DNA from: Bradyrhizobium diazoefficiens | GTDB lineage: Bacteria; Pseudomonadota; Alphaproteobacteria; Rhizobiales; Xanthobacteraceae | NCBI RefSeq assembly: GCF_016612535.1 | Contig: NZ_JAENXS010000001.1 | Coordinates: 2,505,501-2,569,500, forward strand | Direction of reading: 5' to 3' | DNA: 64,000 nt | Shown here: positions 1-64,000 of the stretch, piece by piece | How positions within the stretch are numbered: the stretch's first letter is position 1 | Layout: each line of letters starts with the position of its first letter | Notes under the pieces: generated by a model | What the model was told of the DNA's origin: nothing | The model's input: the letters and a program-made list of their open reading frames with translations, nothing else | The model's database searches: none | Position numbers and translations under genes: made by a program

Positions 1-417
1 GCCGTAGAAATAGGCCCAGGCGAGATCGCTGAGCGATGTTTTCTTCGTCGCGCTGACGAAGACGCCATTCTCGAGATGGTAGAGAAACAGATCCTGCTCG
101 CCAGAGCCGGTCTTTTGCATCCGCACCAGCCATTGCGAGTCGGGGGTGAAGCGGAAGCCGGCGCCATAGCCCTGTTCCGGCTTCAGCTCCGTCCTCTGCT
201 CGCCGTGCCGCGCCCAGACCTGCCATTTGACGTCCCAATCGCCACCGTCCTTCATGTACTGCTCGAGCCTGGTGGCGCCGTCCGGCGAGGTGAAGGCGAG
301 ATCGGCATTGTCGGTGAGGATGAACCCCGGCGGCGGCCCGGCGGCGGCAGCCGCGGGAGAGGCGGCGAGCGTCAGGGCCAGCGCCAGCCATGGCGCGGTG
401 CGGCAAAATGCGGTCAC
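1..417 (-). CDS. Exported protein of unknown function, C-terminal part outside the window
   Basis: Reads leftward from a GTG at 417-415 and runs off the left edge, so only the first 139 residues are seen. The N-terminus is a clear Sec signal peptide (hydrophobic ALALTLAASPAAAA followed by AGPPPG), so the product should be exported. The mature part carries short Trp/Gly-rich stretches (DWDVKWQVWARHG, then SQWLVRMQKTG and DLFLYHLENG) that look like beta-propeller blades; this is an impression of fold, not a family match. No in-frame ATG exists near the signal peptide, which supports the GTG start. Function unknown. Confidence 0.6.
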   Translation of the reverse strand, partial: MTAFCRTAPWLALALTLAASPAAAAAGPPPGFILTDNADLAFTSPDGATRLEQYMKDGGDWDVKWQVWARHGEQRTELKPEQGYGAGFRFTPDSQWLVRMQKTGSGEQDLFLYHLENGVFVSATKKTSLSDLAWAYFYG

Positions 418-566
418 GGGGAAATTCCCTGAAAATGGTGGTCAGGCGGCCTCGCTGGTTTGACGCAGACGGGGCCGTGCCGGTTCATCCATCGACCGTC
501 TTGCTGCCGTGGCCAAAACAGCGCAATTTGCCAAGGGGCGATTTGCGCCCCAAGGTTTGAGGACTG

Positions 567-1586
567 ATGATCACCGCATCCAAGGCCGTCATTGCGTTCT
601 GCCTGCTCGCGCTGGCCGGCACCGTGCTGGTGATCGGCCCGACCGGGCTGCGCCGCCTGCTGCCGGGCGGGGTGAACACCGAGGTCGCCGCGGTCGCGAA
701 GCCTGAGGTGAAGGCTGAAGCCAAGGTCGAACCCAAGACCGAGAAGGCCGAAGAACCGAAACTCGCCGCGGTTGCACCACCCGCGCCAGCCGCGTCGCCG
801 GCTCCCGCGCCCAAAGCGGATGTGAGGCCGGATGCGCTCGCCGAGACCCAGAAGCAGGTCACGGCGCTGGCCGATGTCGCGCCGGTCAAGCCGCAGCCGG
901 CCATTGCGGACACCGGGCCGCGTTTCGACGTCGCTCGCGTCGACGATTTTGGCGAGGCGGCCGTGATCGCGGGCCAGGCCACGCCGGGCGCGAAGGTCGA
1001 ACTGCTGCGCGACGGCCAGCCGCTCGACAGCGCGGTGGCCGATGCGTCCGGCCAGTTCGTGATGACCCCGCCCAAGCTTCCCGCCGGCAGCTACGAGCTG
1101 ACGCTGCGCGCCAAGGCGCCGGATGGCAGCGTCATGCAATCCAGCCGCACCATGCCGGTGACAATCGCCGAAGCCGCGCCGCCGCCCGCGCGCGTTGCGG
1201 CGGCCGTGAAGCCGGAGGCCAAGCCGGGTGAAAAGCCGCAGGACAAATCGGACGTCGTTGCGTCGCTGCCGGCGCCGCGTCTGGCCGCGGCGCCGATACG
1301 CTCCAGAATGACGGGCACGCCCAAGCCGAGAGCCATGGCGAGGCTGCCGGCGGCGAGTGCCACGGTCGCATCGGCCTCGCCGACCGAGGTCTTCAACACG
1401 CCGCCGGCCGAGGCCGGCGGCAGCCGGGTGATTTCCCGCGGCGACAGCCTCTGGGCGCTGAGCCGTCTCGCTTACGGCGACGGCAACCGCTACGCGGTGA
1501 TCGTCAACGCCAACCGCGACAAGATCCACAATCCCAACCTGATCTATCCCGGCCAGACTTTTGTGATGCCGCAAAAGGCGCAGTGA
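567..1586 (+). CDS. LysM-domain envelope protein with Ig-like middle domain
   Basis: A 339-residue protein. Residues about 5-25 form an N-terminal membrane anchor or uncleaved signal (VIAFCLLALAGTVLVIG). Residues about 35-95 are a Pro/Ala/Lys/Glu-rich linker typical of segments that span the periplasm. A middle domain around residues 125-190 (VIAGQATPGAKVELLRDG, later LPAGSYELTLRAKAPDG) looks like an Ig-like beta-sandwich. The C-terminus (about 285-335: RVISRGDSLWALSRLAYGDG, NPNLIYPGQTFVMP) is a LysM peptidoglycan-binding domain. Role inferred: cell-wall-associated scaffold. The ATG is preceded by GAGGA at short spacing. It stands alone, divergent from the exported gene to its left. Confidence 0.8.
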   Translation: MITASKAVIAFCLLALAGTVLVIGPTGLRRLLPGGVNTEVAAVAKPEVKAEAKVEPKTEKAEEPKLAAVAPPAPAASPAPAPKADVRPDALAETQKQVTALADVAPVKPQPAIADTGPRFDVARVDDFGEAAVIAGQATPGAKVELLRDGQPLDSAVADASGQFVMTPPKLPAGSYELTLRAKAPDGSVMQSSRTMPVTIAEAAPPPARVAAAVKPEAKPGEKPQDKSDVVASLPAPRLAAAPIRSRMTGTPKPRAMARLPAASATVASASPTEVFNTPPAEAGGSRVISRGDSLWALSRLAYGDGNRYAVIVNANRDKIHNPNLIYPGQTFVMPQKAQ

Positions 1587-1596
1587 GGCGGTTTGG

Positions 1597-1735
1597 CCTT
1601 CTCCCTCACCCCATTCCTACGGGGTGAGGGGCCCTCGCCGCGAGCGAGATCGTCGAGAGACCTGTACCCCCTCACCCGGATTACATCTGCGATGTGATCC
1701 GACCTCTCTCCGCAAGCGGGGCGAGGTAAAGCGCA
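1597..1735. repeat. Palindromic intergenic repeat (CTCCCTCACCCC / GGGGTGAGGG type)
   Basis: Non-coding stretch built from inverted segments: CTCACCCC pairs with GGGGTGAGGG at 1601-1630, and ACATCTGC pairs with GCGATGTG-type sequence at 1682-1697. It resembles the dispersed palindromes commonly found between Rhizobiales genes. A related CCCCGT/ACGGGG hairpin occurs at 56499-56514. Copy number outside the window cannot be seen. Confidence 0.5.
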
Positions 1736-1788
1736 CGCTCGCCGCGATGACGTCCCTCCGTCGTGCGACGCTTTGACCGTCTCGCCGC

Positions 1789-1813
1789 GGAACATTTGGT
1801 TCCCTGGCGCGTC
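1789..1813 (+). promoter_or_regulatory. EcfG-like promoter for the LTXXQ gene
   Basis: GGAAC at 1789-1793, a 16-base spacer, then CGTC at 1810-1813. This is one base off the alphaproteobacterial general-stress consensus GGAAC-N16/17-CGTT. It lies about 50 bases before the preferred GTG start at 1862. Two perfect matches to the consensus occur at 42 kb in this window. Confidence 0.45.
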
Positions 1814-1861
1814 TTCTTCATGCGACGTGATGCGCGTTTGGCGCTGGAGGAGGGCCAAAAG

Positions 1862-3142
1862 GTGGTCGGCTCGGTGGTCAACTCACGCTTGGCACTGGCG
1901 GGCGCAGCCCTTGTCGCTCTTCTGGCAGTGCTGTTGCCGAACAGGGCGGAGGCGCAATTCGGACTGCGTGGCGGGCCGCTCGGTGTTGCGCGCTTTGCCG
2001 TCGGCCACATCATCGGCCTGTCGCGATTGCGCCATGCCCGGATGGCGGTGCGGGGCGGTCGGACCCGCGACGCCGCCTTGAGATCGCAGGACCCTCGCGG
2101 GGCCGAGCGTGGCCAGCCCGCCAATCCCTACGTTTTGCGCGCGGCGCTGACGGCAGGAGCTGCGCTATCGGGCTGGCATGGCGGCCGCCGTCCGCAGGGC
2201 TGGTGGCGTCATCCCGACGGCAGCTATGGCTGGATCGGTCCCGTGTTCTGGCCGTTCGCGCATGACGATCTCACCAATGCGGTGATATCAGGCGATACGA
2301 CCAGCCTCTCGCTCTATGGCTATGGCGATATCTATGCGGCGATCTTCGCGCCCTATGCGAGCCCGGAACTCGCCGCCTACACCGCGCCGCAGGGCCGTCG
2401 CGCGCGACGAGTCCCGTCGGTGGAGAATGTCTGCGATGCCAGCGACACCGGCGGCCTGCCCGTCGATCGCATCGCCGCCGCGGTGCAGCCGAACGAGATG
2501 CAGCGCACCGCCCTCGACGATCTCAGCGCCGCCTGGCTGGCCGCGCGCGAGACCATCCGCGCCTCGTGCCCGGCGCAGGCGGCAGCGACAGCGCCGGAGC
2601 GCCTCGGCGTGATGCAGGCCCGCCTCGACGCGATGATCAAGGCCACGGACGCCGTCGCAGCGCCGCTGGCCAAATTCGTCGATCTCCTCGATGATAGCCA
2701 GAAAGCAAAGCTCGATTCGCTGGCCAACGAACGCCGCGCGGCGCTTGCCGCGGCTCAGCACAAGGACGCGCAGGCGGTATCTGCCTGCGATCCGAACTAC
2801 GATCCCCGCTACGATGTGCAGGCCCAGCGTCAATACGAGCAGTTCGTGCAGCAGCAATGGCCCTCTGCCGAGATCGTCAGCACGCTGAAGCTCGACGACA
2901 CCGGAAGCGCCCGGCTCGACGTGCTCCAGGACACCACGCTGCGCACCATGGAGACGCTCAGTCCCTGCCCGTTAAAGCCAGCAGCGACACCGCAAGCCCG
3001 CCTCGCCGCCGTGAAGGCGCGGCTGCAGACGATGCTGCAGGCGGTCAACGGTGTCGCCGATGCGCTCGACGATTTCGAGGCCGATCTTAGCGATGAGCAG
3101 AAGGCGGGGTTCGAGGCGATCGGGCCGAAGCGCGGGATGTGA
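1862..3142 (+). CDS. Periplasmic LTXXQ (Spy/CpxP-like) protein with two domain copies
   Basis: The start chosen is GTG 1862, because GGAGGAGGG at 1846-1854 sits ideally before it and the result is a clean signal peptide (VVGSVVNSRLALAGAALVAL, cleavage near AEAQ). Longer in-frame starts at 1763 and 1820 add a charged N-terminus and would overlap the candidate promoter. The mature 426-residue protein has a Gly/Arg-rich N-terminal part, then two helical repeats of the same kind: one around VQPNEMQRTALDDLSAAW to LLDDSQKAKLDSL, the other around LKLDDTGSARLDVLQD to DLSDEQKAGFEAIG. This matches the LTXXQ motif of Spy/CpxP envelope-stress chaperones. Inferred role: periplasmic folding or stress protection. 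A perfect hairpin follows the stop. Confidence 0.72.
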   Translation: MVGSVVNSRLALAGAALVALLAVLLPNRAEAQFGLRGGPLGVARFAVGHIIGLSRLRHARMAVRGGRTRDAALRSQDPRGAERGQPANPYVLRAALTAGAALSGWHGGRRPQGWWRHPDGSYGWIGPVFWPFAHDDLTNAVISGDTTSLSLYGYGDIYAAIFAPYASPELAAYTAPQGRRARRVPSVENVCDASDTGGLPVDRIAAAVQPNEMQRTALDDLSAAWLAARETIRASCPAQAAATAPERLGVMQARLDAMIKATDAVAAPLAKFVDLLDDSQKAKLDSLANERRAALAAAQHKDAQAVSACDPNYDPRYDVQAQRQYEQFVQQQWPSAEIVSTLKLDDTGSARLDVLQDTTLRTMETLSPCPLKPAATPQARLAAVKARLQTMLQAVNGVADALDDFEADLSDEQKAGFEAIGPKRGM

Positions 3143-3152
3143 GCGGAGGCGA

Positions 3153-3180
3153 CCGGAGAGCGCACTCAAGCGCTCTCCGG
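3153..3180. terminator. Hairpin between two convergent genes
   Basis: A perfect 11-base-pair stem, CCGGAGAGCGC and GCGCTCTCCGG, with loop ACTCAA. It sits in the 46 bases between the stops of the LTXXQ gene and the repeat protein that converges on it. No U-tract follows on either strand, so intrinsic termination is plausible but unproven; it could equally act as an mRNA 3'-end stabiliser. Confidence 0.55.
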
Positions 3181-3188
3181 CGAGTTCG

Positions 3189-6005
3189 TCAGCTGAAGAA
3201 GTGCCCGCTGGATGCCTGCGAGTAGGCCTGCCATTGATGATCGAGCACGATGGTCTCGTGGCTGCCATTGCTCTGACTGATGTCGATGACGAGGTCGTTG
3301 CCGCCGCTGCGCTGGGCGGTGACGTCAGCCGAGTTCTTCACCAGATCGGCCAGTGACGCCATCGAGTTCACCACCACGCCGGAGCCCGCACCCTCGCCGG
3401 TATCGAGCACGGTCGCGGGATGTGCGCCGGATGAGGCGAAGGAGCCGGCCTCGTAATCATAGAACACCAGGCTGTCGCCCTTGCTAAAGTTGAGGTCGAA
3501 CACGGTGTCGGTGGCGTGCTGGCCGGCCTTCTCGTCGGTGCCGTTGAAGCGGAACTGGTCGGCGCCGGCGCCGGCGTAGAGCAGATCGTTGCCGCCGCCG
3601 CCATTGAGCACGTCGGAATGCTGGCCGCCGATCAGGATGTCGTTGCCGCCCTTCCCGTCGAGGAAGCTGCCGACGGGGCTGAACAGGTTTGCGACCAGCA
3701 GATTGTTGCCGTCATTGCCCTCGACGAGATTGTCGGAGACGACGCTGATCTTGGTGCCGCCATGGCCGTCGGACGCCAGCTGGTAGTTCAGCCCCGAGGC
3801 ATAGGCATGCGAGTCGAGCTGCAGCGTGATGGTGCCGGAATTGCCGCCGGTGATGCTGAGCACATTGTCGGCCGACAGCGTTGCTTTCGTGGCCTTGCCG
3901 ATGCCGGCGAGATCGATGGTGTCGCCGACGCCAAAGCCGTCGATGGTGTTGTCGAGGTGGCCATGGTCCAGCGCCGCCTTGTCGATCGTCAGCGTCTGCG
4001 CGCCGCTCTCGAAGGTGATTGCGCCGGTGCCGGCCGCGTCGAGTGCGGCGAGCTCCAGCGTGCCGGCATGCAGCGTCGTGCCGCCGGTATAGCTGTCGGT
4101 CTGGCTCAGCACGGTGGTGCCGGTGCCGGCCTGGTCGAGCGAGCCGCTGCCGGAAATCGAGGCGTTGAACGTGAAGACGTCGGAATGCGTCGACACAAAC
4201 ACGCCATTGTCGGTGACATTGCCCACGAGCGCGCCGCCGTCGGTCACGGTCAGCTTGGCGCCGGTCTCGATGCTGATGCCGGAGGTGAAGCTTTCGGCGT
4301 CGGTCACGGACCAGTTGCCGCCCTGCACGTCGAGCACCTCGAAATTGACCGTGTGCGCCAGCGTGCCGGAGCTGGTGCCGAGCAGGTTGAAAGTGTCGGT
4401 GCCGGTGCCGCCGTCGACCGTGCCGGTGAAGGTCGCGCCGGTATAGTCGTTGACGATGTCGTCACCGCCACCGAGCGCGACGCTGCCCTCGATCGTGCCG
4501 TGGTTGGTGAGGGTGTCGGCGAAGGTGTCGGTGATGGAGATCGCCTCGCCATTGCCGCCGTGAATGAGGCCCCAGTTCACGATCGTCGTCGGCGCCCAGC
4601 CATTGCCGCCATTGCTGCCGTTGTTGTGATCGGGACCGCCGGTGCCGTCGCTGTCGTTGACGGTGATCGCGCGCTCAAAGCTGGTGATGACGCCGCCGGT
4701 CTCGTTGATGATGGTGCCGCCGCCGATGGTGACGGCCTCCTGGAGGTCGACCGTGCCGTCGGCCTCGACCACATGTACGCCGGCCGCCTGGATGGTGCCG
4801 AAATTGTCGAGCGTCAAAAGTCCGTCGACGTCGATGCCGTCGCCGTCCACCGCGACGCCGGCGAGGTAGCCGCCGGTGCCGATGATGGTGCCGTGATTGG
4901 TCACAGTGGTCATCGACAGGCTGGGCGTGTCGAGGTTGATGCCGCTGCCGAGATCGCCGGTGATGGTGCCGTCATTGTTGACCGTGACCGGCGCATCGCC
5001 GGTGATGCCGTGGCGCGTGCCCTCGATGGTGCCGCCGGTGTGGTTGTTGACGGTGCCGCCGGCATTGCCCTGGAAGTCGATGCCGTCGTTGTCGTCGCCA
5101 CCCGAATTGCCGCCGAAGACTTTTCCGTAATTGTCGATCACCATGTTGACGCCGCCGCGGATCGCGTCGGCATCGGCGGCCTTGATCAGGCCGGTCGCCT
5201 CGTTGGTGAGATGGATGGTGCCATTGGTCGAGACCAGGTCGGTGAAATCGATCGCCTGGCCGTTGTTCGCGCCCGATCCCGTCGACTGGATGGTGCCGGC
5301 ATTGTCGACTGAAACCGTGTAGGTTGCGGTCGTGGTCAGCGTCGAGGCTGTGATGCGAACCGCATCGCCCTGCGACTGGATCACGCCGTGCTGGTCGTTC
5401 TCCAGCGTGAACGAGGTGATGTTCGAGAGGCTGGAGGTCTTGAGGTTGATCGCGCGGCTGGCCGATGCGGTGGCGTCGATCAGCCCGTTATTGTCGATGG
5501 TGACGATGCCGGCGCCGGGGCGGATCGCGTCGTCGCCGGAGGCGCCGATCACGGCACCGGTGTGATTGGTGATGTTGATCACCTCGGTTGCCGACACGAT
5601 GGCGGCGAAGTCGAGCGCCTGGCCGCTCGAGCCCGCAACGATGTTGCCCGACGCGTCAACCGTGCCCGACACGATGGTGCCGGAATTGTTGACATTGATG
5701 GTGCCGCCGGTCAGCGCGGTGTTGATGCGAAACGCGTCGTCGCCCGCAATCAGCTTGGCGCCGGCCTCGTTGACGAAGGTCAGGTTGCCCGAGGTGAACG
5801 AGCCCTTGGTGTCGATGCCGCGCGTGGTCGCGCTGATGGTGCCGGCATTGTCGATCACCACGGTCTGCCCGGCCGTCCCGCCGGTCCAGACGATGTCGGT
5901 GGTGTCGGACAGCGTGCCGCCTGCCTGAATGGTGCCGGTGTCGGCGCCGCTGACGGTCTTCGCGGACGTGACGGTAGCCCCGCTTGCCACGGTGAAAGCA
6001 GTCAT
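3189..6005 (-). CDS. Large secreted beta-strand-repeat protein with RTX-type C-terminus
   Basis: The start is taken at ATG 6005-6003 (MTAFTVASGATVTSA), preceded by GGGGGGATC; an upstream ATG at 6128 adds 41 unrelated residues. The 938-residue protein is almost entirely short Gly/Asn/Thr repeats of the type VNNDGTITGDLGSGINLD, expected to fold as a parallel beta-helix. Near the C-terminus are nonapeptide RTX calcium-binding repeats (GKGGNDILIGG, NGGGGNDLLYAG), followed by FNGTDEKAGQHATDTVFDL. It has no N-terminal signal peptide and no outer-membrane beta-barrel. Family knowledge suggests type I secretion with a C-terminal signal, but no transporter gene is nearby. Inferred role: adhesin or biofilm matrix protein. 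The unrelated AIDA-repeat protein at 47.4-51.1 kb has a comparable plan. Confidence 0.75.
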   Translation of the reverse strand: MTAFTVASGATVTSAKTVSGADTGTIQAGGTLSDTTDIVWTGGTAGQTVVIDNAGTISATTRGIDTKGSFTSGNLTFVNEAGAKLIAGDDAFRINTALTGGTINVNNSGTIVSGTVDASGNIVAGSSGQALDFAAIVSATEVINITNHTGAVIGASGDDAIRPGAGIVTIDNNGLIDATASASRAINLKTSSLSNITSFTLENDQHGVIQSQGDAVRITASTLTTTATYTVSVDNAGTIQSTGSGANNGQAIDFTDLVSTNGTIHLTNEATGLIKAADADAIRGGVNMVIDNYGKVFGGNSGGDDNDGIDFQGNAGGTVNNHTGGTIEGTRHGITGDAPVTVNNDGTITGDLGSGINLDTPSLSMTTVTNHGTIIGTGGYLAGVAVDGDGIDVDGLLTLDNFGTIQAAGVHVVEADGTVDLQEAVTIGGGTIINETGGVITSFERAITVNDSDGTGGPDHNNGSNGGNGWAPTTIVNWGLIHGGNGEAISITDTFADTLTNHGTIEGSVALGGGDDIVNDYTGATFTGTVDGGTGTDTFNLLGTSSGTLAHTVNFEVLDVQGGNWSVTDAESFTSGISIETGAKLTVTDGGALVGNVTDNGVFVSTHSDVFTFNASISGSGSLDQAGTGTTVLSQTDSYTGGTTLHAGTLELAALDAAGTGAITFESGAQTLTIDKAALDHGHLDNTIDGFGVGDTIDLAGIGKATKATLSADNVLSITGGNSGTITLQLDSHAYASGLNYQLASDGHGGTKISVVSDNLVEGNDGNNLLVANLFSPVGSFLDGKGGNDILIGGQHSDVLNGGGGNDLLYAGAGADQFRFNGTDEKAGQHATDTVFDLNFSKGDSLVFYDYEAGSFASSGAHPATVLDTGEGAGSGVVVNSMASLADLVKNSADVTAQRSGGNDLVIDISQSNGSHETIVLDHQWQAYSQASSGHFFS

Positions 6006-6194
6006 GATCCCCCCAAGGATGTTCAGAAAATCGACGCTGGACGGCGTCTTCAGATGATCCAGTCGCGACCCGTATCGGGAGCCGATGACGGGGGAATGAC
6101 CTGGCTGAGAAGGTCTGTGGACGCCCATCTCTCGTGCCCGGCCGAATTGCGGCTGAGCGGCCCTGCGATCAAAATGCGCAGTTGAACGGCTAGC

Positions 6195-6232
6195 ATATCC
6201 TCTATATGATATACAAACCCGAAGCGTATATC
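6195..6232. promoter_or_regulatory. Candidate VapB operator with three half-sites
   Basis: GATATAC (6208-6214) and GTATATC (6226-6232) form a perfect 7-base inverted repeat with an 11-base spacer. A further ATATC (6195-6199) mirrors the GATAT of the central site. The block ends 12 bases before the antitoxin ATG and overlaps its likely promoter, the usual place for autoregulation by an antitoxin-toxin complex. Confidence 0.5.
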
Positions 6233-6244
6233 TTCGAGGGTCCT

Positions 6245-6481
6245 ATGCAGGTTTCCAAATGGGGCAACAGTCTCGCCGTCCGCTTGCCCAAGGCGCTGGT
6301 CGATCAGCTCGGCCTCAAGGAGGGTGATGAGCTGGAGGTCGTCGCCGCCGGCGAAGGCACGATCGAGGTTGAGACCAAAGAGCAGCGGCGGCAGCGCGCG
6401 ATCGAAAACATGCGGGCGAGGAACTGGCCGGCCTTGCCGGCCGATTACAAGTTCGATCGTGACGAGGCGAACGAGCGGTGA
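6245..6481 (+). CDS. vapB: AbrB/MazE-type antitoxin of a VapBC pair
   Basis: A 78-residue protein starting at ATG 6245 (MQVSKWGNSLAVRLPKAL), with GAGGGT just upstream; an upstream ATG at 6206 lies inside the operator and is rejected. The N-terminal half is a swapped-hairpin AbrB DNA-binding domain (WGNSLAVRLPKALVDQLGLK, then EGDELEVVA). The C-terminal half is charged (RRQRAIENMRARNWP) and is the expected toxin-binding tail. Its TGA overlaps the toxin start (GTGA), so the two are translationally coupled. Expected to neutralise the PIN toxin and repress its own operon through the palindromes just upstream. Confidence 0.85.
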   Translation: MQVSKWGNSLAVRLPKALVDQLGLKEGDELEVVAAGEGTIEVETKEQRRQRAIENMRARNWPALPADYKFDRDEANER

Positions 6482-6882
6482 GCGCGTTCCTCGATACCAA
6501 CATTCTCGTCTACGCCCAGCAGACCGGCCCGAAAGCGACCATCTCGCAAGACCTCATCGCCCAAGGCGGGACGGTCAGCGCCCAGGTCCTGAACGAGCTG
6601 ACGAATGTGCTGCGCAAGAAGGACCATCGAAGCTGGCGCGATATCGAGCTCGTCCTTGACGACATCGACAACGCGCTCGAACCCGCGGTGCCGCTGACCG
6701 CCGCGACCAGCCGCGCCGCCCTCGCGCTCGCCCGGGATCACGGCTTTTCCTTCTACGACGCGCTGATCATTGCCTCCGCGATCGAGGCCGGCTGCGACAC
6801 GCTCTACAGCGAAGATTTGCAGCACGGCCGCAGCATCGGGGGACTCGCCGTCGTCAACCCGTTTCTGGCAAGTGCGCCGTGA
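6478..6882 (+). CDS. vapC: PIN-domain ribonuclease toxin (VapC family)
   Basis: A 134-residue PIN-domain protein. The acidic metal-binding set is visible: Asp6 (FLDTNILVY), Glu40 (LNELTNVL), Asp94 (FYDALIIA) and Asp113 (YSEDL). The family consists of Mg-dependent RNases that cut tRNA or rRNA when unopposed. It starts with GTG overlapping the antitoxin stop by four bases. Length and spacing are typical for VapC, so the module looks intact. The RNA target cannot be predicted from the sequence. Confidence 0.88.
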   Translation: MSAFLDTNILVYAQQTGPKATISQDLIAQGGTVSAQVLNELTNVLRKKDHRSWRDIELVLDDIDNALEPAVPLTAATSRAALALARDHGFSFYDALIIASAIEAGCDTLYSEDLQHGRSIGGLAVVNPFLASAP

Positions 6883-7019
6883 GCGCGCAATGAAGCACTA
6901 TTCTCCAAAGGTCGTTCGTCTGGTCCGCAAGATTCGCGAGATCAACCACAGCGCGGTCGCCCGAGCGCGACGATCTGGCGCGAGGCAAAAACCGGAGCTT
7001 GGTGAGACCCGGCGCAAAC

Positions 7020-7155
7020 GACCGATGATGCCATCATGCCGGTGTTTTGCCCGACGTGTCAAAGGGAATTTCGCAAAATCCGCAGTGCTGACGAAAATCG
7101 CCATGCCGCTCAGGGCCTTCCCTACTGTGCATGGGGTTGTTTTCGACTTTTTGTT
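7020..7155. repeat. Probable dispersed intergenic repeat
   Basis: A non-coding stretch between the toxin gene and the 3' end of the cyclase gene. The run containing CAAAGGGAATTTCGCAAAAT and CTGTGCATGGGGTTGTTTTC resembles a sequence I associate with intergenic regions of Bradyrhizobium genomes (memory of the sequence, not a search). The open frame from ATG 6890 across it is Arg-rich and has no family signature, so it is not called as a gene. Confidence 0.4.
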
Positions 7156-7160
7156 TGCGG

Positions 7161-9617
7161 CTACCCTCTCCGCCGCGCCGCCGACGCGTCGACCACGTCG
7201 GCCACGTCGTCCACCTCGTCGCGCAGCGACAGGATCTCCATCGCCAGCACGGGGTGGTTAAATCCCTTGAGCTGGAGATCGTCGAGCGCGCGGGCCTCGA
7301 CCCAGGGCTCGACGATGCCGTAGACGCGGCGGCTGACCACGATCTGGCCGGCCTGGGCCTCGCTGCAGAGGCGGGAGGCGAGGTTGGTGACGCTGCCGAT
7401 CGCGGCATATTCCAGCCGCTGCTCGAAGCCGACCTGGCCGAGCGTGGCATAGCCGAGCGCGATGCCGATGCCGAATCCCAGGCTATGCCCGCGGTTGCGC
7501 CAGCGCTCGGTCAGCGGGCCAATGGTGTCACGCATCTCCACCGCCATCTTCACGGCGCGCGCGGTGTGGTCCTCGAACTGGATCGGCGCGTTGAACAGGA
7601 TCATCACGCCGTCGCCGGCATATTTGTCGAGCGTGCCTTCATATTTGAAGATCAGCTTGCCCAGCGCTGCGTGATATTCGCGCAGCACGTTCATCGCCTC
7701 CTCCGGCTCGGTCGCTTCCGTGAACGCGGTGAAGCCGCGCAGATCGCAGAACACCACGGTCACCTCGCGACGGTGGCTCGCGAGCAGCCCCTCGGGGCTG
7801 TCGGAGGAGGCGATCAGCTGCGCCACCTGCGGCGCCAGGAAACGCTCGAGCTTGCGGATGCGCTCGATCTCGCCGAGCTGGGTCGCGACGCGTTCTTCCA
7901 GCGACTTGTTCCAGTTCTTGAGTTGCTCGGTCTGCTCGCGCAGCTGGTCGGCCTGGGCGCGCACGGTCTCGTGCGCGGTCTCCAGCGCGTGGCTCTTGTG
8001 GTCGACCTCGGTGAACAGCCGCGCATTGCGCATCGCCAGCACCGCCTGGTTGGCGAAGGTGCGCATCAGCCCGGTGAGGCTGCCTTCGAACGCGCCGCCG
8101 GCGCGGCGCAGCACCACCAGCGAGCCGAGCGTGCCCTGCTGGTCGACCAGTGGCACCACCAGCACCGAATGGAAGCCGGCATTGACCGCGACGTCGCGCA
8201 GCGGCTGCTCGGTGGCGTGATCGAGATCGGCAAGCGCGATCGGTTCGCAGCGCGCGGCGGCTTCGCTCAAGATGTTGTCGCCTTCGTCGATCGTGACATG
8301 CGCGCCGTCGGCCGATTTGTCGATGCCGTCGGCTTCGACCAAGTTGAAGCAGCGTTTCTCGGCATCATAGCCGTAGATCAGCACCGCATCCGCGTGGCTG
8401 ATCTCCAGCGCGCGGGCGGCAATGGTCGGCAGCACGGCGTTGAGGTCGAGCGAGGAGGCCACCGCACGGCCGACCTCCTCCAGCACCTTCAGCTCGTTGA
8501 TCGACTGCGCGAGATCGCGGGTGCGCTCCTCGACTTTTGTTTCGAGGTCCGAATAGGTCTCCTGGAGCTGGCCCGCCATGCGGTTGAACTGGCCGGCGAG
8601 CTCTTCGAGCTCGTCGGAGGTGTGCACGTCGATGCGGTGGCTGAAATCGCCCTCGCCGAGCTTGTGCGCACCGTCGCGCAGCGCCGTGATCGGGATGATC
8701 ATGCGGCGCGCCAGCAGCGTGCCGGCGAGGATCGCAACCAGCAGCCCCATGCCGATCAGCAGCGCGATGCGCACGAGCTGGTCGCGGATCGGCGTCAGCG
8801 CCTGCGCGGTCGGCTGCTCGAACAGCACGCTCCAGCCGAGCTTCGGCACCGTGCTCGCGGCTGATAGCACCGCATGGCCGTTGAAGTCGGTGCCCGACGT
8901 CTCCGGCTCGCGCGCGGGCGCGATCGCAGCCGCGACCTGTGGCAGTTTCGACAAATCCTTGCCGACATCGGGTCCCTTCGACGAGGACGCCAGCACACGG
9001 CCCCGTGCGTCGACCACATAGGCAAACGCCGCCTTGCCGACCTGGGCGTCGGACAGGAAGTCGGAGAGGAAGCTGAGATCGATCTCGGCCACGGTGACGC
9101 CGGCATTGAAGCCGGAATGCGCCACCGAGATCGACATCACCGGTCGCTGATCGACGAAGTTGGCTGGCGAGTAGCTCACGCCGCGCGCCACCGCATCAGT
9201 GAAGCGCATGTCGCGGACGAGGTCGGCATTGCCATTGGTCGTGGTCGATTGGCGCGAAACGCGCAGCACCTCGCGGCCGTCGCCGTTGAGCTGGAACAGC
9301 TGGGAAACGACCGAGACCTGCTGCAGCAGCTGGGCGTAGTCGGCGCGGCGTTTCTCGATCGTGTCCCGGCTTGCCGTCGTCACCCAGCTGATCTGGCGTT
9401 CGAGCTCGGAGACGGATTGCTCCACGCGCCGGGCGGTTCCTTGCGCCTTGTCCTCGAGGGCGTCGGTCAGTGAGATCTTGGTGGCGCGATAGGAGATCCA
9501 GGTCTCCATCGCGCCGTTGACGGCGAGCACGAACACGACGAGGCCGACGAGGGAGACGACATATTTGGCGAACAGGCCCTCGCGCAGAAACCAGGTCTTG
9601 TCTTTCGCTCCCGCCAT
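7161..9617 (-). CDS. Membrane-bound class III adenylate/guanylate cyclase with Cache-like, HAMP and GAF domains
   Basis: An 818-residue sensor enzyme. A transmembrane helix (about 18-36, VVSLVGLVVFVLAV) is followed by a periplasmic sensor domain of about 240 residues that looks like a double Cache fold (MSISVAHSGFNAGVTVAEID). Then come a second transmembrane segment (IALLIGMGLLVAILAGTLL), HAMP, a GAF domain (VVPLVDQQGTLGSLVVLRR), a coiled coil, and a C-terminal cyclase domain. Metal-binding Asp residues are visible in VVFCDLRGFTAF and YAGDGVMILFN. Product: cAMP, less likely cGMP, in response to an extracytoplasmic signal. The Crp-family gene 2.5 kb away could be a receptor, but that link is only positional. 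The ATG at 9617 leads directly into the anchor. Confidence 0.88.
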   Translation of the reverse strand: MAGAKDKTWFLREGLFAKYVVSLVGLVVFVLAVNGAMETWISYRATKISLTDALEDKAQGTARRVEQSVSELERQISWVTTASRDTIEKRRADYAQLLQQVSVVSQLFQLNGDGREVLRVSRQSTTTNGNADLVRDMRFTDAVARGVSYSPANFVDQRPVMSISVAHSGFNAGVTVAEIDLSFLSDFLSDAQVGKAAFAYVVDARGRVLASSSKGPDVGKDLSKLPQVAAAIAPAREPETSGTDFNGHAVLSAASTVPKLGWSVLFEQPTAQALTPIRDQLVRIALLIGMGLLVAILAGTLLARRMIIPITALRDGAHKLGEGDFSHRIDVHTSDELEELAGQFNRMAGQLQETYSDLETKVEERTRDLAQSINELKVLEEVGRAVASSLDLNAVLPTIAARALEISHADAVLIYGYDAEKRCFNLVEADGIDKSADGAHVTIDEGDNILSEAAARCEPIALADLDHATEQPLRDVAVNAGFHSVLVVPLVDQQGTLGSLVVLRRAGGAFEGSLTGLMRTFANQAVLAMRNARLFTEVDHKSHALETAHETVRAQADQLREQTEQLKNWNKSLEERVATQLGEIERIRKLERFLAPQVAQLIASSDSPEGLLASHRREVTVVFCDLRGFTAFTEATEPEEAMNVLREYHAALGKLIFKYEGTLDKYAGDGVMILFNAPIQFEDHTARAVKMAVEMRDTIGPLTERWRNRGHSLGFGIGIALGYATLGQVGFEQRLEYAAIGSVTNLASRLCSEAQAGQIVVSRRVYGIVEPWVEARALDDLQLKGFNHPVLAMEILSLRDEVDDVADVVDASAARRRG

Positions 9618-9865
9618 CCGGATCCTCTCGCGCCGCGACTGACGCCGGCGCCATGGGCCGTACAGGCCTATGGCCCTTCTACCACAATTTGGGCCTTTGG
9701 ACCGGCAAGGGGCCGGTGTGGTTACCCGCCCGGGAATTGCCGGGAGCTGGCAGGGCGGCGAATCGTCGCAGCCGTCTGCGGCGCGGCCTCATCCGTTCGG
9801 AGGAAGAAGTGGATGGGGAGCCGGTGTAAAGACCGCCCTCGGAGTTCAGCGCGTTGGTCCGCAAA

Positions 9866-11938
9866 CTACCGATTAAAGAGTTGCCGCATCACGTCATTCA
9901 TCGGCTGGCTGTCCTGCTGCGCCTCGGGCGGGTGCACCTCGGGCGGGTCTTGGGTGGGAGAGGTCGGCGAAGCCTGCGGTGCCGGTGTGGTCGGGGCGCC
10001 GGGCAGGCTGCGGCTTCGGCCGGTGCCGTTTCCCGCGCCGCTCGACAGCCCCTGCTGGATCAAATTGCCGATCGTCTCTCCGAGCTGTCCGCCGAGCAGA
10101 TTGTTCTGCCCTTGTCCTTGCCCCGGCTGCTGCGTCTGCGGATTGGCATTGCCGGCCGCGTTGCCGCCACCCGGTGCTGCGGCGCCGCCGAGGCCAAAAC
10201 TGTTCAGAATGTTGCCGAGCCCAGCGCCATCGGGACCGAACAGGCCCTTGCCCATCTCGCGCAGCTTGGCATAGGCGGCGTCCGGATTGTCGAGCACCCC
10301 GGCCATGTCCGGATAGATCCGCGGCTGCGACCACGGCCCTGTAATCATCACGGGAATGCCGAAGCCGACCGGATCGGAGGCGCGGCCCTGGCCCTCGGTC
10401 GTCATCACCAGCTTCGGCTCGACGCGAAACCCCATCATCTTGGTGTCGAGCGCAATGGTGCCGGCGCCGGTGACGCGCACGAGTGGCCCGATCAAATTGA
10501 GATCCGTCGTCACCGCCTGGCCCTTGTCGATGCGGAAGGAGGCGGAGAGCTGCGACAGGTCAGTGCTCTGCTCTTGGCTGTTGTTCTGGTTGTCCTGCCA
10601 GCCCGACAGCGTGCCCGACGTCAGCGAGCGGATCATCTGTGCGACATTGATGCCGCGGATGGCGCCGTCCTGGAAAGTGACGAAGGCCGTGCCCTGCATG
10701 TTCGCCATCAGCGCGCGCTGGCTGGTGCCGGCGCTGCGCAGCGCAAGCTTGGCCTGCAGTTTGCCGTCGATCCGGTCGAATTCGGCAAGGCCCTTCAGCA
10801 GCGGCAGCGCGCGCACGCCGACGAGATCGGAATGCATCGCAAAGCTCGGCGCGCCGCTGGTCGCGTCGAGAATCACCTCGCCCGAGATCTGGCCGCCATA
10901 GGCGCCGAGATTGGCGGTGCCCGCCTTCAAGATGCCGCCGGCGAGCTTCGCGTCGAGCGCGAGCGGCGCAAGACGGGCCTCGCCGATGACGGCTTCGTTG
11001 GCCGAGATCCTGATTTGCGCGTCGACATAGTTGAGCCCGGACACGTCGATCGGAGCATCGCTCCAGGGCCGTCCGGACGCGCCATCAGGCGATTTCGCCA
11101 GCGGGATCGCCAGCCGCTGGAAGTCGAGATCGACCTTCACCAGTGGCTTGCTCGCGATGTCGACCGAGGCCCAGCCGCTGAAGGCGCCATCGCCGAGCGT
11201 GCCGTTGACGCCGTTGACCATCACGATCGGGCCGTTGAGCCGCAACTCGGCATGGCCCGCGAGCTGCGACGTCAGCACGTCGGGCATGTCGATGACGAAA
11301 TCCACCGGGATGGTCTGCCGCTCGATCGGCGGGGCCGGCGTGGTCGCCTTGATATCGAACTTGGTCGGGTGCTCGCCGACACGCGCGGTGCCCGTGACAT
11401 TGATCTTGCGGTCGTGTCCCGCGGCTGCGTCGGCATTGATGGCGCTGATGCGGCCTTCGATGCGATCGCGCGCGCGAGAGAATGCGATCTCCCCGTTGGT
11501 AATCCTGATGCGGTCGATGCTGGCGCCATTGATGTCGAGCGCGAGCGGCTTCGGCGATGCGTCGGCGTTCGGCAGGCGGTCACGCAGCAACGGCTGGTAC
11601 AGCACGGGATGGGTGACGACGATCTCGCGGATATTCGGGTGACCCGACCATGCGCTGGACAGCGACATCTCGGCCCGCACGCTCTCGATGGTCAGGCGGG
11701 TGATGCCGCTGCGGTCCTTGGGGTCGGCAAGCGTGAGGTCGTTCAGCGTGACGTCCAGCGTCGGCCAAACGCTGATCTTGGTGGTGCCGTCGATCGACAG
11801 GCGATAACCGGTCGCCTGCTCGACGCGCGAGGCGATCGTCGCGGTCAGGAAGCCCGAAGGGATCCCGATCACCAGCAGGAGTGCGATCACGATGATGATT
11901 GCGGCCACCGCGGCGCCGGCGAATTTCACTGCTCTCAT
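9866..11938 (-). CDS. AsmA-family envelope protein
   Basis: A 690-residue protein. One N-terminal membrane helix (AAIIIVIALLLVIGIPSGF) is followed at once by the AsmA hallmark (TATIASRVEQATGYRLSIDG). The long beta-rich periplasmic body includes repeated stretches such as ADPKDRSGITRLTIESVRAE and GEVILDATSGAPSF. The AsmA_2-type region follows (FQDGAIRGINVAQMIRSL). The last 120 residues are Pro/Gln/Gly/Asn-rich and low complexity. Family members are inner-membrane proteins linked to lipid transport or outer-membrane assembly. It is transcribed in the same direction as the cyclase gene, 248 bases upstream of it, so it may share a promoter or stand alone. The extended Gln/Gly tail is notable. Confidence 0.85.
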   Translation of the reverse strand: MRAVKFAGAAVAAIIIVIALLLVIGIPSGFLTATIASRVEQATGYRLSIDGTTKISVWPTLDVTLNDLTLADPKDRSGITRLTIESVRAEMSLSSAWSGHPNIREIVVTHPVLYQPLLRDRLPNADASPKPLALDINGASIDRIRITNGEIAFSRARDRIEGRISAINADAAAGHDRKINVTGTARVGEHPTKFDIKATTPAPPIERQTIPVDFVIDMPDVLTSQLAGHAELRLNGPIVMVNGVNGTLGDGAFSGWASVDIASKPLVKVDLDFQRLAIPLAKSPDGASGRPWSDAPIDVSGLNYVDAQIRISANEAVIGEARLAPLALDAKLAGGILKAGTANLGAYGGQISGEVILDATSGAPSFAMHSDLVGVRALPLLKGLAEFDRIDGKLQAKLALRSAGTSQRALMANMQGTAFVTFQDGAIRGINVAQMIRSLTSGTLSGWQDNQNNSQEQSTDLSQLSASFRIDKGQAVTTDLNLIGPLVRVTGAGTIALDTKMMGFRVEPKLVMTTEGQGRASDPVGFGIPVMITGPWSQPRIYPDMAGVLDNPDAAYAKLREMGKGLFGPDGAGLGNILNSFGLGGAAAPGGGNAAGNANPQTQQPGQGQGQNNLLGGQLGETIGNLIQQGLSSGAGNGTGRSRSLPGAPTTPAPQASPTSPTQDPPEVHPPEAQQDSQPMNDVMRQLFNR

Positions 11939-12066
11939 GTGGACTTTCCAACGACGGACGAGCGGCGTCGAATCCGGCAGATGACCCGTCCTTCACGCCT
12001 GAGTTTATCCCGGGACGGGAAGCCGCTCCAAGCGACTAAAAATAGTCGGAAGGTGCTGCAAAGTTA

Positions 12067-12082
12067 TGTGACTTATGACACA
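12067..12082. promoter_or_regulatory. Candidate CRP-like operator upstream of the Crp-family gene
   Basis: TGTGA (12067-12071), six bases, then ACACA (12078-12082). This differs by one base from the classic CRP arrangement TGTGA-N6-TCACA. It lies about 80 bases before the regulator start and 129 bases before the divergent AsmA gene. It may mark autoregulation or control of both genes; there is no experimental support. Confidence 0.35.
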
Positions 12083-12162
12083 CTTCCACGGCGCGGTTTT
12101 ACGCGATTCTGACGTTGATGCTTCCAAGCGATTTGCCAAAACAAATTCACAAGGACGTTGAA

Positions 12163-12837
12163 ATGAGCAAGCAGGCCGAATTTGCGGTCATTCTGAAAAT
12201 GAATGCCATGTTCGCCGATCTCGGTGCGGACGAACTCCAGCGGCTGTCAAACCTCTGCCACACCCAGCATCTGGCGAACGGCGAGGTGCTGTTCCAGAAG
12301 GGTGACCCTGGCGACGCGCTGTTCGGCGTGCGCCGCGGCCAGGTCCGGATCGAGACCGGCGCCTCCGACGGCAGCCGGTTGACGCTGAATTTCATGGGAT
12401 CGGGCGATCTGTTCGGCGAGGTCGCGGTGCTGGACGGTCAGAGTCGCACCGCGGATGCGACCGCCGGCGAGGCCAGCGAATTATTCGTGCTGCGGCGCGA
12501 AGACTTCCTCGCCTTCCTCGAGCGCGAGCCCAGGGTGGCGATCAAGATCATTGCACTCTTGTGCCAGCGCATCCGCTGGCAAAGCGAGCGCATGGAAGAA
12601 TCCATGCTGCAACCTTTGCCGGTGCGGCTGGCGCGGCGGCTCTGCGCGCTCGCCGCCGATTTTGGCTCCGAGGTGCACATCTCCCAGGAGCAGCTCGGTG
12701 TCTTCGTCGGCGCCGCGCGCGAGAGCGTCAACCGGCAGCTTCAGGCCTGGCGGAAGGAGGCGATCCTGGACCTCCAGCGCGGGCGCATCCTCCTTAAGAA
12801 CATGACAAAATTGACGACAATTGCCCGGAACGAATAG
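12163..12837 (+). CDS. Crp/Fnr-family transcriptional regulator
   Basis: The start is chosen at ATG 12163 (MSKQAEFAVILKMNAMFADL) because AAGGACG lies seven bases upstream; a TTG at 12115 gives a longer form. The 224-residue protein has an N-terminal cyclic-nucleotide-binding beta-barrel (VLFQKGDPGDALFGVRRGQV, then GSGDLFGEVAVLDGQSRTAD), the dimer helix, and a C-terminal Crp-type winged helix (HISQEQLGVFVGAARESVNR). GEVAVLDGQSRTA keeps the Glu and Arg pattern of the phosphate-binding cassette, so cAMP binding is plausible. No Fnr-type N-terminal cysteine cluster is seen. It is divergent from the AsmA gene and may regulate itself. Confidence 0.85.
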   Translation: MSKQAEFAVILKMNAMFADLGADELQRLSNLCHTQHLANGEVLFQKGDPGDALFGVRRGQVRIETGASDGSRLTLNFMGSGDLFGEVAVLDGQSRTADATAGEASELFVLRREDFLAFLEREPRVAIKIIALLCQRIRWQSERMEESMLQPLPVRLARRLCALAADFGSEVHISQEQLGVFVGAARESVNRQLQAWRKEAILDLQRGRILLKNMTKLTTIARNE

Positions 12838-12876
12838 GGGCGCAGCCAGGCCGCGTCGCTTCCGTCGGTGCCGCGA

Positions 12877-15800
12877 TTATTCCGCCGCCGGATGCACGAT
12901 GTTCTTCGGCATGGCTTCCGCGTGCGCGGCGTCGGCGGGCGGAGTCGCGTGATGACCGGCGGTCTCCGCATCCTCGCTGTGCACGATCAGCCGCTTGCCG
13001 AAGCGCCAGATCAGGGCGCCGAGGTCGTCCATCACCATGAACATCGCGGGCACGAACACCAGCGACAGGATGGTCGAGAAGATTAAGCCGCCGATCACCG
13101 CGAGCGCCATCGGTGAGCGGAACTCGCCGCCGGCGCCGACCGCGAGCGCGCTCGGCATCATGCCGGCGGCCATCGCGATCGTGGTCATCACGATCGGGCG
13201 GGCGCGTTTCATGCCGGCGTCGATCATCGCCTCGTCGCGCGGCTTGCCGGCATGGATCGCTTCGATGGCGAATTCCACCAGCATGATGGCGTTCTTGGTG
13301 ACGATGCCCATCAGCATCAGGATGCCGATCCACACCGGCGTCGTGAGCTGCTTGCCGGTGACGAGCAGGGCGGCGATCGCGCCGCCGATCGACAGCGGCA
13401 GTGAGAACAGGATGGTGATCGGTTGGAGGAAGGTGCCGAACAGCAGCACCAGCACCGCATAGACCATCATCAGGCCGGCCGTGATCGCGGTGGCAAAACC
13501 GTCGGATAGCTCGTTGAGGCTTTCGGCGTCGCCGGAGGGTGAGACCTTCACGCCCTTCGGCAGGCTCTTCATCACCGGGAGGTCGTAGATCTTCTTGGTG
13601 GCATCGCCGAGTGCCGCGGAGCCGACGAGGTCGGCGGCGACGGTTGCCTGCCGCTCGCGGTCGTAGCGGTTGATGCTGGTCGGGCCTTGGTCGAGCTTGA
13701 CGTCGGCGATGACCGCGAGCGGCACGCCGCCCTTCTCGCCGTGCTCACCGAGCGGCACGCGCAGCTGCTCCAGCGTCTTGAGATTGCCGCGCGCGGCGTC
13801 CTCGAGCTGCACGCGGATCGGCACCAGGCGGTCGCCGACGTCGAACTTGGCGAGCGCCGGACCGACGTCGCCGATGGTCGCGACACGGATGGTCTGCGAC
13901 AGGCTTTCGGTCGAGACGCCGAGCCGCGCGGCGAGATCGGCGCGCGGCTCGATGCGCAGTTCGGGACGTTCCAGCGATGTCTCCGAGATCACGTCGGAGA
14001 TGGTTGGAATCCGCTTCATCTGCGTCGCAAGCTCGCTGGCGACGTTGTTGACGATATTGGGGTCGGCACCGGTCACGACCAGCGAGATCGCGCGCAGGCC
14101 GTTCTCATCCAGGAACCAGAAGCGGATATCGGGAACGTTCTCCAGCTCCTGGCTGATCGAGAATTCGAGCTCGCGCTGGGTGATGTTGCGGTCGTTCTTG
14201 GGCGTATAATTGATGATCAAGGCGGCGCGCCGGACCTCCTGGGTCCCCGGAGGAACGCGCCCGCCGTCGACGAAGATGCTCTTCACCTCGGGCCGCTTGC
14301 GCAGGCGTGCGACGATGTCCTCGGTGACTTTTTCGGTGTAGGCGAGCTGTGTGCCCGGCGGCAGTTCGAGGGCCAACAGGGAACGGGCGCTGTCCTGCGC
14401 CGGCAGGAAGCCCTGCGGCAGCAGCGTGATGCTCCAGATCGAGGCCGCGAAGATGCCGAAGCCGGCCAGCACGGTGATGAAATAGTGCCTCACCGACCAT
14501 GTTACGACCTTATGGTAGGTCCGCAGCACGCGGCCGGGCGGGGGCTCTTCGTGATTGTGATGCTTGAGGAAGTAAGCCGCCAGCATCGGCGTCACGAAGC
14601 GTGCCGCGAGCAGCGAGAAGAACACCTGCACCGAGACGGTGATGCCGAATTGCTTGAAGAACTGTCCGGCGATGCCCGACATGAAGCTCGCGGGCGCGAA
14701 GATCGCGATGATGGTCAGCGAGATCGCGATCACGGCGAGGCCGATCTCGTCGGCGGCTTCCAGTGCGGCACGATAGGGCGATTTGCCCATGTTCATATGC
14801 CGCACGATGTTCTCGATCTCGACGATGGCGTCGTCGACGAGAATACCCGTCGATAGCGTGATCGCGAGGAAGCTGACGAGGTTGAGCGAGAAGCCGAGAA
14901 TGTCCATCGCCCAGAAAGCCGGGAAGATCGACAGCGGCAGCGAGACCGCGGCAATGATGGTGGCGCGCAGGTCGCGCAGGAACAGCAGTACGATGACGAC
15001 GGCCAGTATGGCGCCCTCGAACAGGGTCGAGATCGCCGCTTCGTAATTGCCGTTGGTGTATTCGACGGAGGTGTCGATCAGCTTGAGGTCGACATCGGGA
15101 TAGGCGGCCTTGAGCGCGTCGATGCGCTTCTGCACCGCTTCGGCGACCTTCACGTCACTGGCGCCCTTGGAACGCTTGATGCCGAGCGCGACTACCGGCT
15201 CACCGTTGAAGCGGGCGAAGGTGCGGCGGTCGGCGATGGTGTCAGTGACGGTGCCGAGATCGTCGAGGCGGACTTCGCCGCCGCCGAACAGCGGGACCAT
15301 GGTGCCGGCGAGATCGCTCAGTGTCTTGGCGCCGGCCAGTGTCCGGATCGCCTGGTCATTCTTGCCGATCTCGGCGCGGCCACCGGCGACGTCGACATTG
15401 GTGCCGCGCAGGCTTTGGCTGACATTGACGGCGGTCAGCCCCATCGCCTGCAGGCGGTCGGGATCGAGCGAGACCAGGATCTCGCGCTCGACACCGCCGA
15501 TGCGCTCGACCTGGGCGACGCCGCGCACGCCTTGCAGCGCGCGCTTAACCACATCGTCGACGAAATAGGAGAGTTGCTCGGGCGTCTTGCCGGGCGAGAT
15601 CGCGGCATAGGTGACGATCGGCAGGCCGATGACGTCGACGCGCTGGATCAACGGCTCGGTGACGTTCTGCGGCAGGTTCGAGCGCACGCGGGTCACCGCG
15701 TCCTTGACGTCATTGAGCGCGCGGTCGGTGTTGGTCTCCAGCGCGAACTGGATGGTGGTGACCGACAGGCCGTCGGTGATCGACGAGGTGATGTGGCGCA

Positions 15801-16035
15801 CGCCCTCGACGCCCGAGACGGCATCTTCAACGGTCTTGGTGACCTGGGATTCGAGCTCCGCAGGTGCGGCACCGAATTGCGAGACTGCGACCGAGATCAC
15901 GGGAATGTCGGCCGAAGGCAATCGCGTGATGGCGAGCTTGGTGAATGAGGTCCAGCCGAGGATCAGAAGGATGATCGAAAACACCACCGACGGCAGCGGA
16001 TTGCGAATCGACCATGCCGAGATATTGAGAGCCAT
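12877..16035 (-). CDS. RND-family efflux transporter permease (HAE1/AcrB type)
   Basis: A 1052-residue inner-membrane pump subunit with the usual twelve transmembrane segments and two large periplasmic loops. It begins WSIRNPLPSVVFSIILLIL, as is usual for the family. The proton-relay Asp pair is present in the fourth helix (GILVDDAIVEIEN), and PLSIGGAIAALLV and MGIVTKNAIMLVEFAIEA are family landmarks. Drug:proton antiport is expected together with an adaptor and an outer-membrane channel. Its ATG overlaps the adaptor stop (TGATG), so the pair forms an operon with the adaptor first. No TolC-type gene is nearby. Substrate unknown. The last 40 residues are a His/Ala/Glu-rich cytoplasmic tail. 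Confidence 0.9.
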   Translation of the reverse strand: MALNISAWSIRNPLPSVVFSIILLILGWTSFTKLAITRLPSADIPVISVAVSQFGAAPAELESQVTKTVEDAVSGVEGVRHITSSITDGLSVTTIQFALETNTDRALNDVKDAVTRVRSNLPQNVTEPLIQRVDVIGLPIVTYAAISPGKTPEQLSYFVDDVVKRALQGVRGVAQVERIGGVEREILVSLDPDRLQAMGLTAVNVSQSLRGTNVDVAGGRAEIGKNDQAIRTLAGAKTLSDLAGTMVPLFGGGEVRLDDLGTVTDTIADRRTFARFNGEPVVALGIKRSKGASDVKVAEAVQKRIDALKAAYPDVDLKLIDTSVEYTNGNYEAAISTLFEGAILAVVIVLLFLRDLRATIIAAVSLPLSIFPAFWAMDILGFSLNLVSFLAITLSTGILVDDAIVEIENIVRHMNMGKSPYRAALEAADEIGLAVIAISLTIIAIFAPASFMSGIAGQFFKQFGITVSVQVFFSLLAARFVTPMLAAYFLKHHNHEEPPPGRVLRTYHKVVTWSVRHYFITVLAGFGIFAASIWSITLLPQGFLPAQDSARSLLALELPPGTQLAYTEKVTEDIVARLRKRPEVKSIFVDGGRVPPGTQEVRRAALIINYTPKNDRNITQRELEFSISQELENVPDIRFWFLDENGLRAISLVVTGADPNIVNNVASELATQMKRIPTISDVISETSLERPELRIEPRADLAARLGVSTESLSQTIRVATIGDVGPALAKFDVGDRLVPIRVQLEDAARGNLKTLEQLRVPLGEHGEKGGVPLAVIADVKLDQGPTSINRYDRERQATVAADLVGSAALGDATKKIYDLPVMKSLPKGVKVSPSGDAESLNELSDGFATAITAGLMMVYAVLVLLFGTFLQPITILFSLPLSIGGAIAALLVTGKQLTTPVWIGILMLMGIVTKNAIMLVEFAIEAIHAGKPRDEAMIDAGMKRARPIVMTTIAMAAGMMPSALAVGAGGEFRSPMALAVIGGLIFSTILSLVFVPAMFMVMDDLGALIWRFGKRLIVHSEDAETAGHHATPPADAAHAEAMPKNIVHPAAE

Positions 16036-16964
16036 CAGCGTACCCGCGTGCGATCGAGTTCATCGGCGAACATGGTCTTGATCTGGTCGCCGTCATGGAG
16101 CGAAGAGCCGGCGTCGGCCACGACGATCTCGCCGACATCGACCCCTTCAAGGATTTCCATTTGGCTGTCGGATGTCAGCCCGACGCGCACCCGGCGTGTC
16201 TCGACGATGTTGCCTTTGACCACCTGCACGGTGAGATGGTCGATCGCAGTCTTGGGAACCGCAACGCCGCAGCTCCGCTTGGCGTCGATCGAGGCGCGGG
16301 CGAACACGCCCACCTTCAGCGAAGGATTGTTGGTGACGCTGATGCGGACGCGGCCGAGCTGCGTGGCGCGGTCGATCTCGGGGGCAACCAGCCGGACACG
16401 GCCGATCAGATCGGCGGCGTCATCCCGGCTGATCCGCACTGTCGCGCCGGGGCTGAGCTTCGGCATATGCACGGCCGGGACCTGCGCTTCCAGCTCGATC
16501 TCGTTGAGCACGGCGATGCGGAACATCGGGCCGGCCTGCGGCGAAGCGGGTGCGCCGACGATGGTGCGAACTTCGGTGATGAGGCCCGGCGCAGGCGCCT
16601 TCAGCGAGATCGGCCCTTGCGGTCCTGGCCGTTGCGGCTGACCTGGTATCTGCGGCGGCGCCGTCAGGCGGGCCAATTCCTGATTCTCGGTGACAACAGC
16701 GCCTTCGGTGACGAAGACGTCGGTGACCTTCGATCCTTCCTGGTCGGCCATGACGACGGCCTCGCGCCGCGGCACGAAGAAGCCGGTGACCCGCACCAGG
16801 TCGGAGAAGCAGGCATTGGTCGCCTTCGTCACGATGACCTGCGCCTCGCCCGGCGTTTCCTTCGCCTCGGGGCGATGCCGATGCTCGAACCAGTAATAGC
16901 CGACGCCGAGCGCGACGATGAGCGCCACGGTTCCCGCAGGCTTGAGATATTCGGAGATGTTCAT
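16035..16964 (-). CDS. RND efflux periplasmic adaptor (membrane fusion protein)
   Basis: A 309-residue HlyD/AcrA-type adaptor. It has an N-terminal membrane anchor (TVALIVALGVGYYWF), a lipoyl-like half-motif (VVMADQEGSKVTDVFVTEGA), a second half (SLKAPAPGLITEVRTIVG), and beta-barrel and membrane-proximal domains (VGVFARASIDAKRSCGVAVP, then ILEGVDVGEIVVADAG). The two lipoyl halves are joined only by a short Pro/Gln/Gly linker (PPQIPGQPQRPGPQGP) where most adaptors carry a long alpha-helical hairpin. It is the first gene of the pump operon and is translationally coupled to the permease. Confidence 0.85.
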   Translation of the reverse strand: MNISEYLKPAGTVALIVALGVGYYWFEHRHRPEAKETPGEAQVIVTKATNACFSDLVRVTGFFVPRREAVVMADQEGSKVTDVFVTEGAVVTENQELARLTAPPQIPGQPQRPGPQGPISLKAPAPGLITEVRTIVGAPASPQAGPMFRIAVLNEIELEAQVPAVHMPKLSPGATVRISRDDAADLIGRVRLVAPEIDRATQLGRVRISVTNNPSLKVGVFARASIDAKRSCGVAVPKTAIDHLTVQVVKGNIVETRRVRVGLTSDSQMEILEGVDVGEIVVADAGSSLHDGDQIKTMFADELDRTRVR

Positions 16965-17022
16965 CGCCGGATCATCCTGGCCTGGCGCACGGTTATGGGG
17001 AGCGTTTCCCTGAAACGAAGCG

Positions 17023-17046
17023 GCGTCCCGCAGGACTGCGGGACGC
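17023..17046. terminator. Perfect hairpin between the ompA-like gene and the pump operon
   Basis: GCGTCCCGCAG and CTGCGGGACGC form an 11-base-pair stem with a two-base centre (GA). It lies downstream of the OmpA-domain gene and upstream of the adaptor gene, both on the minus strand. There is no U-tract. A smaller palindrome (CGTTTC/GAAACG) is adjacent at about 17003-17017. It is a possible transcription boundary. Confidence 0.4.
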
Positions 17047-17107
17047 GCGCTGGGAGCAAGACTTTACACCACATCAGGACTTGTCACTGCAAAGGATTAC
17101 GCTGTGG

Positions 17108-17770
17108 TCACTTCGATGCGGTGGTCTTGTTTTCCATATTCACGACCTGCACGCGACGGTTCACCTCCGCCATCGGCTGGCTCGGGTCCTTCAGCTTGCT
17201 CTTGCCGTAGCCGACGGTGACGAGGTCGCTCGCGGCGATGCTGTACTTGTCGACGAGGTAGCGCTTGATCGAATCCGCGCGGCGCTCCGACAGCTCCTGG
17301 TTGTAGGCTTCACCACCCGCAGCGTCGGTGTGGCCGGCAACGACGAAGGTGGAGCCCTTCAGGTCGGGGCTGGTCAGCGCACGGCCGAGCGCCTGAACGG
17401 AAGGCAGCGACTTGGCGCTGATATCGGCCGAGTTGTAGTCGAAGGTGATTTCGAGGTCGATATTCGGCTTGTCCTTGGCGGCGGACGCGATCTCCTCGCG
17501 CTCGGTCGACGAGAGCGAGCGCGTGGCGCGGCCGCGAACGGACTGAATCAGCTTGGTTTCCGCCGGGTTCGGTGTCGGATCGGTCTGCGGGGCGATCGAG
17601 AGGCCGCGGGTCAGGGGCTTTTTCGGCGGCGCCAGCGCGCGGACGATCTCGTCCTCGCTGACGTTCTTGCTGTTGCCGTCGTCGCCGGCGAAAGCGGGCG
17701 TCAGCGACAACGCGGCGCCGAGGGTGATGATGGACAGGATCGCAGTCAGTCCTTTTGCAGCCAATTTCAT
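17108..17770 (-). CDS. OmpA-domain peptidoglycan-binding protein
   Basis: The start is ATG 17770 (MKLAAKGLTAILSIITLGAA), with GGAGGG nine bases upstream and a signal peptide ending at AFAGDD; an upstream ATG at 17827 is rejected. The 220-residue protein has a short linker and then a C-terminal OmpA-like domain: LEITFDYNSADIS, VAGHTDAAG (with the Asp that contacts diaminopimelate), NQELSERRADSIKRYLVDK and NRRVQVVN (the conserved Arg). It has no N-terminal beta-barrel. Inferred role: periplasmic or outer-membrane-associated protein tethered to the wall. It lies just downstream of the caspase-like gene on the same strand, with a 157-base gap. Confidence 0.85.
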   Translation of the reverse strand: MKLAAKGLTAILSIITLGAALSLTPAFAGDDGNSKNVSEDEIVRALAPPKKPLTRGLSIAPQTDPTPNPAETKLIQSVRGRATRSLSSTEREEIASAAKDKPNIDLEITFDYNSADISAKSLPSVQALGRALTSPDLKGSTFVVAGHTDAAGGEAYNQELSERRADSIKRYLVDKYSIAASDLVTVGYGKSKLKDPSQPMAEVNRRVQVVNMENKTTASK

Positions 17771-17927
17771 TGCCAGTCCCTCCTGCGCGAACCCGCGCGG
17801 TTCCAAAATCCTGCAACCAGCCCCCACGGCAAGGCCGCCTGCGGCATCCGTTCGGCTAGTCTTGCCAATTGGTCTTGGCCGGACCGCCGCGGGTTCGAGG
17901 CGCCTGGCGCGTCAAATCAAAAAAATA

Positions 17928-19388
17928 TCAACGCACTCCGTAACTTGCGAATTCCCCAGCGATGTTCGGATCCATCGCCTTGGCATTGGCGATGTCGAGT
18001 GCGCCCTCCTGGGCCGAGCCGTTGCGCTGCTTCGCCACGCCCCGTCCATAGAGCGAGGAGGTCAGGCGCGGGTTGATCCTCAGCGCGGCGTCGAAATCGG
18101 CGATGGCGTTCTTCACCGCCCCGGATTTGAGGTTGACCAGCCCGCGGCTGTCCAGCGCATCGACGAAATTCGGCCGCAGCCGCAGGGCCTCGTTGCAATC
18201 CTTCAACGCGCCCTGGAGGTCGCCGACGACGGTGCGGGTCCAGCAGCGGTTGTTCAGCGCCTCGACGTCCTTCGAATTGATCCGGAGCGTGTCGTCGAAA
18301 TCCTTGATGGCAAGGCTATAGGCCCCCTTGCTGGCATAGACCTGGCCTCGCCGGTACAGCGCATTGACGTCGTCAGGATTGGCCGCGATCTTGCCCGTCA
18401 GGCCCTTGATGGTGGGATCCTCGGCCAGCGCGGCCGCGCTCGGCCCGCTATCCATGCTGGGCGCGGGGGTCTCTGCCGGTTTGACCGGCGGTGGCGGCGG
18501 AGGCAGCGCGGCCTCCACCTGCGGTTTTGGCGACGGCGGCGGCGGATTGTTCGCGACCGCGGGTGGGGCGGGCGGAGCCGGAGGCGGGTTGTTCGCGACA
18601 GCAGGCGGCGGCGGTGTCGTCGGGCGCGATCCAGCGGCGCCGGGAATGAACGAAAAATCCTCGGCGAGCGAAGACGAGATCCACGGCACCTGCTCGCCGC
18701 GCGAGGCGCGGGTGACGCCCATCTTGGTACGGTTCAGCGTTTCCTCCGCCATCAGGTCGGGGACGCGGATTTCCTTCAAGAGTTCCTGGACGAACAGGCT
18801 ATGATCGCCGCCGGCGTCCGACACCACCGAGGCAAGTGCTGCCGAATACATCACCAGCGTGCCGTTCGGCGCGATCACCGGCGTCAGGCCCGCCGAGAAG
18901 CTGCGGAACCGCCGTTCGAACGGGTTACGCCTCGAGGCATCGACCAGCGCGATCTTGACGCCGGCGCCGCGGGTGTTGAGCTCGCCCAGGACGGCCTCAA
19001 GGCTGAAACCGTCGCGGCGGACGTCCGACTCGGTCCAGATCTGGGCATCGATCGGGATCATGTAGCTCTGGCGCGCCGACTGGATGCCGAATCCGCTGTA
19101 AAACAACAGCGCCACGGAGCCCGGCTTGATCTTGCCGTAGAGCTTGTCGAAGGCACGGCGCATGCCGTCGCCGGTCAGGTTCTCGCCTACTTCCACCGAA
19201 AAGCCATCGCGCTTGAGCTCGTCGGCCATATCGCGCGCGTCGTTGATCGGCTCCTTCAGGGGGCTGTCCGCGTCCGGATATTTGGAATTGCCAATGACCA
19301 GCGCGTAGCGGTCGCCGGCCGCAAGCGACGGAGCGGCCGGGATCAGCGAGACGAGCAATGCCAGAAGAAAAAGGAAGCGAATTTTCAT
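17928..19388 (-). CDS. Exported caspase-fold (peptidase C14-like) protein with TPR repeats, both catalytic residues replaced
   Basis: A 486-residue protein with a signal peptide (FLFLLALLVSLIPAAPSLAA). Residues about 25-230 form a caspase p20-type fold (RYALVIGNSKYPDADSPLKE, DARDMADELKRDGF). The catalytic His position (normally YSGHG) reads YSGFG, with Phe100, and the catalytic Cys position (normally DACRxNP) reads DASRRNP, with Ser152. Protease activity is therefore unlikely. Residues about 245-310 are a Pro-rich linker with two repeats of PPPAVANNPPP type. Residues about 335-470 are TPR repeats (NALYRRGQVYASKGAYSLAI, NNRCWTRTVVGDLQGAL). Inferred role: periplasmic scaffold or sensing pseudo-enzyme. 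It is upstream of the OmpA-domain gene. Confidence 0.82.
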   Translation of the reverse strand: MKIRFLFLLALLVSLIPAAPSLAAGDRYALVIGNSKYPDADSPLKEPINDARDMADELKRDGFSVEVGENLTGDGMRRAFDKLYGKIKPGSVALLFYSGFGIQSARQSYMIPIDAQIWTESDVRRDGFSLEAVLGELNTRGAGVKIALVDASRRNPFERRFRSFSAGLTPVIAPNGTLVMYSAALASVVSDAGGDHSLFVQELLKEIRVPDLMAEETLNRTKMGVTRASRGEQVPWISSSLAEDFSFIPGAAGSRPTTPPPPAVANNPPPAPPAPPAVANNPPPPSPKPQVEAALPPPPPPVKPAETPAPSMDSGPSAAALAEDPTIKGLTGKIAANPDDVNALYRRGQVYASKGAYSLAIKDFDDTLRINSKDVEALNNRCWTRTVVGDLQGALKDCNEALRLRPNFVDALDSRGLVNLKSGAVKNAIADFDAALRINPRLTSSLYGRGVAKQRNGSAQEGALDIANAKAMDPNIAGEFASYGVR

Positions 19389-19758
19389 AATCAGCGCGGT
19401 CCAGCCAAAAAGGCGCCGTTCCCAGCTTGCGCCGCGGCGACCTTAACTTACGCAATGTGCATTATCAAACCGGGGAGTGGGGGCGTCAACCGCTTGGAGA
19501 TTCGTCATTATCGCAACAATTGACCGCGACCCACGGGCCGGCTGCGAGGGAATAATTCGACTGTCACGGTTCTACTCGATGCTTTCTCGTTCAGGGCGCC
19601 GGCTCCCATGTTAGGCCGCCACAAGCGACGAAAATGTGATTGGTCTCACAGTGCTGACCGGGCTCCCTCGCAGCCCGCGGTATTTGACCTTTTCGGCGCA
19701 CGATGGCTTGGTGCGCGGGATCGTTCCTTAAGATCCACTCAGAAGAAAAAGCAAAACC
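19389..19758. other. Divergent intergenic region without a recognised gene
   Basis: 370 bases between the divergent caspase-like and lactonase genes. AT-richer patches (GCAATGTGCATTATCAAACC, GAATAATTCGACTGTCACGG) may hold both promoters. No tRNA, palindromic repeat family or open frame with a family signature was seen. A purine-rich run (AGAAGAAAAAGCAAAACC) precedes the lactonase ATG instead of a strong GGAGG. Confidence 0.4.
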
Positions 19759-20565
19759 ATGGGAAGCGCCTACGAAATCTACGCCCTGCGCTATGCGACG
19801 ATGTCGCCACGCACCCCCAGCATGAACTTCCTTGCGCCCGATCCGCATGACAGCGCAGCGCAGGATCTCGACTATTTCGTCTGGCTGATCCGCGGCGGCG
19901 GGCGCGAGATTCTGGTCGATACCGGCTTCAATGCGGAGGAGGCAGGGCTCCGCGCCCGCAAGCTGACGCTCAATCCGGTCGATGCGCTGGAGCGCTTTGG
20001 CGTCGCGGCGTCGAGCATTCGCGACATCATCGTGACGCATCTGCATTACGACCATGCCGGCAATCTCGATCGCTTCCCGAGCGCGCGCTTCCATCTCCAG
20101 GAGCGTGAGATGGCTTATGCGACGGGCCGCTGCATGTGCAACGGACTGCTGCGACATCCATTCTCGGTCGAGCACGTCACCCAGATGGTGCGCCACGTCT
20201 ATCGCGAGCGCGTCACTTTCTATTCCGGCGACGGCGAGGTCGCGCCCGGTGTCACCGTGCATCGCGTTGGTGGTCATTCGGATGGCTTGCAGGTGGTCAA
20301 GGTCGAGACCGCGCGCGGACCGGTGGTGCTCGCCTCCGACGCCACGCATTATTACGCCAATCTGCAGCGCAAGAGCCCATTCCCGATCGTCTTCAATGTC
20401 GGCGACATGGCCACCGGCTGGGAAACGATCGAGCGCCTCGCCGGCGATCCCGATCGCTACATTCCGGGTCACGATCCGATCGTGACGGAGATCTATCCGC
20501 GCGCCAGCGACAAGGTCGACGCCTGGGCGCTGCATCTGCCGCCGTCGCGGTCGTTTGCGAAATGA
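19759..20565 (+). CDS. Metallo-beta-lactamase-fold N-acyl-homoserine lactonase-like enzyme
   Basis: A 268-residue MBL hydrolase. The full zinc motif THLHYDHAG is present (His94, His96, Asp98, His99). Further ligands are in VGGHSDG, LASDATHYY and IPGHDP. Overall layout and length match the AttM/AiiA-like lactonase branch, which opens the lactone ring of acyl-homoserine lactones; related lactones are possible substrates. It is cytoplasmic, with no signal peptide. A decayed copy of its last 49 codons lies at 21899-22048, on the far side of the C45-type gene. Activity on quorum signals is inferred. Confidence 0.75.
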   Translation: MGSAYEIYALRYATMSPRTPSMNFLAPDPHDSAAQDLDYFVWLIRGGGREILVDTGFNAEEAGLRARKLTLNPVDALERFGVAASSIRDIIVTHLHYDHAGNLDRFPSARFHLQEREMAYATGRCMCNGLLRHPFSVEHVTQMVRHVYRERVTFYSGDGEVAPGVTVHRVGGHSDGLQVVKVETARGPVVLASDATHYYANLQRKSPFPIVFNVGDMATGWETIERLAGDPDRYIPGHDPIVTEIYPRASDKVDAWALHLPPSRSFAK

Positions 20566-20706
20566 CGGAATCGGGCGGCGTGTATTTGCAAGTCCTAAGC
20601 GCGGGTCAGATCAGGCGGGCCTGTGTCCTCCTCCTGAGAGCCGCGCGCAAAAGAGCATTGCCGGGGGGCGAGGAGGTCTAAAGGCGGACGCGAGCACTTG
20701 GCTCCG

Positions 20707-21780
20707 CTACCGCCTCGCCTTGGTCTGCCGGAGTCGTTGCAAACCTAGGTTCAGTTGCCCCTTGAGCTGCTTTATCGGCAAATCCTCACCGGCGACCCAC
20801 AACTTGAAATCAATGTCCAGCATGTCCTCGTCGAGCGCGGCGGCGTCGCCCCCGATTCCTATCAAGAGCCGTCGCTTGCCTGGCTCGGCAACGATGGTGT
20901 GCAGGGTTTGGGCGTTGCCGTAGTTGTGGAAGGCCGGCGAGGCGGGGAAGTTCAGCGCCTTGAAGGTCTGTTCGGCGCTGAGCGCACGTGCGGCCCAGCC
21001 TTCCAGCGCCGGCAGCCGGTCAATCGAGTGCGCAACGCGGCGGTTCAGGCGTCTCAATTGCGGCGACTGGAAATGATTGGTGCAAGCGAGCCAGTCGCCG
21101 CCGCGCACCGCGACCGCCCCCGCCCCCGCTTCGACCACCGCGGCCACTCCGCCGGCATCGAGTAGCGAATAGTTATTCTGCGTGACGTGGGGCGTGCGAC
21201 GCAGAAAGTGGATTGCCTCCGCCGTCGTCGCACAGCTATCGAGCACCCGTCTGACCAGCAACACGCTGGTGAGGCCGGGCGATCGCGGTCGCGCCTTCAC
21301 GAGATGCAGGCCAATGGCGAGCCCATGCTCGTTCATGCCGTCCAGCCGTCCGGTCAACTGGTGGCTGCCGCCGACACTGGCGTAGCTGCCCGGCGCTTGC
21401 ACGAGCGCGAACCGTGCCTCGTACTGCCGCGGCCGAAAATCATAGTTGCGGCCATATACGCCATCACTCATGACGGCTGAACAGCCGCCCGTCGGCATTC
21501 GCAAGCCGTCGTTGCCGAAACAAGCGACGGCCTGCTCCATCGGGATGTTGAGCCCCTCGGCGATCCCGCCGATCTCCTCCCACAGCGCCGGCGCATAAAC
21601 CCTGAACGCGCGTTCCTCTGTGCGAATGTTGAACCACCATGGCAGCCGCACCCTCTTGCGGAGAAATGCCTGCCCCTTGCGCGTCGCCGCGAAGGCATCA
21701 GCCTGAGCGCGGCCGACCTCGTAAGGGGTGCCGCGACATTGCACAAAGCTGACGCGGAGCGTCTTGGGCGCGCATGCCAT
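20707..21780 (-). CDS. C45-family Ntn-type amide hydrolase / acyltransferase-like protein
   Basis: A 357-residue protein of the acyl-CoA:6-aminopenicillanate acyltransferase (peptidase C45) type. GGCSAVMSDGVYGRNYDFRP contains the putative nucleophile Cys99 and the YGRNYDF landmark. DGMNEHGLAIGLHLV, LDSCATTAEAIHFL and TNHFQS (with His/Asn oxyanion residues) are also family features. Members become active by exposing the Cys at a new N-terminus, and act on linear or cyclic amides. No signal peptide. It converges on the lactonase gene and is bracketed by the lactonase and its relic. The substrate is unknown; penicillin, acyl-amino acids or acyl-homoserine lactones are all possible. Confidence 0.7.
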   Translation of the reverse strand: MACAPKTLRVSFVQCRGTPYEVGRAQADAFAATRKGQAFLRKRVRLPWWFNIRTEERAFRVYAPALWEEIGGIAEGLNIPMEQAVACFGNDGLRMPTGGCSAVMSDGVYGRNYDFRPRQYEARFALVQAPGSYASVGGSHQLTGRLDGMNEHGLAIGLHLVKARPRSPGLTSVLLVRRVLDSCATTAEAIHFLRRTPHVTQNNYSLLDAGGVAAVVEAGAGAVAVRGGDWLACTNHFQSPQLRRLNRRVAHSIDRLPALEGWAARALSAEQTFKALNFPASPAFHNYGNAQTLHTIVAEPGKRRLLIGIGGDAAALDEDMLDIDFKLWVAGEDLPIKQLKGQLNLGLQRLRQTKARR

Positions 21781-21898
21781 CGTGATGCCTAGGCGAGTCG
21801 AAATTCGAACGGCTGGAGTAGTGTCTCTATAGCGTAGAGCCCGGCGGTCGCAAGTCGGCCTCCCGAGCGTAACGCTCCTGCTTTCGCAGCAGGCGCAG

Positions 21899-22048
21899 GG
21901 CTGGGAGACGATCGAGCGCCTTGCCGGTTATCCCGACCGCTAAATTCCCGGTCACGATCCACTCGTCACCGAAATCTACCCGCGCGTGAGCGACAAGGTC
22001 GATGTCTGGGCGCTGCATCTGCCGCCGTCGGGGTCGTTTGCGAAATGA
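21899..22048 (+). pseudogene. Decayed duplicate of the lactonase 3' end
   Basis: This stretch aligns without gaps to 20416-20565, the last 49 codons plus stop of the lactonase: 18 of 150 bases differ, about 88% identity. Translation gives GWETIERLAGYPDR, then a TAA stop at 21941-21943, then IPGHDPLVTEIYPRVSDKV and WALHLPPSGSFAK ending at the same TGA. Most differences are at third codon positions, so the copy diverged under selection before being truncated and interrupted. No trace of the 5' two-thirds was found upstream. Confidence 0.85.
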
Positions 22049-22061
22049 CGGCTGAGTCCGA

Positions 22062-22604
22062 CTAATATGCCTGTTTGGCGTCCGCCTCTTCGCTGGTCTG
22101 GACCAGGTCGAGACTCTCTTCGATCTTGCCGAGCAGCACGGAGAGCTGCTTGCGCTCCTGTGCCGAGAGGCACGCGAGAATCTCGTCTTCCCGCCGCAAC
22201 AGCTGCGGGAACAGCTCTTCGTAAAGCGCGCGGCCCTTCTTCGTCAGTTGCAGGCGGAATTCGCGCCGGTCGGCCTCGTTCTCGACCCGTTCGATTAGGC
22301 CGCCTTGCAGCAGCGTGGTCACCGCGCGGCTGATGGTGGATTTGTGAGTGCGGGTGCATTGCGAGATGTATTGCGCGCTACAGGCGTCGTTGCGGAAGCC
22401 GAGCGTCGCAATCACGCGCCAAGCCGGAATGTCGAGACCGTGGCGCTCCTGATATTCGACCGCGAGTGCGGAACTGACTTCCGCCGCGAGCCGGTTGAAG
22501 CGGAACGGCACGAACTTGAACAAATCGAGCCGCGACTTTGACCGCGGTGAAACCTCGTCGGCTTCGCGTGTCTTTAGCGCGATCTCGCTGGATGTTCTCG
22601 CCAA
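22062..22604 (-). CDS. MarR-family regulator of the homogentisate locus
   Basis: A winged-helix MarR protein (WRVIATLGFRNDACSAQYIS, HKSTISRAVTTLLQGGLIER, then the wing NEADRREFRLQLTKKG). The frame is open up to an ATG at 22721, but that start would overlap the divergent monooxygenase gene and the palindrome at 22653-22672. A TTG at 22604 preceded by GGAG gives a normal-sized 180-residue protein and is preferred; the start is uncertain. Members usually repress a divergent catabolic gene and are released by an aromatic ligand. Here the divergent operon carries the monooxygenase and hmgA, so an aromatic acid or homogentisate is the likely inducer. Confidence 0.8.
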   Translation of the reverse strand: MARTSSEIALKTREADEVSPRSKSRLDLFKFVPFRFNRLAAEVSSALAVEYQERHGLDIPAWRVIATLGFRNDACSAQYISQCTRTHKSTISRAVTTLLQGGLIERVENEADRREFRLQLTKKGRALYEELFPQLLRREDEILACLSAQERKQLSVLLGKIEESLDLVQTSEEADAKQAY

Positions 22605-22652
22605 AGCCTGCGCTCCGAATTCCAGTTGACGACCGGCTGGCTCCGGTCCAAA

Positions 22653-22672
22653 ATAGTTGCATATGAGACTAT
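22653..22672. promoter_or_regulatory. Candidate MarR operator
   Basis: A 20-base imperfect palindrome, ATAGTTGCAT followed by ATGAGACTAT, with 8 of 10 positions matching in dyad symmetry. The core TTGCATATG resembles known MarR-family boxes. It lies between the divergent MarR and monooxygenase genes, 43 bases before the ATG of the latter. Confidence 0.6.
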
Positions 22673-22714
22673 CTAGCAGACCAGTCCTCTCCTGACCAGA
22701 GCCGAGGCTCGTGT

Positions 22715-24328
22715 ATGGCACAGGCCAAGACCCAGTTCGGCTATCGCCGCCATCCCGACCAGGACCGTCCCGGCCAAAGCCCGGCCGAGCATCCGGTCGT
22801 GGTCGTCGGCGCGGGCCCGGTGGGGCTGTCGCTGGCGATCGATCTGGCCCAGCGCGGCCAGTGCGTCGTGCTTCTCGACGACGCCGATCGCATCGGTAAA
22901 GGATCGCGCGCGATCTGTTTCTCGAAGCGCTCGCTGGAATATTGGGACCGGCTCGGCGTCGGCGACCGCATGGTCGAGAAGGGCGTGGTCTGGAGCGTCG
23001 GCCGCATCTTTCATGGCGAGTCCCAGCTCTATCAGTTCAACCTGCTGCCCGAGGATGGCCACAAGCGGCCCGCCTTCATCAATCTCCAGCAATATTACGC
23101 CGAGGCCTATCTGGTCGATCGCGTCAGTGATCTCAACGGGATCGACCTGCGCTGGAGCAACAAGGTGACAGCGCTGGAGCAACGCAACGATTCCGTTGTG
23201 CTGACGATCGAGACGCCCGAGGGCGCCTATCGCCTGCATGCGCAATATGTCGTCGCTTGCGACGGCGCGCGCTCCTCGCTGCGGCAGATGGTCGGTGCCG
23301 ATTTCGCGGGCCAGGTGTTCGAGGACCAGTTCCTGATCGCCGACGTCAAGATGACCGCGGAATTCCCGACCGAGCGCTGGTTCTGGTTCGATCCGCCGTT
23401 CCATGCCGGACGTTCGGCGCTGCTGCACAAGCAGCCCGACAACGTCTGGCGCATCGATCTCCAACTGAATCGTTACGCCGATCCCGTGGTCGAGAAAAAG
23501 CCGGACAATGTGCGGCCGCGGATCGCGCGCATGCTTGGCCACGACGAGTTCGAGTTCGAGTGGATTTCACTCTACAAATTCCAGTGCCGGCGGATGGATC
23601 GCTTCCTCCATGGCCGCGTGATTTTTGCGGGTGATTCGGCGCACCAGGTCTCGCCCTTCGGCGCGCGTGGCGCGAATTCGGGGCTTGAGGACGCCGAGAA
23701 TCTCGCGTGGAAGCTCGACCGCGTGCTCCGCGGCAAATCGCCTGCGGGACTGCTCGAGAGCTATCATGTCGAGCGCAGCAGGGCTGCCGACGAGAACATC
23801 CGCGAATCCACCCGTTCGACCGATTTCATGGCGCCGAATTCACATCAGGAAGCGCGGCTGCGTCAGGCGGTGCTGTCACTGGCCAAGGAGACGGAATTCG
23901 GCAAGCGCATGGTCAATGGCGGCCGGCTCTCGGTGCCGTGCAGCTATGATACGCCTCTGTCATCGCGCGAAGCGGATCCGTGGCGCAGTGGACCATCTCC
24001 CGGCTGTTCCATGCTCGACGCGCCGGTTGCGACGCGTGCGGGGCAGCAGGCCTATTTGACGGATGCTTTCCTCAAGGGTGGAACGGACTTCACCTTGCTG
24101 TCGTTCAGCAATGGCGCGGCGATCGATGCGCCCGATGGCGTGAAGGACATTCGCATCGGCGGCGAGGACGGACTTGCCGATTCCCTGGGCCTCGTCGCCA
24201 AGCGCTATGATGCCGAGCCGGGCTCTGCCTATCTGCTCAGGCCTGACGGCTACGTCGCAGCGCGATTCCGCCATCCGACGCGTGAGGCGATCGCGACCGC
24301 ACTGGCGCAGGCTACAGGCGTGAATTGA
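22715..24328 (+). CDS. FAD-dependent aromatic monooxygenase (MhpA/PHBH type)
   Basis: A 537-residue class A flavoprotein hydroxylase. It shows the dinucleotide-binding motif VVVVGAGPVGLSLAIDL (about 28-44), the DG motif VVACDGARSSLRQM and the GD motif FAGDSAHQVSPFGARGANS, plus a thioredoxin-like C-terminal domain as in MhpA-type enzymes. They hydroxylate phenolic acids using NAD(P)H and O2. It heads the operon that continues with DUF2783, an MBL protein and hmgA. A reaction producing homogentisate, such as 3-hydroxyphenylacetate 6-hydroxylation, is a reasonable inference but not proven. The start ATG 22715 has GAGG ten bases upstream. Confidence 0.82.
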   Translation: MAQAKTQFGYRRHPDQDRPGQSPAEHPVVVVGAGPVGLSLAIDLAQRGQCVVLLDDADRIGKGSRAICFSKRSLEYWDRLGVGDRMVEKGVVWSVGRIFHGESQLYQFNLLPEDGHKRPAFINLQQYYAEAYLVDRVSDLNGIDLRWSNKVTALEQRNDSVVLTIETPEGAYRLHAQYVVACDGARSSLRQMVGADFAGQVFEDQFLIADVKMTAEFPTERWFWFDPPFHAGRSALLHKQPDNVWRIDLQLNRYADPVVEKKPDNVRPRIARMLGHDEFEFEWISLYKFQCRRMDRFLHGRVIFAGDSAHQVSPFGARGANSGLEDAENLAWKLDRVLRGKSPAGLLESYHVERSRAADENIRESTRSTDFMAPNSHQEARLRQAVLSLAKETEFGKRMVNGGRLSVPCSYDTPLSSREADPWRSGPSPGCSMLDAPVATRAGQQAYLTDAFLKGGTDFTLLSFSNGAAIDAPDGVKDIRIGGEDGLADSLGLVAKRYDAEPGSAYLLRPDGYVAARFRHPTREAIATALAQATGVN

Positions 24329-24336
24329 GGTTTCGT

Positions 24337-24561
24337 ATGCCGCTTTCTACCAGTTCCAACTTCGCGCGACCCGACGACGCCTTTCGTGCCATCGTCGAGG
24401 CGCATCGCGGCCTCACCGACGAGCAGAGCGCCGATTTCGACGCGGCGCTGGTGCTGATCCTCGCCAACCATATCGGCGACATCGACGTGCTGCGCGAGGC
24501 CATCGTGCTTGCCAAGCGCCGCATGATCGACGGTCAGCAGCAACAACAGCAACAACAATAG
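24337..24561 (+). CDS. Small DUF2783 protein with a polyglutamine tail
   Basis: A 74-residue protein (MPLSTSSNFARPDDAFRAIV, then LTDEQSADFDAALVLILANH and DVLREAIVLAKRRM) matching the DUF2783 type often found next to homogentisate genes. It begins eight bases after the monooxygenase stop, with GAGG before ATG 24337. It ends in eight consecutive Gln residues encoded by mixed CAG/CAA codons (24535-24558). The tail looks like a repeat that can expand or contract. Function unknown; its conserved place in the operon suggests an accessory role in aromatic catabolism. Confidence 0.75.
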   Translation: MPLSTSSNFARPDDAFRAIVEAHRGLTDEQSADFDAALVLILANHIGDIDVLREAIVLAKRRMIDGQQQQQQQQ

Positions 24562-24599
24562 CCCCAAGAACCTCGAGCAAAGACTTTAAGGATGAACTG

Positions 24600-25562
24600 A
24601 TGGCGAAGAACTTCGCTTCTACCGGCGACCTCTCCGAGAAGAAGATCACTTTCTCCGAGATCGGCAGCGATCTCTATGCCTTCACCGCCGAGGGCGACCC
24701 GAACACTGCGATCATCGTCGGTGACGACGGTTGCCTCGTGTTCGACGCGCAATCGACGCCCGCGATGGCCAACAAGGTGATCGAGCGCGTGCGCACCGTC
24801 ACCGACAAGCCGATCAAATACGTCGTGCTGTCGCACTATCACGCCGTGCGCGTGCTGGGGGCCTCCGCCTACAGGGCACAGGGCATCGTCGCATCGCAGG
24901 AGACTCATCGTCTCATCGAGGAGCGCGGCCAGCAGGATTGGGATTCCGAATATGGCCGTTTCCCCCGCCTGTTCCAGGACGCTTCGAGCATTCCCGGTCT
25001 GACCTGGCCGACACTGACCTTCGAAGGCGAGATGTCGATCTATCTAGGCAAGCGCGAGGTGCGGCTGATGCAGCTTGGCGCCGGCCACACCTCGGGCGAC
25101 ATCGTCGCCTGGGTGCCGGATGCGGAAGTCATGTTCTCCGGCGATCTCATCGAATATCACTCGGCCTGCTATTGCGGCGACGCGCATTTGCGCGAATGGC
25201 CGCTGACGCTGAACGAGATCCGCAACTTCAATCCCAAGGCGATCGCGCCGGGGCGCGGCGATGCGCTGAAGGGAACTGCCACGGTGCGCGAAGCCATCGC
25301 GATGACGCGCGACTTCGTCACCTCGCTCTACGGTGCGGCCGAAATCTCCGTTGCCAAGGGACGCACGCTGAAGGAATCGATGGCCGCGACGCGCGAGGTG
25401 ATGGATCCGAAATTCCACAGTTTCGCCATCTACGAGCACTGCCTGCCGTTCAATGTGTCGCGCGCCTTCGACGAGGCGTCGGGGATCGACGATCCCGTGA
25501 TCTGGACCGACAAGCGCGACCAGGAAATGTGGGCCGCCCTGCAAGGAGGAGGATCGTCATGA
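24600..25562 (+). CDS. Metallo-beta-lactamase-fold protein with altered metal motif
   Basis: A 320-residue MBL-fold protein. The metal motif HxHxDH reads HYHAVR at residues 79-84 ([17 protein letters not shown]), so the Asp and last His of the motif are replaced by Val and Arg. Later positions remain: His in [13 protein letters not shown] and Asp in [12 protein letters not shown] one-metal site or a non-hydrolytic role is possible. It lies between DUF2783 and hmgA, and its stop overlaps the hmgA ATG (ATGA), so it is translationally coupled to the dioxygenase. Role in homogentisate metabolism unknown. Confidence 0.75.
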
Positions 25563-26905
25563 ACATCAATACCTCGCCTGATCAGATCATCCGAAGCTCG
25601 GCGCAGGTCACGCCGGGCTACATGTCCGGCTTCGGCAACAGCTTTGAGACCGAGGCGTTGCCGGGCGCGCTGCCGATCGGGCGCAACTCGCCGCAGCGCT
25701 GCGCCTATGGCCTCTATGCCGAACAGCTCTCGGGTTCGCCCTTCACGGCGCCACGCGGCACCAATGAGCGCTCCTGGCTCTACCGTATCCGTCCGTCGGT
25801 GAAGCATTCCGGCCGTTTCGAGAAGGCCGATGCCGGCCTGTGGCGCTCGGCGCCCTGCCACGAGAATGACTTGCCGATCGCGCAGCTGCGCTGGGATCCG
25901 GCGCCGATCCCGAAGGAGGACAAGACCTTCCTTCAGGGCGTGCAGACCATGACGACCGCCGGCGATGTCAACACGCAGGCCGGCATGGCCGCGCATGTCT
26001 ATCTCATCACCAAATCGATGGTGGACCAGCATTTCTACAATGCCGATGGCGAGATGATGTTCGTGCTCCAGCAGGGAAACTTGCGCCTCGTTACCGAGTT
26101 CGGCCGCATCGACGCCGAGCCCGGCGAGATCGTGGTGATCCCACGCGGCGTCAAGTTCCGCGTCGAGATCCCGAACGGTCCCGCGCGCGGCTACCTCTGC
26201 GAAAACTACGGCGGCGCCTTCACGCTGCCGGAGCGCGGGCCGATCGGCGCCAATTGCCTCGCCAACGCACGCGACTTCCTCACCCCGGTCTCGAACTACG
26301 AGGACAAGGACACGCCGACCGAATTGTTCGTGAAATGGGGCGGTTCGCTGTTCAAGACACAGCTCGCCCATTCGCCGATCGACGTCGTCGCCTGGCACGG
26401 CAATTACGCGCCCTACAAATACGATCTGCGCGCGTTCTCGCCAGTCGGCGCCATCGCCTTCGACCATCCCGATCCCTCGATCTTCACGGTGCTGACCTCG
26501 CCCTCGGAGACCGCAGGCACCGCGAATATCGACTTCGTCATCTTCCCCGAGCGCTGGATGGTCGCGGAAAATACCTTCCGGCCGCCCTGGTATCATATGA
26601 ACATCATGAGCGAGTTCATGGGGCTGATCTACGGCGTCTACGACGCCAAGCCGCAGGGCTTTGTGCCTGGTGGTATCAGCCTGCACAATTGCATGCTGCC
26701 GCACGGCCCCGACCGCGACGCCTTCGAGCACGCCAGCAACGGCGAATTGAAACCGGTGAAGCTGACCGGCACCATGGCCTTCATGTTCGAGACCCGCTAC
26801 CCGCAGCGCGTCACAGCGCATGCCGCCAACGCGGCGACGCTCCAGGACGACTACGCGGATTGCTGGAAGGGACTTGAGAAGCGCTTCGATCCGAACAGGC
26901 CGTAG
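25559..26905 (+). CDS. hmgA: Homogentisate 1,2-dioxygenase
   Basis: A 448-residue enzyme that cleaves homogentisate to maleylacetoacetate with Fe(II) and O2, in Phe/Tyr catabolism. The family start [20 protein letters not shown] is intact. Iron ligands are visible in [14 protein letters not shown] (His, Glu) and [15 protein letters not shown] (His), and the active-site His in [13 protein letters not shown]. Start ATG 25559 has AAGGAGGAGG directly upstream and overlaps the previous stop; longer frames upstream are out-of-context readings of the MBL gene. fahA follows after a palindromic repeat. Confidence 0.96.
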
Positions 26906-26924
26906 CTTCCTGGTCCTCCACCTC

Positions 26925-27038
26925 CGTCATGCCCGGGCAGAAGCGCGAAGTGCGTCTTCGCGCTACATGTCCCGGGCATCCACGTGTTGACGTGCACTAG
27001 ACAGATCGTCGATGGCCGGGACAAGCCCGGCCATGACG
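26925..27038. repeat. Palindromic repeat of the CGTCATG...CATGACG family
   Basis: Begins CGTCATGCCCGGGC and ends GCCCGGCCATGACG, with inner inverted segments (GAAGCGCGAAG/CTTCGCGC; CCCGGGCATCCACG). A related copy lies at 46592-46677. It fills the gap between hmgA and fahA and may form a large stem-loop in the operon transcript, which could separate the expression levels of the two genes. Confidence 0.7.
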
Positions 27039-27059
27039 GTCTCAAGCTCGGAGAGTCAT

Positions 27060-28331
27060 GTGCCCCACCCCAACGATCCCAGCCTTCGCTCCTTCATCGA
27101 AATCGATCCCGCCTCGGATTTCCCGATCCAGAACCTTCCCTACGGCGTGTTCTCGACCGCGGCCAATCCGACGCCGCGCGTCGGCGTTGCCATCGGCAGT
27201 TACGTGCTCGATCTCTGGGAACTCGAGCAGGACTCTCGGCTCGACGTTGGCCCGCTCGGCGTGTTCTCCGGACCCTCGCTCAATCCCTTCATGGCCCTTG
27301 GACCACAGGTCTGGAGCAGGACGCGGGCGCGGATCAGCGAGCTGCTGCGGCACGATCATCCGGAGCTGCGTGACAATGAGGAGCTGCGCAAGCAGGCGCT
27401 GGTGCCGATCCGGGATGCAAAACTGCATCTGCCGTTCGCGGTGTCTGGCTACACCGACTTCTATTCGTCCAAGGAGCACGCCACCAATGTCGGCGTGATG
27501 TTCCGCGGCAAGGACAATGCGCTGCAGCCGAACTGGCTGCATATGCCGATCGGCTATAACGGCCGTGCGTCCACCGTCGTCGTCTCCGGGACCAAGGTGA
27601 AGCGTCCGAGCGGGCAGTTGAAGCCGCCAAACGTGGAAGTGCCGAGCTTCGGCCCATGCAAACGGCTCGACTTCGAGCTGGAGATGGGTGTCGTGGTCGG
27701 CCAGCCTTCGCCGATGGGAGGGATGCTGACGGAGAGCCAGGCCGAGGAAATGATCTTCGGTTTCGTGCTGCTCAACGACTGGAGTGCGCGCGACATCCAG
27801 CAGTGGGAGTATGTGCCGTTGGGTCCGTTCCTCGCCAAGGCTTTCGCGACGTCGATCAGCCCGTGGGTGGTGATGCGCGAGGCGCTGGAGCCGTTCCGCT
27901 TGAAGGGGCCGGCGCAGGAGCCAGTGCCGCTGGATTACCTCAAGCAGGCCAAGCCGCAGAACTACGATCTCGAGCTCGACGTCTCCTTGCGCGCTGCCGG
28001 CGCCAATGCGCCCGCGGGCATCAGCCGCACCAATTTCAAGTACATGTACTGGTCGTCCGTGCAGCAGCTGATGCACCACGCCTCCAGCGGCTGTGCCATG
28101 AATGTCGGCGATCTGCTGGGGTCCGGCACCATCTCCGGTCCTGAGAAGAACCAGCGCGGCAGCCTTTTGGAGATCAGCTGGAACGGGACCGAGCCGGTCG
28201 AACTGCCCGGCGGCGCCAAGCGTTCGTTCCTGGAGGACGGCGACAGCCTCGTGATGCGCGGCTGGTGCCAGGGCAACGGCTATCGCGTCGGGTTTGGCGA
28301 GGTCGAGGGGACGATTTTTCCGGCGGGGTGA
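27060..28331 (+). CDS. fahA: Fumarylacetoacetase
   Basis: Hydrolyses fumarylacetoacetate to fumarate and acetoacetate, the last step of tyrosine degradation. A 423-residue FAH-family enzyme. Landmarks are FYSSKEHATNVGVMFRG (catalytic His), LDFELEMGVVVG (metal Glu) and LLNDWSARDIQQWEYVPLGP (metal Asp), followed by FLAKAFATSISPWVV. The start is GTG 27060 with GGAGAG upstream; an ATG at 27012 lies within the palindromic repeat and gives an unrelated N-terminus. It follows hmgA in the same direction, 154 bases away. Confidence 0.94.
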   Translation: MPHPNDPSLRSFIEIDPASDFPIQNLPYGVFSTAANPTPRVGVAIGSYVLDLWELEQDSRLDVGPLGVFSGPSLNPFMALGPQVWSRTRARISELLRHDHPELRDNEELRKQALVPIRDAKLHLPFAVSGYTDFYSSKEHATNVGVMFRGKDNALQPNWLHMPIGYNGRASTVVVSGTKVKRPSGQLKPPNVEVPSFGPCKRLDFELEMGVVVGQPSPMGGMLTESQAEEMIFGFVLLNDWSARDIQQWEYVPLGPFLAKAFATSISPWVVMREALEPFRLKGPAQEPVPLDYLKQAKPQNYDLELDVSLRAAGANAPAGISRTNFKYMYWSSVQQLMHHASSGCAMNVGDLLGSGTISGPEKNQRGSLLEISWNGTEPVELPGGAKRSFLEDGDSLVMRGWCQGNGYRVGFGEVEGTIFPAG

Positions 28332-28339
28332 TGTTCTCT

Positions 28340-28438
28340 CGTCATTGCGAGGAGCTCTTGCGACGAAGCAAATCCAGACTGTCACCGCGGAGAGATTCCG
28401 GATTGCTTCGCTGCGCTCGCAATGGCGGAGTCGAGGCA
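28340..28438. repeat. Palindromic repeat (CGTCATTGCGAGG...TCGCAATGG type)
   Basis: CGTCATTGCGAGGAGC and TTGCGACGAAGCAAATCC are mirrored by GGATTGCTTCGCTGCGCTCG and CAATGGCGG. This sequence family is a widespread dispersed intergenic repeat in Rhizobiales and other bacteria (established as a pattern; the copy here is read directly). It lies between the fahA stop and the converging DUF1272 gene. Confidence 0.75.
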
Positions 28439-28440
28439 GT

Positions 28441-28752
28441 TCACCGCTTCTCCGGCGGCACCTCGCGTACTCTCGCGCAATGGGCAGCGACGTCGTCCAC
28501 GCCGTACTTCAGATGCACCCGTTTGTCGGACGGCGCCTGCCTGCTCGTGCACACGCCTCGCCGCCATTCCTGCGTCGGCCTGATCGGGCGCGGCGCAAAA
28601 CCACCGCCGCAGTTCGGGCAGACGTTGGAGAGTTTCGTCTCCACGCAATCCGCGCAGAACGTGCATTCATAGGAGCAGATCCGCGCATTCGTTGCGTTGG
28701 GCGGCAGGTCGCGGTCGCAATATTCGCAGTTCGGTCGAAGCTCGAGGGCCAT
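28441..28752 (-). CDS. DUF1272 small zinc-binding protein
   Basis: A 103-residue Cys-rich protein. Start ATG 28752 (MALELRPNCEYCDRDLPPNA). CEYC, CSYECTFCADC and CPNCGG form two zinc-knuckle-like sites, as in the DUF1272 family, whose function is not known. The C-terminal third is basic and lacks the family signature. It converges on fahA and lies 74 bases downstream of the Lrp-type gene on the same strand, so the two could be cotranscribed. Confidence 0.78.
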   Translation of the reverse strand: MALELRPNCEYCDRDLPPNATNARICSYECTFCADCVETKLSNVCPNCGGGFAPRPIRPTQEWRRGVCTSRQAPSDKRVHLKYGVDDVAAHCARVREVPPEKR

Positions 28753-28826
28753 GGCAGAATCTCCGCACATTAACGTGGATCATCGCAGACCGCGCGCGGG
28801 ACGCGAATGGCGTAGTTCCCTCGATT

Positions 28827-29321
28827 TCAGCCAGCCTTGAGATCCCTAAGCGGCAGCTTTGAGCTTTCCTTGAGCCGATCGAGCACGATCGAGGAGCGCA
28901 CATGCGCTACGCTCTGGTGCGGCATCAGCACGTCGTTGACGAGGTTGGACAGCCCTTTCAGATCGCGCAGCACGGCTTTTAAAACGTAATCGGCGTCGCC
29001 GGTGAGCGAATAGGCCTCCTGAATTTCGTCGATCCGGTTCACCAGCGCGCGAAAGCGTTTTGAGTTATCCGGCGAGTGGGTTGCAAGCCCGACCTGGATG
29101 AAGGCAATCACGCCGAAGCCGAGCGCCTCGCTGGAGAGGTCGGCGTGGTAGCCAGCGATGACTTTCTCTTCTTCCAGCCGCATCCGCCGGCGCGAGCATT
29201 GCGAGGCCGAGAGGCCGGCTAGCTCGGCAAGCTCCTGGTTGGTGAGGCGGCCATCATCCTGGAGTGCGCCCAGGATCTTGAGGTCGAAGGCATCCACGGA
29301 AATCATGCGTCTTTTGTCCAT
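28827..29321 (-). CDS. Lrp/AsnC-family regulator divergent from hppD
   Basis: A 164-residue protein from ATG 29321; GTG 29330 and ATG 29306 are alternatives. It has an N-terminal helix-turn-helix (FDLKILGALQDDGRLTNQEL, LSASQCSRRRMRLEEEKVI) and a C-terminal RAM ligand domain (IQEAYSLTGDADYVLKAVL, SSIVLDRLKESSKLPL). Such regulators respond to amino acids. Divergence from hppD by about 105 bases suggests that it controls 4-hydroxyphenylpyruvate dioxygenase in response to tyrosine or phenylalanine. That is inference from position. Confidence 0.85.
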   Translation of the reverse strand: MDKRRMISVDAFDLKILGALQDDGRLTNQELAELAGLSASQCSRRRMRLEEEKVIAGYHADLSSEALGFGVIAFIQVGLATHSPDNSKRFRALVNRIDEIQEAYSLTGDADYVLKAVLRDLKGLSNLVNDVLMPHQSVAHVRSSIVLDRLKESSKLPLRDLKAG

Positions 29322-29427
29322 TTCGTGCACGGATCATGCATATGTTAGCCAAATTCCATCCCGTTTGCATGCTCCTTGCGCATCTTATGAAGGATAGTTC
29401 CCTCCAGCAGCAATTTGGGAGAGCGCC

Positions 29428-30546
<1,119 letters not shown>

Positions 30547-30584
30547 GCCGCGGCTGTTGCCCTCACTGCTGCCTCACAACAGAT

Positions 30585-30698
30585 GTCGCCCGGCGAAGGC
30601 CGCGACCCATAACCCCAGGCTTTTATTGCTGCGCGACAGCATTAACTCCGAATCCCCGTAACCACAACTTCCTGGGGGTATGGGTCCCGGCCTTCGCC
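30585..30698. repeat. Palindromic repeat interrupted by the IS element
   Basis: CCCGGCGAAGGCCGCGACCC and ATAACCCCAGG are mirrored by CCTGGGGGTATGGGTCCCGG and CCTTCGCC. The outer arm is completed only beyond the IS, at 32186-32203 (GGCCTTCGCCGGGACGAC). A relative of the repeat lies at 39655-39787. This is the insertion target of the IS4-family element. Confidence 0.75.
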
Positions 30699-32068
30699 CT
30701 AGGGCATGCACATATCTCTGAGGCTCCATCCGGCTGCGAGGGCATGGAAGTATTGGAGACCGTTTCTGAAGGTGATGGGACCCGGGGGCCTGGAAGATGG
30801 ATAGCCATCCCAACCGCCGAGGCGGCCAATGATCCAGGCGGCCCAAGGCAAGCTGTCAGGCAGATACGGGTTCTTGAGCCGCTTACTTTTGGCTTCGTAC
30901 TGCCGGTTCAGGGCGGCCAGCATTGCGATCTCGCTGGCGTTGAAGGCGATGTGGGCGGACTGCTTGCTGCCGTCACGCGCTTGTAGGAGCTGGATCGTGA
31001 TCACAGCCGCTTTGGCAGCGATGGCCACCAGCTTCAGGAGCCGGTCGGCGGAACCGATTTGGCTGTCCTCAAGCTTGAGGCCTTGTGTCTTGAGAACGCG
31101 GAAGAACTGCTCGATGATCCAGCGCTGCTTGTACCATTCGACGATGCGCCAGGCGCCCTCTGCAGCTGCGACCTCATGAGAAGTGAGAAGACACCAATGT
31201 AGTGGCTCGACGTCGGAGCCGGCATTGATCTCGCGGACATCGACGATGGCCAGATGCAGGCTCTTCGGCAAATCGCGCAGGAACTTGCTTTGCGGCCGGG
31301 CCAGTTCGATTGCACCAAAGCGAAGTTCGAGGTCAGCCTGACGTGCCGGCCGTTGCGCACGCGCAGGCAATTGGATCGTACGCCGCTCTATCGGCACCAT
31401 GGCGTCGATGGCCGCATACAAACCCGCCGAGTCGGCCAGCTTGCGGTCATGCATGCTGCGGGCGATGACGTGATAGCCATGCTCGGCCGCGCTGGCATAA
31501 AGAGCAAAGATGTCGCTCTCACGGTCGCCAAGCAGGGTCACCCCTGTGGCGCTCGCAAGCAGCGGCTTGGCTGCAAGAGCCGTGGCACTCCAGCGCTGCG
31601 ATTCCTTGTCTGACAGCTCGCGGCTGTCATGCGAGAGGGTCCGACGGCCCTCACGCGTCCACACCTCGCCGGTCAAAAGCCCCAGGCAGGTGCCATTGTC
31701 TGCATCCACCGCCAGCAATGGGTGCAGCAGCACGCCGTGACTATTGCCATGGCCGATCTCCCCCAGCCCGCGACGGCGTTGCGGCGTGGTGTTGAAGTGG
31801 ATCTCACTGGTGTCCTGGATCGCCAGAACGTGACGCCCCTCGACGGCTGCAACCGTGCTTTCACTCCAGCTTTCGATGATCCGCTCTGTTGTCACCTTGT
31901 CGTGGCCGAGAAAGCGGTTGAACCGTACCTCCAGGCTACGGTCCCCTCTGGAGAGCTGCCGCAGGCAGACATTCTTGCCAGCAACCATGCGTCCGACAAG
32001 CGCCGCCCCCCTTTATCGAGACGACGATCCCCGAACCGGCCCAACGTCCAGTCAATTCGTGACAACAT
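30699..32068 (-). pseudogene. IS4-family transposase, N-terminus split off by a one-base frame change
   Basis: The main open frame, 30699-31988, encodes 429 residues of a DDE transposase: ALAIQDTSEI-type first Asp region (VLAIQDTSEIHFN), LGDRESDIFALYASA (second Asp), and WYKQRWIIEQFFRVLKTQGL, the IS4 YREK signature (Tyr, Arg, Glu, Lys). The missing N-terminus lies upstream in another frame: ATG 32068, with GGAGG upstream, encodes MLSRIDWTLGRFGDRRLDKG. That matches the expected IS4 start (FGDRRL). The frames join at a run of six G (32011-32006 on this strand), where one more G or a -1 slip would fuse them. It may be a disabled transposase, an assembly homopolymer error, or programmed frameshifting. 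Confidence 0.75.
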
Positions 32069-32185
32069 GGCGGCACCTCCATTCGATCAGAAGTGCCGCA
32101 ATAGAAATCACACGAATTCCCGATTCTGAAATCCCCCCGCCTCGACCTGAGTCAATCCGCCGCACCAGATATGTGCATGCCCTAG
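30699..32185 (-). mobile_element. IS4-family insertion sequence, 1487 bp, with 10-bp target duplication
   Basis: Ends are perfect 19-base inverted repeats starting CTAGGGCATGCACATATCT. They are flanked by the direct repeat GGCCTTCGCC at 30689-30698 and 32186-32195. Removing the element and one repeat restores the arm of a palindromic intergenic repeat. The single transposase gene reads leftward. Its TAG stop is formed by the terminal CTAG of the left end. Family placement rests on the transposase YREK motif. Intact ends and a perfect target duplication indicate a fairly recent insertion. Confidence 0.9.
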
Positions 32186-32223
32186 GGCCTTCGCCGGGAC
32201 GACGGCGGAGTGCGTAGTGGAGA

Positions 32224-33330
32224 TTACCTCTTCCACGCCTTCGTCACCGCCGCGATCTCTGCCCCCTCCGGCTCGCGCACCGCCGACGGCGTGCGCGAAA
32301 ACCGAGGCGCAGGTGCCGGCTGTTTCACGCCGTGGCGCTCGACGAAGACGTTGCGGGCGATCATGTGCGGATGTTGCGTCGCTTCCGACATGGTCAGCAC
32401 CGGCGCGAAGCAGATGTCGGTGCCTTCCATGATCTTGCACCAGTCCTCGCGCGTTTTGCTCTTGAACACGGCCTGCAGCTTCGCCTTCAGCGCAGGCCAC
32501 GCCTTGCGGTCCATCTGCGCGTCGAAATCGGCGTCGGTCAGGCCGGCGTGCTCACGCAGCAGCGCGTAGAACTGCGGCTCGATTGAGCCGATCGAGACGA
32601 AATGCCCGCAGGCGCATTCATATACGCCGTAGAAATGCGCGCCGCCGTCGAGAAAGTTCTGGTTGCGGCCTTCGGTCCAGCGACCGAGCGTGGTCATGTC
32701 GAAGAAGAACGACATCAGAGATGCCGCGCCGTCGCACATTGCGGCATCGACAACCTGACCCTTGCCGGACTTTTGCGCTTCCAAAAGTGCAGCGAGCACC
32801 CCGACGACCATATAGAGCGCGCCGCCGCCGAAATCGCCGACCAGGTTGAGCGGCGGTACCGGTGCTTCCTTGGTGCCGATCGCGGCCAGCGCGCCGGTGA
32901 TGGAGATATAGTTGATGTCGTGGCCGGCGGCGTTGGCCAACGGGCCTTCCTGGCCCCAACCGGTCATGCGGCCGTAGACCAATTTTGGATTGCGCGCGAG
33001 CACAACGTCCGGGCTGAGCCCGAGGCGTTCCATGACACCTGGACGGAAACCCTCAACCAGCGCATCGGCGGTGGCGAGGAGGTCGAGCACCTCGGCGATC
33101 GCCGCCGTGTCCTTGAGATCGAGCTCGACCACCTTGCGCCCGCGCCCCGCCACCGACTTCATGCTCTTCTTCGCGCCGACGCGGTCGAGCGTAACGACAT
33201 CGGCGCCCATGTCGGCCAGCATCATGCAGGCGAACGGGCCGGGTCCGATGCCGGCGAATTCGACGATGCGGAAGCCCGACAGCGGGCCGGAGGTGCGGAC
33301 GGAGGAATTTTGGGCTGATTTATCGAGCAC
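32224..33330 (-). CDS. CaiB/BaiF-family CoA enzyme, alpha-methylacyl-CoA racemase-like
   Basis: A 368-residue class III CoA-transferase-fold protein from GTG 33330 (with GAGGAAG upstream); a TTG at 33375 is an alternative. SGFRIVEFAGIGPGPFACMM and LADMGADVVTLDR are the N-terminal family signatures. GHDINYISITGALAAIG (His) and LVGDFGGGALYMVVGVLAAL (Asp) match the catalytic residues of alpha-methylacyl-CoA racemase. The likely reaction is epimerisation of 2-methyl-branched acyl-CoAs. It is downstream of coxSLM on the same strand, but a strong terminator separates them. The IS element sits 38 bases beyond its stop. Confidence 0.85.
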   Translation of the reverse strand: MLDKSAQNSSVRTSGPLSGFRIVEFAGIGPGPFACMMLADMGADVVTLDRVGAKKSMKSVAGRGRKVVELDLKDTAAIAEVLDLLATADALVEGFRPGVMERLGLSPDVVLARNPKLVYGRMTGWGQEGPLANAAGHDINYISITGALAAIGTKEAPVPPLNLVGDFGGGALYMVVGVLAALLEAQKSGKGQVVDAAMCDGAASLMSFFFDMTTLGRWTEGRNQNFLDGGAHFYGVYECACGHFVSIGSIEPQFYALLREHAGLTDADFDAQMDRKAWPALKAKLQAVFKSKTREDWCKIMEGTDICFAPVLTMSEATQHPHMIARNVFVERHGVKQPAPAPRFSRTPSAVREPEGAEIAAVTKAWKR

Positions 33331-33469
33331 GTTGTTGCTTCCTCGGGTCGCGGGCGGATGCCGATGGTCCGGCAATCGCCTCGGACGTTCCTCTGTGGGG
33401 AGTTAATTGGCTGATTAACTTTTCCCGCCTTCACGCCAGCGAGGCAAGCGGTTTTCGTGATGCACCTCC

Positions 33470-33501
33470 AAAATAAAAGCGGCGCGCATTCTGCGCGCCG
33501 C
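33470..33501 (-). terminator. Rho-independent terminator of the coxSLM operon
   Basis: On the minus strand, GCGGCGCGCA, loop GAA, TGCGCGCCGC (a perfect 10-base-pair stem, 33501-33479) is followed at once by TTTTATTTT. It begins 24 bases after the coxM stop and before the CaiB-type gene. Confidence 0.88.
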
Positions 33502-33524
33502 GAAAGGTTTGTGTTGAGGCGCTA

Positions 33525-34325
33525 CTAACCTGCGGCAGTCACAGCGCGTTGCGCCATCACCTTGATCAAGTTGGCGCGATACTCCGCCGTGCCGTGAATG
33601 TCGGCCAGCAGATTGCTCGCCGAAATGCTGACGCCGTCGATCGCAGCCGGCGACCAGTTCGCCTTCAGCGCGGCCTCGATCGCGGGCACCCGCATCACGC
33701 CGCTCTGCGACGCGCCGGTCGCGGCGACGCGGATCTCGCCCGACTTCGTCTGCGCGACGAAGACGGCGGTCAGCGCGAAGCGCGAGGCCGGGTGCCGCAT
33801 CTTGGCGTAGCCCGCCTTCGCCGGAACCGGGAACGACACGGCCGTGATGATCTCGCCGTCTTCAAGCACCGTCGTGAACAGGCCCTGGAAGAAGTCCTCC
33901 GCCGGGATCGACCGCTTGTTGGTCTTCACAGTGGCCCCGAGCGCGAGCAGCGCGGCCGGATAGTCCGCGGCGGGATCGTTGTTGGCGATCGAGCCGCCGA
34001 TCGTGCCACGGTAGCGCACCGCGGGATCCCCGATCAGCGACGCCAGATAGGCGAGCGCGGGGATCGCCTTCTTGGCGGCCTCGCTGGTGGCGACATCGTA
34101 ATGCGGCGTGGCGGCCTTGATGGTCACCGTGTCGCCGGAGGCTTCGACGCCGATCAACTCCTTGATCTTGCCGAGATCGATCACGTCGGAGGGGCTGGCG
34201 AGCCGCTGCTTCATCACCGGGAGCAGCGTTTGGCCGCCTGCGAGGAATTTCGCCTCGCTGCCTTTGGCGAAGAGGGAGGCGGCTTCGTCGACCGAGGAGG
34301 CGCGATGATAGGTGGTCTGGTACAT
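33525..34325 (-). CDS. coxM: FAD-binding subunit of a xanthine-dehydrogenase-family (CO-dehydrogenase-like) enzyme
   Basis: A 266-residue medium subunit. FAD-binding motifs are visible at FLAGGQTLLPVMKQRL and YRGTIGGSIANNDPAADYPA, typical of CoxM/CutM. The C-terminal FAD-associated domain ends with LADIHGTAEYRANLIKVMAQ. It passes electrons from the Fe-S subunit to FAD. It is the last gene of the S-L-M operon, 15 bases after coxL. The gene order and the partner active site mark it as part of a form II enzyme, so CO may not be the substrate. Confidence 0.88.
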   Translation of the reverse strand: MYQTTYHRASSVDEAASLFAKGSEAKFLAGGQTLLPVMKQRLASPSDVIDLGKIKELIGVEASGDTVTIKAATPHYDVATSEAAKKAIPALAYLASLIGDPAVRYRGTIGGSIANNDPAADYPAALLALGATVKTNKRSIPAEDFFQGLFTTVLEDGEIITAVSFPVPAKAGYAKMRHPASRFALTAVFVAQTKSGEIRVAATGASQSGVMRVPAIEAALKANWSPAAIDGVSISASNLLADIHGTAEYRANLIKVMAQRAVTAAG

Positions 34326-34340
34326 CTTTGATGCTCCCTC

Positions 34341-36683
<2,343 letters not shown>

Positions 36684-36770
36684 TGTCTGGTCCTCCCGAC
36701 CGGAAATTCTTGTTCTGCGCTTTCCATCGAAAGCGACAGTGGTGGTCTTTGTCGTTCGAGGCGAGCCGCT

Positions 36771-37256
<486 letters not shown>

Positions 37257-37601
37257 GGTGAAGTCCTCCCGGGGATCGATTTTGATTGTTTCTAATTAGA
37301 GACCGCCGCCCCCCGACTTTGCAACTAGGATTTTGGTCGCCCCGGTCATGGAAAGGTCATTGATCCGGCTGCAGATGTAATGATTTGAGCAGCCAGATCG
37401 TCATTTCCAGCGCTGCGGCGGCTGGGGGCGGGATGCCAGCCGTCATGCCCATCCGGCCGGCCTCTGGCCGATAGGGCCCCCCCCGGATTGCACGGGCATG
37501 CCGAATTTACCGCCCTTTATCCATTCTGCCCTAGTTTTGCTCATCCGGGTCTGGAGGCGGGACGTCTCCGGATCACGGCCGAATGGAAAATGGGGGTGGG
37601 A
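37257..37601. other. Divergent intergenic region between coxS and the first chemoreceptor
   Basis: 345 bases without a convincing gene. It contains a G/C palindrome-rich stretch around 37440-37500 (CATCCGGCCGGCCTCTGGCC and a run of eight C). AT-richer sequence at 37285-37345 (TTGATTGTTTCTAATTAGAG) is a plausible promoter for coxS. No operator with clear dyad symmetry was identified. Confidence 0.35.
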
Positions 37602-39641
37602 ATGTCCGGCCGTATCGCGTCGCCGTCGAAGCGTACAATATTTCCGACCCTCAGGTTCCGCGCCAAGATCATCCTCGGCTTTGCCGCGGTGCTGGTGATC
37701 TCTGCCGGCAGCATGGCCTTCGCCTATTTCGGTTTCGAGCGGGTCTCGTCCGGGGTCGGGTCATACCGCACCAGCGTGTCCGAGGCCGACCTCGCCCGTA
37801 ACATCGACCGCGAGCTGCTCGCCTACCGTTCTGCCGCCAAATATTTCGTCGTCACGGGCAAGGAGGACGACGCCAAGGCGGCGCTGGATGCCGAGACCGG
37901 CCTGAAGAACGCTATCGACCAGGCGGTCACGAGCGCCAAGAAGTCGGTGCGGCAGGAGAGCCTCGGCAAGCTCGCCAAGGAATTTTCCAATTTCTCCGCG
38001 ACGTTCGGAAAGGTCCTCCAGGCCAAGCGCGACAGCGCGCTGCTGGTGCAGAACCAGCTCATGCGGAATGCCAACCTCCTGAAGTACAAGCTCGACGACA
38101 TCGGCAACAACGCCTCCGATTCCGAGGCGCAGGCGATCGAGTTCGGCACCAAGCAGGTCAATACCCAATTCCAGACCGCGAGCGCGGCCGCGACCAATTT
38201 CGTCCTGACGTCCGACCAGGCGATCGCCGCCAGCGCACTGGCTCGGCTGAAATTCGTCGAGAACTCACTCGGGGCGGTCTATTCCATGGACGACAAGGTC
38301 ATCGCCGGCTTGAAGGACGCCAAGGGATTGCTTGGCGCCTATCGCGAAGCATTGGAGAAGCTGATCGCCAACGCCAAGTTGGTCGACGAGCTCGTCACCG
38401 AGATGACCGGTTCGGCAGGAGCAATCCTTCAGGGCGCCACCGCCATGAAGGCGGATCTGGTCGCCGAACAGCAGCGGCTGGATTCGGAATCCGCGGCCAC
38501 CATCGGGAAGACCGAGCAGCTGGTACTCATGCTGGCCGTCGGCGGCACGCTGCTCGGCGCTGTTCTCGCCTTTCTTCTCGGCACCGGCATCTCGCGGCCG
38601 ATGATCGCGATGTGCAAGGCGATGCGCGAGCTCGCATCGGGCAATTTCGACGTCGTGCTCCCGGGCCTCGGCCGCAAGGACGAGATCGGCGAGATGGCCG
38701 GCGCGGTCGAGGAGTTCAAGGTTCAGGCCGTGGCCAAGGCGGAGCGCGATGCTGCCGCCAGCGAAGCCCAGAACAAGGAGCAGGCGGCAAGCCGCCGCGG
38801 CGAGCTGATCCGCTTCGCCGATGATTTCGAGACCGCCGTCGGCGCCATCGTGTCGAACGTCTCGGCCTCCGCCGTGCAGCTCGAATCGTCGGCGTCCACG
38901 CTGACCCGCACCGCGGAGACCACGCAGACGCTGTCGAGCCAGGTCGCGGGCGTATCCGAGCAGGCATCGAGCAACATGCAGTCGGTGGCCACCGCCACAG
39001 AAGAGCTCTCGGCTTCGGTCGAGGAGATCGGCCGCCAGGTCCGCGACTCCACCCGGATCGCCGAGGCGGCCGTGGTGCAGGCCAAGGAAACCGACGGCCG
39101 TATCGGCAAGCTCTCGCATGCCGCCCAGCAGATCGGCGAGGTGGTCAAGCTGATCACCGCGATTGCCGAGCAGACCAACCTTCTCGCGCTGAACGCCACC
39201 ATCGAGGCGGCCCGCGCTGGCGAGGCCGGCCGCGGCTTTGCGGTGGTCGCGAGCGAAGTGAAGTCGCTGGCGAGCCAGACGGCCAAGGCGACGGATGAGA
39301 TTTCCTCGCACATCATGGGCATGCAGGGCGCGACCGCGGAATCGGTCGCCGCGATCAAGGAAATCGGTGCGACCATCGGTCAGATCTCCTCGATCTCGAC
39401 CTCGATCGCGAGCGCCGTCGAGCAGCAGGGCGCGGCGACGCAAGAGATCGCACGCAGCGTCCAGACGGTTGCCCAGGGCACCCAGGCCGCCGCCACCGAC
39501 ATCGGTCAGGTCAACCGTGGCGCCGCCGAGACCGGCTCGGCTTCGGAAGAAGTATTGAACTCGGCCAAGACGCTGTCGAGCGAAAGCACCCGGCTGCGCG
39601 CCGAACTCGATCGCTTCATGGCCAATATCCGGGCGGCGTAA
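37602..39641 (+). CDS. Methyl-accepting chemotaxis protein (tandem copy 1)
   Basis: The start is ATG 37602 ([20 protein letters not shown]), with a G-rich site upstream; an ATG at 37488 is rejected. The 679-residue receptor has TM1 ([20 protein letters not shown]), a periplasmic helical ligand domain of about 260 residues, TM2 ([20 protein letters not shown]), HAMP, and a cytoplasmic signalling domain with the conserved hairpin tip [20 protein letters not shown]. The signal is unknown. From about residue 328 to 549 its DNA appears identical to copy 2, while the sensor domains differ strongly; this points to gene conversion of the signalling half. Confidence 0.92.
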
Positions 39642-39654
39642 GGTTCTCTCGATT

Positions 39655-39787
39655 GTCGTCCTGGCGAAAGCCAGGACCGATTGCCCCAGGGAGAAGTTGT
39701 GGTGCGGGGCTGGTAACCCCGAGTCTTCGCCAAACTTCTCCCTGGGGTAATGGGTCCTGAATCTGCGCTTCGCTTGTCAGGACGACA
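39655..39787. repeat. Palindromic repeat between the two chemoreceptor genes
   Basis: GTCGTCCTGGCGAAAGCCAG and CCCCAGGGAGAAGTT are mirrored by AACTTCTCCCTGGGG and GTCAGGACGAC. It follows the first receptor stop. A shorter version (GTCGTCCTG...CAGGACGAC) follows the second receptor at 41992-42037, so the repeat was probably duplicated with the gene or its tail. It is related to the repeat holding the IS at 30.6 kb. Confidence 0.75.
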
Positions 39788-39930
39788 AACGCCCCGCGTC
39801 ACCTAACCGCAAGTTGCGGCGCCGCAAATTTACCGCAGCTTATCCTTTGCCATTTACCGTGCAGACGAGTCGGGGAGCGGGCTGCTTCCCGGCTGCGCCT
39901 GGTTTTCCGCGAATGGAATGGGGTGGGGGA

Positions 39931-41979
39931 ATGTCCGCCAAGTCGAAACCGAACAACTCGAAGCCGAACACCTCGAAGCTGCTCACCTTGCGTTTTCGTG
40001 CAAAAATCATCCTCGGCTTCGTGGCGGTGCTGGCCATCCTCGCCGTCAGCATGGCTTTCGCCTATTTCGGCTTCGAGCGGATCGCGGGCGCCGTCGCCGC
40101 CTATCGGATCAGCGTGTCGGAAGCTAACCTGGCGCGAACCGTCGATCGTGAGCTGATCGCCTATCAGGGGCTGGCACGGGCCTATACGCTGACCGGCGCC
40201 GCGGACGACGAGACGGCGGCCAAGACGGCCGAAGAGAATTTGAGAGCGGCGATCGCCAAGTCGATGTCCGCCACGACCGGTGCGGAGCGCCGCGAGCAGG
40301 TCGGCAAGCTCGAAACCGAGTTCCAGCGTTTCACGAAAGTCTTCGGCGAAATCATCACGCTGACCCGCCAGAACAACAAGATCGCAGCCGATGAGTTGAA
40401 CAGCGTCGGCAACAAGATCCGCTTCAAGTTCGACGATCTCGCCGATACCGCGGCGCTGGCGGGCCTGGACTCGGTCCAGACCACCGCCAAGGACATCACC
40501 TCGCAATATCTCGCGGTCTCCACCTCGGTCAGCGCCTTCGTCGCCAAGCCGGAGCCGAAGACCGCCGACGGCGTGATCGCACGCATCAAGTTCCTGGAGA
40601 CGCTGCTGGTCTCGATCTACGCCAATGACCAGAAGATCACCGACCGCGTCACCGAGATCGGTGGTCTGCTGAAGCAGTACCGCGCATCGTTTGCAAAGCT
40701 CTCCGACAACGTGAAAATCATCGTCAAGTTGAATGGCGAGATGACCAAGACGGCTGCGGCCATCCTCAAGCTCTCCGGCGAGTTGCGGTCCGACCTGTCG
40801 GCCGATCAGCAGCGCATCGAGGCGAGCGCCAATACGACGATCGCGGAAACCGAGCAGCTGATGTTGATGCTGGCGCTGGGCGGCCTCGCGGTCGGCGCCG
40901 TGCTCGCGCTGATGCTCGGTAACGGCATCTCGCGGCCGATGATCGCGATGTGCAAGGCGATGCGCGAGCTCGCATCGGGCAATTTCGACGTCGTGCTCCC
41001 GGGCCTCGGCCGCAAGGACGAGATCGGCGAGATGGCCGGCGCGGTCGAGGAGTTCAAGGTTCAGGCCGTGGCCAAGGCGGAGCGCGATGCTGCCGCCAGC
41101 GAAGCCCAGAACAAGGAGCAGGCGGCAAGCCGCCGCGGCGAGCTGATCCGCTTCGCCGATGATTTCGAGACCGCCGTCGGCGCCATCGTGTCGAACGTCT
41201 CGGCCTCCGCCGTGCAGCTCGAATCGTCGGCGTCCACGCTGACCCGCACCGCGGAGACCACGCAGACGCTGTCGAGCCAGGTCGCGGGCGTATCCGAGCA
41301 GGCATCGAGCAACATGCAGTCGGTGGCCACCGCCACAGAAGAGCTCTCGGCTTCGGTCGAGGAGATCGGCCGCCAGGTCCGCGACTCCACCCGGATCGCC
41401 GAGGCGGCCGTGGTGCAGGCCAAGGAAACCGACGGCCGTATCGGCAAGCTCTCGCATGCCGCCCAGCAGATCGGCGAGGTGGTCAAGCTGATCACCGCGA
41501 TTGCCGAGCAGACCAACCTTCTCGCGCTGAACGCCACCATCGAGGCGGCCCGCGCTGGCGAGGCCGGCCGCGGCTTTGCGGTGGTCGCAAGTGAAGTGAA
41601 GTCGCTGGCGAGCCAGACGGCCAAGGCGACGGATGAGATTTCCTCGCACATCATGGGAATGCAGGGCGCGACCGCGGAATCGGTCGCCGCGATCAAGGAA
41701 ATTGGCGCGACTATCGGCAAGATCTCGTCGATCTCGACTTCCATTGCCAGCGCGGTGGAAGAGCAGGGCGCGGCGACGCAAGAGATCGCGCGCAGCGTCC
41801 AGACGGTTGCCCAGGGCACCCAGGCCGCAGCCACCGACATCGGTCAGGTCAACCGTGGCGCAGCTGAGACCGGCTCGGCCTCGGAAGAAGTATTGAACTC
41901 GGCCAAGACGCTGTCGAGCGAAAGCACCCGGCTGCGCGCCGAACTCGATCGCTTCATGGCCAATATCCGGGCGGCGTAA
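39931..41979 (+). CDS. Methyl-accepting chemotaxis protein (tandem copy 2)
   Basis: The start is ATG 39931 ([20 protein letters not shown]). The 682-residue receptor has TM1 ([20 protein letters not shown]), a periplasmic helical domain (about 45-310) that is only distantly similar to that of copy 1, TM2 ([20 protein letters not shown]), HAMP, and the methyl-accepting signalling domain. Both receptors end FMANIRAA, without a CheR-binding pentapeptide. They probably sense different ligands but signal through the same Che complex. DNA from 40923 to 41588 appears identical to copy 1; scattered differences follow, and the last codons plus 24 bases of 3' flank are again identical. Confidence 0.92.
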
Positions 41980-41991
41980 GGTTCTCTCGAT

Positions 41992-42037
41992 TGTCGTCCT
42001 GAATCGGCGCTCACTCTGCTCGTTGTCCAGGACGACG
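41992..42037. repeat. Short palindromic repeat after the second chemoreceptor
   Basis: GTCGTCCTG and CAGGACGAC bracket a 28-base centre. It is a deletion-type version of the longer repeat at 39655-39787 and lies between the receptor stop and the converging DUF3175 gene, where it could act as a terminator for both. Confidence 0.55.
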
Positions 42038-42049
42038 GGACGAATAGTC

Positions 42050-42421
42050 TCACTCCTTCCCAAACGCCCGCTTCAGCTCCACCTTTGCTTTCTCCAGCCG
42101 CTCGCGCTGTGTCTTCGGCAACGTCTTGCCGGCACGGTTGATATAGAACGTCAGCATCGACAACGCTGAGCGATAGGCCCCGGTCTTGCGGCGCGCGCTG
42201 TGCTCGGCCGAGCGCTTCAGCGACGCTGCGATCCGCTTCGGGCTCGTGAGCGTGAACACGCCGCGCTTGAGGTCCAGTGCGTCGCTCTCCTTTGTCACAC
42301 GCTGCGACCAGCGCTTTGGCGAGGCGCGCTTTGTGCTCTTGCGTGAGGTGCTGCGCCTCGCGCTGGTCTTCTTGCGCGCTGCGGTTTTGCGCGAATGTGT
42401 CGTCTTTCTGACATGAGCCAT
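42050..42421 (-). CDS. Small basic DUF3175 protein under an EcfG-type promoter
   Basis: A 123-residue, very basic protein. The first 40 residues are a Lys/Arg/Ser/Thr-rich tail (RKTTHSRKTAARKKTSARRS). The folded part matches DUF3175: KRWSQRVTKESDALDLKRGV, SPKRIAASLKRSAEHSARRK, SALSMLTFYINRAGKTLP. The function of the family is unknown; the basic tail suggests nucleic-acid binding. AAGGAG precedes ATG 42421. A perfect GGAAC-N16-CGTT lies 26-50 bases upstream, divergent from the one serving the trehalose operon. Inferred role: general-stress protein, perhaps acting on DNA. Confidence 0.8.
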   Translation of the reverse strand: MAHVRKTTHSRKTAARKKTSARRSTSRKSTKRASPKRWSQRVTKESDALDLKRGVFTLTSPKRIAASLKRSAEHSARRKTGAYRSALSMLTFYINRAGKTLPKTQRERLEKAKVELKRAFGKE

Positions 42422-42446
42422 GCGTCAACTCCTTGGTTCCTTCGGA

Positions 42447-42471
42447 AACGGCCGGCATTCGCCGCCGTTCC
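42447..42471 (-). promoter_or_regulatory. Perfect EcfG-type promoter driving the DUF3175 gene
   Basis: On the minus strand, GGAAC (42471-42467), 16 bases, CGTT (42450-42447). This is an exact match to the alphaproteobacterial general-stress sigma factor consensus. The predicted transcript start is about 20 bases before the ATG. Confidence 0.75.
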
Positions 42472-42476
42472 TGGGG

Positions 42477-42501
42477 GGAACCTGCTGTTGCTGCAGACGT
42501 T
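42477..42501 (+). promoter_or_regulatory. Perfect EcfG-type promoter driving the MFS-otsB operon
   Basis: GGAAC (42477-42481), 16 bases, CGTT (42498-42501). It is back-to-back with the DUF3175 promoter, the two GGAAC elements being only five bases apart. It lies about 50 bases upstream of the transporter ATG. Confidence 0.75.
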
Positions 42502-42549
42502 GTCGCGGGTGGCAGGCGGAATGCCGCACCCCCATGACCCAGCAACGCG

Positions 42550-44034
42550 ATGGAATTGCAGCAGAGCCCAGCGCTGAATTATGCACCCACGATCTCGGCC
42601 GCCGCGACCGATCGGATCGTCGAGACCAGCATACCCGCGCGGCTCGACGCACTGCCGTGGAGCGGATTTCACACCCGCGTGGTGCTGGCGCTCGGCATCA
42701 CCTGGATTCTCGACGGGCTCGAGGTGACGCTGGCCGGCGCGCTCTCGGGCGCGCTGAAGCAGAGTCCGACGCTGCACTTCTCCAATCTCGATCTCGGCAT
42801 CGCCAACTCCGCCTATCTCGCCGGTGCCGTGCTCGGCGCGCTCGGTTTCGGCTGGCTCACTGATCGTATCGGCCGCAAAAAGCTGTTCTTCATCACGCTC
42901 GCGCTCTATCTCTCTGCAACGGCCGCGACCGCACTGTCGTGGGATATCGCAAGCTACGCGCTGTTTCGCTTTCTGACCGGCGCCGGCATCGGCGGCGAAT
43001 ACACTGCGATCAACTCGACCATTCAGGAACTGGTGCCGGCGCGCTATCGCGGTTGGACCGATCTGGTCATTAATGGAAGCTTCTGGATCGGCGCGGCCAT
43101 GGGCGCGGTGGCGGCCATCGTGCTGCTCGATCCTGCGGTGATCGGTCCCGATCTCGGCTGGCGTCTCGCTTATCTCATCGGTGCGACCATCGGCCTCGTC
43201 GTGCTCTTGATGCGGATGTGGATCCCAGAGAGCCCGCGCTGGCTGATGATCCACGGCCATCCGGAGCAGGCCCACAAGATTGTCGACGACATCGAGCGCT
43301 CGGTGATCGGACATGACCAGGAGGCAAGCGACGGACGTTTCGCCACGATGCGCCTGAAGATGCGCGATCACACCCCGATCAGCGAAGTCGTGCATACGCT
43401 GTTCTTCACCTATCGCCAGCGTGCGCTGGTCGGGCTCGCGCTGATGGCCGCGCAAGCCTTTTTCTACAACGCGATCTTCTTTACCTTCGCGCTGGTGCTG
43501 ACCGACTTCTACGGCATCAGCGCCGATCATGTCGGCTGGTACCTGCTCCCCTTCGCCGCCGGTAACTTCCTCGGTCCGCTGCTGCTGGGCCGTCTCTTCG
43601 ATACGCTCGGCCGCCGCGCCATGATCATGTTCACCTATGGCGTCTCGGGCCTGCTGCTGGCACTGTCGGGTTATCTGTTCTCGATCGGCGCGCTCAGTGC
43701 GCAAGGGCAAACCATTGCCTGGATGGTGATCTTCTTCTTTGCCTCGCCCGCCGCGAGCGCCGCCTATCTCACGGTGAGCGAGACCTTCCCGCTCGAAGTT
43801 CGCGCGCTGGCGATCGCGGTGTTCTATGCGGTCGGCACCGGCATCGGCGGCGTCGCGGGTCCCGCGCTGTTTGGGGCGCTGATCGACACGGGATCACGCA
43901 GCAGCGTGTTCGCCGGCTATTTGCTGGGCGCCTTCCTGATGATCGCGGCCGCGATCGTGGCCTGGCGCTATGCCGTCCCCGCGGAGCGCAAATCGCTCGA
44001 ACAAATCGCGCGGCCGCTCGCTTCTATGGAGTAG
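42550..44034 (+). CDS. MFS transporter of the trehalose locus
   Basis: A 494-residue major facilitator with twelve predicted helices. The loop 2-3 motif GFGWLTDRIGRKKLF and its repeat GRLFDTLGRRAMI in the second half are intact. PESPRWLMIHGHPEQA is the sugar-porter-type PESPR motif after helix 6. A sugar or organic acid is therefore a likely substrate. otsB follows after three bases, so the two are cotranscribed from the EcfG-type promoter; export or uptake of a sugar under stress is an inference. The ribosome site before ATG 42550 is weak. Confidence 0.88.
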   Translation: MELQQSPALNYAPTISAAATDRIVETSIPARLDALPWSGFHTRVVLALGITWILDGLEVTLAGALSGALKQSPTLHFSNLDLGIANSAYLAGAVLGALGFGWLTDRIGRKKLFFITLALYLSATAATALSWDIASYALFRFLTGAGIGGEYTAINSTIQELVPARYRGWTDLVINGSFWIGAAMGAVAAIVLLDPAVIGPDLGWRLAYLIGATIGLVVLLMRMWIPESPRWLMIHGHPEQAHKIVDDIERSVIGHDQEASDGRFATMRLKMRDHTPISEVVHTLFFTYRQRALVGLALMAAQAFFYNAIFFTFALVLTDFYGISADHVGWYLLPFAAGNFLGPLLLGRLFDTLGRRAMIMFTYGVSGLLLALSGYLFSIGALSAQGQTIAWMVIFFFASPAASAAYLTVSETFPLEVRALAIAVFYAVGTGIGGVAGPALFGALIDTGSRSSVFAGYLLGAFLMIAAAIVAWRYAVPAERKSLEQIARPLASME

Positions 44035-44037
44035 ACT

Positions 44038-44859
44038 ATGAAATCGGAACTTGCTGATCTGGATCAGAAGCGCGCCATGATCGATGACGAAATGCCCGAT
44101 TCGGTGCCGGTGCCGCATGCACTCGTGCCGCATCTCGATGAGACCGCGATCTTGCTCGACATCGACGGCACGCTGCTGGACCTGATGCCGACGCCGCGCG
44201 AGGTGTGGGTGCCGCCAGGCTTGTCGGAGACGCTCAACCGGTTGACGGAGCGCACGTCGGGCGCGCTGGCGATGGTCAGCGGACGTTCGCTCAACGACAT
44301 CGACTTGATCTTCGCGCCCGACGTGTTTCGTGCCGTCGCCGGTCATGGCGCGGAGATGCGGCTGTCGGTGGGCAATGAGGCAGATGACGTTCATGCGCCG
44401 CCGATGGACAAGGAGCTGAAACGGCGCTTGGCCGCGATTGCGAAGCTCAGTCCCGGCATTCTGCTCGAGGACAAGGGCTATTCGTTGGCACTGCACTATC
44501 GCCTCGCGCCGCATGCGGAGAAGGCGATCTTCGAGGCCGTGTCGCTGATCCGGGCCGATCTGCCCAATGCGCCGATCGAAGTGTTGCCCGGCAAGTTCGT
44601 TTGCGAGATCAAGCATTCCGGTTTCACCAAGGCGACCGGCGTGCGCGAGCTGATGAAGCACGAGCCATTCAGGGGGCGCCGACCGATCTTCATCGGCGAC
44701 GACGTCACCGATGAAACCGTGTTCGCGATCATGCCCGACATGAACGGTCTTTCTTTTTCGGTCGGTCGCCGCGCGATGGGCGTCAATGGTCACTTCGATG
44801 CGCCGGGCGATGTGCGCGCGTTCCTCGCGCGCCTGCTCGACGACACAAGGTTGGAATGA
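44038..44859 (+). CDS. otsB: Trehalose-6-phosphate phosphatase
   Basis: A 273-residue HAD phosphatase that removes phosphate from trehalose 6-phosphate. Motif I, AILLDIDGTLLDLMP, has the nucleophile Asp. Motif II is AMVSGRSLNDID, a Lys-containing motif is GKFVCEIKHSGFTKATGVRE, and motif IV is IFIGDDVTDETVF. GGAG sits close before ATG 44038. It is downstream of the MFS gene, and otsA follows after 237 bases. The first 35 residues are an N-terminal extension before the HAD core. Confidence 0.93.
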   Translation: MKSELADLDQKRAMIDDEMPDSVPVPHALVPHLDETAILLDIDGTLLDLMPTPREVWVPPGLSETLNRLTERTSGALAMVSGRSLNDIDLIFAPDVFRAVAGHGAEMRLSVGNEADDVHAPPMDKELKRRLAAIAKLSPGILLEDKGYSLALHYRLAPHAEKAIFEAVSLIRADLPNAPIEVLPGKFVCEIKHSGFTKATGVRELMKHEPFRGRRPIFIGDDVTDETVFAIMPDMNGLSFSVGRRAMGVNGHFDAPGDVRAFLARLLDDTRLE

Positions 44860-45038
44860 GGCATCGACATGTCAGAGCCACATTGTGGTCGCGGTGTTTC
44901 ATCGCACGCGCAATTCACGCTGCGCGACATTTGGCGCCAAAACTCTCATTCCCAAATGAAATCGCCGGGTTCCCCTCAGGAGAACTGGTTCCAACGCGCG
45001 CGCCTGACTTTGGTTTCATTTCGTAGAAATGATGACAA

Positions 45039-45063
45039 GGAACCATATTGATGAACGGCAGTT
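45039..45063 (+). promoter_or_regulatory. EcfG-like promoter upstream of otsA
   Basis: GGAAC (45039-45043), 16 bases, AGTT (45060-45063); equally GGAAC-N17-GTTA. One base off the CGTT consensus. It lies 34 bases before the otsA GTG, so the 5' leader would be very short. A CATTTC/GAAATG palindrome sits just upstream (45017-45031). The surrounding 237-base gap has no convincing gene; a 60-codon open frame at 44869-45051 lacks any family signature. Confidence 0.6.
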
Positions 45064-45096
45064 AAACGGGGTGGAATGAACAGGAGGGGACGACCT

Positions 45097-46560
45097 GTGA
45101 ACTTAGTCGTCGTTTCGAATCGAGTTGCGCGCGGTAAACCCAACGAGCCCATGACGGGTGGCCTCGCCGCGGCATTGCTTCCGGTCGTCGAGCATTCGGG
45201 CGCGATCTGGGTGGGATCGTCCGGCCGCGTGCGCGACGGCCATCAGAAGGAACCGTTCGCCGAGATCGAGGCGCTGGGCTCGGGCGCGATTGCGACGCTG
45301 GACCTGCCGGCCGCGCATTACGGCGGCTATTACGAGGGCTTTGCCAATTCGGCGCTGTGGCCGGCGCTGCATTCCCGCAGCGATCTGATCCGCGTCTCGC
45401 GCGACGACTATGTGAGCTATCGCGAGGTCAACGCGTTCATGGCGCGCGCCTTGATGCGATTTCGCAAACCAAAGACTGCGTTCTGGGTGCAGGATTATCA
45501 TTTTCTCGCGCTCGGCGCGGAGCTGCGCGATCTCGGCGTCGACGATCCGATCGGCTTCTTCCTGCATACGCCGTGGCCGGTCGCTGCGGTCATGCAGGGC
45601 GTACCCAATCATCGTGAACTGATCACGACGATGTTGGCTTATGACCTGCTCGGTTTCCAGACCGAGGAGGATTGCCAAAATTTTCTCGGCTATGCCGGCA
45701 CTGAACTCGGCCTCGTCGTCGATGACGGCATCGTGCTCTCGCAGCACGGACGCACACGTTGCGAGGTGTTTCCGATCGGCATCGACGCGGAGAAGTTCGC
45801 GGCTTACGCCGCGAAGTCGGCGTCGCATCCGGACGTCTCGCGCCTGCGCCGCAGCCTCAATGGCGAACGACTGGCGATCGGTGTCGACCGGCTCGACTAT
45901 TCCAAGGGGCTCGTCAACCGCATCAGCGCGTTCGACCGGCTCTGGACCGAGCAGCCGCAGTTTGCGCGCAGCATCTCGCTGCTGCAGATCGCCAATCCCT
46001 CGCGCGGCGCCATCGAGGCCTACGGCAATCTTCAGAACGAGGTCGCGCGCCTCGTCACCGACGTCAACGGCCGCCATGGCGAGGTCGACTGGACGCCGAT
46101 TCGCTATCTCAACAAGGGTTTTAGCCAGGCCGTGCTCGCGGGCCTCTATCGTACCGCGCAGGTCGGCGTGGTGACGCCGCTGCATGACGGCATGAACCTC
46201 GTCGCCAAGGAATATGTCGCAGCCCAAAACCCGGCCGATCCCGGCGTGCTGGTGCTGTCGAAATTCGCTGGTGCCGCCAACGAGCTCGACACCGCGCTGC
46301 TGGTCAATCCGCACGACATCGACGGCATGGCCCGTGCGATCGCAGTCGCGGCCGCGATGCCGCTGATTGAACGCAAGATGCGCTGGGACGCAATGATGAA
46401 GACACTGCGTGGCCACACCATCCAGCAATGGTCGTCGGATTTCGTCGCCGAGCTGGAGAAGCGCCGCATCGAGAAGGCGGCGGCCGCCCCGCTCGCAGCG
46501 CAGCCGCCGCAGGCGCTGCGCTGGCTCAAGTCGGCGATCTCGGGGGTGCGGTTGATCTAG
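45097..46560 (+). CDS. otsA: Trehalose-6-phosphate synthase
   Basis: Makes trehalose 6-phosphate from UDP-glucose and glucose 6-phosphate. A 487-residue GT20 enzyme. Landmarks are VVVSNRVARGKPNEPMTGGL, GFFLHTPWPVAAVM, GVDRLDYSKGLVNRISAFDR and LHDGMNLVAKEYVAAQ, the last with the donor-binding Asp/Glu. The start is GTG 45097, preceded by AGGAGGGG; an ATG at 45076 would place the ribosome site inside the gene. It is downstream of otsB with its own stress-type promoter. Trehalose protects rhizobia against desiccation and osmotic stress. Confidence 0.95.
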   Translation: MNLVVVSNRVARGKPNEPMTGGLAAALLPVVEHSGAIWVGSSGRVRDGHQKEPFAEIEALGSGAIATLDLPAAHYGGYYEGFANSALWPALHSRSDLIRVSRDDYVSYREVNAFMARALMRFRKPKTAFWVQDYHFLALGAELRDLGVDDPIGFFLHTPWPVAAVMQGVPNHRELITTMLAYDLLGFQTEEDCQNFLGYAGTELGLVVDDGIVLSQHGRTRCEVFPIGIDAEKFAAYAAKSASHPDVSRLRRSLNGERLAIGVDRLDYSKGLVNRISAFDRLWTEQPQFARSISLLQIANPSRGAIEAYGNLQNEVARLVTDVNGRHGEVDWTPIRYLNKGFSQAVLAGLYRTAQVGVVTPLHDGMNLVAKEYVAAQNPADPGVLVLSKFAGAANELDTALLVNPHDIDGMARAIAVAAAMPLIERKMRWDAMMKTLRGHTIQQWSSDFVAELEKRRIEKAAAAPLAAQPPQALRWLKSAISGVRLI

Positions 46561-46591
46561 ATTTCTTCCTCGCGTGTCGAATCTATCCACT

Positions 46592-46677
46592 CGTCATGGC
46601 CGGGCTCGTCCCGGCCATCCACGGCTTGCCACGCGGTTCTAAGAACGTGGATGCCCGAGACAAGCCCGGGCATGACG
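46592..46677. repeat. Second copy of the CGTCATG...CATGACG palindromic repeat
   Basis: CGTCATGGCCGGGCTCGTCC and CGGCCATCCACGG are mirrored by ACGTGGATGCCCGAGACAAG and CCCGGGCATGACG. It is related to the repeat at 26925-27038. It lies between otsA and the converging exported-protein gene, where the hairpin may end both transcripts. Confidence 0.7.
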
Positions 46678-46707
46678 GCAATTCCAGGCAAGGCCGAGCC
46701 TCAATAC

Positions 46708-47049
46708 TCAATAGCAGTACGACACCCCGTCCAGAATCGCGCAGCGCCGCTTGTTCGGCGCGTTGGGATCATCCATCGGCACCATGCCCTTGCCATGGCC
46801 GACGAACACGCCGGGCCCGACATGCACCGAGTTCTTGTTGCCGATGATCACGCTCTGATGCGGGGTCGAGCTGGAGCGCGTCCCGTCCGGCCAGAGGATG
46901 GCATCGCCTGAAAGCACCCCGCGCCGCCCGTCGTCGCAGCTCACGTCGACACCCTGCCGCGTGCAGACCTGGGCTTGAACCGGCGCGGTAACGGCGGGGC
47001 CGAGGGCCGAAATCAGACCTAGCGTGAAGATGGTCTGGCGGATGGTCAT
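46708..47049 (-). CDS. Small exported protein of unknown function
   Basis: A 113-residue protein with a signal peptide (TIFTLGLISALGPAVTAPVQ, cleavage near AQAQV). The mature part has four Cys that could form two disulfides (QVCTRQGVDVSCDDGRRG, then KRRCAILDGVSYCY) and a Gly/Val-rich beta stretch (VIIGNKNSVHVGPGVFVGHG). Such short proteins are common in Bradyrhizobium, but I recognise no family. It converges on otsA and lies upstream of tRNA-Ser on the opposite strand. Confidence 0.65.
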   Translation of the reverse strand: MTIRQTIFTLGLISALGPAVTAPVQAQVCTRQGVDVSCDDGRRGVLSGDAILWPDGTRSSSTPHQSVIIGNKNSVHVGPGVFVGHGKGMVPMDDPNAPNKRRCAILDGVSYCY

Positions 47050-47245
47050 GGCGTCCCCAATCGTGTTTGGCGTCCTCGAGGGAATCGTCGCGCCAAACCC
47101 GCGACTGGTTCAGCCTTCGCCAAGTTCCAAGCGGTCGCGCCAGGTGAGATATTTCATTGTAAATACAATATGTTGCGGAAAATTCACCCGTTTTCCCCGC
47201 GATCCCTTGCAAAATCACCGGCGCCCCTTCAAGAGAGGGCGCTCC

Positions 47246-47335
47246 GGAGAGATGGCCGAGTGGCTTAAGGCGCACGCTTGGAAAGCGTGTGTGCGGGAAA
47301 CCGTACCGTGGGTTCGAATCCCACTCTCTCCGCCA
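47246..47335 (+). tRNA. tRNA-Ser (anticodon GGA)
   Basis: A class II tRNA of 90 bases. Acceptor stem GGAGAGA pairs with TCTCTCC, followed by discriminator G and encoded CCA. Anticodon stem-loop CACGC-TTGGAAA-GCGTG gives anticodon GGA. A long variable arm (GTGCGGGAAACCGTAC) and the T-loop GGTTCGAATCC are present. No duplicated tRNA 3' end was seen in the flanks, so it is not an obvious attachment site. Confidence 0.97.
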
Positions 47336-47444
47336 GCCACTCGGGACGGTGCCTTGCAGGTCCCCCCAGGCAGCTTCATAACAAGCCGCCCTTCACCAAC
47401 TAGCTAGATGCACCAGGGCGGTCGCGCCGCCAAGAAGCCGAGCC

Positions 47445-50400
47445 CTACACGATCAAAAAGTTCGATGCGTGCAACTGGCTGATCGCGGTATCGACGAAAT
47501 CGACCGATCCCGCGCCAGGGGCGCTCCCCAGGGCAAGCAGAGTCCCGCCGTGCCCATCGCTCGTTAGCGCGCTCATGATGTCGGCGGCGGAGTGGTAATC
47601 GCCCACGCCGTTCGCGAGATCGATGACGCCGAGAGAGTCGTTACCAAATCCGGAGATCCTGTCGATCTGGTTGCTGGAGTTGATCGAGACGGTCAGACCC
47701 GTGCTGTGATCGCTGATGTCCACATGGGCCGCGCCGTTGATGATCGCCTGATTGCCGAACCCGGAAAAGTTGAACTGGTCTGATCCGCCATTGACCGTCA
47801 TGACGTCCTGGCCGATCTGGTTTGTCACATTTGCCTGGGATCCGTTGAGCTCCACGTGATTGGCGACGCCGCCAAGCGTGATCGTATCGTGGCCTGCGCC
47901 GGCAACGACGTTGTCCACTCCGCTGCCGGCCATGATCGTGTTTGTTCCCGAGCCGACGGTGATCTTGTTTCCCGTCCCGCTGAGATTCACGGTGCTGTTG
48001 CCGTCGCCCAGCGTGACACTGTTGGTGCCATCTCCGCCCGTGACGACATCGTCGCCATCGCCAAGCGTGACTGTATTGCCATATCCGGAGAGCGTCACGT
48101 GGCCGTTGCCGTTGCCAGCCGTGACCTGGCTCGCGCCGTCACCGGGGTGGACAACATCGTTGCCGTTGCCCAGCTTGATGATGTTGCCGTATCCGCCGGC
48201 GTCGATGGTATTGCTGCCATTGCCGAGCGCAATCGTCGTGGCGCCTGTCGACCCCGTCACCATGTTGTTGCCGTCGCCGCCGGTGACGTGGTTGACGATC
48301 CCCTGCAGATAGACCGTGCTGTCGCCGCTCGACACATCAACCGTACCGTATGTTCCGGCATAGATCGTGTCGTTGCCGCCATTGCCGTGGATCGTATTGA
48401 ACAGGCCATAGGCGTGGATGATGTCGTTGCCCGTGGTGCCCTCAATGGTCGCATAACCGGATGCCGGGCCGTCGATCGTCGTGGGAGCGGCTTGATGTGT
48501 GTCGATGACCGACGTGTTGGCGTCGCTGACGGTCAAGCCGTCGCTGCTTGTGTCGCTCAGGGTGAACGTAGTCGTTGCGCTGCCGTCTCCGTGCGGCGAA
48601 GCCACGAAGGTGAGGGCGTGCAGCTCGGCGGTCAGCTTGTCAGCGCTGGTCGCAGCCAATTCGTAGGTTCCGTCTCCAAGTGAGATCAATCCTGTCCCGG
48701 ACAGGATACCCGCCGCGCCTGCGAGCGTGATGATGAGACTATCCGTTGCCGCTGCATTTGGATCCGTGATCGTTACGGTCGCGAATGGATTGATCGCAGC
48801 TTCATTGCTGGTCGTTTGTCCCGACACGGCTCCAGCGATGGTCGGTCCCGCCGCAGCCGTCAGCAGAATGCCGCCGGAGCTATCCTTCGCGATGCTGAAA
48901 CTCGTGACCGACGTATCGGCCAAGTTGAAGGTCTCGCTGGCCGCGCCGTTGCTGACCGTGAGCGTCGAGCCGGATACCGTCGCCGTTGCGCCGCTTGCAT
49001 AGGACAGCCCGGAAAGATCGATTTGATCGCCGAGCGCAATGCCCTTGATCTGGCTTGCAAAGGTCGATGAGCCCGAAGCCAGCTCCTGCTCGATCTTGAG
49101 TGTGCCTTGGCCGGAGAAGGTGATCGCGTCGTCGGACATCGCGTCCACCTTGAGATCAAGCGTACCGCCGGCGATCGTGGTCGCGCCGGCAATGCCCCCC
49201 GCCTCGACGAATTCCGTGGCGCCATGATCGATCGTCGATACGTTCGCGGTGCCCTGATCGAGCACGTCAAGCGTGCCGCCGTTCAGAGTCGTAGAGGTGA
49301 TGATGCCGCCGTCCGAGACGGAGAGGCTTCCCGAATTGAGGATTGTTCCGCTCGCCGCGCTGGCGTCGGCCGCCGGTACGCTTGGGTCGCCCGTGGGGTC
49401 CGCAATGGATCCTGAAACCGTCATCACACCACCATCGATGGTGGCGTCCTTGGCGATTCCCGCCCCGGACAGATGCAATTGGCCGCCGTTGTCGACAACG
49501 GCTGAGTCGACTTCGCTTCTGATGACTTCGCCGTATCGGCCTCCGGGAGGATAATAGACCGTCTCTCCCGAAGCATTGATGACACCGCCCGATTCAACGG
49601 TGGTGTCGCTGGCTTTGCCCCCATCGGTGACATTCTGAACGCCGCCGGCATTGACGGTCGTTGACGTCGCGATGCCGGTATCGACGTCTTGCTCACCGCC
49701 ATTATTGACGGTGGTGTGATCTGCCTGCCCCGGACCTGGCTCATCGTGGATATAAAGGCCGTTTACCCGCTGAATGCCACCCATGTTGATCGTGGTATAG
49801 CTCGCGTTGGAGATCAGCCCGACATCTTGTTCGCCGCCATTGATGACGGTGTTGCTGGCAGAGCCTCCTGAGCCAAAGTCGCCTACGATCTGCTTGCCAC
49901 CCACCGATATCGTCGTGTTCGTGGCTGTGCCGCCGAACACCTTGAACTGCACGCCGTCAGACACGGTGAAGCCATCTTCCGTGTAGCCATACTCGATGAT
50001 GAACGTCGCGCCACTTTCGAAGGTCGTATTGGATAGGGTCGCGCCTGCTTCAGCGACGAGCGTTCCGCCTGCGGAGACAACACCATTATTGAGGATACCG
50101 CCGTCCAAAACGTAGAGCGCCGAACTGTTCGCGACATTGAATCCGCTTTCAATCGTGCCGCCGCCGATCTCGAGAGTGCTGCCGGCGTTGAATGTTGTCC
50201 CCGAAAAATCGGCGTTACCAAGCACAATCAAAGCGCCATATTGATTGACGGTTGTGTTGGTCGCCGTCGCGCCGGCGGACAGTTCCATCGTCGCATAACC
50301 ATTGATGGTCGTTCCGGTCGCTGTGCCGCCTGCATCGACGTTTAACGTGCCGAACTCTTGTAGGATTGTGCCGGATACCAATGCTCCGTTCGACACCGTC

Positions 50401-51080
50401 AGGGTTCCACCATTTTCGACGGTCGTGCCGGTCGCCGTGCTGGCGTCGACGGCCGGCTGGCCGGGGACGTTGGCGAACGGATCCGGTATCGATCCCGAGA
50501 CGGTCATGGTGCCGCCATGGACGATCGTGTTCACCGCAGTCCCGCCGCCGGTGATGTCGAATTCGCCCTGGTAGTTGATCGTTGCAGCGGTCGCGAGGCT
50601 TTGGATGACCGGCGGTGGAAACACGGGCGCCGTTTCCACGGTTTCACCCGAAACTTTGAGAACACCGCCGGAATTGACGATCGTGCCGCTGGCGCTGCCG
50701 CCATCCGTCACGTTCTGAAGGCCGCCGGAATTGACAGTCGTCGTCGTTGCGATGCCGGTGTCGATGTCCTGCTCGCCGCCGCTGTTGATCGTGGTGTGAT
50801 CAACCTCGCCGGGGTTCGGACCTTCGTGGACAAAATTGCCGGTTACACGCTGGACGCCACCCGAGTTGATGCTCGTGTAACTGGCGACGCCATTAAACAC
50901 GACGTCCTGTTCTCCGCCTTCGATGAGCGTGTCGGTTGCCGTGCTTGTCGTGGAAGATCCGCCGACCGTCTGCAAGCCGCCAATCTGGATTGCCGTGTTA
51001 TCGACGGAAGTGCCGCCGCTGACATCCATCGTGTCGCCGTTGTGGAGGGTAACGCCACTGGCGGGAGGAATAGCCGTCAT
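47445..51080 (-). CDS. Large AIDA-repeat surface protein with internal tandem duplication
   Basis: A 1211-residue protein from ATG 51080 (MTAIPPASGVTLHNGDTMDV) with GGAG upstream. Residues about 25-640 consist of AIDA-type repeats of about 19 residues (VNSGGLQNVTDGGSASGTIV). One block of about 200 residues occurs twice (compare VDHTTINSGGEQDIDTGIAT and ADHTTVNNGGEQDVDTGIAT). A cadherin-like segment follows, then short Gly/Asn/Asp repeats (TLGDGDDVVTGGDGTNSVTL) resembling degenerate RTX repeats. No signal peptide and no autotransporter beta-barrel are present. Inferred: adhesin or biofilm protein exported by type I secretion; no transporter nearby. Confidence 0.78.
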   Translation of the reverse strand: MTAIPPASGVTLHNGDTMDVSGGTSVDNTAIQIGGLQTVGGSSTTSTATDTLIEGGEQDVVFNGVASYTSINSGGVQRVTGNFVHEGPNPGEVDHTTINSGGEQDIDTGIATTTTVNSGGLQNVTDGGSASGTIVNSGGVLKVSGETVETAPVFPPPVIQSLATAATINYQGEFDITGGGTAVNTIVHGGTMTVSGSIPDPFANVPGQPAVDASTATGTTVENGGTLTVSNGALVSGTILQEFGTLNVDAGGTATGTTINGYATMELSAGATATNTTVNQYGALIVLGNADFSGTTFNAGSTLEIGGGTIESGFNVANSSALYVLDGGILNNGVVSAGGTLVAEAGATLSNTTFESGATFIIEYGYTEDGFTVSDGVQFKVFGGTATNTTISVGGKQIVGDFGSGGSASNTVINGGEQDVGLISNASYTTINMGGIQRVNGLYIHDEPGPGQADHTTVNNGGEQDVDTGIATSTTVNAGGVQNVTDGGKASDTTVESGGVINASGETVYYPPGGRYGEVIRSEVDSAVVDNGGQLHLSGAGIAKDATIDGGVMTVSGSIADPTGDPSVPAADASAASGTILNSGSLSVSDGGIITSTTLNGGTLDVLDQGTANVSTIDHGATEFVEAGGIAGATTIAGGTLDLKVDAMSDDAITFSGQGTLKIEQELASGSSTFASQIKGIALGDQIDLSGLSYASGATATVSGSTLTVSNGAASETFNLADTSVTSFSIAKDSSGGILLTAAAGPTIAGAVSGQTTSNEAAINPFATVTITDPNAAATDSLIITLAGAAGILSGTGLISLGDGTYELAATSADKLTAELHALTFVASPHGDGSATTTFTLSDTSSDGLTVSDANTSVIDTHQAAPTTIDGPASGYATIEGTTGNDIIHAYGLFNTIHGNGGNDTIYAGTYGTVDVSSGDSTVYLQGIVNHVTGGDGNNMVTGSTGATTIALGNGSNTIDAGGYGNIIKLGNGNDVVHPGDGASQVTAGNGNGHVTLSGYGNTVTLGDGDDVVTGGDGTNSVTLGDGNSTVNLSGTGNKITVGSGTNTIMAGSGVDNVVAGAGHDTITLGGVANHVELNGSQANVTNQIGQDVMTVNGGSDQFNFSGFGNQAIINGAAHVDISDHSTGLTVSINSSNQIDRISGFGNDSLGVIDLANGVGDYHSAADIMSALTSDGHGGTLLALGSAPGAGSVDFVDTAISQLHASNFLIV

Positions 51081-51541
51081 GTCAATGCTCCGCGTTCGTT
51101 TCTTGGAAAGTCAAACGAGCAAAGCAAAATCAGTCGAGGGCTATTCAACTTAAAACTGCAATAGCCGAAAGGATCTGTCAAGCAGCCGTCTCTTCACCGA
51201 AATTTTGAGCGGATGCTCGCGCGATTTCTGCTGTCGAAATTCATCACATGTATGCGCACACATGTTGCTGGATAAATTTATCAACAGCGTGACGAAAATT
51301 GCGGCGGCCGCGCGCTTCCGAGATTTGCGCGAAGACATTCGCACCAGATCGTGGCGCGTCGAAAGTTCCATCACCGTGTCGTAGCTCCGCGGCGAAAGTT
51401 CCCACCCAGTTCCTTTTCTCCGCCATCGGCCTCCTCCCACCAGTTTCCACGTTCCGTTCCCCGCGCACTTCTGCAGAAACGCCGCTGTACAGGCCTTATT
51501 GCCGTCAGTAACCTCCGCGCCGCAATTTCAGGAGATGCGAC
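51081..51541. other. Long intergenic region between the AIDA-repeat gene and the amidase
   Basis: 461 bases, divergent. The first 200 are AT-richer than the rest of the window (TTCAACTTAAAACTGCAATA, GATAAATTTATCAACAGC) and probably hold the promoter of the large surface gene. A CATGT/ACATG inverted repeat lies at about 51248-51266, and AAATTTAT around 51276. CGAAAGTTCC occurs twice (about 51358 and 51389). Short open frames here have no family features. Confidence 0.4.
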
Positions 51542-53101
51542 GTGGCGAAGAAGACGGCGACCAAGAAGAAAAGTGCTGCAAGGAAATCAGCGAAGACCTC
51601 GAGCAAGAAGGCCGTCGTCCGCAAGGGTGCCGCCGCCGCGAAGCCGGCCAAGACAACGGTCAAGAAGGTCGCACTGCGCCGTCCCAGGGGGCCGGCTTGG
51701 CAATGGTCGGCGGTCGACACTGCGGCCGCGATCCGCTCCGGCTCGATCTCCGCGGTCGAGACCGTCGAGGCGCATCTGGCGCGGATGCATGCCGTCAATC
51801 CAAGGCTGAACGCAGTCGTGGTCGATCTCGGCGAGGAGGCTCTGAAATCCGCGCATGCCGCCGACAAGCAGCGCGCCAAGGGCGGCGAGCTCGGCCTCCT
51901 GCACGGTGTCCCCATCACCATCAAGGAGAACGTCGACTATGAAGGCCGGCCCAATTTCAACGGCGTTCCCGCCAACAAGGACCTCGTCGCCCCGTCGGAT
52001 TCGCCTGTTGTCCGCAACCTCAAGAAGGCCGGCGCGATCGTACTCGGTCTCACCAATACGCCGGAATTCTCATTCCGCGGCTTCACCGACAATCCGCTGC
52101 ACGGGCTGACGCTCAATCCCTGGGACCCGAACATCACCTGCGGCGGCTCCTCGGGCGGTGCGGGGTCGGCGGTTGCCGCCGGCATCGGCACCATCGCGCA
52201 TGGCAACGACATCGGCGGCTCGTTGCGCTGGCCGGCGCATTGCAATGGCGTCGCCACCATCAAGCCGACGCAGGGCCGCATTCCCGCCTTCAACGGCAGC
52301 GCTGTGACGGAGCGGCCGATGCTGGCGCATCTGATGTCGGCGCAGGGGCCGCTTGCCCGCCACGTCGGCGACGTCCGTCTTGCGCTGGAGGTGATGAGCC
52401 AGCGCGATCCGCGCGATCCCTGGTGGGTGCCGGCGCCGTTGGTCGGACCGAAGCCGAAGAGGCCGATCAAGGTCGCACTGGCCAAAATCCCCGAAGACAT
52501 GGCGGTCGATCCGCACGTTGCCGCCGCGCTCCGCCAGGCCGCCGATCATCTGGAGCGCTCCGGCTATCGCGTCAGCGAGGTCGAGGTGCCCGACATCAAC
52601 GGCGTCTGGCAGACCTGGTGCGACATCATCACCAACGAGACGGTGGTGATGCAGGAGGCCGGCATGCTGAAGGTCACGTCGGAGGACTTCCACAAGGCGT
52701 GGAACGGCATGAAGACCAAGGCCAACGCGCTCGATCTCCCCGCCTGGATGCGCGCCACCGCCGCGCGCAACGGCCATATCCGCGCCTGGCAATTGTTCTT
52801 CGAGGAGTATCCGGTGGTGCTGGCGCCGACCACGGTGAAGCCGACGCCGGGCCCGCGCGACGACACCGTCAGCGCCGAGCGCGTGAAGGAGATCTTCTGG
52901 GGCGAGATCCGCTTCATCTCCGCAATCAACGTGCTGGGCCTGCCCGGCGCTGTGGTGCCGGTGACCGTGCACGACGGCCAGCCGATCGGCGTGCAGCTCA
53001 TCGCGGGCCGCTACCGTGAGGATCTCGCGCTGGACGCGGCCGCCGCGATCGAGAAGCGCGCCGGCGTGCTCACCCACCAGCTCTGGAAGACGATGGCCTG
53101 A
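51542..53101 (+). CDS. Amidase-signature enzyme with a lysine-rich, histone-like N-terminal tail
   Basis: A 519-residue protein from GTG 51542, with AGGAG upstream. Residues 2-42 are a Lys/Ala/Ser-rich tail (KKTATKKKSAARKSAKTSSK) with 14 lysines, like H1-type tails on bacterial DNA-binding proteins. Residues about 50-515 are an amidase: catalytic Lys128 (ITIKENV), the Ser pair in CGGSSGGAGSA (203-204) and Ser227 in NDIGGSLRWPAH. It hydrolyses an unknown amide. The tail is not a signal peptide and is absent from typical amidases. It is a single gene on its strand, 216 bases before metY. Confidence 0.85.
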   Translation: MAKKTATKKKSAARKSAKTSSKKAVVRKGAAAAKPAKTTVKKVALRRPRGPAWQWSAVDTAAAIRSGSISAVETVEAHLARMHAVNPRLNAVVVDLGEEALKSAHAADKQRAKGGELGLLHGVPITIKENVDYEGRPNFNGVPANKDLVAPSDSPVVRNLKKAGAIVLGLTNTPEFSFRGFTDNPLHGLTLNPWDPNITCGGSSGGAGSAVAAGIGTIAHGNDIGGSLRWPAHCNGVATIKPTQGRIPAFNGSAVTERPMLAHLMSAQGPLARHVGDVRLALEVMSQRDPRDPWWVPAPLVGPKPKRPIKVALAKIPEDMAVDPHVAAALRQAADHLERSGYRVSEVEVPDINGVWQTWCDIITNETVVMQEAGMLKVTSEDFHKAWNGMKTKANALDLPAWMRATAARNGHIRAWQLFFEEYPVVLAPTTVKPTPGPRDDTVSAERVKEIFWGEIRFISAINVLGLPGAVVPVTVHDGQPIGVQLIAGRYREDLALDAAAAIEKRAGVLTHQLWKTMA

Positions 53102-53221
53102 GCCGAGCTCGAAGGGCTTCGCCTGTCCCGCGCGGGGGCCCTTTGATCGAAATTGACTCAAATTTTAGCCAATTCGCCAACAACCGTTAGGGTTACTTCC
53201 TCGATCTCTAAGCGAATTATT

Positions 53222-53314
53222 GTCCGCTTTACCGCCCGCCTCTAACAGAGGGACGGCGGACAACGCACATGCCTCATACAGGCGAATAAGTGCGGCCCGC
53301 GTCCCACGCGGAGG
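53222..53314 (+). ncRNA. Candidate structured regulatory leader of metY
   Basis: Three stems in series precede the ribosome site. Stem A is GTCCGC/GCGGAC (53222-53227 with 53256-53261), holding CCTCT-AAC-AGAGG. Stem B is CGCAC/GTGCG (53264-53268 with 53290-53294), holding GCCT/AGGC. Stem C is CCGCG/CGCGG (53297-53301 with 53307-53311), whose last bases overlap the GGAGG site. The position suits a methionine-pathway riboswitch or attenuator. I could not match it to SAM-II, because the GCUAAA-type element is missing, so it is left as a candidate. Confidence 0.4.
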
Positions 53315-53320
53315 TGGATG

Positions 53321-54622
53321 ATGCGTAACGAGACGATCGCTATTCACGCGGGCTATGAGCCCGAAGCTACCACGCACGCGGTTGCCGTGCCGATCTACCA
53401 GACCGCGGCCTACGCATTCGACAGCGCCGATCACGGCGCAGCGCTCTTCAATCTCGAGGCCGAAGGCTACCGGTACAGCCGTATCGCCAATCCGACCAGC
53501 GCCGTGCTGGAGAAGCGTATCGCCCAGCTCGAAGGCGGCGTCGGCGCACTCGCGGTTGCGACCGGCCAGGCCGCGCTGCACTTCGCCTTCGTCAACGTCG
53601 CCGATCACGGCGGCAACATCGTTTCCGTGCCGCAGCTCTACGGCACCACGCACACGCTGCTCTCGCACATCCTGCCGCGGCAAGGCATCACCGGCCGCTT
53701 CGCCGAGAGCGACAAGCCTGAGGCGATCGAAAAGCTGATCGACGAGAACTCCCGCGCGGTGTTCGCCGAGACCATCGGCAATCCCGCCGGCAATGTCTGC
53801 GACATCGAGGCGCTGGCCAGGATCGCGCATGCCCATGGCGTGCCGCTGATCGTCGACAACACGGTTGCGACGCCGATCTTGCTCAAGCCATTTGATTACG
53901 GCGCCGACATCGCCGTGCACTCGCTGACCAAGTTTTTGGGTGGCCACGGCACCACGCTCGGCGGCGCTATCGTCGATTCCGGAAACTTCCCCTGGGCTAG
54001 GCACGCCGACCGCTTCCCGGGTTACAACAAGCCGGACGCGTCTTATCACGGCCTGGTCTATGCCGAGCGCTTCGGCAGGACCGCCTATATCGAACGCGCG
54101 CGCAGCATCTATCAGCGCACCATGGGTTCGGTGCTGTCGCCGTTCAACGCCTTCCTGCTGCTCCAGGGCATCGAGACGGTGGCGCTGCGCATGGAGCGCC
54201 ACTGCGAGAACGCCCGCAAGGTCGCCGAATTCCTGCGCAACGACCCGCGCGTCGCCTGGGTCAACTACACGGGCTTTCCGGACAGCCCCTATTATCCGCT
54301 GGTCCAGAAGTACCTCGACGGCAACGCCTCCTCGCTGTTCACGTTCGGCATCAAGGGCGGCATGGAAGCCGGCAAGACCTTCTACGATGCGCTGAAGCTG
54401 ATCACGCGCCTCGTCAATATCGGCGACGCCAAGTCGCTGGCCTGCCATCCGGCCTCGACCACGCACCGCCAGATGTCGGCGGAGCAGCAGCGCACAGCCG
54501 GTGTGCTGCCGGAGACGATCCGCCTCTCGATCGGTATCGAGCATGCCGCCGATATCATCGAGGACATCGACCAGGCGCTGGAAAAGGCTTGTCCGGCCGC
54601 GCGCCTTCAGGCGGCGGAGTAG
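53321..54622 (+). CDS. metY: O-acetylhomoserine sulfhydrylase (aminocarboxypropyltransferase)
   Basis: A 433-residue PLP enzyme making homocysteine from an O-acylhomoserine and sulfide. The start at ATG 53321 has the best spacing from GGAGG; 53318 is also ATG. Landmarks are PIYQTAAYAFDSADHGAALF, YSRIANPTSAVLEKRIA and HSLTKFLGGHGTTLGG, the last with the PLP lysine. LACHPASTTHRQMSAEQQ and ETIRLSIGIEHAADIIEDID close the C-terminal domain. The length of about 430 residues separates it from the shorter cystathionine synthases. metA follows after 12 bases, forming a two-gene operon behind a structured leader. Confidence 0.93.
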   Translation: MRNETIAIHAGYEPEATTHAVAVPIYQTAAYAFDSADHGAALFNLEAEGYRYSRIANPTSAVLEKRIAQLEGGVGALAVATGQAALHFAFVNVADHGGNIVSVPQLYGTTHTLLSHILPRQGITGRFAESDKPEAIEKLIDENSRAVFAETIGNPAGNVCDIEALARIAHAHGVPLIVDNTVATPILLKPFDYGADIAVHSLTKFLGGHGTTLGGAIVDSGNFPWARHADRFPGYNKPDASYHGLVYAERFGRTAYIERARSIYQRTMGSVLSPFNAFLLLQGIETVALRMERHCENARKVAEFLRNDPRVAWVNYTGFPDSPYYPLVQKYLDGNASSLFTFGIKGGMEAGKTFYDALKLITRLVNIGDAKSLACHPASTTHRQMSAEQQRTAGVLPETIRLSIGIEHAADIIEDIDQALEKACPAARLQAAE

Positions 54623-54634
54623 GCAATCGGGCCG

Positions 54635-55636
54635 ATGAGCGTCTTGATCGACAGGGATCAAGGTATCGCAAGCCCGGCGCTGGTGCCGGCCGAGGGTGAC
54701 CTCGCGCGCGATCATGCCCGCGCGGAACTGACCATCGGGCTGGTCAACAACATGCCGGATACGGCGCTGAAGGCGACCGAGCGGCAGTTCATGAAACTAC
54801 TCCAGGCGGCCGCGGGGCCGCGTCGCATCCGTTTCCATTGCTTCTCGCTGCCGTCAGTGCAGCGCTCGCCGGAAGCGAAGTGGCATGTCGAGAGCGAATA
54901 TTCCGATCTCTCCGATCTCAAGCGTCAAAAATTCGACGGGCTGATCGTGACCGGCGCCGAGCCGGTCGCGCCCGAACTCGACCAGGAGCCGTATTGGCGC
55001 GACCTGACCGATCTCATCGACTGGGCCAAGACCAACACCCGCTCGACGATCTGGTCATGCCTCGCCGCTCATGCGGCGGTGCTGCATCTCGATCGCGTCG
55101 AACGACAGCGGCTGCCGTCCAAATGTCATGGCATCTTCGACTGCGAGGCCGTGACCAATGATACGCTGACGCGCGAGGCACAGGTGCCGCTCAAGGTCTC
55201 GCATTCGCGCCTGAACGAAGTCACCGAGAGCGATCTCGCACAGGCGGGCTATCAGGTACTGACCCGTTCGGAGCGAGCCGGCGTCGACATCTTTACCCGG
55301 CAATATGCCAGCCGGTTCGTGTTCTTCCAGGGCCATCCTGAATATGACGCGCTGTCGCTCCAGCGCGAATATCTGCGCGACATCGGCCGCTATCTCGCGC
55401 GCGAGCGGGAGGTCTATCCGGCCCTCCCCGTGAGTTATTTTGACGCAGCGACGCAAGAGAAGCTGGTGCGATTCGAAAAGCGGGCGAGGCATCAGCGGCA
55501 CCCGGCATTGACCAACGAGCTGCCTGCACTGACTTTGCGCACCGATATTGCGGCCGGCAGCGCCGCCGCGGCGCTTTTTCGCAATTGGCTGCAATATCTC
55601 GGCGCAGACGCGGATGCTTCGCTGCTCGCGCGTTAA
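54635..55636 (+). CDS. metA: Homoserine O-acyltransferase, MetA type
   Basis: A 333-residue enzyme of the MetA (HTS) fold, activating homoserine for MetY. The catalytic Cys142 (IWSCLAAHAAVLHL) and the His234-x-Glu236 pair (FFQGHPEYDAL) align with the E. coli triad. LTIGLVNNMPDTALKATERQ is the family N-terminal motif. The segment after Cys reads LAAHA rather than WGAQA. The region that sets acetyl versus succinyl use (VTGAEPVAPELD) aligns poorly with characterised enzymes, so the donor is unassigned. Pairing with MetY favours the acetyl ester by context. Confidence 0.85.
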   Translation: MSVLIDRDQGIASPALVPAEGDLARDHARAELTIGLVNNMPDTALKATERQFMKLLQAAAGPRRIRFHCFSLPSVQRSPEAKWHVESEYSDLSDLKRQKFDGLIVTGAEPVAPELDQEPYWRDLTDLIDWAKTNTRSTIWSCLAAHAAVLHLDRVERQRLPSKCHGIFDCEAVTNDTLTREAQVPLKVSHSRLNEVTESDLAQAGYQVLTRSERAGVDIFTRQYASRFVFFQGHPEYDALSLQREYLRDIGRYLAREREVYPALPVSYFDAATQEKLVRFEKRARHQRHPALTNELPALTLRTDIAAGSAAAALFRNWLQYLGADADASLLAR

Positions 55637-55741
55637 CCGAAGGCCGTTGGTTCCGCGTTAGGATTACCCAAGCGTTAAGCTTGCCTCAGGCAGTGCGCAA
55701 ATGTTTCAGTAGCGAAATATGGAATCACAGGGAATGCGCTC

Positions 55742-56485
55742 GTGCTGTCGGCCCTCAACGGACGCTTGAGCAATCGGCTGGCCCGGCATTTCCGCGCCGC
55801 ACCGCACCGTCTGACGGCGCACGCGCCGATGGTGAGCTTCACCTTCGATGACGCTCCCGACAGTGCGGCAGGCGAGGGCGCCTCGCTGCTGGAAGCGCAT
55901 GGCGGGCGCGGCACGTTCTACCTCGCCGGCAGCTTGATCGATCAGCCCGGGGATCATTGGCACGGCCTCTCGAACGATGCGATCGTCCGGCTGCATCGCG
56001 GTGGCCACGAGATCGGCTGCCATACGTTCTCGCATTTGCGCGCGGTCGATCTCGACGCGAACGCGATGACGTGTGAGATCGAGCGGAACCGAAGCCATTT
56101 CGGCGGCATCGACTCCTCCATCCGGCTCGAGAATTTCGCCTATCCCTATGGCCTTGCCTCGGTCTGGCGCAAGCCGCAGCTCGCCCAAAACTTCCGCTCG
56201 GCGCGCGGCATCCTTCCCGGCGTCAACCGCGAAGTCATCGATCTCCAGTTCCTGCGCGCTTCGCCGCTGGTCGACCGCGAGATCGATGCGGATGGTGTCG
56301 ATCGCTATTTCGATGAGGCGGTCGCAAGCGGCGGTTGGCTGATCTTCTACGGCCACGATGTCGTCGATCAGCCAAGCCCCTATGGCTGCACGCCGGCCTT
56401 GCTGCGCCACGCGCTAGAGGCCGCCGGAACGCGCAACATGCCGATCGTGACGGTCGCGGAAGCGTTGCGGCGAATCGGGGCGTAG
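55742..56485 (+). CDS. Polysaccharide deacetylase (NodB-homology domain)
   Basis: A 247-residue protein starting at GTG 55742. NodB motif 1, MVSFTFDDAPDSAAGEG, has the catalytic Asp and metal Asp. Motif 2 is EIGCHTFSHLRA (His-x3-His). Motif 3 is NFAYPYGLASVWRK, and a C-terminal WLIFYGHDVVDQPSPYG has the late His. It removes acetyl groups from a glycan, probably cell-surface. No signal peptide is seen, which is unusual if the target is exported. It is separated from metA by 105 bases and followed by a hairpin. Confidence 0.85.
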   Translation: MLSALNGRLSNRLARHFRAAPHRLTAHAPMVSFTFDDAPDSAAGEGASLLEAHGGRGTFYLAGSLIDQPGDHWHGLSNDAIVRLHRGGHEIGCHTFSHLRAVDLDANAMTCEIERNRSHFGGIDSSIRLENFAYPYGLASVWRKPQLAQNFRSARGILPGVNREVIDLQFLRASPLVDREIDADGVDRYFDEAVASGGWLIFYGHDVVDQPSPYGCTPALLRHALEAAGTRNMPIVTVAEALRRIGA

Positions 56486-56486
56486 C

Positions 56487-56526
56487 CCCCTTACCTCTCC
56501 CCGTAAGAACGGGGCAAGGGAGAAGA
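56487..56526. terminator. Hairpin after the deacetylase gene, related to a dispersed repeat
   Basis: CCCCGT, loop AAGA, ACGGGG (56499-56514), within a larger symmetric context (CCCTTACCTCTCC and GCAAGGGAGA). No U-tract. It resembles the palindrome at 1597-1735. Confidence 0.45.
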
Positions 56527-56614
56527 AGCGGCGGTGCAAGTGTGAAACAGTCTTGCAACGCCGGCGCCGTCATGCGACTGGCCTTGTGACGAATCCCACA
56601 GCCCCCGACACGCC

Positions 56615-58480
56615 ATGTCAGCTCCTTCTACCGCTCCGTTGCCTGCGCCGGCCGATGGCCGCGACGCGCTGGCGGTGCTTCATTCGGTGTTCGGCCTGCC
56701 GGGCTTTCGCGGAGCGCAGGGCGAGATCATCCGGCATGTCACCGATGGCGGCAATTGCCTGGTGCTGATGCCGACCGGTGGCGGCAAATCGATGTGCTAT
56801 CAACTGCCGTCGCTGCTGCGCGAAGGCTGCGGCATCGTGGTGTCGCCGCTGATCGCGCTGATGCGCGACCAGGTCGCCGGCCTCATCGAAGCCGGCGTCA
56901 ATGCCGCCGCGCTGAACTCGTCGCTGACGATGCAGGAGGCCTCCGACATCGAGCGCCGCCTGATCGCGGGCGATCTCGACCTGCTCTATGTGGCACCCGA
57001 GCGACTGGTGACGCCGCGCTGCTTGTCGATGCTGGCGCAGGCCAAGGTGGCGCTGTTTGCGATCGACGAGGCGCATTGCGTCTCACAATGGGGCCATGAC
57101 TTCCGGCCCGAATATGTTGGCCTCTCCATCATCGCCGAGCGCTTTCCCGACGTGCCCCGCATCGCGCTGACCGCGACCGCCGACGAATTGACGCGCAGGG
57201 AGATCGTCGAACGCCTGAAGCTTGACGGTTCCCCGCAATTCGTCTCGAGCTTCGACCGTCCCAACATCCGTTACGAGATCGTCGACAAGCGCAATGCCGT
57301 GTCGCAGCTCAAGGAGTTCATCCGTGAGCGTCACGCAGGCGACGCCGGCGTAGTTTATTGCCTGTCCCGCAATCGCGTCGAGGATGTCGCCGCCGCGCTT
57401 GCCGATGCCGGCATTGCGGCGCTACCCTATCATGCCGGGCTCGACGGCGGTGTGCGCTCGCGCAACCAGGACCGCTTCCTCAACGAGGACGGTATCGTGA
57501 TCGTCGCAACCATTGCCTTCGGCATGGGCATCGACAAGCCCGACGTGCGCTTCGTCGCCCATCTCGACCTGCCCAAGAGCATCGAGGCCTATTACCAGGA
57601 GACCGGGCGTGCAGGGCGCGACGGCAAGCCGTCGGCGGCCTGGATGGCGTATGGCCTCTCCGACATCGTGCAGCAGCGCCGCATGATCGACGAATCCAGT
57701 GGTTCCGACGACTTCAAGCGGGTGTCGATCCGGAAGCTCGATGCACTGGTCGGCCTCGCCGAGACCGCGCAATGCCGGCGCAAGCGGCTGCTCGGCTATT
57801 TCGGCGAGATATCGCATGGCGAGAGTTGCGGCAATTGCGACAATTGCCTGACGCCGCCGAAAATGCGCGAAGGCAAGGCGCTGGCGCAAAAGCTGCTCTC
57901 ATGCGCCTATCGCACTGGCCAGCGTTTCGGCGCGATGCATCTGATCGACGTGCTGATCGGGCGCCTGACCGAGAAAGTGACGCAGTTCGGCCATGACAAG
58001 CTGTCGGTGTTCGGCATCGGGCGCGAGCTCAACGAAAAGCAGTGGCGCACGGTGCTGCGGCAGCTGGTTGCGATGGGGCATTTGCAGAGCGACAGCGAGG
58101 CCTTTGGTGCGCTGAGGCTGACGGAGACCGCGCGCGGCGTGCTGCGCGGTGAGACCGAGGTGTGGTTGCGCGAGGAGGCGCCCGGCACCCGCGTCCGGTC
58201 AAGCCGGGCCAAGTCCCGCCGCGGCGACCTTGCGCCGGCGGCCGGCGCACCGCAGGGCGATGTCGATCCCGAGTTGCGCGCGAGACTGCGCTCCTGGCGC
58301 TCGGATATCGCGCGCGAACGCGGCGTCCCGGCCTATGTCGTGCTCCACGATGCCACCATCGATGGCATCGTCCGGGCCTGGCCGACCACGCTTGATGAGT
58401 TGCGCAACGTCCCGGGCATCGGCGACAAGAAGCTCGAGCATTACGGCGACGAGCTCCTGCAGATCGTGCGGACGCGGTAG
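56615..58480 (+). CDS. recQ: ATP-dependent DNA helicase RecQ
   Basis: A 621-residue 3'-5' helicase. Walker [16 protein letters not shown]; Walker B and motif [22 protein letters not shown]; motif [17 protein letters not shown]; motif [21 protein letters not shown]. The RQC zinc site is [20 protein letters not shown] with NCDNCL. The winged-helix region follows, then a linker rich in Arg/Ala ([17 protein letters not shown]). A C-terminal HRDC domain ([40 protein letters not shown]) completes it. Acts in recombination and replication-fork repair. It is full length and single in context. Confidence 0.97.
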
Positions 58481-58492
58481 AGTACGACGACC

Positions 58493-58578
58493 GTAGCCCG
58501 GATGGAGCGTAGCGAAATCCGGGGCAGTTTTTCCGTACCGCGCGAGTCCCGGCTTACGCTTCGCTCCATCCGGGCTAC
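58493..58578. repeat. Palindromic repeat (GTAGCCCGGATGGAGC...GCTCCATCCGGGCTAC)
   Basis: The arms GTAGCCCGGATGGAGCGTAG and CGCTCCATCCGGGCTAC are near-perfect complements enclosing about 50 bases. This is a well-known type of dispersed intergenic repeat in proteobacteria. It lies between the convergent recQ and acdS genes and probably terminates both transcripts. Confidence 0.8.
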
Positions 58579-58583
58579 AGACG

Positions 58584-59597
58584 TCAGCCGTTCCGGAACG
58601 CATACCCATAGCCGTTGAGCGCCGGCGCGCCGCCGAGATGGGCGTAGAGGATCTTCGCGCCCTTCTCGAAATGGCCCTTCTGGGTCAAGTCGATCAGGCC
58701 CTGCATCGATTTGCCTTCATAGACGGGGTCGGTGATCATCGCCTCGAGCCGCGCGGTGAGGCGAATCGCCTCCTTGGTCTCCTCCGACGGCACGCCATAG
58801 GCGGGACAAGCGTAGTCCTCGATCAGCACGACGTCGTCGGCGACGAGCTCCTTGCCGAGCTCGACGAGCTTTGCGGTGTTCTGCGCGATCGAGAGCACCT
58901 GCGCTTTCGTCTGCGCCGGCGTGAACGACGCATCGATGCCGATCACTTTTCGCGCACGGCCATCCGCCGCGAAGCCGACCAGCATGCCGGCGTGGGTCGA
59001 GCCTGTGACGGTGCAGACGATGATGTAGTCGAACTTGAAGCCGAGCTCTGCTTCCTGCTTGCGCACCTCCTCGGCGAACCCGACATAGCCGAGCCCGCCA
59101 TATTTGTGCACGGAGGCGCCGGCGGGAATAGCGTAAGGCTTGCCGCCGGCAGCCTTCACTTCCTCGATCGCCTGCTCCCAGCTTTTGCGGATGCCGATGT
59201 CGAAGCCGTCGTCGACCAGGCGCACATCGGCGCCCATGATGCGCGAGAGCATGATGTTGCCGACGCGATCATAAACCGCGTCCTCATGCGGCACCCAGGC
59301 TTCCTGCACCAGGCGGCACTTCATGCCGATCTTGGCGGCGACCGCCGCGATCATACGGGTGTGGTTCGACTGCACGCCGCCGATCGAGACCAACGTGTCG
59401 GCGTTCGAGGCGATCGCGTCGGGAATGATGTATTCGAGCTTGCGCAACTTGTTGCCGCCATAGGCGAGACCGGAATTGCAGTCCTCGCGCTTGGCGTAGA
59501 TCTCGACATTGCCGCCGAGATGCTTCGACAGCCGCTCGAGCTTCTCGATGGGGGTGGGGCCGAAGGTCAGCGGGTAGCGCGCGAATTTTTCGAGCAT
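58584..59597 (-). CDS. acdS: 1-Aminocyclopropane-1-carboxylate deaminase
   Basis: A 337-residue PLP enzyme that degrades the plant ethylene precursor ACC to ammonia and 2-oxobutanoate. The residues that distinguish true ACC deaminase from D-cysteine desulfhydrase are present: Glu294 in PVYEGKSM and Leu321 in [11 protein letters not shown]. The PLP lysine is Lys50 in [13 protein letters not shown], and [15 protein letters not shown] holds the Ser. It lets root-associated bacteria lower host ethylene. The divergent Lrp-type gene is the usual AcdR partner. Confidence 0.94.
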
Positions 59598-59759
59598 CGT
59601 CAGGTCATCCGATTGGCGTTGGTGTCTGGGAGGTGATTAGCATCGCGCCGCAAAAAGGTGCTCTCGAATATTGCCCTCATATTGCAGTTGATCTTGCGGC
59701 ATTGGCGACCGTGGCTAATATTTATTCCAAAACATTTGATAATTTCGGAAGGTTCTTCC
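59598..59759. promoter_or_regulatory. Divergent acdS/acdR control region
   Basis: 162 bases between the divergent starts. It holds AT-rich blocks (GAATATTGCCCTCATATTGC, CTAATATTTATTCCAAAACA, TTTGATAATTTC) of the kind that Lrp-type proteins bind. No sigma-54 site (TGGCAC-N5-TTGC) was found, so NifA-type control seen in some rhizobia is not supported here. Confidence 0.45.
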
Positions 59760-60224
59760 ATGTCAGCCCGGCTCGATCGTATCGACCTCAAGATGTTGAG
59801 ATTGCTGCAGAATAACGGTCGGCTCAGCAATGCCGAGCTGGCCGAAACCGTCGCGATCAGCCCTGCCACCTGCCATCGCCGCACCCAGCGCCTGTTCGAG
59901 GCCGGCTTTATCACCGCCGTCCGCGCCATGGTGGCGCCGAAGAAGGTGGCCAAGGGCACGCTGGTGATGGTCGGCGTCGTGCTCGACCGCTCGACGCCGG
60001 AAAGCTTTGCCACCTTCGAGCAGGCGATCGCCAGGCTGACATTCGTGCTCGACTGCCACCTCGTCGCCGGCGACTTCGACTACTTCCTGAAAATCCGCGT
60101 CGGCGATATGGAGGATTTCAACCGCATCCACGGCGAGCAGCTCATCGCGCTGCCCGGCGTGCGCCAGACCCGCACCTTCTTCGTGATGAAGGAAGTCGTC
60201 GACAACGCGCCGCTGGAGTTTTGA
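59760..60224 (+). CDS. acdR: Lrp-family regulator of acdS
   Basis: The start is ATG 59760 (MSARLDRIDLKMLRLLQNNG), with GGAAGG upstream; the frame is open to 59658, but that part is AT-rich intergenic DNA. The 154-residue protein has an N-terminal helix-turn-helix (LSNAELAETVAISPATCHRR) and a RAM domain (DCHLVAGDFDYFLKIRVGDM). Divergence from acdS is the classic arrangement, in which AcdR acts as an ACC- or leucine-responsive switch. It converges on the MHS transporter gene with only nine bases between stops. Confidence 0.9.
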   Translation: MSARLDRIDLKMLRLLQNNGRLSNAELAETVAISPATCHRRTQRLFEAGFITAVRAMVAPKKVAKGTLVMVGVVLDRSTPESFATFEQAIARLTFVLDCHLVAGDFDYFLKIRVGDMEDFNRIHGEQLIALPGVRQTRTFFVMKEVVDNAPLEF

Positions 60225-60233
60225 GCGGAAGCG

Positions 60234-61544
60234 TCAGGAGACTTGCTCGGCGACACGCTCCATGGCTGGCTCGCGCGATGTCGGGCCGTCATCCGGCCGC
60301 ATTGCGATCACCGAGATCAGCCCGAGGCCGACGCCGATCATGACGTAGAAGATCGGCGCAAGGGGCGAGCCCGTGAGCGTGATCAGCCAGGTCACGAAGA
60401 ACTGGGCGAAGCCGCCGAAGACCAGCACCGCGACGTTGTTGACGATCGCGAGTGCGGTCGAGCGGACCCGGATCGGGAACAGCTCGACCAGCGTGGTGCA
60501 ATAGACGCCGAGGAAAAAGGCGCTGAAGAATCCGATCACGATCTGGGCGACCAGAAGCTTTGCGATCGATGGCCCCGAGATCACCCAGGCATAGAGCGGA
60601 TAGAGCGACACCAGGTAGCCGGTGAGCGAGACCAGCAGCAGTGGCTTGCGTGGATAGCGATCGGAGATGGCGCCGGCGATGGGAACAATGATGACCATCA
60701 CGATTGCTGCGACCATCTGCACCAGAAAACTCTGCATCAGCGGTAGCTTCAGCACCTCCTTCGCATACGTCACGGTGTAGCCGAAGGTGACGTAGAACGA
60801 GACAGCGCTGGCGACCACCATGCCCATGCCGATCAGGAAATTGCGGCCGGGGTCTTTCAACGCGGCGAGAAAACGCTCCTTGTGTGCCGTCGCCATGTGG
60901 CGCTGGAACATTTCGGGCTCGATCACCCTGGCGCGCATGTAGAGCAGGATCGGGACGATCACGAGACCAACGAAAAAGGGAATGCGCCAAGCGCCGGCGG
61001 CGAGCTGTTCCTTGGTGAACGTCAGTGTTAGCGCGGCGCCCAGCACCGCGCCGAGCACGTTGGCCATGAGCTGGCCGGCAATCTGCCACGAGCCGTAGAA
61101 GCCCGTGCGGCCGGGAGGCGCGGCTTCGATCAGATAGGCAGTCGAGGTACCGAATTCGCCGCCGACGGAGAAGCCTTGCAACAGGCGCGCAAGTAGCACG
61201 ATCAGCGGCGCAGCAATGCCGGCTGTGGCATAAGTCGGCGTCAGGGCGAGCAACGCAACCGACGCTGCCATGATACCCATGCCGAGCGTCATCGCGGCTT
61301 TACGTCCCTTGCGGTCGCCGAAATAGCCGAGCACGAGTCCGCCGACCGGCCGCATGAAAAAGCCGGAGCCGAACAGCGCCGTGGTCAACAGCAGCGCGTT
61401 GATCTCGCTGCCCGGGATTTTTGGATCGACCGGGAAGAACAGGTTCTTGATGACCGGGGTCATCAGCGCGAATACCGTGAAGTCATACCACTCCATCGCG
61501 TTGCCGGCGATTGCTGCCACGATGGCTTTCCTGTTCGTCTGCAT
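60234..61544 (-). CDS. MFS transporter, metabolite:H+ symporter (MHS) family
   Basis: A 436-residue transporter from ATG 61544 (MQTNRKAIVAAIAGNAMEWY); an upstream ATG at 61706 lies within the next gene. The MHS signature GNAMEWYDFTVFALM is present, with the loop motif LGYFGDRKGRKAAMTLG and LLQGFSVGGEFGTSTAYLIE. Family members import compatible solutes or organic acids such as proline/betaine, citrate, 2-oxoglutarate or shikimate; the substrate here is unknown. It is 19 bases downstream of the flavoprotein monooxygenase, suggesting that it imports that enzyme's substrate. Confidence 0.88.
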   Translation of the reverse strand: MQTNRKAIVAAIAGNAMEWYDFTVFALMTPVIKNLFFPVDPKIPGSEINALLLTTALFGSGFFMRPVGGLVLGYFGDRKGRKAAMTLGMGIMAASVALLALTPTYATAGIAAPLIVLLARLLQGFSVGGEFGTSTAYLIEAAPPGRTGFYGSWQIAGQLMANVLGAVLGAALTLTFTKEQLAAGAWRIPFFVGLVIVPILLYMRARVIEPEMFQRHMATAHKERFLAALKDPGRNFLIGMGMVVASAVSFYVTFGYTVTYAKEVLKLPLMQSFLVQMVAAIVMVIIVPIAGAISDRYPRKPLLLVSLTGYLVSLYPLYAWVISGPSIAKLLVAQIVIGFFSAFFLGVYCTTLVELFPIRVRSTALAIVNNVAVLVFGGFAQFFVTWLITLTGSPLAPIFYVMIGVGLGLISVIAMRPDDGPTSREPAMERVAEQVS

Positions 61545-61563
61545 CTGCGCTGGCCTGTCCGGT

Positions 61564-63030
61564 TTAAGCCTCTTCGGCGGGTTGATGGGTGGCGTCGGCA
61601 TCGCGCCATTCGTCGCCGACGATTTCGGGCGTGGCGAAGGCCTTGAGATTGGCGAAGTGAATCTCGCGATCTTCCACGAAGAGGCGGCGGACGATGCCGC
61701 GCGCAAGCCGGTCGGCGCCCTCGCTGATCGCGGGAATGTCGCCGGAGAGTTTTCCGTGGCTCAGCGTCGCTGGATAGTTGAAGCAGTGCAGTTGCGACAG
61801 CATCGGGCAGGCGCCCGGCACCTTCTCCATGAACTGGAAGCTGTCGCCGAGGTCGGGCGAATGCTCCAGCTCGGCATTGTCCATTCCCGCGGGCGTCGGG
61901 AAGCGGTCGCGCCAGAAGCGGATATGCGGCGCAAACTCCGCAAGCTCCTTACGCTGGGCGAGGTCGACGATGAAGCCGGTGCCGAAGATAACGAAGTCGG
62001 TGGCATAGCGGCCCTTCGGCGTCGTCACGACGAGATGGTCGCCTGCAACGGTAAGATCTTCGATCGGGCTTGCTAGATGGAAATGCGCGTGCGGATGGGC
62101 GGAGACGCGCAGCACGCTCTGACGCGGCGGCGGCGTCTGCGCCTTCAGCGTGTAATCTAGGAATCGCCACTTCCAGTCGTCGGCGAGGCCGGCGAAGCCG
62201 TGCACGACGCCCTGACTGCCGATGCCGGTGAACTTGTTGATGCGCGGGATGTCCGCGCGGCGGATGAAGAGGTCCGTTCGCGCCGCGCCCGCTTCCAGCG
62301 CCACGGCGGCATTGTCCATTGCGGATGCGCCTGCTCCGACGACGGCAACGCGTTTGCCGCGCAGGCTTTCGAAGTCGATCGGGTCGGAGGAATGCGCCCA
62401 GAAGCGCCGGTCGATCCCATCGGCGAGCGGCGGCACGTAAGCGCTGCCGAGGCCATCGCGCCCCGTTGCCAGCACGACATGACGCGCCAAAATTTTTCGC
62501 GACTGACCTGCTTCGCTGATGTCGAGCGCGAACAGCTGGTCGTCGTGGGCATGAATGCGCTCGACCGAGACGCCGTTGCGGACCGGCAGGTTGAGCACCT
62601 TCCGGTACCAGACGAGGTAATCCATCCACATCGTGCGCGGCGCGCGATCAAGCGCCTGCCAGGCTTCTCCGCCATATTGCGCTTCATAGAAGGCGCGGAA
62701 GGTCAGCGCCGGCATGCCCATCGCAGGCCCGGTCAGCTCCTTCGGCGAGCGCAGTGTTCGCATCCGGGCAAACGTCGCCCACGGGCCTTCCTCTCCGGCG
62801 CGCGCGCGATCGAGCAGAAGATGGTTGTCGACGCCGAGGCGCTTCAGCATCGCGGAGGCGACCAGGCCGGCCATGCCGGCACCGACGATGACGACGTCGA
62901 CGACGTTCGCGCCATCCACGACGCGGCGCGGCACCCACGACTTGGCCGGCAATTCAAGCCAGGCGAGATCCTGTTTCAGGCGCTCCTCGAGTGCGACGAG
63001 GCCGGTGGCGTTCGGCGTGCTGGTGGTCAT
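61564..63030 (-). CDS. Flavin-containing monooxygenase-like NAD(P)/FAD oxidoreductase
   Basis: A 488-residue protein from ATG 63030. Two dinucleotide-binding motifs are visible: VVIVGAGMAGLVASAMLKRL (FAD, about residues 40-60) and VAVVGAGASAMDNAAVALEA (NADPH, about 200). Between them is the ATG-type motif HVVLATGRDGLGSAYVPP, and later IFGTGFIVDL. The enzyme probably oxygenates a small organic substrate. It is coupled to the upstream LysR gene by an ATGA overlap and followed by the MHS transporter, so the three look like a regulated uptake-and-oxidation module. Confidence 0.83.
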   Translation of the reverse strand: MTTSTPNATGLVALEERLKQDLAWLELPAKSWVPRRVVDGANVVDVVIVGAGMAGLVASAMLKRLGVDNHLLLDRARAGEEGPWATFARMRTLRSPKELTGPAMGMPALTFRAFYEAQYGGEAWQALDRAPRTMWMDYLVWYRKVLNLPVRNGVSVERIHAHDDQLFALDISEAGQSRKILARHVVLATGRDGLGSAYVPPLADGIDRRFWAHSSDPIDFESLRGKRVAVVGAGASAMDNAAVALEAGAARTDLFIRRADIPRINKFTGIGSQGVVHGFAGLADDWKWRFLDYTLKAQTPPPRQSVLRVSAHPHAHFHLASPIEDLTVAGDHLVVTTPKGRYATDFVIFGTGFIVDLAQRKELAEFAPHIRFWRDRFPTPAGMDNAELEHSPDLGDSFQFMEKVPGACPMLSQLHCFNYPATLSHGKLSGDIPAISEGADRLARGIVRRLFVEDREIHFANLKAFATPEIVGDEWRDADATHQPAEEA

Positions 63031-64000
63031 GAGTTTGCTTTCTCGAACGCGTCGGTTTCGCCGTCGATCTCGAGCGACGCTGCCGCACCGCTGTGCAGCC
63101 TGGCGCCGGGCATCAGCGCGACGGCCGCGCGCAGCGCAGCGTTGAGCGCCGCGACCGTCGGCGTCAGCTCGCGGCCGGTCGGCGAGAGCGCGGCGAACAG
63201 GAAGGGAATGGAGACGTCGAGGCGGCGGGTGACGACGCCTTCGACGGGAAGGCTGGAAGTCAGGACCGGTTCGACGACGGCGATGCCGAGCGATTGCTTG
63301 GCCATCGCAATCGCGGTCATCGAGGAATTGGTGTCGATCACCTCGGCCGGCACTACGCTTTCGCGTTCCAGCGCTTCTTCCACGCGGCGGCGAAGCCGGT
63401 AGGGGTTGGCCATGGTCAGCAACCGGCCGCCGTTGAGATCCTTGAGCCGGATCACCTTCTTCTTCGCGAGCGGATGATCCATGGCGAGGCACGCCACGCA
63501 CGGCACCTCGCACACCCATTGCACATCGAGGCCGGGATGTTGGACAGGAAGACTCGCGAGCCCGAAGTCCACGGATTGCGACAGCACCGATTGCACGACG
63601 TTCTCGGCCGAGAGCGCCTGCACATGCACCTGGCTCGGCAGCAGCTCGCGCTCCAGCGCCGCAAGCGCCGCCGGAACGAAGCCCGCAGCCAGCGCCGGGA
63701 TCGCAGCGAGACTGAGCACCGGGAGCGCGCCCGCGCCGATCGCATTGGCGCGCTGGCGGATATGCCTCAGGCCCATCAGAAGCCGCTCGACCTCGGCGTG
63801 GAACAGAACGCCCTTCGGCGTAGGGCTGATACGCGGGCCGTTCCTGGAGAACAGGAGATAGCCGACGTCGGCCTCCAGATCCTGGATCTGGCGAGTGACC
63901 ACCGGCTGCGACCGGCCGAGCAGCCGCGCCGCACCGGTGATGCTGCCGGCCGACATCACGGCCGCGAAGGCCTCGAGCAGGCGGATATCGATGACGTCAT
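63027..64000 (-). CDS. LysR-family regulator, N-terminus beyond the window
   Basis: The frame runs to the right edge (…DVIDIRLLEAFAAV at 63998-63957), so the start codon lies just outside. About 324 residues are visible. The helix-turn-helix is MSAGSITGAARLLGRSQPVV followed by TRQIQDLEADVGYLLFSRNG. The rest is the usual two-lobe effector domain (VDFGLASLPVQHPGLDVQW, SLGIAVVEPVLTSSLPVEG). It is cotranscribed with the monooxygenase through a four-base overlap, rather than divergent as is usual for LysR genes. Confidence 0.9.
   Translation of the reverse strand, partial: DVIDIRLLEAFAAVMSAGSITGAARLLGRSQPVVTRQIQDLEADVGYLLFSRNGPRISPTPKGVLFHAEVERLLMGLRHIRQRANAIGAGALPVLSLAAIPALAAGFVPAALAALERELLPSQVHVQALSAENVVQSVLSQSVDFGLASLPVQHPGLDVQWVCEVPCVACLAMDHPLAKKKVIRLKDLNGGRLLTMANPYRLRRRVEEALERESVVPAEVIDTNSSMTAIAMAKQSLGIAVVEPVLTSSLPVEGVVTRRLDVSIPFLFAALSPTGRELTPTVAALNAALRAAVALMPGARLHSGAAASLEIDGETDAFEKANS

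Follow-up and report, generated by a model that had tools for sequence, protein, structure and literature searches.

In alphaproteobacteria, the general stress response is governed by a partner switch in which PhyR releases the sigma factor sigma-EcfG from NepR. Bacterial genes can also be transcribed divergently from one region, by bidirectional promoters that share symmetric elements. As stated in the portion of the published account available to us, otsCB and trehalose synthesis are under sigma-EcfG control in Bradyrhizobium diazoefficiens, the major facilitator superfamily (MFS) gene otsC lies upstream of otsB in one operon, and otsA is located beside them (PMC8092242). Two further results given there bear on symbiosis: strong expression of otsBA harms nitrogen fixation, which indicates that the dosage of trehalose genes matters, and, even after its trehalose synthesis has been restored, an ecfG mutant is outcompeted for soybean nodules by a restored ots mutant (PMC8092242), so that further EcfG targets matter as well. 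The sigma-EcfG motif of Sphingomonas melonis is given as GGAAC-N17-20-GTT in the part consulted of PMC6599016. The main text of a paper on transcription start sites (PMC4842269) held, in the portion available, no match for trehalose, otsA or GGAAC.

The locus described here belongs to a window of 64,000 nucleotides (the whole stretch of DNA that was analyzed) from B. diazoefficiens, and it agrees in gene order and in predicted EcfG control with the published otsCB-otsA locus; as far as that account was available, it mentions neither DUF3175 nor any divergent gene, and it does not deal with the spacing of promoters (PMC8092242). The boxes and spacing of the window motifs are likewise the same as those of the S. 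melonis promoters (PMC6599016, seen in part). Unlike that consensus, however, the window carries two promoters placed back-to-back, with -35 boxes 5 bp apart, and it differs from symmetric bidirectional promoters in that the leftward and the rightward promoter do not share a -35 or a -10. Our main conclusion, which we hold with considerable confidence on comparative sequence evidence, is that this would be a two-way EcfG control region serving DUF3175 and otsCB, with a third promoter for otsA.

The DUF3175 gene (42050 to 42421, minus strand) encodes a protein of 123 amino acids with a pI of 11.9, which matches PF11373 over the entire profile (1-86 of 86) with 134.7 bits for a gathering cut-off of 27. 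By composition it consists of a tail of about 37 residues, rich in K, R, S and T, and of a conserved core of 86 residues. A Shine-Dalgarno-like AAGGAG (42429-42434) can be read directly off the sequence. The intergenic region between DUF3175 and otsC (42422-42549) holds an EcfG-type promoter of DUF3175 on the minus strand (42447 to 42471, GGAACGGCGGCGAATGCCGGCCGTT; -10 CGTT at 42447-42450, -35 GGAAC at 42467-42471), a gap of 5 bp (42472 to 42476) and an EcfG-type promoter of otsCB on the plus strand (42477 to 42501, GGAACCTGCTGTTGCTGCAGACGTT; -35 GGAAC at 42477-42481, -10 CGTT at 42498-42501). The preliminary description had reported an exact GGAAC-N16-CGTT on both strands, separated by 5 bp, one copy being directed at DUF3175 and the other at MFS-otsB, and all of this holds at 42447-42471 (minus) and 42477-42501 (plus). 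Its notion of a shared -35 region does not, as there are two separate -35 elements 5 bp apart.

Downstream of the rightward promoter, a predicted and conserved leader (42502 to 42549, plus strand) precedes otsC (42550 to 44034, plus strand), an MFS transporter gene (Sugar_tr PF00083, 147 bits) which occupies the position that otsC, the trehalose transporter gene, has in B. diazoefficiens in the part seen of PMC8092242. It is followed on the same strand by otsB (44038 to 44859), encoding trehalose-6-phosphate phosphatase (PF02358; TIGR00685 at 123.8 bits, above the cut-off), by an EcfG-type promoter of otsA (45039 to 45063, plus strand, GGAAC-N16-AGTT) and by otsA itself (45076 to 46560, plus strand), encoding trehalose-6-phosphate synthase (PF00982, 354.5 bits; TIGR02400 at 554.8 bits, slightly below the cut-off of 564.85). 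Translation of otsA may also begin at GTG 45097, which follows AGGAGGGG and is no less likely a start than 45076. The MFS, otsB and otsA families thus stand side by side in the window, as in the otsCBA trehalose module of B. diazoefficiens. Elsewhere in the window, two tandem ORFs resemble methyl-accepting chemotaxis proteins (37488-39641 and 39814-41979), and their C-terminal halves look almost identical when the translations are compared by eye; an ORF of 1,211 amino acids on the minus strand (47445-51080) has many repeated motifs and looks adhesin-like, again by eye.

A single strict motif is common by chance and is therefore not special on its own. GGAAC-N16-CGTT has an expectation of 0.40 per window, and two copies were reached in 7 of 100 shuffled windows. 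The looser GGAAC-N17-GTT occurs at three sites in the 64-kb window, every one of them within the DUF3175/otsCBA module, against a mean of 0.98 in shuffled windows, 9 of 100 of which reached three. Genome-wide (7.99 Mb), GGAAC-N16/17-CGTT was found in 139 copies, versus 201 for a reversed control pattern. The strict divergent pair (gap of 0 to 30 bp) is found at one place in the genome, for about 0.02 expected by arithmetic from the motif counts, and the control pattern gives none. Of 242 genomes of the genus, a strict divergent pair was found in 123; many of the places listed resemble the DUF3175/otsC locus and others are plainly elsewhere. The genome from which the window comes encodes nepR (58.1 bits) and phyR with an adjoining ECF-type sigma factor gene (ecfG).

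Conservation was assessed in 80 named loci, which are the best 80 of 421 confirmed matches and hence a sample of close relatives; the nearest named relatives of the DUF3175 protein are from Bradyrhizobium. DUF3175 is accompanied by otsC, otsB and otsA in 79 of the 80. The DUF3175-side motif (GGAAC-N16/17-NGTT) is present in 77 (strict CGTT in 49, another NGTT in 28) and absent from three (L125, L130, L138), while the otsC-side motif is present in 78 (76 strict, 2 relaxed); in the other two, otsC either lies beyond the 800 nt searched (L118) or is lacking (L135). Both motifs occur together in 75 of the 80 loci and are both strict in 45, so the pair proposed in the preliminary description is indeed conserved among close relatives. 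That description had added a further motif before otsA, which is present in the window and conserved in 79 of 79 relatives as GGAAC-N16/17-[AT]GTT (AGTT in 55, TGTT in 24, CGTT in none); it reads AGTT in the window and cannot be counted among the perfect CGTT forms.

Because conservation of a motif in loci picked by that motif is largely built in by construction, we set aside a comparison of 44 loci with a 4-bp gap (identity of 0.978 in the boxes versus 0.562 in the spacers) and used a clade of 51 loci of the otsC tree, which was picked without regard to the motif and includes L125. In this clade, the commonest base accounts on average for a share of 0.99 at the DUF3175-side -35 and of 0.93 at the -10 of that side, of 1.0 at either otsC-side box, and of 0.59 and 0.77 within the spacers. 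Both flanking leaders are conserved too (0.90 and 0.89), so that the promoter boxes are not alone in their conservation. The distance between the two -35 elements falls into three classes among the 75 loci with both motifs: 2 to 4 bp in 50, 13 to 18 bp in 17 and 89 to 301 bp in 8. It is exactly 4 bp in 45 of the 75, with variable gap bases. Just two changes of class occur on the otsC tree, with the 13 to 18 bp and 89 to 301 bp gaps in other clades, and gap size therefore says little; for the same reason, we do not take gaps of 4 and 14 bp, which differ by about one helical turn, as evidence that the two -35 boxes are in phase. The DUF3175-side motif is kept in all eight loci with gaps of 89 to 301 bp, and it is kept in L135 although no otsCBA genes lie inside the 4-kb flanks of that locus.

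Natural losses of DUF3175 offer a second view of the pair. Among 35 relatives of the same genus, 25 have a full DUF3175 match, one a remnant (G005) and nine none, which shows that the gene is dispensable. Eight loci without an intact DUF3175 could be read (G005, G026, G017, G032, G004, G035, G012 and G021), and all eight have the otsC-side motif. The full DUF3175-side motif (N16/17) is found in two, G017 and G021, both of which retain a stub from the beginning of DUF3175; in G021 (L191), the DUF3175 core is deleted while the start codon and both promoters are intact, which looks like a recent loss. G005 and G032 have a variant with N15, G026 has GGAAC alone, and in G004, G035 and G012 a search of 300 nt found no opposite GGAAC. 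Altogether an opposite GGAAC is present in five of the eight genomes, at the usual 4-bp spacing in four of these, and four of the eight have no partner motif even at N15-18. Compared with the 77 of 80 relatives, two of eight at N16/17 gives a Fisher p of 4e-6, and four of eight at N15-18 a p of 9e-4 against the relatives, both statistics ignoring phylogeny. Since an opposite GGAAC or an N15 variant can persist without the gene, part of the DUF3175-side sequence outlives it, and since the otsC motif is kept in all eight losses, four of them partnerless, it does not need its partner. As judged from these loci, the two promoters are separable, and the predicted DUF3175-side promoter decays after gene loss, unevenly.

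The region next to the otsC-side promoter has features of its own. The otsC leader is conserved from directly after the -10 (leaders of L068-L147). In the window it holds one hairpin, GTGGCA (42509-42514) with TGCCGC (42522-42527) on the plus strand, whose arms were placed by comparison with the aligned relatives; sister clades have two conserved hairpins, of which the window keeps the first and lacks the second. In many loci the second is followed by T runs and by CATTGG immediately before otsC. Control of otsCB by the RNA of this leader is possible. As for an attenuator, the terminator scan of L138 was empty and covariation was modest, and we leave it as a lead; in the leaders of the other group, no double changes were seen in the hairpins. 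Rfam gave one tRNA and nothing else in the window at gathering cut-off, and below threshold two plant miRNA matches in four loci, both away from the otsC leader. A pattern for the second hairpin matched four of eight genomes, at one place each, near the otsC locus, and a covariance model matched 1 of 119 genomes of the family, with 37 candidates scored in each. In addition, among the 28 loci that do not have the short gap, 7 carry a palindrome, CCGCANTGCGG, directly before the otsC -35; these loci fall in the range L128-L147 and mostly have 14-bp gaps. Similar sequences are also found in some genomes that lost DUF3175, and the palindrome is a possible operator.

We know of no function for DUF3175 (PF11373), and a search of the papers available to us found none on it. 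The family is large (at least 7,994 proteins at E up to 0.001) and scattered: it was found in 18 of 385 genomes of a class draw, 16 of them above cut-off, and in 22 of 299 genomes of a phylum draw, own genome included. Outside the genus, 22 genes of the same class were parsed and searched within 200 nt of a conserved Trp codon; GGAAC-N16/17-NGTT was present in sense orientation in 12 and missing from 10, as against 24 positives in 1,508 control windows of the parsed loci (overlapping, both strands). The 12 motif-bearing genes are spread over 6 of 12 families, with 7 in a single genus. Non-alphaproteobacterial DUF3175 genes had the motif in none of four cases. In four loci from other families (L060, L061, L064 and L065), the motif precedes DUF3175 and no ots gene was matched in the flanks. 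L065 has strict EcfG-type motifs on both strands upstream of DUF3175, back-to-back and about 40 bp apart. The neighbors of eight DUF3175 genes outside the genus include GST, uracil-DNA glycosylase, DUF4142, DUF2161, cupin and one OtsC-like MFS genes; these eight neighborhoods showed no recurrent partner, some neighbors having no Pfam match.

The protein itself gives few clues. The core has a net charge of about +14, and the structure model is a small basic helical bundle; none of the 50 matches listed in a fold search with the model stands out, and none is labelled histone. Sequence searches of the PDB gave no match in one case and one chance-level match, and PHROGs weak matches alone (E of 0.024 and 0.051). 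The preliminary description spoke of a histone-like tail, and a basic tail of about 37 residues is present here; it is not a constant of the family, being 12 residues or shorter in 28 of 120 distant homologues. A role in nucleoid or DNA protection, also suggested there, is a guess. One paper, of which we had a part, names blr0325 among predicted type III secreted proteins; this locus tag may or may not be that of DUF3175.

Could the otsC-side motif be the only real EcfG promoter, the opposite GGAAC being a part of otsC control or a by-product of symmetry, and DUF3175 being transcribed from another promoter? The less conserved -10 on the DUF3175 side (CGTT in 49 of 80 loci) and the persistence of the opposite GGAAC in five of the eight genomes without an intact gene speak for it. 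We nevertheless think it quite unlikely, given that, in the clade chosen without the motif, the -35 and GTT on the DUF3175 side hold steady next to a drifting spacer, that the motif stays before DUF3175 when the gap widens to 89 to 301 bp and when otsCBA is missing from the flanks (L135), that it is complete in just two of the eight losses, and that it recurs in the four loci of other families without an ots match. It is still harder to believe that the pair merely reflects chance and shared descent, with neither motif in use. Strict motifs are no commoner in the genome than the reversed control and most loci come from one genus, as such a view would have it; against this, the boxes are nearly invariant next to drifting spacers, the EcfG dependence of otsCB is published for a close relative (PMC8092242, seen in part), and 12 of 22 genes outside the genus repeat the motif before DUF3175.

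A different question is whether the close spacing is a working switch, in which the promoters are mutually exclusive and transcription of DUF3175 tunes the output of otsCB. The recurrence of a 4-bp gap, in 45 of 75 loci, despite variable gap bases would fit, as would the importance of dosage shown by the damage that strong otsBA expression does to nitrogen fixation (PMC8092242, in the part available). Wider gaps nonetheless exist in other clades, the two changes of gap class on the otsC tree leave size uninformative, and the otsC motif is without a partner in four of the eight losses, and we regard a switch as unlikely.

The two-way control region that we favor would work as follows. Region 42422-42549 would be a compact element through which the general stress response of alphaproteobacteria controls genes on either side. 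Under stress, PhyR would free sigma-EcfG from NepR, and the EcfG holoenzyme would use two complete promoters to transcribe DUF3175 to the left and otsC-otsB to the right, and the third to transcribe otsA. By arithmetic from the -35 spacing, the predicted start sites of the two promoters are about 70 bp apart. Usual RNA polymerase footprints would overlap at such spacing, so that occupancy is probably by one polymerase at a time; this is a matter of geometry and no evidence of regulation. DUF3175 would thus be transcribed by EcfG at this locus and act beside trehalose as a separate stress protein, which probably binds polyanions, with a core charge of about +14. A bolder proposal, to which we give a small chance, makes DUF3175 a dedicated protein of the alphaproteobacterial general stress response that, under osmotic stress or desiccation, coats a nucleic acid or some other polyanion. 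In Bradyrhizobium, the back-to-back arrangement of its promoter with that of otsCB would then direct a single EcfG polymerase at any moment to either the supply of a chemical chaperone or the protein protectant, and DUF3175 would account for part of the published competitiveness that EcfG confers independently of trehalose.

The trehalose half of this picture, EcfG control of otsCB, was already published; what is new is the recurring stress link of DUF3175, which is probably a recurrent and direct target of sigma-EcfG. A family of at least several thousand proteins thereby gains a testable place in the alphaproteobacterial general stress response, and the genus provides natural DUF3175 losses as controls.
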